Of a stretch of 64,000 nucleotides of DNA, positions 1 through 64,000 are shown in pieces. Every line of letters begins with the position of its first letter. Position 1 is the stretch's first letter. The notes below the pieces were generated by a model, which saw nothing but the letters and a program-made list of their open reading frames with translations, ran no database searches and was not told the origin of the DNA. The DNA comes from Polyodon spathula (lineage: Eukaryota; Chordata; Actinopteri; Acipenseriformes; Polyodontidae). The stretch lies in NCBI RefSeq assembly GCF_017654505.1, contig NC_054540.1, positions 44,059,054 to 44,123,053 on the forward strand. Reading direction: 5' to 3'. The position numbers and the translations under genes were made by a program.

Positions 1-614
1 TGCATTTTAAACAGCTTGAGATCATCTATCTGTGCAAGCACATCATTAGCTGGAGGGATTGTGAATTTGCTTTATTTTAAAGCAAATGGGCCAAAGTTGA
101 ATAGGTTAAGCAGAACAGTAATGTTGCTAGTGGTTTTATAATGCACTGGTTCTTTCTCCTTTGAGAGGGCCCTTGGGCACAATGCCTGTGTTAGATGCAT
201 GGCTGTATGGAGACTGATCCCAACAGGTAAGACAAGGTTGAAAGCGCTAAACCTGCTTGTGTGTACAGTGGTTTAAGACGCACTTGGAGAGGCCCCCCGC
301 TCCCTACACTTTATATTACAGGACATACATAAGCATGTAATAACATGGTAATAGCCAGGTAACTACCAATAGCTCCTGCTTACATGGTAACTACTGCTGG
401 AATTCATTTTCATGTGAATGACCTGTGCGGTAGTGTTACCATTCAATTACATTTTTGTAGTGTTACCATTCAATTACATTAGGGAACACAATATTGTTTA
501 TAAGGCCATTTTTCATGTAATTACACAGTAGTTACTGGAACTACTCACATTATTACAATGCAATTACACAGCTATTCAAGCAAGAGCTGCAAAACAAAAC
601 AAAAACCAATATAG
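1..614. other. AT-rich DNA without a recognisable gene
   Basis: I see no coding signal. A 23-bp segment (core TAGTGTTACCATTCAATTAC) occurs twice in tandem near 431-453 and 457-479. Motifs such as GTAATTACACAGTAGTTACT resemble stretches near 41740 and 43760 in this window, so this may be an old dispersed repeat, but I cannot name it. Confidence 0.4.
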
Positions 615-622
615 AAATATAT

Positions 623-679
<57 letters not shown>
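615..679. repeat. (TA)n microsatellite
   Basis: A nearly pure TA dinucleotide run. Reading frames through it (Ile-Tyr runs) are artefacts. Confidence 0.95.
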
Positions 680-682
<3 letters not shown>

Positions 683-1911
683 TAAATACAGTGCACTCCA
701 CTCAGTATTGGCTGTTTCCATAACAGTTTTTTATAGATATTCAAAGGGCCCTGAAGAATGATTGTATCTCACGAATCTTGCCATGAGCCCGTGGCCTCTG
801 TGGGGAGCACTGTTCCAGATACAGTACAGTTGTCCCAGCAGCATCACATTTTGAGGATATTTTTAGTGTCAGAGGACCTTGGTAATTTGCACGCAATTGC
901 AGGTATTATGCAGCACAGGGATTATCATCGTACTCTGCAGCGTCGGGGCTCCACGTTTATGTAATTATGTCATTTCGTTTTGCATAATTAATGTGCAAGT
1001 TTATAGTTCTACAGTTGGTGCATAATCTGGTAATACATTTTTTTTTTACCAGTGTAATTAAAATACCCAAACAAAGAGACTGTTTCAGATACAGTATGAT
1101 TTTGTAAAGTGAGACATTATTATTTCCAACAGCAGCATTTGAGAACATACAACGTTTAGAATAAATCAATATGACATTCCAGGGGAACAGAAGGTCTAAT
1201 TGTCTGCTTGTTATTTCATTAAACTCGGTCTCATTCTTTTGATGCAGGTTGTGTTCTCTGCTTTTTCTTGGTTGTTTTTCTCCAGTTCTGCAGGGACTTT
1301 GGCTTTGACTCTTAAGAACAAAAGAAGATTAATAACAATTGAAAAGCAGCTGGTGTGTTCTACTGTGAGGGTGCTATTCTGGTGATACAGAAATACTGTG
1401 TTTGAGTTTAGCCCTTTATTCTCCATTCCATAAATAACATTAATAGCAACGTAATTACACATTAACTAACACTTGGATTATCAATAAGGAATTTGAAACT
1501 AAATTCATTTGAAGATAATATACAGTAATGCTGCATTCAACACTTGTTGGTTAGCCTTGCTCATATCAGTGTACCTTTAGTAATGTTTCAAGGGCCAGCA
1601 AAGATTTTGTGAATACTAGAACAGAGCTGCAATTCCATTTGAAAATGGGTACTAAACTGTTTTGAAAGTTTAGCACCAGAGAGCCTGTGGGCATTAAAAG
1701 ATCAACCCCCACCCCTATTCAAACAACCCCCCGCTCTTTATTTCCTTTTTAGTGTTTTTTTTTTTTTTTGGGGGGGGGGGGGTTACTGTTTTTGAGTGTT
1801 CAGATATTTTATGCTGGTTCCATTTCTAATCATTACTATTATTATTTCTAAAGCATTACAACTAATGCAATCATTACTCACCCCCCTAAGCACGGTGTGT
1901 ATGTGTGTGTA

Positions 1912-1912
<1 letters not shown>
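680..1912. other. No gene seen; homopolymer tract inside
   Basis: No coding or repeat family recognised. A T-run directly followed by a G-run lies at about 1756-1782. Short open frames here look like chance frames. Confidence 0.4.
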
Positions 1913-1952
<40 letters not shown>

Positions 1953-1978
1953 TATATAATATATATTATATATGTGTA
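1913..1978. repeat. (TA)n microsatellite
   Basis: A TA run interrupted by single-base slips, preceded by a short TG run. Confidence 0.9.
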
Positions 1979-2739
1979 TGTGATACATATACTATATGTA
2001 AACTATCACGTCAATAACTTTGATTGTTCAATTACCTGAATATAAACCTTAGAATTCGTGCTAAGCAGACCGTCACGTGTAGTTAAAGTAGTTACATAAA
2101 AAGAGACGCAAAGTATTTTCGGCTACCAATGACGCAAAGTATTTTCGGCACTTAAAACTTCATTGCCTTTAGTGGCAGAAACACGGTTCAGTGCTTTTGC
2201 TGTTTGCTTTTTTTCCCCCTGACATTCTTTCCTGATCATCCGAAGAGAGATTTTTGCTCTTTTGGAAGGCTTTAACCAAACTTATCTGCTTCCGTTTGCT
2301 TATTACGACCACTAAATAAACAGTACAATTCTATAAGCCTAAAGTGTCTGTTTCAGTCAGTTAATCCCACATCATTACATGCAAGTCTACACATGAAGCT
2401 GAAATTTTGCAAACCAATGATACGCACAGTGCATAATGTACATGCAGCTGTGGGAACCAGTGATCATGTGAGTATCCCAGACCCAAGGGGAAACTATTAG
2501 CAACTATGGTTGCTCAGAAAAAAGAAAAAAAAAACATATTTACTGGCGCCAGAATTTAATGTTGCTGGCGCTATATGAGGTACCTTGGCGCTAGAATCTA
2601 GCGGCATAGAGCCGAATCTGTACCCCTGTATCAAATAAACTGCCCTGTTTTATCGACACATATAGTAATAAATAATCATGAGATTGCTGACCATAATTCA
2701 TCAATGGCACAACTATAATTTGGATGCAGTGGCAAACCT
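1979..2739. other. No gene seen; small tandem duplication
   Basis: The 19-mer GACGCAAAGTATTTTCGGC occurs twice at about 2105-2148. Several TGGCGC/GGCGCTA motifs lie at 2543-2600. No function is inferred. Confidence 0.35.
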
Positions 2740-2955
2740 CTCTGCGATCACACTGATGAGAGCACATTCTGATGAGAGCACACTCTGATTGGAGCACACT
2801 CTGATAAGAGAACATGTGGTTATGAGCACACTATGATGAGAGTAATTCTGATTTGAGTACACTTTGATGAGAGAACACTCTGGTTAGAGCACACTGATTG
2901 GCACACACTCTAACAAGAGCGCACACTGATTGGAGCACACTCTGATAAGAGCACA
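2740..2955. repeat. Minisatellite, about 16-bp unit
   Basis: Imperfect tandem units close to GAGCACACTCTGATGA, with variants such as TGATTGGAGCACACTC and TGATAAGAGCACA. About a dozen units are visible, with indels. Repetition is seen directly; no coding role is inferred. Confidence 0.85.
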
Positions 2956-3399
2956 ATTTGCACTCAGGTGCATACAGCAAACTGAAATGACAGGTAGGAT
3001 AGCAACTTATGGGCCTAATATGAAATGTATTTTATATATTCTTTTTTTATATTACTTTTAGAAAAAAAAAAAACATTTCAGCTTTACAGGTTTGTATGTA
3101 CCAGTTTACACATGTTTACACAATAGTGTTCAATGGAATTGCGTCTGTGTTTATAACACAGCTCCTGCATGCAAGCCCAGTCAGCTGGCAGACGCGTACG
3201 CTCCTCCATAGAGTACAATGCAGCCGTCAGTAGTGTTATATTTTATTTTTATGTAATTTTAGAAACAATAATTTCGGTTTTATAATTTTGTATGTACATA
3301 TACCAGTTTACACCTGTACACGGGTATATATACATACCCGTTTCTTTTGAGTATTTTATTATATTTTTTCACTGCTTGTAGTCGTGCTGTATATCCGCT
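2956..3399. other. No gene seen
   Basis: AT-rich sequence with no recognised family. It may be the body of the TTAA-type element whose end lies at 3616, but its left end was not found. Confidence 0.3.
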
Positions 3400-3616
3400 C
3401 ATTATAAAAATAAAGCAATTTATTTTCATTTCAGTTTCATTTTCCATTTAATTACAGTGTTTCTGCGATGTAAATGTAAGATGTGATGTTCACGAATACA
3501 GCTTTTCAGTTGTATAGTATGTCTTTCATTTTCATAACGAAGGAGTTTACAAATGTATGGGTCAAAGTGACCCACTTGGCGGTTCTAGGTAGTTCGAAAA
3601 TCCGGCGGCTCTAGTG
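3400..3616. mobile_element. Right end of a piggyBac-like (TTAA) element
   Basis: The terminus reads GGCGGCTCTAGTG directly before TTAA at 3617-3620. Its reverse complement, CACTAGAGCCGCC after TTAA, matches both ends of the element at 53628-56297 (CACTAGAAG...). piggyBac elements insert at TTAA and duplicate it, so the three shared termini support one family. The opposite end was not found, and no transposase was seen. The left coordinate is arbitrary. Confidence 0.5.
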
Positions 3617-3760
3617 TTAACCAGAATCACTGTTTCCAGCACCACACCTGCACTAAGAGCACACACTGCCAGAAACGTGTCTGTGTTTGTGTTTTGTTTG
3701 TGTTTTTGTAATTATTATTTTGGAACTGCAAGACCTTGTTTTGGCACTGGCAATACTCAT
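3617..3760 (+). repeat. 5' LTR remnant
   Basis: From TTAACCAG at 3617 the sequence matches 7959 onward closely for about 110 bp, including CACTGTTTCCAGCACC and TTTGTGTTTTTGTAATTATT. The LTR copy starts exactly at the TTAA bordering the piggyBac-like end, so its left part is separated from this fragment or lost. A possible primer-binding site, TGGTACCGG, follows near 3765 (weak). Confidence 0.65.
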
Positions 3761-3816
3761 TTTTGGTACCGGTAATGGGCCCCCTAAGGCACGGTCACAG
3801 AAGATGACAGCGGAGC

Positions 3817-4337
3817 ATGACTCTCGAAGCATACTTGGTTGCCTTTAAGCGGTTGTCCACCACTGCACAATGGCCAAAGGAGTATTGGGCCAGTCAATTG
3901 GGCCCCTGTCTGAGCAGGGAGGCTCAGGCAGCATACAAAGTCATGGCTGACGAGGAGGCTAGCCAGTACGACCTGGTCAAGTGGGCCATCCTGCAATGCC
4001 ATAGCATCACTGGGGAAACATATTGGCTGCATTTCCGAGTATACTGGAGGCCACGGGCGCCCAGAAACTGCGTGACCACATGGGGTACTGGCTTAACCCT
4101 GCACCAAAGACCGGTGCACAGATGGACGAGGCAATGGTGTTGGAGCAATTCTGCCATGCGGTCGGCACAGAGACACAGGACTGGATACGACGTCACAACC
4201 CAGGCACCCTGGAAGCCACCGTCAAAGTGGACTCCCGGGTCTCCATCAGAACAGGACTACTTCCTCTCACCAGCTGAGGAGCAGCCCTGATCATCTGTTT
4301 TAGGTGCCATGAACCTGGACACATCACCCGCCTATGC
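3817..4337 (+). pseudogene. Retrotransposon gag remnant with CCHC zinc knuckle
   Basis: The opening frame (from ATG 3817) reads as a gypsy capsid-type gag segment with AFKRLSTTAQWPKEYWASQL and an AQAAYKVMADEEASQYD stretch. A frame change follows near 4030. At 4296-4337 a nucleocapsid knuckle is visible, spaced C-X2-C-X4-H-X4-C (CFRCHEPGHITRLC). Gag packages element RNA. This copy is frameshifted and not functional. Confidence 0.65.
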
Positions 4338-4419
4338 CCCTCAGCAATGGAGTGCAACATGATGACGTGCAATTTTGCATCTGAGGCAAGTAAAGAACAG
4401 GGAAATGATCGGGAGGGGC

Positions 4420-4640
4420 CCTGTGATGTGATGGTTGGTAATCTGAGTACCCAGGCTTTAGTGGACTCAAGGTGTGCACAAACCTTAATTCGATCAGCTG
4501 TCTTAGGCAGTATGTCGTGGCAGCCACAAGGCAAGGTGGCGATCTCTTGTATCCATGGAGACACGGTGACGTATCCCACCCTAAAAGCATATATGTCGAT
4601 AGGTCAGACCCAGCGCCACCTCACAGTAGGGGGTGGTGGA
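4420..4640 (+). pseudogene. Retrotransposon aspartic protease remnant
   Basis: The frame downstream of the zinc knuckle contains ALVDSRCAQTLIRSAVLG, resembling the active-site block ALVDSGCSQTLI of this element group. The Gly after Asp-Ser is replaced by Arg, which would damage the fireman's-grip site. It continues until similarity fades near 4640. Confidence 0.55.
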
Positions 4641-5019
4641 AAGGCTGCCGCACCCCATAATTCTGGGCGGGGACTGGCCACAGTATCGGCAATTAATCTA
4701 AAAGGCAGCCCCAACCGCTCACGTAACCGTGGCAGACAGAGAAGAGGAAACGATTGGTGAGATTTTCCCCCTGTAAGCTGACCTGCTTTCTTCCTTTTTT
4801 TGTCCTAGGAAAACAAAGAAAGGGAGACAGATCGAAAAATGGGAAGGTCTGTCTCTGAAACGAGGCTGGGGACTGGTGAGAGAGAGTGTGGATGGTATCA
4901 AACGCCACTCAAAGGGAGTCAGTATGGAGTCAGTACGGTACTCAGTACCGAGAGGGCGAGGTTACAGTGCCATCCGGGGCAGATGTTACTCTTGACCCTC
5001 TCAATATACCGGACATGTG
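4641..5019. other. Unassigned interior of the retroelement
   Basis: It lies between the protease and integrase remnants. I see no alignable domain; the open frames are short and in conflicting phases. It contains the tract TCAGTACGGTACTCAGTACC near 4928. Confidence 0.3.
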
Positions 5020-5655
5020 GGGCTCAAGCGCGGACCTAGTATGGGACCAGAAAAACGACCCCACACTGGTGCACGCTTGGGGACAGGTCCAGTCTGTTGA
5101 AGGAAAGGATGTTGAAGGCGCTGGGGTGCAAGTATATCTGCACTTCATTATCAAAGGGCAATTACTGTAAACCCTGCCTCAAGCACAGGACAGCCTGTAA
5201 CACAATTGATGGTTCCTCCGTTCTATGAGGCTGGTACATGACATCCCCTTTACAGGACACTTGGGAGCTGACAAGACGAGGGAACGCATATTGGCTCCAT
5301 TTTATTGGGTAGGGCTTCATAATGAAGTGTCGAAATTTGTAGCCACGTGCCCAGACTTCCAGCAAGTAGCACTGAGTCGAGTGCGCCCCACCCCTTTGGT
5401 CCCACTGACAATCATTTCCACTCTCTTTGAGCGCATCGCAATGGACATAATGGGCCCTTTGCTACCTTCTGATTCCTTTGAGATCTGCTAGTGCCATTGC
5501 AATAGCCAAAGAACAAGTGCAGATTATGTCAAGAGTAGGGATCCCCAAAGAAATATTGACTGATCACGGGACTATCTTTCTGTATCAAATGCTACAGCAG
5601 GTGCATAAAATATTAAACCTTAGCGTTCCATTTATTCAGCGCTCGTCAGGCATGT
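5020..5655 (+). pseudogene. Retrotransposon integrase, N-terminal part
   Basis: The stretch near 5038-5166 resembles the spacer ahead of integrase in this group (WDQKNDPTLVHAWGQV, then HFIIKGQLL). Next comes the HHCC zinc domain (HDIPFTGHLGADKTRERI, then ATCPDFQ), where the second Cys of C-X2-C is Phe, so metal binding is broken. The catalytic core starts at about 5438 with AMDIMGPL (first Asp) and resumes in another frame with VGIPKEILTDHGT near 5540-5570 (second Asp). Foreign sequence begins near 5650. Confidence 0.7.
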
Positions 5656-6356
5656 CAGGTCCAATTTATTTTCACACGCACTGTTTATTTTACACGTGCT
5701 GTTTAAAATATTTTTTCAGAGTAAAACAGGTTCAAAAGGTATTGAATCACAAAAAAACACTCAGTATTGTATCTACAGCCAAGCCCCACCCCTTGTTTGC
5801 TGTATTTTTCACATACCTCTTATAGACGTGCATACTGATAAATCTTCTCCTGATCACTCGTTTTATCACCAAACTTCTCAATAATCCGATCCAGAAAGCA
5901 GCTACCTCTATTGTTATGTCTGTGTTAACTCTGTAGTCAATGGGGCTATGAGAAACACCCTTTTTTATTTTTTTCGGTTTCATTCATAAGAACATAAGAA
6001 CATAAGAAAGTTTACAAACGAGAGGAGGCCATTCGGCCCATCTTGCTCGTTTGGTTGTTAGTAGCTTATTGATCCCAAAATCTCATCAAGCAGCTTCTTG
6101 AAGGATCCCAGGGTGTCAGCTTCAACAACATTACTGGGGAGTTTTTCAGCTCCTACCAGTCTACCAGTCCTACCAGTCTCACCCAGCCATTTACCCAGCC
6201 CAAGGTTTTCTCGGCTTTTTCCGGAGAAAAAACAACTGGAGACCTGTGCTTTACGTCTTTTTGATGATATCGGACAGGGTTCAACATTGGACTGGAAAGG
6301 GAAAATTGTATTGTCAGACCTGGACCGAGAGGACTGCAAAGGGCTAAAATACGTCC
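5656..6356. repeat. Insertion splitting the integrase gene
   Basis: Roughly 700 bp separates the second catalytic Asp block from the Glu block of integrase. It is AT-rich and repeat-like (GGTCCAATTTATTTTCACAC near 5659), then carries a non-LTR-like segment at about 5985-6170. The exact ends are not clear. Confidence 0.5.
5985..6170 (+). repeat. CR1/L2-derived 3'-end repeat
   Basis: It contains AAGAACATAAGAA repeats, then GAGGAGGCCATTCGGCCC and TTCAACAACATTACTGGGGA. I recognise this as a dispersed repeat common in fish genomes, related to the 3' ends of CR1/L2-type elements. The family name is from memory and not checked. Confidence 0.45.
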
Positions 6357-6948
6357 CATCCACAGGCGGACGGTTTGGCGGAACGTTTTAACCAAACATT
6401 AAAGCAGATGCTGAGGTGATTTGTGAACCAGGAGCAGAAACATTGGACAGCGCTCCTTCCCTACCTCCTTTTTGCAGTGAGAGAGGTGCCACAGAGTTCG
6501 ATGGGGTTCTCCCCCTTTGAGCTCTTGTACGGCCGACAGCCTTGTGGCATCCTTTATCTCTTAAGAGAGGGTTGGGAGGAGCACAAAGGCTTGTCCAAAA
6601 AAATGTAGTGCAGCATGTACTCCTACTCCGTGATCACCTGAATTTGGTCGGTCGTTTGGCCCAGGATAATCTAAAGTTGTCTCAGCACCGTTAACAGAAG
6701 CTTTACAGCCAAAATGCACGGATTTGGACCTTTCGACCAGGAGACAAGGTAATGTTGCTTCTTCCCACGTTGGAATCTAAGCTATATACTAAATAGCAGG
6801 GGCCATATGAGGTGATTCGGGCTATAGGAAAAGTCAATTATAAAATTCGGCAGCCCAATTACCACAACAAAAAGGAAATTTACCATGTCAATTTATTGAA
6901 GCCCTGGCAAGCAAGGGAGGCTTTATTTATAGCCCCAGGCGATTGAGA
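6357..6948 (+). pseudogene. Retrotransposon integrase, C-terminal part
   Basis: It resumes with HPQADGLAERFNQTLKQML (catalytic Glu in ERFN). After a stop, the frame from 6423 reads HWTALLPYLLFAVREVPQSS and GFSPFELLYGRQP, typical of gypsy integrase cores. The tail reads TFRPGDKVMLLLPT, then GPYEV and YHVNLLKPWQAREALFIA, the C-terminal nucleic-acid-binding segment. It runs almost directly into reverse transcriptase. Confidence 0.75.
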
Positions 6949-6950
6949 GG

Positions 6951-7553
6951 ATGATTGTCTCTCCCCCAGGTGTCACAGTTAGAGAGAGGCACTACCGGAT
7001 CCCGGAAAGTCGACGAGGTGGCGTTCGCAAAATGGTGCGGGTTATTCTTCAGCTTGGGGTGATTGAGCCTTCCAGGAGTGAGTGGTGCAGTCCGATTGTG
7101 ATAGTCGCCAAAAAGGATGGCACCAACAGCTTCTGTGTTGATTTTCACAAGGTGAATGCTATTGCCAAGTTTGATGCATATCCCATGCCTTGGGTCGACA
7201 AGCTTCTTGACAGACTGGGAACGGCAAGGTTAATCTCGACTTTGGACCTGATGAAGGGATACTGGCAGATCCCCTTAATCTGCAGATCATGTAAGAAAAC
7301 TACATTTCCTACCCCTGATGGTCTGTTTCATTTCACAACCATGCCGTTTGGACTACATGGTAAGCCTGCTGCCTTTCAGAGACTAGTGGACCAGGTTTTA
7401 CGCCCACATCATGAATATGCCTCAGCATATATTGACGATGTGGTTATCTACAGCTCCACCTGGCGAGAGCATTTGGCTAGTGTCACAGCCGTCTTGCAGT
7501 CTCTAAGGGTAGCCCGTCTGCCAAAGAAGAAACCCAGTATTTAGGATTTATTA
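6951..7553 (+). pseudogene. Ty3/gypsy reverse transcriptase fragment
   Basis: An open frame of 197 codons. Blocks in order: RERHYRIPESRRGGVRKMV, LGVIEPSRSEWCSPIVIVAK, FCVDFHKVNAIAKFDAYPMP, ISTLDLMKGYWQIPL, TTMPFGLHGKPAAFQRLVD and the catalytic YIDDV box near 7427-7441. The palm is nearly complete, but the thumb ends in a frameshift (ETQYLGFIM in another frame at about 7528) and RNase H is absent. The LTR follows shortly after. The usual 60-80 residue linker to integrase is also lacking. Confidence 0.85.
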
Positions 7554-7593
7554 TGTGAGAAAACTGTACAACAGGAATTGCATGCCCCATACT

Positions 7594-8092
7594 GAATGGT
7601 TGGGCTGGGCAGTTCATTCCAGGCAGTCAGAAGCCAGCCATTCAGGAAAGGGATAGCGTCACGGTACCAGGAGTCATCACCCTAGCACAGTAAGCAAAGA
7701 TTCAATCATGAATTGGAGGAGAAATGATTGAATTAGCAATTGGAGAGGGCAGAGCTGAGGGTACTTTAGGGGGACATGACGCTGTGAACGATTCACTTGT
7801 TGTGATTGATGGGAGGAAACGAGGACTGTTCGGAAGCTGAGTTAAGTGTTTGTTTTGTTTGCAAACTTGTGTGTTTTGTCTTCGCCAGAGTGATTAAGCA
7901 CGAATCTGGGAGCTGCAGCCTTGGGCCAGCGATTCACCCGGCTCCACGGCACCTGCACTTAACCAGCATCACTGTTTCCAGCACCGCACCTGCACTAAAA
8001 GCATGCACTGTCCGGAGATGTGTCTGTGTTTGTGTTGTGTTTGTGTTTTTGTAATTATTATTATTTCGGGGCTTCAACCCCTTGTCTCCCTT
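7594..8092 (+). repeat. 3' LTR of the Gmr1-like element
   Basis: From 7959 it is the partner of the 5' LTR remnant. The upstream part (from about 7594) is inferred from position and LTR-like composition. The end near CCTACACA (8092) is a CA terminus. The TTAA at 7959-7962 is the site that matches the TTAA junction in the 5' copy. Confidence 0.55.
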
Positions 8093-9385
8093 TCCTACAC
8101 AGATTTGTAAACTCTTGACCTCGGTTCAACACACAGAGATCCCAAGTTCACAAAGAAATTCTCTGGGCTGCACTTTAATGCATTTTGACCCACAAAACGA
8201 TGTCACTTGTACCACAGTGGCACTGGCCTAACCCCAGGCGCTCCACGCTTGGAATACGCATTTCCAAAATCTAAAAATGTATAGAATAATGACGGTTTGA
8301 TGACATCTGGAATTTAGAAAAAGAACATCCCATTGTGGGTGCCAAAAAGTGTTGCAAATGTAGCCATTCCCATCATTTACCATTTAACAGTGGCAAAGTG
8401 ATCTTAGAAAGAGCATTGAGACTGCCTGAGATAATGGACATGAACTGCAAAGTTCACAAGTCAGCTCCCTTCACTTTGTATCTTCAACTCCATTATCACC
8501 CTGTAATAAACCTGCAGTTGGCTGTTGGATCAATGGAGTTCGAAGGTTCAGAAATATAGCATTCAGTGTGAAACTGGTACTGCAGCGTCAATACAAGGAT
8601 GAAATCGTCTTTGTTCTGAAATCCTGCTTTCCTTTAGTCTTCTATTCAAGAGCTGGAATCTCAATCCAAAAACAAGTTTGATGGAATTTGATCCACTACT
8701 AGAATATTTTTGATCCAATACTAGAATATCAGTACAGTATGTATCCTGTCCTTGTCAGATAAGGCTTGGGAGCAGGTGGTCCATGCTGTCGGAAGACTTT
8801 GCTTGACCTTTGTATAGTCTGTCATGGACATCCTCTGCAAATCTCTACTGAAAGCTACAGATAAAACAAGACTTACGAAATAATAAGATATTTAACAATA
8901 TCTTACCATTTCTAAAAGATGAACTCTCCTAAAATAAACTTACTTTAAAATGACATTACCTAGATTTTATTTCTGGTTGCAATTTCTCAGTGTGTTAAAC
9001 ATTAGAAACCATGCATGACGAATCAGCCAGTCACTGTTAAGAGTTTATCAGAATTCCAGAACCTCTTATCCTGTGTATGTGTAAGTAGTTCCCGAGTTAA
9101 TAGTTAATATGTTGTATGCAAGGTGTCTCACATTATAACAGGAATCATTTTGCACAGTTTAAGCAGACTCGCTTCATGGTCCTCTTGCCCAAACTGCACA
9201 AATGATATCTCTTATATTATTGTAACTGTCTGGGGGCACTGTGGGATCGGCATGACCTTCCCCCTAGTTAACATTGTGCCAGCCCACTCCAGACTGTTAG
9301 TTGTCAATGTACCGCCCTGACCTTGTTGTAACTATTAAGGGTTTGAACAAGGTCCACCCGTGCTGTATATCTTCAGTGCTGTGAG
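8093..9385. other. No gene seen
   Basis: I recognise no exon, RNA gene or repeat family. The 74-residue frame near 8335 has no recognisable domain. Confidence 0.4.
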
Positions 9386-10436
9386 TAGTGGTTGCAATCC
9401 CGGGAATCCTGTATGGTAAATCTGCTTCTGAAATCCTGGGATTTATAGAAGAGAATCCCAGGATTTCATAATTGTATTAAGGAAACTCTGATTCTGTTTT
9501 TACTTATAATTTTCCCTTATTTCGTTGTCTGTGTTACTCTGCTGCACTTAGTAACTAGGCAACTAACACCTGCCGCTGAAATTAAAAGCGTGAGATTTGA
9601 AATTTGCTTTCATGATAACAACCACTGTCTTCAGCTACTCAATGAAAAAAAAATTTTTTTTTTCGAATATAATAAAGCAGCACCGATATGGTCTTTTTAT
9701 CTTAGATCAGTGTGTGGGGGGAAAAAGCAGAGTATAAGAGTAATACGAAAGGACTACACACTCACTAAAAATCAGCCCACAAAGTGGACTTGCTGAAAAG
9801 AGAGCCTGGTGCAGATATAGACAATACCAGACATGAAAGCCAACAGAAGATGGTGAGAAAAATAAACAATTATTTCCATTTTGAGAAAACTCTTTTATCC
9901 CGAATGATTGATTGCATGTGACAGACTTCTGTTCAGTGTTTACTTCAGCTGACCTCTGTAAAGCACTGGGGACATTCAGTACATACCTTCAGTTCTACAA
10001 TTAACTGGAATGCGTTTGTTATTTGTTTTACGAAACCTGCATAGAAGGCTACATCTTTTTCCATTGTTATTTGTTGTTCATTTACCTGTTTTTGAACTAA
10101 TGGGGTTTCTTGATTAAATGTTATAAAAAAAAAAAAAACTGTACTCAAGTTTATCTGTTTTCACTCTGTCTACTTAACAATCCTCTTGCTGTGTGATGGT
10201 GACTAGCACAAGATATGTCTTCCATTGAGGTGTTAATAAGGTAAGGCAACAGTTTTAAACAAAGCTATTTTAGTAAATTCCAAACAGTTTACCAGCATCT
10301 CATGTGTCCGTGACTGTATTTATTTCTTTATTTATTTTTCATAGACACATTAGCATCCTGGGATCCTTGGATTTGAGACTCTAAAATCCTGAAATTCATA
10401 GACAATTCATAGAAAGCCTCGAGATTACAACCGCTA
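9386..10436. mobile_element. Non-autonomous hAT-like element (1.05 kb)
   Basis: The ends are inverted: the left reads TAGTGGTTGCAATCCCGGG, and the right, reverse-complemented, reads TAGCGGTTGTAATCTCGAG. These differ only by four transitions in 19 bp. The flanks GCTGTGAG (9378-9385) and TCTGTGAG (10437-10444) match at 7 of 8 positions, fitting the 8-bp duplication of hAT elements. Subterminal ATCCTGGGAT motifs recur, including a 14-bp hairpin at about 9429-9466. No transposase is encoded. Confidence 0.65.
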
Positions 10437-11333
10437 TCTGTGAGCTCCAGGCCCATGCTGTTGTCCATGGTGCTGAATTTATCCTCTGTCCCTGAAAGTA
10501 GAGTGTGTTTGTTTTCCTAAACAGTAGCGTCTTTTGAGTTCTCAGCATAGCTTGCTACAATATCCAGAAACATTAACATCCTTCAATATCTGACGATGGG
10601 TCTTGTCATGTTACTGTCACTCCTAATGTGCCAATGATAAGATATATCATTGTTGTTAAACACAGTGAGCAACCTACTAAAACATCGGTGTGGAGTCTTT
10701 AAAAACACATGGCCTCTATCTGGCCATGTGGGGTCCCATTATGATCTCATTGGACATTCTTGTGAGAGCTCACAGTCACTCAAAAGGCACAGACTAGAAA
10801 AGGGGTTGCTAGTAAGGGGTATTACTGGTACAAGTTTATAAAAAATACACAACCTTGGAAACGTTCTAGAAATAACACATGTTAAAGTTAGATTTTTTTG
10901 TGTTAAAATTTACTTTTATTAATGATTTGTTGGATTTTTTTGTTTAAATCTGGAAGCTGTATTAGATGGGCACTAGAGCTAATGTTCCATGATTAGAAGC
11001 AGCTTGTGAAATGTTTTGTATTCACTAACCCAAACCCAGTACTCAGCACAATCTTGTCAAAGTGTTTCAGATTGCTATTTGCAGACCTTGAGCTGGTATT
11101 CCTCAGTGTAACTGATAGGCAACCTATCAGTTGTAACTATCCAGACCTCAAACAGGTATTGTACTCCCTGTAAGCATTTCTGTGCCATGGTCAAAAGAAT
11201 GCTGCATCTCCCTCGTGTTCCACAATAAAAATTGCAACTCCACATTGTTGTGCATCTGTTCTTTTTTTTTAATCATTTTGAAACTAAATATCAACTTAAG
11301 GGTTATAATTTAAACAAAACCAGTGTTTGTCCT
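10437..11333. other. No gene seen
   Basis: AT-rich sequence without a recognised exon or repeat. Confidence 0.4.
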
Positions 11334-12074
11334 TGTGGAAGGGTGGTGGGCAATTCACTGACACACAGGAGACAGAACTATAGTTGAAACGTCACTCCGG
11401 CGCACTGATTTATGCCTGCAGAGGGCACTGTTGTCCGTGGCCTGAATACCAGCAATGATAATCAGGACCACAGGGTTACCAACACAGGTAGACAGTCAGC
11501 TTGATGCTGGTGCACTCGCAGGTGCTCAAAATAATTAACGAAAACAAAAGACGAAATGAAAAGGGAAAATAAAACACAGTAATAAAACTACAAAATAAAA
11601 GTGCTGCGTGCCCCCACTGCTGCTATGCTGGTCAGCTCGAGTCTACCTCCTACGCTGTGCTATGCACTATACAGTGGGGTAGCCAAGGTTTCCCTTCTAA
11701 TCACACACGTTCCCTCGGATACAGAACAGTTTATTTTATTTATTATTTTCTTTCTCTAGGTTGGCTGTCTTCCTCAGCTGTGCTTGCCTGTTTTGTTCTC
11801 TCGCTCCAACCACTGGCCATTGGCATTCTCAGCCGGCTTCTCTGTGTATTCTCAATCACGGCCCCCCGAATGCACAACCAAGCGCAGTACTTATGGGCTG
11901 GGCAATCCCCCAAGGCCCGCCTCTCAGCCAGTCAGAGAGAGGGAAAGCCAACACATCCTCATCCCCACCTCTCTGTGTCATCGCAATGACTGACAGGCGG
12001 ATTAGGAGGCTGCTGCCCTCTTCCTGCAGAGCCTTGCATGCTCCAGACAGTCAGCACAAATCTCCCCTGTTACA
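11334..12074. repeat. Solo-LTR candidate
   Basis: It begins TGTGGAAGGGTGG and ends CCCCTGTTACA (TG...CA). It is flanked by GTCCT on the left and GTCTT on the right, which agree at 4 of 5 positions. No internal domains are present. Open frames within it have no recognisable domain. Orientation is uncertain. Confidence 0.45.
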
Positions 12075-12264
12075 GTCTTATAAACACCAAAGAGCTTATT
12101 TTGTGTTCCGTTTTCTCCATGGAGGTACAGCCTTCACAGGAAAGCCTTCACTGTGATTCCCATCACTACGGTTAATTGATTTGAGCAGTTTTCAAGATGC
12201 CTGAATACATCACAAATCTAGAAAAGCTGTGGCAGTGCAACAAAGAACTGGGCAATCTGAGTTA

Positions 12265-13671
<1,407 letters not shown>

Positions 13672-14106
13672 TATGTGAGCACGGGGAATTGCACTTTATT
13701 AATTCACGTGCAGTTGTAACGCGACTCCAACTGAATGATTGATTAACAATTGAGTCTCGGTACAGCTGCATAAAAGCTACATGTTTTCACGCACTCGGGG
13801 TTGTGTATTCAGTGAGTGGAGAATGGGATTGGAGAATGAGATAAAGATAATAAGAATAGTTAAAGTTAAAGTATCAGCTCACCGTGCTTGTCTGTATAGT
13901 CTGTTTTGTTTGTCTTTTTTGTTTTGGCGAATGTGCCTTGTCCTGTGTTTTTTGTTTGTTACAACCTTTTTATTTTCTGTTCTGTTAATTCATTAAATGC
14001 TGAGCGAGACCATTCGCTCAGCTTCACCAAACTCCACCTCTCTATCGTTTATTTCCTGGTTCCTGTTTCTGGTCTGACGTCCCCCACTCTGGCCATCTTT
14101 GTGACA

Positions 14107-14236
14107 CGTGGTGTCAGTGTGGGATTACCAGCGTCTTCTAGACGCAGACCAGAGTAAGAACCTCAATGTTTAAAAAAAAAAAAAAAAAAAAAAAAATGTC
14201 AGAAGACGCCATCAGGCTGAGGGACTGGATCCAGAA
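14107..14236 (+). pseudogene. Gypsy leader and gag start, truncated
   Basis: After the LTR and primer-binding-like motif comes an A-rich leader (poly-A about 14171-14195), then an ATG near 14196 reading MSEDAIRLRDWIQ. It stops where Tc1-like sequence begins. I read this as the first residues of a gypsy gag cut off by the neighbouring element. Confidence 0.45.
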
Positions 14237-15342
14237 CAATGCTGGATCAGTTCATTCTCTTCTTGTTCAACCACTCCAGTGTGGTTTTTGGCTTTGTGCT
14301 TTGGGTCATTGTCCTGTTGAAATGTGAATTTCCTCCCCAGTTTCAGAGTCTTGGCTGACTCAAACAAGTTTTCCTCAAGGATTCGCCTGTACTTTGCACC
14401 ATCCACTCCCCTATCTATCATGTCAAGCTTCCCAGTCCCTGCTGAAGAGAAGCATCCCCATAACATGATGCTGCCACCACCATGCTTGACAGTTGAGATG
14501 GTGTTGATGGGGCAATGTGCATTGTTGGGCTTGCGCCTGATGCAATGCTTGGAATTTAGACCGAAAAGTTCAATTTTTGTCTTGTCTGGCCACAAAATCT
14601 TTTTCCACATGTCTGCAATATCACCTACATGCTTTTTCACAAACTCCATACATGCTTTAAGATAAGATACAGACCAGCTTTGTGTAAGGACCAGCTTATT
14701 GTTAATGTGTGAACACTGACTCCCATCTCTGACACAGAACTTTGCAGATCTCTCAAGATCATTGTTGGCTTCAGAGTGACATCCCGAACCAATTTCCTGC
14801 TTGCCCTGCTGCTCATTTTGGGAATGAGATGTGATCTGGATAGTGTCTGGTGGTATGATGCATCTTCCACTTCTAAATGATGGACTTCACTGAAATTTTC
14901 TTGTACCCTTCTCCTGCCTGTGCCTCTCTACTACTTTATCCCTGACTTTAAAGCTCCTTGTTCTTCATGGTTGCTTTGTTCTGAGTTGCAGCTTGAATGT
15001 CTTTATATACCTGATGTAAATTATCTACAAGTTAAACCACTTTCAGTACACACAGGCTGAAACCATTTCACTAATTTTGTGACCTTTCAAACAAATCATT
15101 TGTACCTGAGCTGATTTAGGGCTGCAGTAGATAAGGGGTTGAATACTTTATAAGAATACTTATAGAATATTTTTCTATAAATCTTACTTATTTATATTCT
15201 TTATGCATTTTTTTACTTTATCAATGTGGAGTAGTTTGTGTAGATTCTACATGTAAAGTCTAATTTGAAAGCATCGTGGAGTATGCTCAGTGCCAACAAA
15301 ATGTGAACTTTGCAGGGGGGTGAATACTTCTGCAAACCACTG
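14237..15342 (-). mobile_element. Tc1/mariner element, copy C (left-truncated)
   Basis: Transposase pieces on the minus strand include [33 protein letters not shown] and [14 protein letters not shown] (second catalytic Asp), and upstream RDLQSSVSEMGVSVHTLTIS. The right end, ATACTTCTGCAAACCACTG, matches Tc1 terminal patterns. The left end is missing against the gypsy gag start. A different subfamily from copies A and B. Confidence 0.75.
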
Positions 15343-15523
15343 TGTGTATGTATATATGTATATATGTAAGGAATGACACATGACAGGGTGTGGGTTGTGT
15401 TGCTTTAACATTGTGGTGGTCGGGTTCATACAGCAAAGCCATATGTTAATGCAACACAATCTACAAATCCTAGAGTGTGTTATGCTGCTTATAAAACTGA
15501 CACAATAATACATAGAAAAAAAA

Positions 15524-15524
<1 letters not shown>
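15343..15524. other. No gene seen
   Basis: Short TATATGTA repeats, then unremarkable sequence. Confidence 0.4.

Positions 15525-15602
<78 letters not shown>
15525..15602. repeat. (TA)n microsatellite
   Basis: A pure TA run of about 75 bp. Confidence 0.95.
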
Positions 15603-15605
<3 letters not shown>

Positions 15606-18600
15606 TTTTAAATATTCTTCCACTTTGGAGAAAAAATAGTCACAACATTTCCAGCAGTAAATACAATAATAGAATACTATTTTATCTCAGTCGAGTTCAA
15701 AATACTTACTACTTACCTCAAAGACCTGAAGGTAGTTAAAACAAGAGCCGAGAACGTGCTAGACCCAGGGGAAGGGCAAAATTTAGCTTTGCAATATACT
15801 AGGCGGCGATGTGGGATAATTAGCTAAAACAGCTAAAATAACATTAAAACACGACTAAAGACTTAGCGACTATAAATATGTATATACACTACTTTTAGCG
15901 AAAATGATAAAAAAAAAAAACAAGTAAGGCACAATAGAGTAGTAATAAAAAACTATACTCAGGCTCTCCATTCCGAGTTTAATACATTGTGTATTGATAA
16001 TGTATTAATCTAGACAAAAATAAGTTCCGCCATGCATTAAGCTATATTTAAGCCCAGTTTAAAACCCCTCAGCAGCCAATCAGGGTGCAGCATCCGAACA
16101 TTCAGTTTTATATGTTTACCTATAGATAGATAGATAGTTAATAATGACGGTTTTAAATATACTATGTTGCATTTCTTTGACCGCTTTAGGTAATTATATG
16201 TAACCTGTTTTGCATTTCCATTGCCTACATATGCCTCTAAAATACCATTTTGAATAAAACACAAGCTATAGCAAACATGAGACATTTAAAACATTTTGGG
16301 CATGATTTTCAAAAGGTCATAAATGATAACTCCAGTGTTAATCAACAAATAGGTATGTAGCATTGGTTTTGGCATTTTCAAGCAGTCGATATACCTATTT
16401 CCTTATTAAATAATCGTCCTATTGTGATTTCTGAAATTCTGTTGATTTACGAAATAATGTTAATATTTTAACGAGCAGAGCTTTTTTTGTTTGCGTGAGA
16501 ATTTAAGAGCAAATCCATGTTAATTGTCATAATTTATCAGAAGTTAATTTGCAGTTGGAAAAGGAGGGTTCTAATTAAGCAAACAGTGTATAACTCACCT
16601 TGAAACAAAAATTTAACAGACGGCAGCTGATGAATCAGAGAGAGTGAGTGTGCAGGAGAGAGTTAATTTCTTATTGACAACCTAGATAATTCAATATTTG
16701 TAGTTATGAAAATAATTTAATCTTTTCTGTATTTGTGGTTATGAATGAGATCACTTTGTTTAAATAAACTTGTTTTATTTGTAACTTTACTGAGCATTTG
16801 TTGCATTGCTAAAATAATATATCGTTATTTGCACTTAGTGTAATGATACTGTAACGGAACCTGTCCTGGCTAGGTTGTGTTCTAACTGGATTGAAACAGA
16901 GTAGCGAGTAGCTGCCACCACCTTTGGTTACCCAGGACGGTCCGGATAAATAACCCCAGAAGCAGAATGTTATATTTACAGTAGCTAGGGAACAGAGCGA
17001 AGCACCAGGAAACAGCTAGAATCAAAAAGGATATATTTACTTTAAAAGGTATAAAAGTTTAAAAGTATAAAAATAATCTGGGTATACAATTTAGTACAGG
17101 CAAAATGGACAATTGTTGAAAAACAGTTACTATAACCAACAAATATGTTTGATCCAGTCCGTTCCCATACAACAAGTCCAATTATTATATATTACAATTA
17201 GGCCTTCAGTTAAATTACCATACAGCAATAAATCAAACTTCAATATAACATAATCAAATATTACCAATACAAACCAATATTCAAATTATAAAAGAAAAAC
17301 CACACAATCCAGAGACAACAACTTCAGTGTAAAACAATCACACACATTTCAATTATAACACAAATCAGTTAGATTAATTGCTGTATGGATAATTAACTAG
17401 ACAATGGCAACTCAATCACTAGGCACAATTTGCTGAGTATCACCTGGCAGAGATCAATGTTTTATTAATCAGTTTACAAATACAATACTATCAGTAATTC
17501 ATAAACTATTCAGTGCAAATCAGCAACAATTAATAATAAGTTTAAAAAACAGGTTATATTATATAGGCATTTCATACCCAGCCAAGTGTGTATTAGCAGC
17601 AATCAATATTGCGTTAAAACTAGATTCTATTATTTCAATAATTCATAAACCATTCAGTACATATTAACAGCAGTACAAGTTATATTTAAGCAAGCCCAAT
17701 TATCAATAGTTCATAGGCTTTTCCGGGAGTTTCAGCAGTACTTGTAAGCCAGAATAATTTGTTTAAGAACAACAATAAATACACTATGAGGTAGGTAACA
17801 GATTCAGATGTCCACAGTTATCAGTAGGCTATTGCACATAACCCAGCAAAAAGATAAACACAAGTAAATACAATAAAATAGTTAATAAAAATACAAGTCC
17901 CCCAGGGTCTCTCGCACAGCACACAGCTCCATTCAATTCGTTTAGTTGCATTTCAGTTCAGTCCAGAGGCAGCCACAAACCCCGTCAGCGACCCCTCAGC
18001 AGCAACAAAAACCAAATGGAAGTCAAAACCCCAAAAATCAGCTCTCAGTCCATCCTGCACATTCCTTTTATCCAGTTTGTTTGTAATTATTCAATAACAA
18101 CAAGTATGCCGTCATTGGTCGCAATGCTCAATTCAATTAAGGTTGCCAATGTTTCAATCAATGCGTGACTGGACACACAATACTACCAAGAAATTATCAA
18201 TGCAACTGTAGCCTATTTGAATTCTGCACACGTACATTATATGACAGCTGACCTCTACTGTAGATTTTATTTGAATTATACAACTGAAAACGACATGTTA
18301 GATATTATAATAACGTCTCCTTCGGTAATTGCAGATTTGCAATGCGTCCTTGGCTTTTAACACCTGTGTCTTATCCACACAAGAATGAAGAACAGGCATA
18401 CAAGGGCACACAGATCCACTAGGAATGTGATCGTGATCATTGACATGGAATTTGACTTTATGTACAATGTACACTTTCACCTTCACACGTTTATATGCAT
18501 TTAAAATGTTCTTATAATACTGTGGTTCTTATAATAAGTGTTTGGTGGCTACTTCTAATCATGTTGAGTTTATTTATCGCTGAGACGAGCAAAGAATTCC

Positions 18601-20113
18601 AGAGAAAATGCATGATTAGAACATTCACCAAACAATTAATTGTAAACAAATTGTAACCTATCGTTTTTTTTAACTAAAAAAAAGATTGCAAAATGCATAA
18701 AAGAGTTGTATATAGTAATCTGTGGCAAAATATTCCCCCAAAAAAGTGGAAATGACTCGTGATTTTTATTTATTTATTTATTTTACTCTGTGCCATCAGA
18801 TTTTTTATCATGAATCAGCATTTTGTATGTGAAGTGTTCTAAATAAAGGTACATTCTGCATGACAAAATGTACACTTTTAAATGAAGTTTACAAATTATA
18901 CACACCATAGACATTCCCATTATTTTTTATATCCATTTGGCTGCTGCTCGCTGGCAGGAGAGCCACCTCCCTGCATGGCGTACGTTAAGAGTTTCCATAA
19001 CAGAGAATTATATTTCCATTAGTTTTTCTTGATCTCGTTAACATGTATTTTGATTAATGAGTTCCCCTTATCTAGTTGTTGAGATAGGAAGTGATGTAGA
19101 TGACCTGCGATAATTAAGCTTTTTAACGAGAAATGCATTCACTAACGACCTTGACTCAATTTCAAAGCATTAACAAATGGATTTAACACATTTCGTTTGA
19201 AAATAACTTGCTACTAAAGCTCTCATTACTATACCCAGACTTCGATACAATAACTGTTTTTTGAAAATCCTGCCCCATATCTGTAATTAAGTTATAGAAA
19301 GATCTCTGTTTGCATGCCTTACTCTCAAGAAATCTGTTACACAAGGTCATTTCACCTCAGCAGTTTCTTCTGGGTCAAAGCTGCTGGTTGTTTAGACGGG
19401 AAAGAAGCTGTTGGGATGAAGAAAGTGCAACACAATCTTAACACTTGGTTTGCAAACAGTTTTTTCTTTAACCTAATGTAGTATCAGATGGATATAAGTT
19501 ATAAAAATCCTTATTTTACTAAAATATGTGTTTCAAAATTGCACATTTATGGTCTACTATATACAACAAATGGAAGTGAACAACAAGTAACATTCCTGAG
19601 GTTATCTTTTTTGCTGCAATCACATTATTGCACACAATTGTGTTATGAAGCAACAGCAAATTGTTCTACGTTAAGCACAGGATATAATGTACAAGCTGTC
19701 CCTGCACTGTATAGTAACTGAATGCCAATACAATCTCCAGGCTTAGGGATTATTGGCATCCTTTGCCGATGCTCCCCAAAGTGTCAACAGATTGCTGATA
19801 AACGTTTCTATGCTTATTCAACTTCCTTTTCCTGGAACGCCTCGTCACTTGCCCTCAGAAATCAGAAAGGAGATTATCCTTTTCAAACAAGTTGTCCTCA
19901 GGGTGACTTACCTCACTATTGTGTTTTGGCTGTTATTGTTAGCCAATGCTCTCTTCTTCTCTTTCATGTTGCGGTTTCTGTGTCTCGTGAAAATATAATG
20001 TCATGTGATTAAACATTTGTGTAGAGGGACTGGTGCTTAAGACTCATCTGAGTATAACTACATGTATGTAAATATATAATATATATTATTATATCTCGGT
20101 TACATATATAAGA

Positions 20114-20114
<1 letters not shown>
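15603..20114. other. Long stretch without a recognisable gene
   Basis: I see no exon or transposase. A possible inverted pair exists: GGCATGATTTTCAAAA near 16300 and the reverse complement GGCAGGATTTTCAAAA near 19275, but no convincing target duplication. A block starting TGTAACGGAACCTGTCCTGG at 16850 looks LTR-like; its end was not found. The frames at 19722-20012 are unrecognised. Confidence 0.35.

Positions 20115-20158
<44 letters not shown>
20115..20158. repeat. (TA)n microsatellite
   Basis: A TA run, followed by a short hairpin (GGTAGTTCC ... GGAAACTACC) at about 20168-20200. Confidence 0.9.
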
Positions 20159-20163
<5 letters not shown>

Positions 20164-20612
20164 GAATGGTAGTTCCTCGTACAAGTTAGTTGGAAACTAC
20201 CGAGACTCTGTATATAGCTCCAAGAGTTTTGCTGTTTTCACCATATTGCAGCGGCAAAACTAAATCACTTAGAATTACAATCTGTACCAGAACCAAAAGA
20301 CTGAAACTTTCTTACATCAAATGTGAAAAGAAAAACGTCAATACCTGTTTTACACAATGAGAAGATATAAGTCGTCAAACTAAGGTAAAATTGTTAGTTT
20401 TCTTCTTCTTCCTCTTCCGTTTCTTACTTTTTAGTTTTTTTAGAGTGTGTAGTAAATGTCTTAGTCTCTAAACACAAAACACAATTAAACTGCACTGCAC
20501 TCACAGCACTCATGCTTGACTAGCAGGCCATTTAAATATGACACCGCCTGTCTCCTCACACATCAGCAGCAGCCAGCAGCAAGCAGGCTGTGACTTAACT
20601 AGTCACTTGCTC

Positions 20613-20617
20613 ACACA

Positions 20618-20660
<43 letters not shown>
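20613..20660. repeat. (CA)n microsatellite
   Basis: A CA dinucleotide run with one interruption. Confidence 0.95.
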
Positions 20661-20662
<2 letters not shown>

Positions 20663-22084
20663 CCACATCCAAGCACAGAGTACATCTGAGATAATGCAGA
20701 CAATTTTAAGAATATATCACCTTAAGCTTATTAATGGTATATAGATTAAGTATATGGCATGTTTACTTTAAAATAATGAGGTAGATTACTTATAGTTACT
20801 TCATCAAGTTTCACTAAAAGTTATTTCACGCGCAAACAAAATAATTAACAGTTCAATTCTGTGTGAATGTGTTACAATTAATTAATTTAGTTCCATGAAA
20901 GGAAAATGCAACTGGAATTATACTCAACGGTTCCTTGAAGCTTAGACTTTTGGTCCGCTGGTTTGGAAACTCAATCTGTCTTTTTTGTCCATTTCAAAAC
21001 TCTCCTCTCTGCAACAAAGTCTTCAATCCCACTTTGGAACAAACTCAGAAACAAAGCTTGCAATTCTCGATAGAATAAACAAACAGCTGCAACAAAGTCT
21101 TTAGTCCTCGGTATAGGATCCACAACAGCGCCCGTTTCCTCTGCCCTCTTCGTTGAATCTTTCAGCTATGCAGGTAGCAGGGCACAGTTTCTTTTGGATA
21201 CTGTGGTTTTGGTGTAAAGCAGACCCAGACTGGTTTGTCTGATAACAGTCGCTGTGAGTTTTACGGCAGTCCTCTAGCCGGGCCTCAGTCTCGTTGCTTG
21301 TGGTAGTTGACTCGCTGACAGCTTGCTTCTTCTTCTTGGGTCTGTTTCAGTTCTGGTCTTGATTTCGTTTTTAGACAGAGTCCCGGAGTTGCAGCTTTCC
21401 TTAGCAGAGTGACAGCACCTTGTTTAGCATTCGATGTGGAGTGCAAAATGTTCAATTTCGCTTTGACTTTTATAGTCTTTTTCCTCTGCTGAGTTGCCTC
21501 TTTCATGAGATCATTTGTGTATCTTGTTGTTGCAGTTGGGACTTGTAGACATCTGTACTTTGTCTTCCTTGCACCAAACCACTTGTGTTTGCAGTTTTGC
21601 AGTCTCTTTACTGACCTTTCAACCTCAACAAGTTCAGATGCCCTCCACCTAGCCCTGGTCATCTTCAGTTCAGTATTCCTGCCAGGAACCAAGGGGCCCT
21701 TTTTATTAAGACACAGCAGTTTGTTATTTTTCCTAAGACATAGCAGTTAGTTTCTTTCCTAAGACACAGCAGTTTCATTAATTAGTCCAGTTATATCATT
21801 AATACACGTTCGTGTATTATCATATTCAGGGAATATGTCCTACAATACCATAAAATGGAATTGTACACAAGAGTGGCATGTAGCTTCCTTTAATAAATCT
21901 CTGATCTCTGATAAATTGTAGTTCCTCATTTAATTAAAAATAGAGGAATAATTTATTACGTAGAAATAAATAAATAATTTTAAAAATGCATTGAGGAATA
22001 CATATATTTATAAATAAATATTTTTTTTAAATAAATACATGTAAAAATTAATGTTTATATTATAAATGTATGAATAAATTAATA
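20661..22084. other. No supported gene; one unrecognised frame
   Basis: A 135-codon minus-strand frame at 21285-21692 is Lys/Arg-rich and matches nothing I recognise. The repeated phrase AGACACAGCAGTTTGTT/AGACATAGCAGTTAGTT lies at about 21709-21770. Confidence 0.35.
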
Positions 22085-22168
22085 AATAGCAAGCCAGAAA
22101 AATATGTTACATTAATTGATTTAGCTGATGCTTTTATCCATGTTATCTGTATCTTTCTTTGTAAAAAC

Positions 22169-22455
22169 CTATGAAAAGTAATAATTTAATATATTTGCTA
22201 TTTCTTTCTCTTCATCTATAACTTTGCCATTTGTATCTCTTAGACATTTAACCTCCTCTTTGAATGTTCTCTTGCTGTAATAATATTGGAAAAACATTTT
22301 GGAATTGGTTTTAGCCCCCTTAGCATTGTTCATTTCTATCTGTCTCTTGGCCTTTCTAACTTCCTTTTTGACTTGCGTTTGCAGTTCCAAGTACTCTTTT
22401 TGTGTACTTTGTTTTAGGTCCCTTTTAAACACTCTGTAAAGTGCCTTTTATCACT

Positions 22456-22494
<39 letters not shown>

Positions 22495-23280
22495 TGATCT
22501 ATTAAACCATTTTGGCAATTTTGTTTTAGATTAAGATTTGTCTACTTTTGGGATGTAATTGTTTTGCACCTCTAGTACTACATTTTTTAAAAAACAGCCA
22601 TCCTTTTTCTGTGGATGTTTTCTCTATTTTATTCCTACTACGTCTACTTCTGTTAGAATTTACTTTTTGGGTTTTAAAAATCACTTCAAATGAGACCATG
22701 TTGTGGTCTGAGTTTGCCGGTGGTTCTGTGACCTCTGTTTTAGTTATTCTATCTTCGTTATTTGAAAAGCCTAAATCAAGGTATGCCTCCCCTCTAGTTA
22801 GTGCCTTGACAAATTGTGTTAGGAAGCAGTCATTTGTCATTTCCACCATTTCAATTTCATCCGTCGTGCTCCCCACCGGGTTTTTCCATTTTATATGGGG
22901 GAAGTTAAAATCCCCATTAGTATGGCTTCTCCTTTGCTACACGCATTTCTAATGTCATTTTATAACAGATTATTTTGCTTGGTGTCTGAATTTGGCAGTC
23001 TAAAGCATGCTCATATTATTATGCCCTTTGAATTTTTGTCCATTATTCTGACCTATATTGATTCAGCATTATTTTCTTCTTCCAGATTAAACACCTGGGC
23101 TTCAAGACTGTTTCTTATGTATAGCGCTACCCCTCCGCCTCTTCTATCCTGCCTGTATTTCCTATACAGTGTATACCCACTAATATTATATTCATCCCCA
23201 TCACTCTCAGACAACCAAGTTTCAGTGACACCTATCACATCATAGTTACTTATTAGTGCAGTAGCTTCAAGTTCTAACAT
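22169..23280 (-). pseudogene. LINE ORF2 remnant (endonuclease)
   Basis: The endonuclease start reads NYDVIGVTETWLSESDGDEY, then RQDRRGGGVALYIRNS, an APE-type nuclease signature. Later come SDHNMVSFEVIF (the SDH catalytic block) and RTFKEEVKCLRDTNGKVIDE, then EKEIANILNYYF, the usual lead-in to reverse transcriptase. A 33-base poly-A on the minus strand (22459-22491 as T) interrupts the reading. Frameshifted. Confidence 0.75.
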
Positions 23281-23284
23281 TTTG

Positions 23285-24279
23285 TTTCTGATACACTAGC
23301 ATTTAGATAAATACATTTAATGGCTGCCCTGAGTTGTTGCCCTTGTTTTGATGTGGTCTCCCTTCTGGGTTTTTTGTTGATTTCTCCCACCTTCCTTTCT
23401 AGTTTAAATGCTTCTGAACCTACTCGAGAATTTTTTCTTTGAGTAGTTTGGTTCCCTTTTTATTTAAGTGCAGTCTGTTCCTCCTATATAGATAATCATT
23501 GTTGTAGAACGTGGTCCAATGATCAAGATAGGTGAAGCCTTCCCGTGTGCACCAAGTCTTCAGCCATGCATTTAGATTAATTATTTCCAGCTGTCCGTTG
23601 CAAGGTACCGGCAGTATCCCAGAAAATACCACAGTTTTTGTCTTGTCTTTTAATTTCCTTCCTAGCTCTCTGAATTAGTTTTGCAGGTATTTTGGTCTGT
23701 CTCTTCCAATGTTGTTTGTACCAATGTGGACGACTACTACCGGGTTGTCTCCTGTTCATTCTAGGAGCCTGTGCACGTTCTCAGTGATGTACGTGACAAA
23801 GGCTCATGGAAGGCAGCACACTGTTGTAGTAAGGGGGTCCAAACTGCAAACCTGAACTTGCTGTGTTTCTCCATATTTAGTCCCCAACATTCATGACATC
23901 CCTTCTTTTTGCTGTCTGGCCACCACTGTTAATAGTCCTGGATGTTTTTCCTTTTGTTCTCTTGATGTTTCGATGATCTAAATTTTGAAGTGGCTCAAAT
24001 TTGTTGGATGTTTTGATTTCTGGTGGTTGTGTTTGATGAAGTTTCTCCCTGCTTCTGTCTACCTAAATCCAGCTGTTTTGACCTTCTTCTATCTCCCTGG
24101 TGGCTTTCAGTCTGTTAGGGGTGGTGCAGACTTCCATGTATTGTGGGTGTGCCAGCTCCTCAAGATCCTGTCGCTGTCTCATTTCTTGTAGCTCCATTTC
24201 TAGCATACTTTCTAGTTTAAACAAGTCCTGCATCTTGTGACACTTTACACACACTTGGTTTAGCTCTGCTGGGTTTTCT

Positions 24280-24283
<4 letters not shown>
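23285..24283 (-). pseudogene. LINE ORF1 remnant (esterase-like)
   Basis: The esterase-like part reads VVVHIGTNNIGRD, then KTVVFSGILPVPCNGQLEII, WLKTWCTREGFTYLDHWTTF and LYRRNRLHLNKKGTKLLK, matching the SGNH/GDSL-type ORF1 of CR1/L2 elements. The upstream end has a coiled region with CVKCHKMQDLFKLESMLEME. Frames are broken between the pieces. Confidence 0.65.

Positions 24284-24356
<73 letters not shown>
24284..24356. repeat. (TA)n microsatellite
   Basis: A pure TA run at the 5' border of the LINE. Confidence 0.95.
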
Positions 24357-24359
<3 letters not shown>

Positions 24360-26393
24360 GAGTTTAGATGCAAAACGCGATATACGCCATTCACACCAAA
24401 ACTGAGCTAAAAGCACGATCATTCATCTCACAGTGGCTACTTTCTGATGTTCAATGTCCTTTGTCCTCAAAACACGATATACACCATGTTAAATAAAACT
24501 CAAATGAGCGTTTCTTTCCATAATACGCTATACGCCAAGCTTTTAATTTAGCAAAATCCAAAAGGAAGTGAATTTTCTAACGGAGCGTAGCAATGGTGAA
24601 TAAGCATTCACAAATAATCCTTAGAATACTGTCACTAGATCAGAACTGTGAAACCTCCCTTCATCTCCCTTGCATGCCACACTTAATGGTGTTTTATGTT
24701 TGTGTTTTCCCTCAGCGCTGGATGTGAAGTTTATCGTCTGAATTTACTGAAACGCGTTGCATCTTTAGAAGTGTAAAGTCATTTTACAAAAATGTGGCGA
24801 TTTATACTTGGTTACGACCCTGACTGAAGATGTCCTTAGCAAAGGGGGCCGGTTGTACTAACGAGGTCAAACAATAGGTCACGTATTACTAAATATTTTA
24901 AAACTAATAAACAAACAATTACCATAATGAACACTATCGTAGTATGTTGCTTAAAACATAATAACACAATATTCATAATAACGTTGAGTTCTTATCTATA
25001 AACAGTAACACGTTTAAAGCTCGATACTCACTGTCTGTAGCTTGGTGTTGTTTACGTTATCGTCAGTATATTTTAAGTAATTGAAAGCTGAAATTACTTT
25101 AAAAACACACTTTTGTTATACCAATACAGTATTGGTGAGCGATAATCAGTTTGTTTGAAAACCAGGCTTTAATCACTGATAACAGGCAGTGATTCTGTGA
25201 GTGCTCCGGGACTCAAGCACCAATGGGAAAATAAGGTCCTGATAAATCACCTGTTCTGTCAAATTATAGTGTGGATGCTTCACAAGCAGAACTGTTATTG
25301 CAGGGTTTAAAAATATATACTCCATTTATAAAAAGTTTCCCAGCTTTCTTGAAAAGATCTATGTTTCCCGTCTGTTTCGTTTGTATTTATTTTTCTCTCA
25401 TTAGCATCTATAGTAGATTCAGCGTCCGTCATTTCTGGCAGATTCTACTGTCCTTGCTGAAGTGTTTTTCTCCCACTGTTAATTTTAAAAAAATAGCCAC
25501 CTAGCTAACAGTTTCATCCCGAGGGCTGCAGTGAAACCTACTGTCTTTAGTGAAGACCACGTGTATGTGAGTAATTCACAGCCAGCCAGCTTTTTGTAAA
25601 CAGCAGCACATGTAATGCACAATTAAATAAACATTTTATTTGTGTCATCGGTGTCAATTTCAGGTGGAGCTTCATGGTCGGCAAGGTTACACAGCTGAGA
25701 GATTTTTTTTTTCCTCTGTCAAACCCGTCTGGTGCTGTCAGTGTCAGTTTCTCAGCACACAGTACAGTGAGCATTTGCGAAGGTGCATTGTTAAAAACAA
25801 TGTAAAAATGTAACCTTTTTTTATTTTTATTTTTTAGCAAAATAAAATCTAAGCCTATTTTTAGGGACTCCAACTGTTGTTGTTGATTCCAACTTAGGCA
25901 CTTCGCAGCGTGGGGAGCTGGCCCCCCCGGCGGGGGGTGGGGAGGCGGGGGCCCCATATGTTAACCGAGCGAGGCCAGGCGAGTGTAAGACCCACAAATA
26001 CAACTTTGCTGTCGACTCTGGACAGTCACATTTGGGTGTTTCCCGCCCCTACAGTCTGAACACCTGGTGACCTGTGGAAAGAGCAGTAAACAGGACGTGC
26101 CACACCATTACAAGACACTAACCAAAAAATACAAGATGTAGACAATTCAAGCAACAATCCGTGCGTAATGTTCGATGGGGGGATGTTCGTTGTTAGGCAC
26201 GCAGGACACACCTCGCTTCTCTGGTCTTAAATAAATCGCTTCGCTCGCTAGCTCCTCACTACTACTCTCTCCTAGCAGAACTTATCATCTCTGATTCCAC
26301 TCTTTCACTTTTCTATAAGGCACCTGAGACGAACTGTTATGGCTGATTTTATTAATCGCTATTTAAATAATTGCATAAGAAGTTATAAATATA
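24357..26393. other. No gene seen
   Basis: No exon or repeat family recognised. A GC-rich tract with C- and G-runs lies at 25920-25956 (foldback-prone). The 136-codon minus frame at 25547-25957 is unrecognised. Confidence 0.4.
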
Positions 26394-26480
26394 CAGTAAT
26401 CCCTCGTTATGCGAGCGTAATTCATTCCTTGAAAACTGCTCTGGGCGAAATCTCGTATAACGGAAATTAAATTCCCATTG
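26394..26480. mobile_element. Tigger/pogo-like element end
   Basis: After TA at 26392-26393 comes CAGTAATCCCTCGTTATGCG, the typical terminal sequence of pogo/Tigger-type DNA transposons. The partner end was not found and no transposase is visible. Confidence 0.5.
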
Positions 26481-27281
26481 GTTCCCATGTTATAATCTTC
26501 GATTGGTTCCAGTGCCCAAAAATTGTCCTCTTCAACACCCAAATGTCCCCTTAATAAAGGACAGAACAGTATCTAAATATGAAATCACTGAAATTCTGTA
26601 TCAATTATTAAAGAAATTAGCCTAAAATTGTTCAGTAAATGACAAATAAACAATCTCTTGCGGTATGCGCGAGTCCCCCACAAATAAAGACCGGGGCTGA
26701 CACAGTTTTCTTTCATGCGCTTATCATAGTGTTAGAAAACGTATGTCATAATAAATATTAATGAAGTTGTAAAAAAGCTAACAATAAATAACGCACAGTT
26801 ATGAAAAAGAAAATTAAAAGAGAATATTAAATAAAAAACAGAAATAAAAAAAAACTTAATAAGTAAATAAGAGATACCAGAAGAGAAAATGTTGTTACAT
26901 CAGCTGACGACAAATCTTTAACTGACGAACAATGGGCCCTATTCATTATTGCATTTTCACAGTTAATTCTAGCGTCACAATACGCATTAGAAAATTAATG
27001 ACAAAAACGATTAATTGTTTGCGTCTTCCCCCTGTTGATGTGCCAACGTGGATCGTTAATTACCGCAAACTCATCCACGCATTCTTAACGTGAACCTATT
27101 AAACACAGTTGACACGCCCGCTGACGACAGTTGCTGAGCGATTCATCAATTAAAATTGCGCTAATTAACTACTGTACTATGACCGATAAATAACCTCTAT
27201 GAAATCCACCACACATTTGCCGCTACACATCTTTTTTCCGAGCATTAGCTTGTTTCATAGGGACAGTACATCGCCGCTGTT
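26481..27281. other. No gene seen; possible Harbinger 5' flank
   Basis: The phrase GGGCCCTATTCATTATTGC at 26935 resembles Harbinger terminal repeats and may be the left end of the element at 27282. The right partner is weak (ATTGAATAGGAGGC near 28600). Confidence 0.35.
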
Positions 27282-27910
27282 ATGACTGGTTACAGCCAGC
27301 GAAGAAAACGACACTGCCGAGACAAATTCTATTATATGAGACTTACAGATAGAGATAAAAAAGAGGTTCCGCTTGAGCTGAGGCAAAATATTGGAATTAT
27401 ATAGGGATCTTGAGCCAAATATTCACTGTAAAACAAGAAGGAGCCAATCCATTGTTCCGATTAATAGATTGCTAGCTGCATTAATGTTTTACAGTTCAGG
27501 ATCATTCCAAAGAAACAACAGTGATGCATTTGGATTCAGTCAGTCCACAATCAGTAGGATTGTAAAACAAGTTACCAGTGCATTACTATATAGAATATCT
27601 ACTTATATCTCCTTTCCACTTAATGCAAGGGAACACAATTCTATAAAGTAGGGATTTTACGATGTTGCAGGCATGCCTAATGTTTTAGGGACAATCGATT
27701 GCTCGCATATACCATGTAATAATGGTAACGTGTTCATTAATAGAAAGGGTTGGCATTCTATTAACATGCAGATAGTGTGTCGACACGACTATATAATGAC
27801 TAATGTGTTCGCCAGTTTTCCGGGATCTACACATGATGCCTTAATTTGGGATCGAAGTGCACTGTGTGCATATTTTGAAGGTGATAATTGTCCTGATGCC
27901 TTCTTACTGG

Positions 27911-27919
27911 GTAATTGTA

Positions 27920-28010
<91 letters not shown>

Positions 28011-28157
28011 TATTAAATTATACATATGTAATCCTAATGTGACAACATGTGTGGACTGTCGACGATTAGTAGATCGATTAAATGAAACTGCTAAATGGAA
28101 AGTACTATTGTAACAACAACATACTGGACTTTAAATATGAATGTAATTATGTTATAG
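27911..28157 (+). other. Inferred intron in the Harbinger transposase
   Basis: The coding sequence breaks after CTGG at 27910 and resumes at GAGACAGCGG (28158), rebuilding the expected LLGDSGYP motif across a phase-1 junction. The interrupted DNA begins GTAATT and ends TTATAG. It holds the TTA microsatellite. Confidence 0.6.
27924..28013. repeat. (TTA)n microsatellite
   Basis: About 30 TTA/ATT units inside the inferred transposase intron. Poly-Leu, poly-Tyr and poly-Asn frames here are artefacts. Confidence 0.95.
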
Positions 28158-28449
28158 GAGACAGCGGTTATCCCTTGTGATTTTGTTTGATCACGCCAGT
28201 GAGCCATCCAAATGGAGCAGCAGAGGAGAGATTTAATGCAGCGCATGTAGCATCAAGAACGGTCTTGAGCGAACGATTGTATTACTGAAGATGCGCTTTC
28301 GCTGTCTTGATAAGTCGGGTTGATGTCTTCAGTATGATCCACAAATGTGCTGCAAAATCATAGCGGCCTGTTGCATTTTCCATAATATCGCACAGAAAGA
28401 ATCTGTTGACTCAGATAATGACTTTTTAGCCATAGAAAACTTCATCTAA

Positions 28450-29044
28450 AACAGTGATGGTGAAATAGAAGGGGAACCATTTTCAGAAGGGGGGAGAGAG
28501 AGAGGACATCCTATTAACACTTTCTTCTCTACATGATAGGACTGTGACATATACTAATGGGTAATATTTGTATCCATATTCAAAAATAAGTGTGTTTGAG
28601 GGATTGAATAGGAGGCTATATTATTTTATGATTATGTAGGCTACATTTTTGAATATGGAAACTAAACATATGGACAATAAAGTGGACAGTAATAAATAGG
28701 CCTTCATATTTGATTTAGTGAAAAAAACGGAAACCCCTTAGTTGTATTCATTATTTATATTGCATGCTAATTTTACAGATGCATACAAAAAATGAACAAA
28801 TGTAGACATACAATAACACTAATTAAACTGCAACATTATTATTTTTTTTTTTAATATAATAAAAGACCTATCCGAAGGATTCTTCCTATATTATTTTGGG
28901 AGAGATTACTCTAACATGTGTCTTTTTGAATGTTTTCCTGCATTTGCCCTCTGTGTTCTCTGCTTTAGAGTTGCATGTTTAATTTTTTTATAATCAGTCA
29001 CTGATTTAGCGGATGTTTATTTTTTTTAAAATATTAACAAAATG
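28450..29044. other. No gene seen
   Basis: AT-rich sequence beyond the transposase stop; possible right part of the Harbinger element. Confidence 0.35.
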
Positions 29045-29134
29045 GAAACGCATTGCACGGATTGAAACCGGCACCTCTAGCACAGCAGCAACAGTGCCGA
29101 TCCACTGGACAAGAGAGCCGCGACCCCTTACGGG
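29045..29134 (-). repeat. tRNA-derived SINE-like fragment
   Basis: The minus strand reads GCGGCTCTCTTGTCCAGTGG and, about 50 bases later, GGTTTCAATCC, close to a polymerase III box B. Spacing suits a tRNA-like head. It is too short and imperfect to call a tRNA gene. Confidence 0.35.
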
Positions 29135-29194
29135 TGTGTCAATATTGCTATGTTGTGTCACCTACCAGTCCTGACCCCTACCCCATGCATGCCA

Positions 29195-29446
29195 CAGCCG
29201 GTGTACACTGGAAAAACACTGGTGTATCTTAACCTCTCTGATGAGGTACTGCAATGGCTTCATAAAGACATACGAGATGTGACCCTCCTCATTATTGATG
29301 ATGTGTCCATGATTTCCAGTGTCACCTTATTGTACATCCATCTTTGTCTGTGTGAGATTTTCTAGACTGCTAACACAGATGATGGCTACTTTGGAAAAAT
29401 CAACATCTTACTTTTGGGGGATTTGCTACAGCTTTTACATCTCTGA
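29195..29446 (+). pseudogene. Helitron/PIF1-type helicase fragment
   Basis: The frame reads TLLIIDDVSMISSVTLLYIH (motif II, Walker B with DD for DE) and LCLCEIF, then an in-frame TAG at 29363. The same frame continues DGYFGKINILLLGDLLQL (motif III), then stops. This combination is typical of the PIF1-like helicase of Helitrons. The Walker A part and the rest are missing. Confidence 0.7.
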
Positions 29447-29590
29447 TGCGAGATAGGGATTCAGAAACTAAACACCTACACTGATCATCAGCCAGCTCAC
29501 ACATACCATCTCTGATACGAGATGAGGGCTCAGAAACTAAACATCTACACTGATCAGCCAGCTCACACATACCATCTCTAATGCCAGATG
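29440..29590. repeat. Tandem duplication, about 75-bp unit
   Basis: CATCTCTGATGCGAGAT and CAGAAACTAAACACCTACAC, with CAGCTCACACATACCATCTC, recur as two units plus a partial third. Confidence 0.8.
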
Positions 29591-31254
29591 ATTGCTCAAA
29601 GACATCTGCTAAGGGAGGTTGAAACTCAAATTAACACAAAATGAGACCTGGGAGACGCTGTTCATTTCGTGTTCAAAATGATTGGTTGACAATCTTTGTC
29701 CAGTCCATTTTATTGTAAAGAAAACTGACCTTACATGGGCTTAAGATGCTGTACTCAGAGCTCAACTTATTCAAGTCGTTTAACATAATAAAGATTCAGA
29801 GCTAACTGAATTTTAAAGCAGTAGAAAATGCATGCAACTGTACTGACAAAAAAAACATCCATTCTGTGGCGTGTCATTGTTTTATAGATAAGAGACGACA
29901 GTTTCAGGAGCAATGCAAGGCTGATAACAAAGCATGCTAAATGATGTTTGATAACTGAGTTCTGTGAAAAACAGGTCTGATGTTTCTAAAACTCTGGAAC
30001 TAGGAACCATAAATATTGCTTCTTGGAAATGGTCTGATACAGAGTTACAGACCCATGAAACTGCAGTTCCATGCTTACCATTAAAGCACTTACCCTATTC
30101 ACACTACTCAAGTATTGCATCTATTGCGATTGTGAATGATGCGAATGGCAATCACATGGTTTCAACCAGGTATTATTTCAGGTATTATTTAGCTTGCGTG
30201 GATAGGGTCCTCCTGTTTTATAATGACATCTGGACATCAATGCTGTTGATTTAAAAGTCCAATGTACTGGGTTAAGAAGGTACACTGTACTGCTATGCTG
30301 CTTTCCAGTGCATATTTACCCTGGTCTTATTAAACAACGCTGGTGTTAACTTTGCATTATTACTGTTGTACGTGATTCTAAAGCTGCAAGACTGTTTATA
30401 AAAGTATTATGCCTTTTTGTTCTTGTTCTGTTGTTGTTGTTGTTTACAGCTTAGGAAACCTTTCTTGCCAAGTTCTAGAAATGCGTGCTTGTTTTAGTTG
30501 AGTCTATTGCACAGGACAGTATTGTATTGTGCAGTGCTCCATACTGAATGTGTATCAAGCTTGCAGTTCGAAAGGGAGTTTTTTTTAATGTAGGTGGTGC
30601 ATTGTAATGCACATCCCTGAATCCCACAACAGATCGTTTCCATAAACAAACCCTGCATCCTTTATCAGGAGCCTCTGCAGGAGTCCATTATTGTTAACGG
30701 CTAAAGAGTGTGTATGTGTGTTACCTTAAACATACCTATACTGTGTAACTTGTAACAGTAAATAGTTGAATAATATTAAAATACAGCCAGTATCATCATA
30801 CTATAATGTTACACTGTGTTTCCATGTTTAATTAATGAGTGACACAATCATAGCACTCCAAGTACGTTCATGGACTGTAATATTCTAGTCATAGAAAAGG
30901 TACAATGTAAGGGAACCAATGTTTAACCCTTTTATCAAAGCTCTTCTTAGCAAGCTGGTGTAATCTGGAACAATGCTATCCTCCCACAATGAAGAATGCA
31001 AGAATGCCATAGCATTTATTTTACATGGGATTTTATAAGGCAAACCCATCTTCGCAGGCTGCTGTTATTGTTAGTATTTTGGTAGCAATTTGCTTGATCA
31101 TGTGAATGTGAATGGGTCAGGACCTGGACTGGTGAGTGCAGGTATGAAAACAGTCAACATCCTTCTAGCAGATTAGATTGTGTCACAATAGTTGTTACGA
31201 ACCCTTTGACTCTAAGGCTGAATTGATAATGTCAAGTGCTCTCTTCTGTTTCAG
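29591..31254. other. No supported exon
   Basis: It leads up to the first gabra3 exon seen. The 96-codon frame at 29964-30254 lies downstream of the helicase scrap and may be element-derived, but I do not recognise it. A TTG/GTT repeat lies near 30430-30445. Confidence 0.4.
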
Positions 31255-31337
31255 GTTAACAATCCATGCAGAGTGTCCCATGCACCTCGAGGACTTCCCA
31301 ATGGATACACATGCTTGTCCATTAAAGTTTGGAAGTT
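31255..31337 (+). CDS. gabra3: gabra3 Cys-loop exon (83 bp)
   Basis: The acceptor TTTCAG precedes 31255 and the donor GTAAGT follows 31337. The first base completes an upstream codon; the frame then reads [20 protein letters not shown] and CPLKFGS, with the last base beginning a Tyr codon finished by the next exon. It holds the signature Cys-loop: two Cys 13 residues apart with the central Phe-Pro-Met-Asp. The Cys-loop couples agonist binding to the channel gate. The length, 83 bp, equals the corresponding exon in other GABRA genes as I recall. MDTHA replaces the mammalian MDVHA, a mild change. Confidence 0.95.
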
Positions 31338-32619
31338 GTAAGTTTCAGTTTTTTGTTTGTTTTTCCATTTCCCTTTTTCATGATGTTCGCAATGATTTAG
31401 CTCCAATATCTCTACATGTGTCTTGCTTGGAGAATCAAAACTGGCAGGCATTGAACATCCTTGTTACATTCAAATCACTTGGTATACAAATATATATAGG
31501 TTGATGTCAAGCTGTTTGAAATAAAGACTTTCTCAGTCCTTCTCTTCCCTGTTCCTTACTAAATCAGTACACGACACCACTTAACCTGTATTTTAAATGT
31601 AGAATCCTCTCTATGCAAAATAGTGCATGGTAGTTTTTTTAATTAGTTTACTCATGGATATAAGGGTTCAGAAACCAGACAAGGCAAAGCAGAATTGGTG
31701 ATGCAATGCGGCATGCACTTGAGGAAAACGCAGTGACTTGGAACTGTGTTCAGCCAGCAGTACCCACTACGCTAAGTATTCATTAAATTAACAGCTGACT
31801 CCCCCACAGTCAACTTTCACTCAGTGCTGAAAAAAAGTAGCAAGAGTATAGCCGTTGGTAATTTAAATATGGGAAGTGCTGAATCATGTGCTGCCACCAA
31901 AGGCAATACTCAGTTGCTGATATTGAACTATTGAAAGGGAGCAGTCTTTTACTGCCGTAGGGTGCTAGAGAATGAATAGGAATGGATGCAATGCTGGTAA
32001 CTCTATTACAAAGAGAAGTAAGTTTCTAGGAGGAAAATCCTCACAGATTGCTTCACAGTAGATTGTATGAGTTTCCCTGAATTCTAGGAAGGGCTTACCC
32101 ATTACATAACACTGTGCTGATTCAGGTTTGACAACCCGTGACCTTAAATATTTGCATATACTTAATAATTTATTATAGTAGAACCCAACTACTCTTAGCA
32201 CAATAAAAGGGAAACAGTAATAATGTTGTATTCAAAAGCTATCTAAATGGATTTTAAATTAGCATTGGGTAACACTCATTTAAGTACAGTGTACTTAGTG
32301 AATAATTCATGAGTAATTACTGTATTTGTGTAATTTCATCACTGGGTTTCCCTGATGTTTTTTTCAGATTAGAGCTGAGGTATATCTCACTGTTCACAGC
32401 TCTCTAAGCCAGTCCAATTGCTATTGTATCTCTGGAGGTTCATTTGATTGGCACAGTTTCATATCCTGCCACACTTCAAGTATGAAAGTTAAATTAAGCG
32501 TAACAATACTTTCAATGATATTTCAGCAATTTACCTAAACCTCAGAGAAAATGCAGCTCTCTCACCAGAGCAGGGCAAAGGTGCGAGAGGCTTTTTCTGA
32601 TATATTCATCAGAAGCATA
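31338..32619. other. gabra3 intron, unremarkable part
   Basis: No further exon or named repeat recognised in this stretch. Confidence 0.4.
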
Positions 32620-33039
32620 TGTGGCAGGCTGGCGAGTGGATAGAGGCCCAGAGACAGTCTGTAGTTCAAAAAAATATACTTTTATTATAAATGGATACAA
32701 AAATAAAAGGGCACAAGGGCCAAAATAAAGGGATTTAAACACAAATAAAGCAAGACAAAAAGCAAAAATAACAATTTCCAGGCTGGGTAATGCCTTCACT
32801 GGATTCAAACTTTCAAACATACAAACAACACCAACCTGCTTCCTCAGCTCCCTCTTCCCAAATGAGAAGCAGAGGCCTCCTTTTATGTCGGGTGGCTGGG
32901 CGCTGATTGATTGTTAATTAAGTTAATCATTTAATCAACTAATCAACTCCAGCCACCTGAACATAATAAACCCAGGCAGGTAGGGGAAATTAACCCCATC
33001 CCTGCCAATTTAAAAAGGGCAGAGCTTTGCTCTGCCACA
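32620..33039. repeat. Solo-LTR candidate in gabra3 intron
   Basis: It begins TGTGGCAGGCTGG and ends TTTGCTCTGCCACA. The flanks GCATA (32615-32619) and GCATG (33040-33044) agree at 4 of 5 positions. The phrase TTAACCCCATCCCTGCC recurs near 52917, so the family has another fragment in this window. No internal domains. Confidence 0.55.
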
Positions 33040-33387
33040 GCATGATACGCTAGAAATTCTGACCTAGTTCAAAGAACATTTTTCCTTCAAGGGAGTGACG
33101 TGTTGTAGATGTGCTGATGATCAATATGCTACACTCCTGACCTATTGGGTGTCAGTTATAGTGTTAACGAGCCAGCAAATGCACACAGAACTGTAAATAT
33201 TCTAGAGACAACTGATAATGAAATATGCTTTAATTGAAGAAATGCCAAAGCCAGTTTATTCCAAAGATTTTAAAAACAATAAGGTTTATAGCTATAGTAC
33301 ATATAGTAGCTTGGGTGGTGGAGTCTGTCAAACACAATCTCACCTTGTTCCAATGCCAAAGTGAGGCTGCCACTATTTCCAGCTGCA

Positions 33388-33537
33388 GGCAGACTTCAGA
33401 TGAGTAGAGCCTATACTGTTCGATTGTGTTTTTGTATTATTGGCATGTCATCCATCTACCAGTAGCCATACTTCAGATGAGGAGAGCCTAAACTGTTCTG
33501 TTGTGTTTCTCTATTACTGGCATGTCATCCACTTACC
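33388..33537. repeat. Tandem duplication, about 80-bp unit
   Basis: Two diverged units share ACTTCAGATGAGTAGAGCCT or its GGAGAGCCT variant, ACTGTTC, and ATTGGCATGTCATCCA or its ACTGGCATGTCATCCA variant. Confidence 0.75.
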
Positions 33538-33712
33538 TCCAATATTTGTTCTGATAGTAAAATAAATTGGCATCCCTCAGTTTCTGAAGTTTACTCAACA
33601 ATCCTACTATATCTGAGTGTTCTCCTACTTCATCATTCCAACATCGGATAGGTGTAAGTTACTGTAGATCCTGGGCAGGGAATGTGTAGATCATTCTTCT
33701 GCTTTCTTTCAG

Positions 33713-33856
33713 ATGCATACACAAACTCAGAAGTGGTTTACATTTGGACCCTTGGCCACGATAAATCTGTGGTGGTGGCAGAGGATGGTTCTCGCTTAAA
33801 CCAGTATGACTTGCTGGGCCACGCTGTCAGCACTGAAGTGATCAGATCCAGCACAG
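33713..33856 (+). CDS. gabra3: gabra3 loop C exon (144 bp)
   Basis: The acceptor CTTTCAG and donor GTAGGT border the exon. With the previous base it reads [20 protein letters not shown], then [20 protein letters not shown] and [22 protein letters not shown] and the IRSSTG end match the alpha-3 pattern. The segment SSTGEY, completed by the next exon, corresponds to loop C, part of the agonist and benzodiazepine pockets. The last 28 bp of this exon are unit 1 of a minisatellite that runs on into the intron, so several donor-like sites lie just downstream. Confidence 0.95.
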
Positions 33857-34117
33857 GTAGGTGTGGGTTTAGCACTGAAGTGATCAGATCAGCGTGGTTA
33901 GGTGTGGGTTTAGCACTGAAGTGATCAGATCCAGCAGGGGTAGTTGTGGGTTTAGCACTGAAATAATCAGATCAGCACAGGTAGGTGTGGGTTTAGCACT
34001 AAGTAGATGAGATCAGCACAGGTAGGTGTGGGTTTAGCACTGAAGTGATAAGATCAGCACGGGTAGGTGTGGGTTTAGCACTGAAGTGGTCAGATCAGCA
34101 TGGTTAGGTGTGGGTTT
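33829..34117 (+). repeat. Minisatellite spanning the exon-intron border
   Basis: Seven units of 41-42 bp begin with AGCACTGAAGTGATCAGATC and end with GTAGGTGTGGGTTT. Unit 1 (33829-33870) carries the real exon end and donor. The others lie at 33871, 33912, 33954, 33995, 34036 and 34077. Units 4 and 5 keep the donor CACAG/GTAGGT unchanged, unit 6 has CACGG/GTAGGT, and units 2, 3 and 7 carry changes at the GT region. Confidence 0.95.
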
Positions 34118-36254
<2,137 letters not shown>

Positions 36255-36390
36255 TATGTCACAAGTAACCATAATCGATTATATATATATCATATTAATT
36301 ATAATATATATATCTGTATATATATAGATATATATATAGATATAATATATCTAAAAAAAAAATGAAATCGTTATGGTCGCTTGTGACACT
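36255..36390. repeat. Inverted repeat around an AT microsatellite
   Basis: TGTCACAAGTAACCATAATC on the left faces the reverse complement TGTCACAAGCGACCATAACG on the right, with a TA-rich centre at about 36281-36350. It looks like a small foldback element core. Confidence 0.6.
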
Positions 36391-36579
36391 GTACTCTGTG
36401 GGACGAGTTTTCACTTCGGACACTTATGAGTAACAGAGACTAAGGGTGATAAAGTTCTGCCCCTGTTGGATTACGATCACTAAATCCCTAGGGACAGTTG
36501 TACGAATATTATGTGATTTATGTGTTACATGTTATGACGTACACACAATGCATTATATACTATATGTGTGTGTATTATA

Positions 36580-36620
36580 TATCCTATATATATATATATA
36601 TATTATATATTATAATATAA
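36580..36620. repeat. (TA)n-rich microsatellite
   Basis: Interrupted TA repeats preceded by TGTGTGTGTAT. Confidence 0.75.
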
Positions 36621-36855
36621 ACTAGTATTTTGACATCCTTTTTTGAAGAATGTTGTCTTTGTGAATAATAATTCTAAGCAGTAGAAAGTGATTACAAGAT
36701 AATTAGTGTGCAAATTCCTTTCCTATAGTTGCCACTGAACAGCTGTACAAAGCATGTAGCAACAAAATCACATTGAATTACAGATTGCAAATTTTCATAG
36801 ATGAATAAAGACAATTTTAAAACAAAAAACAAAAGTGCTGCAACAATGAAAAACC

Positions 36856-37283
36856 AGTGGTCCCCAAGTGGCTCATCTGGTAACAGCACAGCTCTGTGGT
36901 GTGCTGGGTGAGTCATACAGTCAGGGGAGCGCAGGTTTGCGTCCTGGCTGGGAAGTCGCTGGTTTTTGCTGTGGATTCCAGAGGGGGTGTTGCATTGGCT
37001 CTGGCACTTCGTGAGTTAGGGAGACAAAACAGGCAGGGACTGTTTCTCCTCATTGCGCTACAGTGGACCCTACTGGGCAAGTGCCGGTAGCTTGCTGACA
37101 TCAGCTCTCGAGTATCTGAGTGTAAAAGAGGAAACTCGTTTGGTTGTGGGATAGGAGGATGCCCAATGAACCTTTAGTTCTCCTGTGCTGTGTGGGGAAT
37201 TGCTGCAGTGAGGGGGGAAATAATTGGGCATTCTAAATTGGGGAGAAAATCGGGGGGAAAATAATTGTAAATAAAATAAAAAC
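36856..37283 (+). repeat. tRNA-derived SINE, copy 1
   Basis: A box A-like TGGCTCATCTGG is at 36869-36880 and a box B-like GGTTTGCGTCC at 36934-36944. The body ends with GGGCATTCTAAATTGGGGAG and an A-rich tail. The tail phrase recurs in the copy at 58502. Family name unknown to me. Confidence 0.65.
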
Positions 37284-37754
37284 CGTGAAGTGAAATATGA
37301 AATACACCCCCTTTTATAAGATGTTCCGTTGTACTGCAGAGCCAGTTATAATGTGTTGTGGTCATGACTCCCATTTGCTCAATAATGCCATTCCATTCCA
37401 CTAGTACTTTCATTCTCTTTATAATGCAGGACACAAATATCACTGTATTGTATGATGTCTCTGCTCGGAGAAATGTGGTCCCTTTTCCTCTTTCCAATAT
37501 TAGAATGTTTGATGAATAGCTTAATATTATGTTGACCTTGAGAACTTATTCCCAAAAAAGCATTATTCAGTAAATATTGTACTGTGTAATATGTTTTCTA
37601 TATGTCTGGGAAACACCATTTTGAATTTGCTGTCTGTTCCAGCCCACACAATTTGTATTAGGGCAATGGTTCTCAAAATGGGGCTGAGGAAATGTTACAG
37701 TGGGTCCACATCACAAGCAGACCTACTATAAATAATGACTACGGAGCGATGAAG

Positions 37755-37756
<2 letters not shown>
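37284..37756. other. gabra3 intron, no named element
   Basis: No exon or recognised repeat. Confidence 0.4.
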
Positions 37757-37806
<50 letters not shown>

Positions 37807-37817
37807 TATATATATAC
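37757..37817. repeat. (TA)n microsatellite
   Basis: A TA run with two slips. Confidence 0.9.
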
Positions 37818-38044
37818 TATATATATGTCACACACTACAGAATGCATTTTGCTTTAATATTCATGTCCAAGTGTGCACAATAACATCTGAATGTATAACA
37901 TGTATTTGTGAACAGCTTTTTTCAAAAGGGGAGGGGACCAAAAAAATAAATTAATGAGAATCAATATAAGGTTTTGTTATGGATCTTGTGTTTCTGACAT
38001 TGGCTTGTGGAGTTTTAGAATGAACAAGTGTTGAGAGCTCAGAG

Positions 38045-39665
38045 GTACATGTACAGTGGGGTTTTAGAGACGCAGGTACAGTGGGGTCCTAGAGACTCGG
38101 GTAAAGTGGGGTTCTAGAGGCTCGGGTAAAGTGGGGTTCTAGAGACACAGGTACAGTGGGGTTCTACAGGTGCAAGTACAGTGGGGTTCTAGAGGCAAGG
38201 GTACAGTGGAGTTCTAAAGGCTCGGGTAGTGGGGTTCTAGAGATGCAAGAAACAGTGGGGTTCTAGAGGCTCAGGTACAGTGGGGTTTTGGAGGTGCAGG
38301 TACAGAGGGGTTCTAGAGGTGCAGGTACAGTGGGGTTCTAGAGATGCAGGTAAAGTGGGGTTCTGGAGGTGCAGGTGCAGGTACATTGGGGTTCTGGAGG
38401 TGCAGGTACAGTGGGGTTCTGGACGTGCAGGTACAGTGGGATTCTAGAGGAGCAGGTACAGTGGGGTTTGAGAGGTGCAGGTACAGTGGGGTTCGAGAGG
38501 TGCAGGTACAGTGGGGTTCCGGAGGTGCAGGTACAGTGGGGTTCTAGAGAAGCAGGTACAGTGTGGTTCGAGAGGTGCAGGTACAGTGGGGTTCTGGAGG
38601 TGCAGGTACAGTGGGGTTCTACAGGTGCAAGTACAGTGGGGTTCTAGAGTCAGGGGTACAGTGGAGTTCTAAAGGCTCGGGTAGTGGGGTTCTAGAGACG
38701 CAAGGAACAGTGGGGTTCTAGAGGCTCGGGTACAGTGGGGTTTTGGAGGTGCAGGTACAGCTGGGTTCTAGAGGTGCAGGTACAGTGGGGTTCTAGAGGT
38801 GCAGGTACAGTGGGGTTCTAGAGGTGCAGGTACAGTGGGGTTCTAGAGGTGCAGGTACAGTGGGGTTTTGGAGGTGCAGGTACAGTGGGGTTCTGGAGGT
38901 GCAGGTACAGTGGGGTTCTAGAGGAGCAGGTACAGTGGGGTTCGAGAGGTGCAGGTACAGTGGGGTTCTGGAGGTGCAGGTACAGTGGGGTTCTGGACAT
39001 GCAGGTACAGTGGGGTTCTAGAGGAGCAGGTACAGTGGGGTTCTGGAGGTGCAGGTACAGTGGGGTTCTGGAGGTGCAGGTACAGTGGGGTTCTAGAGGT
39101 GCAGGTACAGTGGGGTTCTAGAGGTGCAGGTACAGTGGGGTTCTAGAGGTGCAGGTACAGTGGGGTTCTAGAGGTGCAGGTACAGTGGGGTTCTAGAGGT
39201 GCAGGTACAGTGGGGTTCTAGAGGTGCAGGTACAGTGGGGTTCTAGAGGTACAGGTACAGTGGGGTTCTAGAGGAGCAGGTACAGTGGGGTTCTGGAGGT
39301 GCAGGTACAGTGGGGTTCTAGAGGTGCAGGTACAGTGGGGTTCTGGAGGTGCAGGTACAGTGGGGTTCTAGAGGAGCAGGTACAGTGGGGTTCTAGAGGT
39401 GCAGGTACAGTGGGGTTCTAGAGGAGCAGGTACAGTGGGGTTCGAGAGGTGCAGGTACAGTGGGGTTCTGGAGGTGCAGGTACAGTGGGGTTCGAGAGGT
39501 GCAGGTACAGTGGGGTTCTGGAGGTGCAGGTACAGTGCGGTTCTAGAGGAGCAGGTACAGTGGGGTTCTAGAGGTGCAGGTACAGTGGGGTTCTACAGAT
39601 GCAGGTACATTTTGGTTCTAGAGGCTTGGGTACATTGGGGTTCTAGAGGCACAGGTACACTGGGG
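38045..39665 (+). repeat. 25-bp minisatellite, about 65 units
   Basis: The unit is close to GGTGCAGGTACAGTGGGG plus TTCTAGA. The first part (38045-38340) is more varied, with CTCGGGTA variants; the rest is homogeneous, with TCTAGAGG, TCTGGAGG and TCGAGAGG alternating. Because 25 is not a multiple of 3 and the unit lacks stops in most phases, long frames appear on both strands, which are not genes. The plus strand is G-rich and each unit has CAGGTACAGT, a weak donor-like string. Confidence 0.97.
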
Positions 39666-39844
39666 CTGTAGGCATAACAGCATGGCTTCAATCGTTTGTT
39701 TAGCAGAAACACTGCATGACAGGCAATGTTTTCTGATATTTACATGGCTGGGCAGGATTTATGATGTTAATGTGTGAATGTCTATCAGCTACAATGACCT
39801 TGTTTAAAATAATGAAATAATTTTTTTTGTTTTTAATCATTTTA

Positions 39845-39915
39845 TTGTGAAACATTTTGAGATGGCTTTGCCATGAAAGACGCTATATAAAAATTACTTG
39901 ATTGATTGATTGAAT
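39845..39915 (+). repeat. LINE 3'-tail-like fragment
   Basis: The phrase GACGCTATATAAAAATTACT followed by TTGATTGATTGATTGA resembles the 3' tail and terminal microsatellite of fish L2-type LINEs. Confidence 0.5.
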
Positions 39916-42747
39916 TTAGAACCAGTGTAGCTCTGTGAAACTGGGGTAAATAAAGAGAAAATCATAATTTAATTTAAAAAAAAAACAAACACCTAACTTC
40001 CTATGGGTGTATAGTTTCTTCAGAAATAAAATTTCACCCTTTTCCTGTCCAGCTTATGTCATCAATCAGCACACAGCCTTGTTTCTTTCTTGCACTGCAG
40101 CCCCTTGCGATGTGCCTACCACCTCAGACTGATTGCTTCCCTTGAGAGCGAACACCTCAGGACGTCATTACAGCAGCTCTGTATTTATTGCACCACATAC
40201 TGTAGTATATCAGCTCAAGGTAAAATCAGAATATAGTTTGTTGTTAATTCAGGTCTGCACCAGTGTCATAGTAATATTAGAACATGCTAAATTATTTTGA
40301 CAAAAAATTAAATAATGCACGTTAAAAATAGGCACAGTAATAAAGTATATTGCTGTATTTTTTCTTTTTACAAAGTTGGGAGTTAGATTTTAAAAAAAGA
40401 AGCATTGTAATATAGTAGTTAGTACCAAAGCCAGTCGTTGTCTGAAAATGAAGGATCCTAGCTAAGAGGCAGACCCAAACTGACAGCTACAGTCATTACT
40501 CAATTTGCTTTTGATGCTTAAAGGAACCCTATTGCATTGTATTAAATAAGTTATTTTAGAGAGTCTAAATTACATATGCTCAAACAGCACAAAACAGCAC
40601 AAAGCAAGAAACAATCGTTCCCGGCTCACTTAATCAGCAGCATGTTTACTCAAACAAACAAACTCCAATGCAGGACTGCACGGCCTTGTGAAGAGGTCTC
40701 ATCACTTTTAGTTGTTGTTTTTCGTAGTTTAGGACAATTTCCAAGAGCAGCTCCAGATAAAAGCAGGACAGAGAACATGGTAAGTGTTGTGTTATTAACT
40801 GAAGTATTCTGTCATATGTTTTGTGCAAACTGAGTGCTATTTAATAGTACACCCTGCTCACTGCCTTCATTGTGATTTATGGTAACTAAGCATGTTGTGT
40901 TTAGGGCCTATACGTCAAACTGTCCACACAGTTTGAGCAACCAGAGCTCTCCCAAACTGTACAAGATCACATCTTTTAAACAATAAGAGACACGATGCAC
41001 TTAATTCTTTAACTTATAAAAGAAGCCAGTGTACCAGAATTCTGGAATGCAGCAATACTCATGAAAGAAACCAACACCAGCACTACAGTCTTACCCTCAT
41101 TTAGGCAGAATAGCACCCAGGTAGGGATTGTTATGGTCATATGTAAAGAAATGCATCTTTAAAATGAGCGTTTAGGAGTTTATAGATTAGTGGGTGCTGT
41201 TCTTTTTTCCCTTGTGTTTCGTGGCATAACCGAGGCGTGTAATTGTTGTGCAGAAACCCACACCATGTCACTTTTGTCATGCTTGTTGATGCCAATTACT
41301 GAGCTACTTTGCAGCATCTGTGCTCATTTGTATTATTAATTATTATCTGTGTATTTTAAAGCACTCAAGTGAATGGGCTGGGGTAGCTGGGGTGTGCATC
41401 AGTTGCAGGCCTGAGTATCTAAGCTAATCAAAGATTTGGAGCATGACATTAGTATTTAACAGGAAAGAATGTGCCAGAAGGGGCTTGTCATCCTTATCCT
41501 CTTTCTAGAATTAGTGCCTGCAGCCTGGCAGGATGCAGGAATCCTTGATACTGTCAAGACTTTAGTAAGCAGAGGAAAATGAATGTAGGTAAGGTAGCTC
41601 AGACACAAAACAAACATTACACTTCAAGGATTCATTATGACCAATTAATACTGCATCTATAAATGTTTTACAGTAATGCAGTGCTATAACATGTGAATAA
41701 GACATTTACAAGATATTTTAGTAACACTTAAGTGTCTCTAATTACTGTGTGTTTACATAGTAGTTACTTATCATTACAATATATCATTACAATGTTATAA
41801 TCCATAGATACAGTGTATTTAATGTGTTAGTTTCTTTGCACAATATATGTAACTACACAATTGTATCATAAAATGGTTAGGGTTATATTGTGCAAAAAGA
41901 TGTGCACATTAAATACTATTCATGATAACATTCTAAGTATGTGTAAGTACACTGTGCAAATAGTAGTGTAAAATGTTAGCGAAATCTTATAATTATAATA
42001 CAAATCCTTAGTAATATGTTTATAAAATGTGTTATCAGAATGTACTGGTTTTATTTTTCATGCTTATAAACGACAGAAGGATGTGTCAAAATTGGTAACA
42101 TACCTACTTTCAACATGGTCCTGAAAACCAAGAGAAAGATGCAGGTGTAATTACCTTTTACAGGGGACACAGAACAATGTGATGAGGGTGAATCAGGAAA
42201 TACATCAACTGTTATTTTAAATATGAGAAAAGAAAACCATACCAGCCTCAGATCATTCTCCTGTGAACGGGGCAAGAATCAAGGTTTCCATGTGCAGCCG
42301 TTCCCAGCTCTTGTTTCTGTAGGTAATATTAGTTTAATTTGTTTCTGTTGCCAGTCATGTATTGGTGGAAATGCCTAACTGCTATGCATGATTTATGAAT
42401 CTCCATGTCATGGGGCGGAAGATATTGAACAGTATGCCCCTCGGCACTCACAGACTTTATTTGTATGCTAAGCAGCTCACTGACTCACAGTGTTTAGGCT
42501 TCTGTCCATACACAGTGTGTTTAGAGTTCAGGAGTACAGTACCCTAACCGTCCTCCTGACCCCTGGGAGTCAGTTTATTATACCCAATACATGGACTCAA
42601 TTAACCATCAAATAAGAGTCAATTTATTATATTCAATAGAGCTACTCAATTAACCATCAAATAATTCATTTTGATCAAATAAACAGAGTATTCAATACTT
42701 TGATATTGCTGTATGTTGTCAGAAGAAAATCTGTCTGAAACAAAACT

Positions 42748-42748
<1 letters not shown>
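39916..42748. other. gabra3 intron, no named element
   Basis: I see no exon. The stretch 41690-42030 has TAGTAACACTTAAGTGTCTC and GTAGTTAC motifs typical of dispersed fish repeats but was not assigned. Confidence 0.4.

Positions 42749-42786
<38 letters not shown>
42749..42786. repeat. (AAT)n microsatellite
   Basis: About 12 AAT units. Confidence 0.95.
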
Positions 42787-42789
<3 letters not shown>

Positions 42790-44321
42790 GGAAAGTTTGG
42801 AGCTCTGCCATATTGATTGACACACCAGTAGAGCTGATCCTTCATCATAGAGAAGGAAGAGAGGCTGTAACTTTAAATATGTTACCCTTTTTTCTTAGAA
42901 GATGTATACTTCATTTTCTCAGATTCTCCTGCATTGCATATGTTGTTCAACATATTTTTGTTTATGTATATTATGGTTATAGCTACTACAGTAGTTGCAC
43001 GACAAGACTGAGCACCAAAGAACACAAACATGGAAAAAAACTAGTGAGACATTTTCAGATCTTTAGTGCACAGTGGAATCCTGCAATTACAACCGTGTCT
43101 GGCAGACTGAGAGCTGGTTACAAGGGGACACCTCTGGATAACACCATTAGTTACAATTATTTTTACAACACTCTTTGCTGATTACAAGATGTTGGAAACA
43201 CACCTCCACTAAACAGTCCAAAATGTGAGCTGCACTCCACTAAACATACAAGGTTCAGTGTAGTCTATGGCTGATTAAATCCACAGAAACATTATGGTAT
43301 CTTCACAAATGGCAATAACCTGTTTCATATCGAGTCCTGTGTGCTCCATATCAAGTTAATTATTATTCATATGTTAAACTTATCCTGATGTTTCATTAGA
43401 AATAACAACAAAATATCAACCCATAAAAACACAACAAACTGCACTTAAGGTGATAGTGAGACTTAAAGACAGGTCGTGCATGTTGTATTTTCATGTCTGT
43501 AAAGGCATGTATACACATAACCGATCCTATTATAAAGGTGTGTCTCGTAAGTGGACAAGCGTGGCTTAAATAAGTCAGAAACCATTGTTTCAGGAATCAA
43601 ATATGAAATACAGCAATTTATTCAGTCTCATTGTATGTGTTTTGCTCCACTCTTGTTATTTCTTTTGTTCACTCATTTATTTTGTATCAATGAAGCAGGT
43701 CATGTCTAGTCATGTGATTGCATTGTGAATCTGGGTAATTACCAGGGTCCCAGATCTTGCATTGTAACTACTGTATAATGACATGGACATGGCCTTGTGA
43801 AACATAGCTTGTTACCTGATGGAATTACATGGTAACACCGTGGCACAGGTCCTCTCCCAACCATTACACACTAAGTCCACCAGCAGGTAATGCTATATTC
43901 TAGAGTGTTACCATTGCATCTTGCTGTTTAGCAAGCAACCCATTTGTTTACATCTCTTAAACAGATCATTTCAGTGTCCAAATCCTCACTCATTCAGCCT
44001 GAGATTCAGTCTTCTTAATACATTTAACATAACCATTATATAGATCCCATATATAACACCTGTTATACAGTATATAAGTCTTCTACAGAACTCCTAGTAG
44101 AGATGGAATACAGTGTATATGTTTGAGTAAAAGCCCTTTACTTTATGATTCAGTGCTCTAACTTATCCAGTCAACTGGAGCTCACCAGCACTCACAGTTA
44201 CACGGGTCTGTCTGTATTACACATAATATTAACACAAGCCAAACTCGTCAAGAAAAACATGCGATTCTCAACTCATCAAAGCAAAAAAAAAAAAAAAGTT
44301 ATCAGTAATATGTAGCATGAG
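42787..44321. other. gabra3 intron, no named element
   Basis: The 122-codon frame at 42813-43181 has no recognisable domain and no splice-consistent neighbours. A poly-A run lies at 44283-44297. Confidence 0.4.
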
Positions 44322-44666
44322 TCGGGCCCTGCGTTTTACGCGACCTGCTTTCTTAGGCTGCACTTCATTCCTCCCACCACAAGGTGGTCATGTAGTCTGC
44401 TTAACCACTTATTGATTAATAATCTCCCGATTCCTTTAATTATTCTGTTAACGCACATTGGCGTGTTGATTAGGTGGCAGCAGCAGCAGCTCCGGACATT
44501 TATCAAGTCATGCATCCCTGTATTACTAATTCAATATTATTTCTTAGAATATGTAAATAGATCAATTCAATGTTTCAGTTTACTAGTAGGAACGCATCAT
44601 TTGTCAACAAATGCATTGATTCCTGAAACAATTTATATAAAATACTGAAATCATAAAATCAATATA

Positions 44667-45293
44667 CAGTGCCTATAGAAAGTCTACACCCCCTTTCAAA
44701 AGGTTCACCATTTGTTGCCTTATAGCCTGGAATTAAAATGCATTAAAATATTTTTTTTTTCATTTATCTACACATCCTACTCCACTACTTCCAAGTGAAA
44801 AAATATTCTAAAAATTTGTAGAAAATTAATAAAAAAAAAAAAAACCTGAAATAGCTTGGTTGGATAAGTGTCCACCCCCCTTGTAATAGCAATCCTGAAT
44901 TAGCTCAGGTGTAAACAATCGCCTTAAAAATCACACACCAAGTTACTTGGCTTCCACCTGTGTTAAACTATAGTGATTCACATGATTTCTGGATAAATTC
45001 AGCAGTTCCTGTAGGTTCCCTCTGTGGTGTATTTCAAAGCAAAGACTCAACCATGAGCACCATGGTGCTTTCAAAAGAACTCCGAGACAAAGTTGTTGAA
45101 AGGAACAGATCGGGATGGGTAAAAAAAAACATCAAAGGCCTTGAATATCCCTTGGAGCACAGTGAAGATGATTATCCAGACGATCAAGATTATCCCTGCT
45201 CAGCCGTGGAAGACTGTAACTTCTTTAGAGTTGCCATAGGCCTCTTGGTGTCCTCCCTGACTAGTGCCCTTCTCGGCCAGATACTCATTTAGA
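44667..45293 (+). mobile_element. Tc1/mariner fragment, copy D
   Basis: After TA at 44665-44666 it begins CAGTGCCTATAGAAAGTCTA. On the plus strand the transposase N-terminus reads LSKELRDKVVERNRSGWVKK, degraded beyond. The rest of the transposase and the right terminal repeat are missing; the sequence stops at the duplicated hAT segment. Confidence 0.7.
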
Positions 45294-45423
45294 ACTGATC
45301 TTTTGCATTTGGAGACTCATCAGTAACTACCGATACACTGTCAGAGAGCTCGTACAGTTTTTATCTTGTGCAACTCAACAATTTGGGGTAGATATTCTCT
45401 TCTTAGTTGACCTGGTGTAGAAA
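45294..45423. repeat. Direct duplicate of an internal hAT segment
   Basis: These 130 bp match 47743-47872 with about two differences (for example CTACCGATAC for CTACTGATAC). The source segment encodes the transposase VVTDESPNAKDQ block. Here it follows the Tc1 fragment directly. Confidence 0.9.
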
Positions 45424-46521
45424 ATACAGTATAATCGTAAATCTCAAAAAACTACTCACTTCTAAATCTTTTGTAGTCATTTCTGTATTACTTTAGTATA
45501 AATACATGTTAATTTTGATTCATATGTTGTTTTTTTCTGACTTTATGTGAACGAAAAGACACACATTTACCCGTTTTCCCATTGGAAATAGTGATATTTT
45601 GAAATATCACTGTCCTGGTCACAAAAGCAAAGTTTGTGGGGAATAATAGCCATTTTCTATACTTTTGAGGCATAAGCAATTAGGAAATAACACTTACTAC
45701 CCAGGAACAAAAATTGTGTTACATAGTGTAATTCAGTGTAATTCATGTGTTGAAAGAGCACAACTGTCTCTTGATCATTTCGGCAGTACAACGTCATAAT
45801 GGAAAAAATACAGTACATCATGGGATTTCCTTACAGCCCTGTCTATTCCTAAATTCGTCTTGCATTGAGAAAGTAACACATTTGGAATCGGAATAAAGGA
45901 AGTGATTATATAATTCAGTTCATGTGCAGTCATCTTTTGGTAAGTTGTTTTTCCAGAACCATATCATTATGTACAGTATTACAACACTGTATGCTAAAAT
46001 ATTGCCCTTAATCCACAAAACCAACAAAATACATCCTATGTAGCCTATATTTGACATTTGTAGTTCTATGGAACACGGGCAATCGTTTATCCTGGAAAAA
46101 AATTAAATACAGCACCTGAAAGCAGATATACGCGTTTATTATGGTTCCCACATGGCACTAATTGTGGTCTGCTCTATTTATATCGTGATTTGGACAGACA
46201 CCGCTTGGTTTCAATAAGTGGTAAACTTAACACGTGCTGAGACACTTAGGAAAGTTAGCACCTTTAAGTAAATTTGGTTTTTATATCAAGTCCCTCCCTC
46301 AAGGTACTAGGGAAGATAATTTGAATACATTTCCATGGATTACCATTATTAATTGAATGTAAATGATTCGCACGTGGTATCATTTGCCGCTGGTTAGTGA
46401 ATATAGCAGGTGTACAAAGCACGCAGTGTACAAAGCACGCAGTGATAAACTAGTTACCACTGTTTAGTGCATGAGGCCCTAAGTGTCACTTACAGTTTCA
46501 TGAAAGAAAATGTCCCATGCA

Positions 46522-48060
46522 TTAAATGTTGCTGTTAAACTTAAGCATCGTCAGTTGGTTAACCTTGCTTTCTTTCATAGATTGACGTTGTTCTGTAAAA
46601 ACTTGGCCATAAGAAGAAACACTTCTTTCAGCATCTACAGAGTTGGTAACAACTGACAAATATATTTTAGCCTTTCGTGTTAAATTGGGAAATAATTCTT
46701 CAGCTTTAGTCCAAAATTCATTCAAAGTCATTCTACTGCCATTTTCTTTTGCATATGGTAGGTATTTGTCAATTTGTGATTTACAGTCAGAATGTAATGG
46801 GAGGGCTTCCAGATCCAAACTACACACTTGTTGTGGGTCGAATATCCTCACTGCCATCAGAAAGATAGGAGCTGCTTGAAAAAAATGCGGTTTCTTTTTG
46901 CATTGATCCGGGTTGTCGTAATTAGTCAGTTTTTCAGAAACATCATGGAAGGTTTTTACACATAGTTTGTTTACTGCGGGGTCTGTGATGGGTACCTCTT
47001 GTGCCATTGCTAGGTATGTATTTATTAATTCTGCAACTTTATTATATGTTTGATGGACTCTCACTTCACGGCTTTCAAACCACTGAATCAGATCCATCAG
47101 TCCCTTGGCATGCATCACAATTTGGGAGTGTTGAGATTTTAAACTTTGCACATCTTTAAGCAATTTCTGGAAGTCCTTTAACACTACAGTATTTGGTGAA
47201 ATGTGCATTTCCTTTTCCATGAAGCCTGCATAAAAAGGGGTGTATTTGGAATGATATCCAGCAGCAGATTACCAAGTGCCCCATCATGTTATGCATGTCT
47301 CAGGTGGCAAATTTATGGGAAAAGTACATCCTTCTTATTGGATTGCTTCTGTCAGGTGGTCTTTAAAACATAGTTTTTTGCATGGGCAATGTTAAAGAAT
47401 TTTTTTGATTTTTGCAACAAGCTTGTCTGCTTTTTGAGAATAATTTCCCCAGATATTGCTGGCAAGGGCTATTATGTGGGCATTACATGTCAAATGTACT
47501 GAATTTGACAGTAAACCTTGAAGAATGTCATTGTATGCATTGATCCTGTAACTGGCATTATCGGAGACAAATCCAGTCACATTATTAAAATTAACTTAAA
47601 ATTTAAACATTTCACAACACCCTGTGCCACTGATGAGTAATTCAGAGAGATTGTGCAGATTACAGATTAACTGTATCTAATATTACTTTCAGTTTGAAGG
47701 TATTTGATAGTTCTTGGAGAACAAACAAAATGTGCAAAACATACTGATCTTTTGCATTTGGAGACTCATCAGTAACTACTGATACACTGTCAGAGAGCTG
47801 GTACAGTTTTTATCTTGTGCAACTCAACAATTTGGGGTAGATATTCTCTTCTTAGTTGACCTGGTGTAGAAATTGCTCCTACATTTATTACATTTGTTCA
47901 GAAATGCATGTAGTGGGATTATCATTTTTTTCCAGGGGAATATTATGCCTCTGTCAAATCGAAAATAACATCTCGTCGGCATAATTTTCGTTCCCCTTAC
48001 ATTTTTTACTGGAGGACGTGTCTCATAGCTTTGCTTTCAATGATAAATGTCGGTCTATTG
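46522..48060 (-). pseudogene. hAT transposase pseudogene
   Basis: The C-terminal 232-codon frame (46522-47220) ends with NSVDAERSVSSYGQVFTEQR and QSMKESKVNQLTMLKFNSN, the hAT dimerisation motif, preceded by MTLNEFWTKAEELFPNLTRK. A second piece (47392-47580) reads FVSDNASYRINAYNDILQGL and SVHLTCNAHIIALASN, the catalytic-core region with the conserved Cys-x2-His. Further 5', VVTDESPNAKDQ holds the first catalytic Asp. Pieces are separated by frameshifts. No clear BED finger was seen. Confidence 0.8.
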
Positions 48061-48387
48061 TTGACTTTCGAGTGTGGTCCAAAGATAAATTGCAAGTTGT
48101 GCAAAATAAATTGGTGTACTGGATATTGTTGCGTGCCAATGATTTTTTAATTGCAATGTCTTTGACTCCATATTTAGGTCTCTTGATTTTTCTTTTAACG
48201 CATCAATTTATTCAATTACCATTTATACTCATCATAATTAGCTTTTATTTTTCTAATTAGTCAAAGCGTAATTTGTGTTGAATTCAATTACTATAACTGG
48301 AGTGGCTAGAGGGACATCTAGGGGAGATCAGTTGAATTACAGATGAAAAAAAACAGGTCATGTAAAATGCAGGACCCTAAGTATGAG

Positions 48388-48672
48388 TAATTAATTATGC
48401 TTATGAAAAAAGAGCAGGATAGGATTGTAGATCCTCAGGGATCAGGGAGTAGGTACTTTCTACTGGGTTACGGCACACAACTCAGCAGACCAACCAAATT
48501 GTACGTTTTATATCGACAATACTAGTCTGCAAGCAACAAACTTTATTCCTTCTGCTGTGCACCAGCCTCAGTAGTGGACTGGCACTGGTGTACGTACCGT
48601 GCACTGTCACTGGCGTGTGTATCGGGGACATGCTTGAACGCCATGTCATTAATGTTTCTTTTTCTTTCACAG
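48388..48672. other. gabra3 intron end
   Basis: A short unique stretch; the acceptor tract TTTCTTTTTCTTTCACAG ends at 48672. Confidence 0.5.
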
Positions 48673-48884
48673 GCGTCACTACCGTCCTCACAATGACCAC
48701 CCTGAGCATCAGTGCTAGAAACTCTTTACCCAAAGTGGCATATGCGACGGCCATGGACTGGTTCATAGCCGTCTGTTATGCCTTTGTGTTTTCTGCACTG
48801 ATTGAATTTGCAACGGTGAACTATTTCACCAAGCGGAGCTGGGCTTGGGACGGTAAAAAAGCTATGGAGGCCCAGGAGCAGAGG
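48673..48884 (+). CDS. gabra3: gabra3 TM2-TM3 exon (212 bp)
   Basis: It is bordered by TTTCACAG and GTAAGT. Its first two bases complete the Gly codon. It then reads [20 protein letters not shown] (TM2, the pore lining), then [20 protein letters not shown] and [11 protein letters not shown] (TM3), then [19 protein letters not shown], the start of the cytoplasmic loop. KRSWAW with GKK is the alpha-3 form. Codon ATA at 48765-48767 is the Ile of DWFIAV, the position edited to Met in mammalian Gabra3. The exon ends on a codon boundary. Confidence 0.96.
48737..48782 (+). promoter_or_regulatory. gabra3: Candidate ADAR editing hairpin (I/M site)
   Basis: GACGGCCATGGA (48746-48757) pairs with TTCATAGCCGTC (48762-48773) over a 4-base loop CTGG. 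Eleven of 12 positions pair (one G-U); the single mismatch sets A 48767 against C 48752. Beyond a 3 by 3 internal loop, GGCATA (48737-48742) pairs with TATGCC (48777-48782). A 48767 is the third base of an in-frame ATA codon; editing to inosine would give Met. The stem is entirely exonic. Confidence 0.75.
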
Positions 48885-48907
48885 GTAAGTGGTTTTGTCA
48901 TATTGCA

Positions 48908-49034
48908 GGGGAATTGTAGTGCAGAAAGCCAACATTCCGGAACATGCTGGGTGACTTACAGCAACGGCCCTTGCCTGTGCTGTTTGTGACCCAGCATGCT
49001 CCTTACTGCTGGCATTCTGGACCATCATTCCCCA
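48908..49034. repeat. Foldback repeat next to the exon donor
   Basis: The left arm (48908-48953) has GGGGAATTGTAGTGCAGAA and GGAACATGCTGGGT; the right arm (48988-49034), reverse-complemented, reads GGGGAATGATGGTCCAGAA and GGAGCATGCTGGGT. The arms are about 46 bp with scattered mismatches. It begins 23 bases after the donor GTAAGT and may be a small MITE. Confidence 0.7.
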
Positions 49035-49559
49035 CTGTGAAGCAGCAAGTTGTCAGGAAACAAGTTACTAGGCTTAAATAGGAAATAAAATAGGAAAAGT
49101 GATTTTGAACTTGGGAATAGTAAGTGGAGTATAGTACATGACAACCGGGGGTAATGTCATATCACATCAAGCACCCAACTGACAACAGTGGCATGTCACT
49201 GAATGAAATACAGAGGACTGTATTTTGGGATTTTATTTTGTGTGTTTTATGCTTAATTCTAGAAAATGTATGATAATTATAAAAACAAGTTAAATCAGAC
49301 TACAAAAATTCTGTCCTTTGACTTTTAACTAGATTCTAGCTAGGACCGGTAGCAAACAAACCAATCCAATGTGTACCAAATTGTATTGCGGCAGGCAATT
49401 ATTTTGCACTGAGCCTTATGTAAGCTTAAGAGCAATGCAAATTACTCAACACTTACAAATAATGATCCCCACTTATGCTAATGATGATCTCAGTGGGTGC
49501 ATCGTTCTATTTAGCAGCTGCACTTGCAGAGTTAGGAGTACAGAGAGGAATAGTCATTG
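49035..49559. other. gabra3 intron, no named element
   Basis: No exon or recognised family. Confidence 0.4.
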
Positions 49560-50127
49560 AATGGCATTTGTGGAGCATGAAAATACCAACCAACAAAATG
49601 GTAGAGGAAGAACAGTAAAGTTCTCTTGGCGCACGGGAAAGAAAAGTTCTGAGAAGGAGCTGAGAGTCTTTATGGCTCAGGTCACTCAGCATAAAACCAA
49701 GCCTCAGCCAAATCAATTACGCTAGAGTCCTTAGGAAATTATATGTATTGGCATGCCTTTTTTAGCATGACATCCAGAAGTGTGGATTGGGCTATAACAG
49801 ACATTGCAACTGTGGTCTGAAAGGAACCAGAGGCTAAGTAGTGCAGAGAACACAGCAGTCAAGGAACACAGCATGTGCAAGGATAGCGGTACCTAGATTG
49901 ATACTGGGATCTAGCTCATCCCTCAATTCAGCTATGAGATCAAGGATGACTTGCAGAGTGAGACAATAATGCTTTAGCACAGGATCCTCCAGCATCCCAA
50001 ACAAAGTGACCCTTGGATTGACTATGAGGGGTCTTGTTCATCTTGCCCTTCTCCTCTGAATGTGTTCCTGCCTCTCCTCAACAAGAGCCAAGTGTCGACG
50101 CATCAGGAGGTGTACCAGAGCAGCCAT
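49560..50127 (-). pseudogene. PIF/Harbinger transposase N-terminal relic
   Basis: From an ATG at 50125-50127 the minus strand reads MAALVHLLMRRHLALVEERQ, then a stop, VNPRVTLFGMLEDPVLKHYC, LQVILDLIAELRDELDPSIN and, after a frameshift, LCSLHYLASGSFQTTVAMSV with IAQSTLLDVMLKKACQYI. The spacing LASGSFQ...QST...V...A..YI matches the N-terminal helix region of HARBI1-like transposases and the copy at 27282 (YSSGSFQ...SQST). The catalytic part is too decayed to read. Confidence 0.6.
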
Positions 50128-51690
<1,563 letters not shown>

Positions 51691-51831
51691 AGCAGCCTGG
51701 AGTAGAGGCGGACCAACCCCAGCCCCCTAGCTCCCCTTCACCCCCCTGACTGACAAGGAGCAAGCAGCCTGGAGTAGAGGCAGACCAACCCCAGCCCCCT
51801 AGCTCCCCTTCATCCCCTGACTGACAAGGAG
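51691..51831. repeat. Two-copy tandem duplication, 72-bp unit
   Basis: Both units start AGCAGCCTGGAGTAGAGGC (51691 and 51763) and contain CCCCTAGCTCCCCTTCA and CTGACTGACAAGGAGCA. Near-identical, so recent. Confidence 0.9.
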
Positions 51832-53627
51832 CAGACAGGAAACCCTGAGGATTTTGAAGACACTGTGCTTCAATCACATGCTTTTGGGGAACGTACTGTA
51901 CAAGTACAACCAGAAGCTTTTTTTTTTATTATTCCAATCTAGATTTTCTAAAGGAAAAAAATACAACTATTTTAAAACAAAAACTGCCCCAAAATGAAAT
52001 GTCAGAGTGGTTTATTTCTGGCTTGGCAGTTTTATTGGGTGCTTTTTTCTTTGGACTATTTGGAGTAAAGAGAATGTAACACACAGTGTTCTGAAGTGGT
52101 AGAGTTAACAGCACACTCTGTCACTGAGCTAAGATATGAATGAAACAAACAAACCAACAAACAAACAAAACCAAAAAGGCCTTGCTGCTGGTAGTCATTA
52201 GAGGAGAAAGGCCAAGATCATTGAAAGAAGACAGTGAAGGGTATATGACTGAAATAATCAAGGGAAAGACACACAAGCAACACAGAGACACATGTATTAC
52301 TGCAAGATTGTAACTGTGGTTAATAAAAGGGGTGATGAAGGGATGGGATCACAAGGTGCCTAGGGATAGAAGTGTGAGAATAGAATGCATAAAACAGTAG
52401 AAGTCAAAATGGAGGGGTGACAAACAAGAGAAAAATATTGGGAGTCAAACTGTGCATTCTCTGGAGCTACTTAGTGTGAAAAAGCAAAGCACAAAGACAC
52501 CGGTAATGCTCGGACTCCATCAATTATTGCTGAGACATTTCAGTGTGTGGCTCCGGTTTGTGCAGGTTGAAACACTGTTGAACGTGTTGGAAGGAGGTAG
52601 GTTATAGGAAGATACAGGCATCATGCCCATTAGGATGTCCTCTGTTAAACCAGGCAGCCACATCATATTGAATATCTGATTTTAATGTGTACCTCAGTTC
52701 TTATAGAGAAACAATATTAAACATGTATTCCAGTGATTCCTGACTTACAGACATGTTGTGTTACCTTTTCGTGGCTGTATCTATCTGTCTTGCAGTTTGT
52801 CATACCAAAGGTTTTCTCTTTGCTTTTATACACATGTGGCCATTCCCCAATTAGCATTCAATTACCTAAATGGATAATGACCACATTCCCCACTTGTATT
52901 CAGCAGGGATGGAATTAACCCCATCCCTGCCAAACTTAATTAAAAAAAATATATAATAAAGTTTTATTCCATAACCTACCTGGAAAAAATATGTAAATTA
53001 TCTGCGATTTAAGTAGACCTGTAATTATATAACATGGTTTAAACAAGATACAAGTATCTGAGGTGAAGTTCTCTTTGAGAGTGTTATGAGATGCATGGAA
53101 TGAACTCTTTGAGCCCTTGATATAATGCAAATATGTACTACCCTCCTGACCTACTAGATTATAATTAAACACAGGTGTGCAGCATGGTAAGGTTACTATA
53201 AAGACCAAGTTAGTATGGGTATGACATATGAGAGTCTTAACAAATGTATTCCTGTTATTGTAGATATACATTGATTAGCTTTTTTTTTCATTCATCACAT
53301 CCTGGTGAGTTTTTAAAACTCACACATTCCCAGCACTCCTGTAGCTTCAACGGAGCACTCAAAATCATGTCTAACCCTGAGTACACTGGGTACACCAGAG
53401 TGCAAACATTAACCTGCCCCCTTGCAACACATTTGTTCTATGTGGTATTTTATGGTGATATACTTCTTACATTGCCTATGACACTGCAGCTTTATTCACT
53501 GATCTTAATGCTGTCTGCCTGCTGCACTGTATTTATTGGAGCAATTCATTCATGTTAAGGAGCTAGATCCATCACCAGAGACATGTTCTAAGAGTGCGCA
53601 TTGAAGCCTAATGTAGTGTGTCGTTAA
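51832..53627. other. gabra3 intron, no named element
   Basis: No exon. The phrase TTAACCCCATCCCTGCC near 52917 matches the end region of the solo LTR at 32620-33039, so a diverged LTR fragment may lie upstream of about 52935. Confidence 0.4.
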
Positions 53628-54292
53628 CACTAGAAGGACCGGAGATATACTCATACGTAGAAGCCCGCCTTTCTGACGGCTGTATTCAAAACACTGTAAA
53701 TAGTTTTAATAATAATAATAATGTGTTTATTGAGTATACCACAAACATCTGAACAACTGAAGCATATTATATGTATAGCATTTATTTTACAAATCAAAAC
53801 AAGAAAATGTAAATAAACAAACATCTGAACAGACATCTGTTTATATGGTAACACACGGTAATATACGGTAAATATTTATAAAACTGAAACTGTACATTTT
53901 TTTTTACTTTTCAACAGCAATTGGTTTATTATCAGATGAGCAAAAGCAACTGAACAACATAGATAAATAAACTTAGAAAAAAACATTTTACAGAAGCGCA
54001 CAGCATAAGAAGTTATAAAAAAAAGTAATGTATTTTTCTTTTTTTTGACAAAAGGGTATTCCTTTACCTTGAGTCTAAGGCTGTTCACAATCAACACAGA
54101 TAAATCACTTCTCCATGGCGCCTTTCTGCACAGGGCAGAGCTGTCTGAAGTTTTATTTTTATTGCACTTGCCATCCTGGCATTGGCGTCTCTTGCGGCTC
54201 TCAATAGGGTTGCCAGCTTAATCTTTGGGTATATGCTTGGCAGTCTCCCTCTGTTCCAAATGCTTCTTGCGAAGTTCCTGTATAATGTAATA

Positions 54293-55926
54293 CAGTGGCT
54301 TGCGAAAGTATTGACCCCCCCCTTGGCATTTTTCCTGTTTTGTTGCCTTACAACCTGGAATTAAAATTGATTTTTTGGGGGTTTGTATCATTTGATATAC
54401 CACGACATGCCTACCACTTTGAAGATGCAAAATATTTTTTATTGTGAAACAAACAAGAAATAAGACAAAACAACAGAAAACTTGAGCATGCATAACTATT
54501 CACCCCCCCCCCCCCCAAAGTCAATACTTTGTAGAGCCACCTTTTGCAGCAATTACAGCTGCAAGTCTCTTGGGGTATGTATCTATAAGCTTGGCACATC
54601 TAGCCACTGGGATTTTTGCCCATTCTTCAAGGCAAAACTGCTCCAGCTCCTTCAAGTTGGATGGGTTCCGCTGGTGTACAGCAATCTTTAAGTCATACCA
54701 CAGATTCTCAATTGGATTGAGGTCTGGGCTTTGACTAGTCCATTCCAAGACATTTAAATGTTTCCCCTTAAACCACTCGAGTGTTGCTTTAGCAGTATGC
54801 TTAGGGTCATTGTCCTGCTGGAAGGTGAACCTCCGTCCCAGTCTCAAATCTCTGGAAGACTGAAACAGGTTTCCCTCAAGAATTTCCCTGTATTTAGCGC
54901 CATCCATCATTCCTTCAATTCTGACCAGTTTCCCAGTCCCTGCTGATGCCCACAAAAACATCCCCACAGCATGATGCTGCCACCACCATGCTTCACTGTG
55001 AGGATGGTGTTCTCTGGGTGATGAGAGGTGTTGGGTTTGCGCCAGACATAGAGTTTTCCTTGATGGCCAAAAAGCTCAATTTTAGTCTCAGAAGTACCTT
55101 CTTCCATATGTTTGGGGAGTCTCCCACATACCTTTTGGCAAACACCAAACATGTTTGCTTATTTTTTTCTTTAAGCAATGGCTTTTTTCTGACCACTCTT
55201 CCGTAAAGCCCAGCTCTGTGGAGTGTACGGCTTAAAGTGATCCTATGGACAGATACTCCAATCTCCACTGTGGAGCTTTGCAGCTCCTTCAGGGTTATCT
55301 TTGGTCTCTTTGTTGCCTCTTTGATTAATGCCCTCCTTGCCTGGTCCATGAGTTTTGGTGGGTGGCCCTCTCTTGCCAGGTTTGTTGTGGTGCCATACTC
55401 TTTCCATTTTTTAATAATGGCTTTAATGGTGCTCCGTGGGATGTTCAAAGTTTCGGAAATTTTTTATAACCCAATCCTGATCTGTACTTCTCCACAACTT
55501 TGTCCCTGACCTGTTTGGAGAGCTCCTTGGTCTTCATGGTGCCGCTTGCTTGGTGGTGCCCCTTGCTTAGTGGTGTTGCAGACTCTGGGGCCTTTCAGAA
55601 CAGGTGTATATATACTGGGATCATGTGGCAGATCATGTGACACTTTGATTTCACACAGGTGGACTTTATTTAACTAATTATTTGACTTCTGAAGGTAATT
55701 GGTTGCACCAGATCTTATTTAGAGGCTTAATAGCAAAGGGGGCGAAAACATATGCACGCACACACTTTTCCGTTATTTATTTTTTAGAATTTTTTGAAAC
55801 AAGTTGTTTTTTTCATTTCACTTCACCAATTTGGACTATTTTGTGTATGTCCATTTTAATTCCAGGTTGTAAGGCAACAAAATAGGAAAAATGCCAAGGG
55901 GGGGTCAATACTTTCTCAAGCCACTG
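54293..55926 (-). mobile_element. Tc1/mariner element, copy B
   Basis: It begins CAGTGGCTTGCGAAAGTATT after TA at 54291-54292, and ends CAATACTTTCTCAAGCCACTG at 55926 before TA. Length about 1.63 kb, normal for Tc1. It is the fuller version of copy A. A C-run lies at 54505-54517. Confidence 0.9.
54521..55537 (-). pseudogene. Tc1 transposase pseudogene (copy B)
   Basis: The start codon near 55537 gives MKTKELSKQVRDKVVEKYRS. A frameshift near 55466 precedes TLNIPRSTIKAIIKKWKEYG. It continues [52 protein letters not shown] (second Asp) and [20 protein letters not shown] (Glu), then [16 protein letters not shown]. The span equals about 339 codons, the usual Tc1 length. At least two frame shifts make it inactive. 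Confidence 0.88.
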
Positions 55927-55928
55927 TA

Positions 55929-56129
55929 TGTGAGCACGGGGAATTGCACTTTATTAATTCACGTGCAGTTGTAACGCGACTCCAATTGAATGATTGATTA
56001 GCAATCGAGTCTCAGTACAGCTGCATAAAAGCAGTATGTTTTCACTCTCTCTGGGTTGTGTGTTCAGTGAGTGGAAAACGGGATTGGAGACGGAGGTTAT
56101 AATAATAATAATATTTTCGCAAGTCACTG
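55929..56129. repeat. LTR flank carried beside Tc1 copy B
   Basis: From TGTGAGCACGGGGAATTGC it matches 13674-13840, the LTR beside Tc1 copy A, for about 165 bp. It then departs and ends TATTTTCGCAAGTCACTG before TA at 56130-56131, a second Tc1-like terminus. Confidence 0.75.
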
Positions 56130-56301
56130 TATATCTCCTATATTTCTTAACTCCTGCGTTTCATGCTTTGTGAGAATATTTAATACATACAGACAGAAAG
56201 GTACATGAACGTGCAGCCCCATATGTGTTACACGACTGGAGAAAATTACATTTTGAAACCAAAAACTGCCACAATGACCACCACGGGGCTTCTAGTGTTA
56301 A

Positions 56302-56878
56302 CACATTCTGGGAAGCAGGCACAGAAACTGTTAGAGAGAAATAGATTTAGTGTGACAAGCAATAGGCAGTGGAGGCTGCAAATCAGGCAGAGCTCTCGCT
56401 TCTGTGAACATGGCGTTTCAGCTGATTCTACAGCTTATACCAGGGTTGACCTGCAAAAATGTGAAGCGATCTGTCAGATTCTAGCCTAAAACTTTGTGAT
56501 TCTTCAGCCAGCGGAGGTAAAGAAAGACCTTGTCAAAGGGGGCTGGGGTCAGTAGAAGGGCAACCGTGGGTCTGAAAGCAGTCCCTAGGACCATGTGTAT
56601 CCCCAACATCTGAGTAACTCCAGTTTTGCTTTACTATGAGTTGGGATTTGTGTTAATTGTTTCAGCTGAAGTAGCAATTTTCCCTTTGCTACCTGTCAGT
56701 CTGTATGTCAGGTAAGTGGACAGGAAAACGTTGAATAAACACATTAACTTTATGTTGATGTATGAAAAAAGATGGCATGTCTGTGCACAACTACACCCTT
56801 GATCATGACATCCTTCCCTTAGTCCCAGCACCCCAGTACGAAATATCTAAATAAATGATTTTTCTTTTTATATTTTAG
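56302..56878. other. gabra3 intron end
   Basis: No additional exon; the acceptor TTTTTATATTTTAG ends at 56878. Confidence 0.5.
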
Positions 56879-57205
56879 AAGAAGGATTCGGCACCGCTTT
56901 CAAAGAAAGCCAATAACACATACAATATTGTTGGGACGACCTACGCCATCAACATAGCTAAAGATCCAGGCTTACCTACGGTTTCAAAGAGCACAGCCAC
57001 AGCAGCTGCAACAGTGGCTCCCATCCAAATCCCCCAAATGGAAGAAAGTCCCCCGGAAAGCAACAAAACCTACAACAGTGTCAGCAAAGTGGACAAGATG
57101 TCCCGCATTATATTCCCTGTGCTTTTTGCCATTTTCAATTTGGTTTACTGGGCTAACTATGTCAACAGAGAGCCCATCATTAAGGGGTCAAGCCCTAGTA
57201 AATGA
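56879..57205 (+). CDS. gabra3: gabra3 terminal coding exon (327 bp)
   Basis: The acceptor TATTTTAG precedes 56879; it starts on a codon boundary and ends at TGA 57203-57205. It reads [40 protein letters not shown], an Ala/Pro-rich stretch, then [20 protein letters not shown] (TM4 from about 57107), [20 protein letters not shown] and [16 protein letters not shown] and SVSKVDK...FAIFNLVYW are alpha-3 traits. The loop binds cytoplasmic partners such as gephyrin in mammals; whether that site works here cannot be judged. Confidence 0.96.
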
Positions 57206-57240
57206 ATTTGCCTACAAACGGTCAAGTTTTGTTGTCAAAT

Positions 57241-57257
57241 TATATATATAATATATA

Positions 57258-57305
<48 letters not shown>

Positions 57306-57325
57306 ATTATATATATATATCTATA
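57241..57325. repeat. (TA)n microsatellite in the 3' UTR
   Basis: A TA run with slips, within the likely transcribed region. Confidence 0.9.
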
Positions 57326-58501
57326 TATTTGTGTATGTGTGTGTGTATTTTTTTTTCTTCTTCTGTGTACCGCTAAAACTGTTCACGAGAGTTGTTTAAA
57401 CATTCTCCTTTATTCTCTATGGGAAAATTATATGTTGTCACAAATTACTGTGATTATATCAAAGCAAGTTAAAGAGACAACTCAGCTTAGTTATTTCCTA
57501 GGTTTCATTTGCTTGTAAGTAACAGTTCAACAGCGGGATTCACTCAAGTTTCCTGCATTGCATTAAGCATAGCTAGAGTTCTACAACAGAATTATTATAT
57601 ACAGTACATAGTCTTTTCAAGCAATATTATCTGGTATATACAGTAATTATAAGCAACTGATATGTTAACAAGAGAATATAAATACTTGCAAAAAAACATA
57701 AAAAAAAGTCTTGCTTTAGCAGAACACTTAATATCCTGAAGATGCATACTGTATTATAGTGTTACATATTTTCTAATCTCATTGCATCCTTGTTTGATCT
57801 GTCTATTTGTTGGTAGTCTCCCTTTAAAATAAAATTGCATTCAGCAGGCATTTTGTATGTCGAGGTTAGCAATAGCCAGGGCAGTTACTGATTTTGTTGG
57901 GGAGTCATTGAGGCAGCCCAGAGATTCTGAACATACAGTTTCTACACTTCAATATGTTGTTCCTTTTAACCTGCACTACTTTTTTTTAAATAAGTACATT
58001 TATCAAATAGAATAGACACATACATAGTAACACACACAAGTTTACCAGTACAGTATACATGAAAAGTTACTTCTTCAGTCCATTTTAGAAGGTAAGTGTG
58101 TTTAATTGAAAACTGTTTTCAAATCTAAATACCACCACAATTGAATTTCTGTTCCATCTTTTTCTTACATACTGTGAGAGTTGACTTGGTGTAGGACAGG
58201 TCCTGTCCCCTTGATCTGAACAGTAGACCAGCTGAATAGACTCCACCTCGGTGGGAAGTGTGAACACAACTTGTACAAAAACTTGAGTCTTTACTTGAGG
58301 ACAACACTTGACCTTAATTTTTTTTTTGTTTTTAATGAGAAAACTGTGATTTTTGTCCGAAGGAGTGTGTCTGACCATTGTGAGGTCTATGGCTTTATCC
58401 CTTTCTTTAGCTTGCAATGGGAGAGTTCATGTGGGGGTGTTTTCTTTAAAGACTGGATATTTTGGCTCCTCCTTCTGATTGTTTATTGATACAGTGCCCC
58501 A

Positions 58502-58830
58502 GTGGGGCCGCAGTGGCTCACCTAGTGAATGCAGGGCGAGTCAATCCCAGTTCAAACCTGTTGCTGATCTTGGCTGGGGGCCCACAGGGATCAGGGCATT
58601 GGCCATTGCAGTAGGTTAATTTGAGGATAGTTCATCTCCTTATGCTGCAGTGCCCCCTTCTTGTTAGCCACACAAGTCCTAACCAGACTCGGCCTGATTC
58701 CAAAGGTCAGTAGTTTGGTAGCTTCCGTTACTTGGTTTTGGCTTAACAGTAAAGACAAAGGTGATCCATGTGGGCTACATCGGTGAAGCGACATTTGGGC
58801 ATTTCAATATTGGGTAGGAAAACAGTGTCA
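58502..58830 (+). repeat. tRNA-derived SINE, copy 2
   Basis: Box A-like TGGCTCACCTAG at 58514-58525 and box B-like AGTTCAAACCT at 58549-58559. The tail TTGGGCATTTCAATATTGGG resembles the tail of copy 1 (ATTGGGCATTCTAAATTGGG). The bodies differ considerably. Confidence 0.6.
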
Positions 58831-60130
58831 AGATATGCTAAAAAATGTATTTAAAAATAATACAATTTCCCATTACTGTTAAAGTATAAGTAGAACAAAC
58901 CCAATCAGACAGACCCGTTTCTGGTAAGAAGTTATGTTAGTAGTCCCAGTATGTCATATTTACAAGAGATACCTTAAGTCTACAGTCTGTATACTCCAGT
59001 TACTCAAATGCATATCTAAAAAAACTTCTAAACACATACTGCATTAGTCCACGTTTTAGTTTTTACAGTTTCTTTCTACAGTGTCTCATGTTTTTCATAT
59101 ATGATGTTTTCTTACATATTTATGAAGGTTGCTACTTCACAAGCCCATGTTGAAAAGACTAAATGTATAGATGATTCATGTAAAATGTTATCAGTATACA
59201 AAAACACCAACTTATCCTGACTGAGAGTGTGTAAAAGGCTTTACTATGGAAGAATGTAATAAACATTCACCCGGGTATTGTATTTTAGTGTAACAGTTTG
59301 GGACACTGCTTTAAATAGCTGTAAATAGAGGGTGTGCCTTTCCCCAAATGTTCTGAAGTTCTGTCTCCCTTCCAGAGGGTTGACAGTCTTCTATTGTCGG
59401 GCCCTGTTTGATCTCTGATGGATATTGTCCCTAACTTCCAAACAATCAAATTCATAAGCAGACAATATAAGAATACCACCACCACAGTCTGAGGTATTAC
59501 TCATGAAGGTGTTATGCTGAAATGTTTGACCTATTTCAGTTGTTAGTTGGATCTTATAATTTAAGATCTTAATGTAATGAAACATCTTCAGATCTTTTTT
59601 TAAAGCAGTCAGCGATTCTCACAATGAGATAAAAACCCTAAAGACACTGATAGACACTTTGTGAAAACATTGTCTACAAAACAAGAAGACAGGAATGTAA
59701 CCATATCTCTGGGAACATGAAGCCTGTGGATACAGCTGTCATTGGGGTTGCCTTATATTGGTTTATGTTTTGTGTAACCATATAGTTCTGTGTATTTTGA
59801 AGAACATGTTTATAGTGGAATACACTGGTGACTGGCATGTAACCTTTTTCTAATGAGAGTCCAGCCCTTAAGATTGTAAAATATGTTTAAGGCACTTTTA
59901 TATCAAATGTTTTGGATTGTTCAGCGTTTATTTCCAGAATCAAAAATATTGAGGTAATATCATGGGAGCCGGAGTATTTCAGGGCTAGAATACACCATTA
60001 AAACATATTTATTCTGTAGCGCTGCAGCTATGTTGTCTTCTTTAAGGAAATAAAAAAAAAACGTTTTTTTTTATAAATCCAGCAATGCTTGTGTAAAAAC
60101 TGAATGGAAATAAAGAGCCTTAAATGTGTT

Positions 60131-62659
60131 ATACACTAAAAGATTCCTGTTAGGATAATGGATGTGGGTGTTTTAATTAGGGGTGGGCACCAATATTGAT
60201 ATTGATATCATTCAATATTGATAATAATTTCCACATCGCGATATCGTGGGATAAAAAAAAGTCACAAAAAAAACAAAACATTCACAACCTGTGTACCCTC
60301 TTTCCTATGCTGTACTCCCATTTCTTCACGTTTCCTCTCACCAGTCAATTCCTTACCACAGGGCTACTCAACCCTCCTGTCCCTCTTGGTTTTTTGTTCC
60401 AACTGTACCCTAAGTTACTTAACTGGACCAAATAAGTTCTTGTTAGAAGCAGCAAAAAGAGCAAGAATTAAACAAACAAGGATGTGAAAAGGATACTGTA
60501 CCAAGCTGAAAACAGTTGTCTTTGTGAACACCAATAAACCAATATTATCTTTCGCCAGTCAAAAGTAGAGTGCCTAAATAAAGTTTTGAGTCAACATGAA
60601 TAGATTTGTTTCGTCTCTTGCATCCCAGTAGATTTTGTTACATTATTTACTGTCAGGAGTTTAAGTGATTTAATTGCACAAAATTCCATGCTTAGATGAT
60701 GAGCTGATAATATCTCTTCAGCAACAGAATCAGCCACAGTAATTTAAGAGGAACATTACCAGTATGTAAAAAAAAAAAGTATGTAGCTTGTGCTTTGTGC
60801 TAAAGCAAGTTCAGCTGTTGAACAAAGTTTATTTTCAAACTGATCATTTAAAAAATGTTAAGGCAGAACTCACAGAAATGCATGTGATCAGCTGGCTTGC
60901 TCTCCTCCCTTCTCTTCTGCTCTGGGCATGACGTACAACAACACGCGTGCATTAGTTCATAGTGTTTTAGGGGGCAAAAACAGTGTAATTAACCCTTTCC
61001 AGGAATCAGGTAACCCGGTTCCTAGAAGGCCTAGAATCGACTCTGAATTCTTCTACCCGATGTCATGCTTAATATGTATATATCATTTGTTTTCTTCCAT
61101 TCAGAATGTGCTCACAAGGTACCAAATGCTAAATGCATGCTGCATTAAGCACTACTTGGATTATTTAAAGATAAGCGCATGTGTCAGTGTGGTTCATTGC
61201 TTTTTTTCCATGCGATTACTTACACTGTTATTAATGTATTTTTAAAATGTGAACTTTCAGTATTATAAATAAGATGGACTTTATCAAACATCAAAACACA
61301 TCTCAAAATAGTGCAATATTCACTACAACACCGTACTTTCGGATTGGCTAGCCTGCCTAGTGAAGTATATTAATATTATATAAAACTATGTTTCCATTGG
61401 ACTCCACAACCGTGGTTAAAGTCTTTGATTTGTGTAATAACAGAATTCCTTTCAATGTGAAAAGATCCAGCTTTTTCAAATGTGTGGCATGAATTGAGAG
61501 AGATAGGATCCTGGCTACAACACCAAGCACAACTCAGATCAAGGGTAGTGCTAAAGGTCATTGATTCACTTCCACAACAACACAAGATTTTCATTTGTTG
61601 CTTCATCGATGTGATTCACAACAGAAGATGCTGAGCCCAATATTTTTGATTAACCTGGGGCTGTGAAACCAGCCATAATGGTTTGGTTTCCAATATTTTT
61701 TTGACATCTTAAAATAGTACTGCCTTGTTATTTTCTTTTAAATGAAGCTGTATCACCTAGGGTCAAGATCAACAGCATGTAGTATTGAGGAAACAGAGGC
61801 TGTTTTCTGTGCTGCCATTTTTCACTCTTTTGTCTGAAAGAAAACATACATGCAAATAGATAGTTACTTTATATTAAAAATAAATAAATAAATAAAAGTG
61901 GATGTCCAAATGGGAATTGCATTGATAAAATGGCACTAAGGTGACTGGCTAGAGAGAAATAGTTAATAGTGGGATCCACTTTCACTGCTCCAACTATGCA
62001 GCTCCATACCAAATCAGGAGTGCCAAAAGACATGCACTATAGGTAAGGCTTCTCCTCATGTGACAGCCTTAGTGTTTTCATTGTGTAACCTGTGCTTTTA
62101 ATACACATGCAGTGTTAGTCATTGGTGTCCAAATCAAAGCCTTTCAGGCAAAGAAGAGGTGTCAACTATTTCCAGCTATAGAGAACTGGGATAGGCTTGT
62201 ATTAAATGCAGAATATAGCACACCTACTGCAAACTCATGGTGTTTAGAGGGTTGGATTCAATCAAAGAATACAGCATCACCTTCTTTACCTTTTCCTGCT
62301 ATTCAATCAAACTGCCAGAAGCAGACGGACATGTCTCTGCATCCCAAACAATCTGCTGCTCTGATTGCCGCGAACATCTTGAGTGTTAATAGGGTGTTTT
62401 TATTAAAATAGATTTGGGGTCTTTTGCCATGTAGATGTGATAATCTAATAATCCCTGAATTAAATAGAGAGATATTTGTGCACACAACTGAAGGGTATCC
62501 CTGCTGTAGTTGGGGTTTATGTGGCAGGGACAGGGTTCAAACTCCCTATCCCTGAACCCCTGTAAGAAAGCTGTCAGGCTAAACTGGACAGTTACTGTAT
62601 AAAGGAGAGACTGGGAGACAGCTCTGAGCACATGTTTACTGTATGAATTGTACCTTACA
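60131..62659. other. Downstream DNA without a recognisable gene
   Basis: At 60179-60245 the phrase AGGGGTGGGCACCAATATTG with nested ATTGATATTGATATC and CGCGATATCGTGGGATA resembles a hAT-type terminus common in fish; its partner was not found. An LTR-like block with TATA (TGTATAAAGGAGAGAC) lies near 62500-62640. No exon seen. Confidence 0.35.
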
Positions 62660-62683
62660 ACACCCCCCCCCCCCCCCCCCCCC

Positions 62684-62721
<38 letters not shown>
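62660..62721. repeat. Poly-C and (CA)n tract
   Basis: A C-run of about 22 bases, a short linker and a CA dinucleotide run. Confidence 0.95.
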
Positions 62722-62723
<2 letters not shown>

Positions 62724-63094
62724 CCCAGGAAATTGATTGTATTTTTGATTGAATTCACTTCTCTGAATCAGGTCTTATAGCACTTCTGTATCTACAGAGG
62801 TGTTAGGATTTGTTTATTCAATTTAGGCCTTTCGGTATCTATTCATGTGATCATTGAATTTGTACTATATATTAAAAGTTTAATATTCAAGCCAGTCTAA
62901 GTGTGTGTGTGTGTATACTTAAATGGGTTGAGAGTGTGTGTGTGTGTATACTTAAATGGGTTATTCATTCGTACCGGCTTACACTGCTTAGACCTGTACC
63001 TAATATCAAGTTGGATCACAGTGTGTCCTCTTCATAGTCATGACACAACAAAACATAAACTCCTTGCTACAGTGGTACCTTCTATTTGTGTGTA

Positions 63095-63104
<10 letters not shown>
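62722..63104. other. No gene seen; short duplication
   Basis: GTGTGTGTGTATACTTAAAT and GGGTT occur twice at about 62901-62962. Confidence 0.5.

Positions 63105-63182
<78 letters not shown>
63105..63182. repeat. (TA)n microsatellite
   Basis: A pure TA run that ends in the TA target of the next Tc1 element. Confidence 0.95.
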
Positions 63183-63185
<3 letters not shown>

Positions 63186-64000
63186 TGCCGTGTAAAAGTA
63201 TATACAGCCTGCCTGATTTTCTGTATTTTTGCACATTTTTCACACTGAATTTGATCAGATCTTTTTTTGGGTTGTAGTAGTATATAGAGGGAGTCAGAGA
63301 AAAAATTACATCAAAGTTTGATGCTTCTTTCATTTGTTTGGTGTGCAATGTAATCAAACATGCAATCTTCAGGTGCGAAAAAGTTATTGCCGCCCTAGTT
63401 AACTCAAACCAATTAAAGGGATAATTAGGGTCAGCTGTTTGAATAATGGTGAACAATCAGACCTGATTTGACCAGCCCTGCCCAATATAAATCTGACTAA
63501 CATTGGCCCTTACCATCAGAGTGAAGTTGTCAGCACACAGGTTCTAGAGGCACAATTAAAAGAAATTCCTGAAGACCTCTGGAAAAAAGCTGTTGATGCT
63601 TATCAGTCTGGAAAGGGTTACAAAGCCATTTCTAAGGCTCTGGGGCTCCACCAAACCATAGTCAGGGCCATACTGTCCAAAGGGAGAAAGTTTGGCACAA
63701 TAGTGAATCTTCCCATGAGTGGCCATCCTGTCAAAATCTCTCCAAGAGCAAGGCATAAAATCGTCCAGGAATTCACAAAGAACCCTAGAACAACATCCAG
63801 GGATCTGCAGGCCTCTCACCTTGGCTAAGGTCAGTGTTCATGACTCCACCATCAGAAAGACACTGGGCAAAAATGGGGTTCATGGCAGAGTAGCAAGGTG
63901 GAAACTACCGCTCACTAAGAAGAACATGAATGCTCCTCAGGAAAAGCACCTGGATGATCCTCAAGAGTTCTGGAACAATGTTCTATGGACAGATGAGTCA
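63183..64000 (+). mobile_element. Tc1/mariner element, copy E (runs off the window)
   Basis: The terminus CAGTGCCGTGTAAAAGTATA directly follows the TA microsatellite. The transposase is on the plus strand and the element continues past 64000. Confidence 0.85.
63550..64000 (+). pseudogene. Tc1 transposase, 5' part (partial)
   Basis: It reads IPEDLWKKAVDAYQSGKGYK, then AISKALGLHQTIVRAILSKG (helix-turn-helix), KISPRARHKIVQEFTKNPRT and TSRDLQASHL. A stop near 63825 is followed in another frame by KVSVHDSTIRKTLGKNGVHG, RVARWKLPLTKKNMNAPQEK and FWNNVLWTDES, with the first catalytic Asp at the window edge. A single frameshift separates the parts. Confidence 0.8.

Follow-up and report, generated by a model that had tools for sequence, protein, structure and literature searches.

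A predicted two-part GABRA3 I/M editing module in the gabra3 gene of the ray-finned fish Polyodon spathula

The gabra3 gene of Polyodon spathula very probably carries a fish version of the A-to-I editing module known from the vertebrate GABRA3 I/M site, composed of an exonic hairpin around an editable ATA codon and a second, longer hairpin in the downstream intron. We studied a DNA stretch of 64,000 nt (here called the window) that holds the 3′ part of gabra3 on the plus strand. By analogy with mammalian work, the pair would recruit ADAR, edit the transcript and alter the receptor.

Background

Mammals recode the GABRA3 I/M site efficiently; its codon there is ATA, and the edited A lies in an A:C mismatch. 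According to passages of earlier papers, the site is edited to 93% in mouse brain (PMC2831006), chickens edit it in both brain and retina (PMC4449034), and the human site is c.A1026G, p.I342M (PMC4053846). In general terms, fish and amphibians are stated to often have G at edited sites (PMC2831006). Compared with unedited receptors, those with edited alpha-3 are reported to have lower GABA sensitivity, faster decay and lower abundance on the cell surface (PMC6428777).

Editing in mammals also involves an editing inducer element (EIE), which in mouse Gabra-3 is an intron 9 stem-loop, 149 nt long with 54 bp, that lies 143 nt from the I/M site (PMC5654063, Table 1) and without which editing is inefficient. 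Deleting the EIE from a mouse reporter in HeLa cells reduced I/M editing from 40% to under 10% (PMC5654063) and, in a second mouse-reporter study in HeLa cells, from 37% to none detected (PMC4053975). The Gabra-3 EIE is described as active from other positions and as replaceable by an inverted Alu pair (PMC4053975), and the mouse element is itself hyper-edited (PMC5654063, PMC4053975). Our literature search, at the level of titles and abstract openings plus some passages, turned up neither editing of gabra3 in sturgeons nor such an intronic hairpin in fish, and an earlier mention is possible; a zebrafish GABA-A paper (PMC7973766) does not use the word "editing" in its passages.

The gabra3 gene in the window

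The window holds five gabra3 coding exons with AG acceptors and GT donors (Table 1); motifs of the earlier exons were looked for across the 64 kb and not found. The TM2-TM3 exon and the final one both have alpha-3 as their top PDB match, and the joined window protein (305 amino acids) has 98% identity to Acipenser oxyrinchus gabra3, the closest among the matches listed, where Polypterus reaches 90% and Lepisosteus 89%. The initial annotation had recognized gabra3 and a fish source from the bare letters, and these matches agree with it on both. A scan of viral contigs and genome contigs with protein P0001 gave no confirmed relative.

Table 1. Features of gabra3 and of the predicted editing module (positions in the window)
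Feature	Position	Strand	Details
gabra3 coding exon (LTIHAECPM...)	31255..31337	+	
gabra3 coding exon (AYTNSEVVY...SSTG)	33713..33856	+	
gabra3 coding exon with TM1	34692..34844	+	
gabra3 TM2-TM3 exon (exon 9, mammalian numbering), 212 nt	48673..48884	+	acceptor CAG before 48673, donor GTAAGT at 48885; best PDB match GABRA3
Wider exonic structure, 11-bp closing stem 48710-48721/48790-48800 enclosing the hairpin	48710..48800	+	fold, mean pair probability 0.92-0.93 in six contexts
Rfam RF01803 GABA3 match (editing element of GABA-3 exon 9)	48732..48785	+	80.6 bits, gathering cut-off 57
Predicted exonic editing hairpin, 6 + 8 + 5 bp, CTGG loop	48737..48782	+	fold, pair probabilities
C opposite A 48767 (A:C mismatch)	48752..48752	+	fold
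ATA codon, Ile of DWFIAV (TM3)	48765..48767	+	third base, A 48767, predicted to be edited; UAG context; ATI would be read as Met
Intronic hairpin, proposed EIE, 126 nt, 46 bp, 4-nt loop	48908..49033	+	arms 48908-48968 and 48973-49033
gabra3 last coding exon, TM4 and stop	56879..57205	+	best PDB match alpha-3

The window also contains repeats. At 33829-34117, a 41-bp unit is repeated in 7 tandem copies; it includes the final 28 nt of the gabra3 exon 33713-33856 and the splice donor of that exon, so that several donor-like GTAGGT sites stand in succession in the intron. A 25-bp minisatellite of about 65 copies lies at 38041-39665 and could explain why the GC skew is 0.35 at 36-40 kb. Pfam matches point to transposon remnants: Sleeping Beauty HTH and DDE_3 (12221-13378, with 12221-12622 just below the cut-off), DDE_3 (54524-55075), hAT dimerisation (46525-47268), DDE_Tnp_4 (27652-28110, in a frame that runs into a (TTA)n repeat) and reverse transcriptase (6933-7541).

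An editable codon in an exonic hairpin

Both sequence hallmarks of the I/M site, a genomic ATA and an A opposite C within an exonic hairpin, are present in the TM2-TM3 exon. When 48732-48785 is folded, 48753-48757 pair with 48762-48766 around the loop 48758-48761, and 48746-48751 pair with 48768-48773 below the C 48752/A 48767 mismatch. An outer stem of 6 bp joins 48737-48742 to 48777-48782. The mean pair probabilities of the inner 5 bp, middle 6 bp and outer 6 bp are 0.91, 1.00 and 0.95, the same across six sequence contexts of 101 to 1,501 nt; the 2 additional pairs between 48744-48745 and 48775-48776 are unsure (mean probability, 0.52). A G in place of A 48767 would pair with C 48752, and the fold would go from −23.3 to −29.9 kcal/mol.

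The initial annotation had drawn the stem 48746-48757/48762-48773, its loop, the mismatch and the outer 6 bp exactly as the letters and the fold have them, and had placed A 48767 at the third base of an in-frame ATA for the Ile of DWFIAV, on which letters and translation agree. A fold of 48700-48800 includes this stem and is more stable than expected from dinucleotide shuffles (z = −3.56; 1 of 200 equally stable). The named stem stands, then, while the hairpin as first delimited is not the complete structure, which extends to the closing stem listed in Table 1; this stem and the intronic hairpin described below had been missed.

The match to the Rfam family RF01803 spans model positions 1-54 of 54 (E = 1.3e-18) and is the sole Rfam match above its family cut-off in the 64-kb window. 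The consensus of this family has an AUU codon, i.e., a U at the edited position, so family membership alone does not mean editability; the window sequence has the editable A. Compared with the mammalian and avian I/M site, the window has the same exon, the same TM3 Ile position and a matching RF01803 hairpin, but the gene is that of a ray-finned fish, in which editing is predicted, and adds the closing stem within 48710-48800.

Isoleucine and methionine across vertebrates

We scored the residue at the I/M position in the best 120 of 1,873 matches to the gabra3 query. The survey reads proteins and not codons, and an Ile elsewhere need not be ATA. Ile occupies the position in 31 of these matches and Met in 89, with no other residue. 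Among the 78 ray-finned rows listed (sorted by organism name, several of them isoforms of one species), Met is found in 77, and the sole Ile is that of Acipenser oxyrinchus. The frogs among the matches listed all have Met (6/6), and the squamates are divided (Met in 6, Ile in 4); Ile is listed for coelacanth, sharks, skate, newt, caecilian, turtle, birds and mammals, and the lineages with known editing (mouse and chicken) fall in groups with Ile proteins among these matches. The initial annotation had said that some fish and frogs encode Met, which is right and too mild.

A second set of matches (the best 120 of 2,455) contributed 27 additional proteins. Four of them (P0243, P0244, P0252 and P0255), all with Ile, were set aside as alpha-1, alpha-2 or fused alpha models; P0252, with an alpha-1-like tail, is from a catfish, so that one ray-finned Ile row was dropped. 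The 23 kept have Ile in 12 and Met in 11, and the seven named ray-finned ones all have Met. Two signatures of the alpha-3 tail were looked for in the 143 kept proteins: 125 have both, and in the other 18 variants of them are visible by eye; a few are named alpha-2 by their source yet are alpha-3-like beside the I/M site. Within the squamates, Met occurs in Anolis, Pogona, Crotalus, Zootoca and Paroedura, and Ile occurs in Phrynosoma, Hemicordylus, Lerista, Gekko and Sphaerodactylus, which makes them a good group for studying repeated hardwiring of Met.

The Met-encoding genes (those of teleosts, gar, bowfin, bichir, frogs and several lizards and snakes) are compared here at the same position of alpha-3 proteins. 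Those genomes write Met directly, leaving nothing to edit, whereas the sturgeon lineage has Ile and the window codon is ATA. Because Ile is exceptional among the ray-finned rows (1 of the 78 listed) and an apparent inducer accompanies it, the sturgeon lineage looks like the only ray-finned lineage among the matches listed to have kept the editable state together with its apparent booster.

It is unlikely, in our view, that the ray-finned ancestor already had Met and that sturgeons later mutated ATG to ATA, any editing being secondary. Parsimony does not discriminate here, as an ancestral gain of Met followed by a sturgeon reversion takes two changes, equal to two separate gains of Met (one in bichirs and one in gar, bowfin and teleosts). 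This count follows the general species order; a tree that joins sturgeon and bichir gives equal cost. Such a grouping was obtained, with support of 85, in our tree of 64 rows (62 hand-chosen from the 143 kept proteins, the window and one alpha-1 outgroup, with the I/M site masked), which requires at least 7 Ile/Met changes over 63 rows. However, Ile is the residue of every coelacanth, shark, skate, salamander and caecilian row of the tree, and a lineage without editing is not expected to keep a long hairpin resembling the mammalian inducer in place and size. The presence of the intronic hairpin tips the balance, in our judgement, from reversion toward retention. The earlier proposal that the editable state was kept is supported by the ATA, the A:C mismatch, the stem and the inducer-like hairpin, although parsimony alone permits a reversion from Met; the accompanying suggestion that the site is edited in brain stays a prediction.

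A candidate editing inducer element in the downstream intron

The intronic hairpin at 48908-49033 starts at intron base 24, after 23 nt of intron, and lies 140 nt from A 48767. The segment 48883-49060, which contains it, is more stable than all of 200 shuffles (z = −5.73), and the hairpin has a mean pair probability of 0.97 in the four contexts that contain it. No fold in its 8-kb intron is stronger, and it ranks second among the loci of 6,387 windows of 130 nt on the plus strand; the only locus with a stronger 130-nt fold is at 36861-36990.

Like the Gabra-3 EIE, this hairpin is a single long, stable stem-loop in the next intron, with tens of base pairs and a distance to the site in the range of about 140-150 nt. 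Its 126 nt and 46 bp compare with 149 nt and 54 bp in the mammalian element, a likeness of geometry. When two primer ends of the mouse EIE (23 and 20 nt only) were aligned to the hairpin, scores as good came from 82 and 202 of 500 shuffles, respectively, and we rejected sequence homology to the mouse EIE as a claim, as these ends align no better than chance. Since induction has been described as sequence independent (in passages of PMC4053975), the missing match is given little weight either way. Read-through open reading frames of short contigs, inspected visually for introns of other vertebrates, yielded nothing usable.

It seems quite improbable that the intronic hairpin is unrelated to editing, whether as a decayed fold-back transposon or as a chance palindrome. 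The window does contain several transposon remnants and one locus, at 36861, that folds more strongly, and similarity to the mouse EIE ends was not detected. Against this, the hairpin has no second copy in the 64-kb window, no other fold in its intron is as strong, and it begins near the mammalian distance and has nearly the mammalian size.

The two hairpins share one stretch of complementarity: 48918-48927, in the 5′ arm of the intronic hairpin, is perfectly complementary over 10 nt to 48790-48799, on one side of the exonic closing stem. We rejected direct exon-intron pairing here, as its mean probability in the ensemble is 0.0, with the stretch retained as a possible alternative fold.

Codon choice in the TM2-TM3 exon

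In alignments of the PDB matches, the peptide encoded by the exon hairpin is common to GABRA1, GABRA2 and GABRA3, and we therefore tested codon choice by synonymous recoding. For the 57-nt core (48732-48788), 77 of 5,000 recodings fold equally well, a modest result; for the 96-nt structure that includes the closing stem (48708-48803), only 1 of 3,000 does. The wider exon structure goes beyond what the protein sequence alone requires, and we rejected the protein sequence as its sole cause, the core by itself being less clear. When the partial coding sequence is scanned in 96 in-frame windows of 57 nt, the predicted editing site has the best z (−2.60), closely followed in value by another region (−2.50). 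ATA makes up 4 of the 21 Ile codons of the partial gabra3 coding sequence and is therefore not rare. That the exon hairpin is a coding by-product of the shared alpha-subunit segment, with ATA a chance Ile codon and the site unedited in sturgeon, would fit the common peptide, the AUU of the RF01803 consensus, the ordinary frequency of ATA and the result for the core, but is very improbable given the recodings of the wider structure and an inducer-like hairpin at the expected place.

Proposed mechanism and evolutionary reading

In the editing module as we reconstruct it, the exon would form a short imperfect hairpin in the nuclear pre-mRNA, in which A 48767, within a UAG, faces C 48752. The intronic hairpin, some 140 nt downstream and just beyond the 5′ splice site, would attract ADAR and raise its local concentration. 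ADAR would then deaminate A 48767, and ATA would be read as ATG, changing the TM3 residue from Ile to Met in some brain transcripts before the intron is spliced.

We are evenly divided on a fuller history, in which the common ancestor of ray-finned and lobe-finned fishes already had both parts of the module, Met was hardwired separately in bichirs, in gar, bowfin and teleosts, in frogs and repeatedly in squamates, and sturgeons are the only living ray-finned lineage listed that still makes Met by editing. If this is true, a ray-finned fish with both the substrate and an apparent inducer would date the whole module before the split between ray-finned and lobe-finned fishes. It would also provide a natural comparison between lineages that edit the residue and lineages in which it is hardwired, one that bears directly on the question of whether recoding regulates or only restores.
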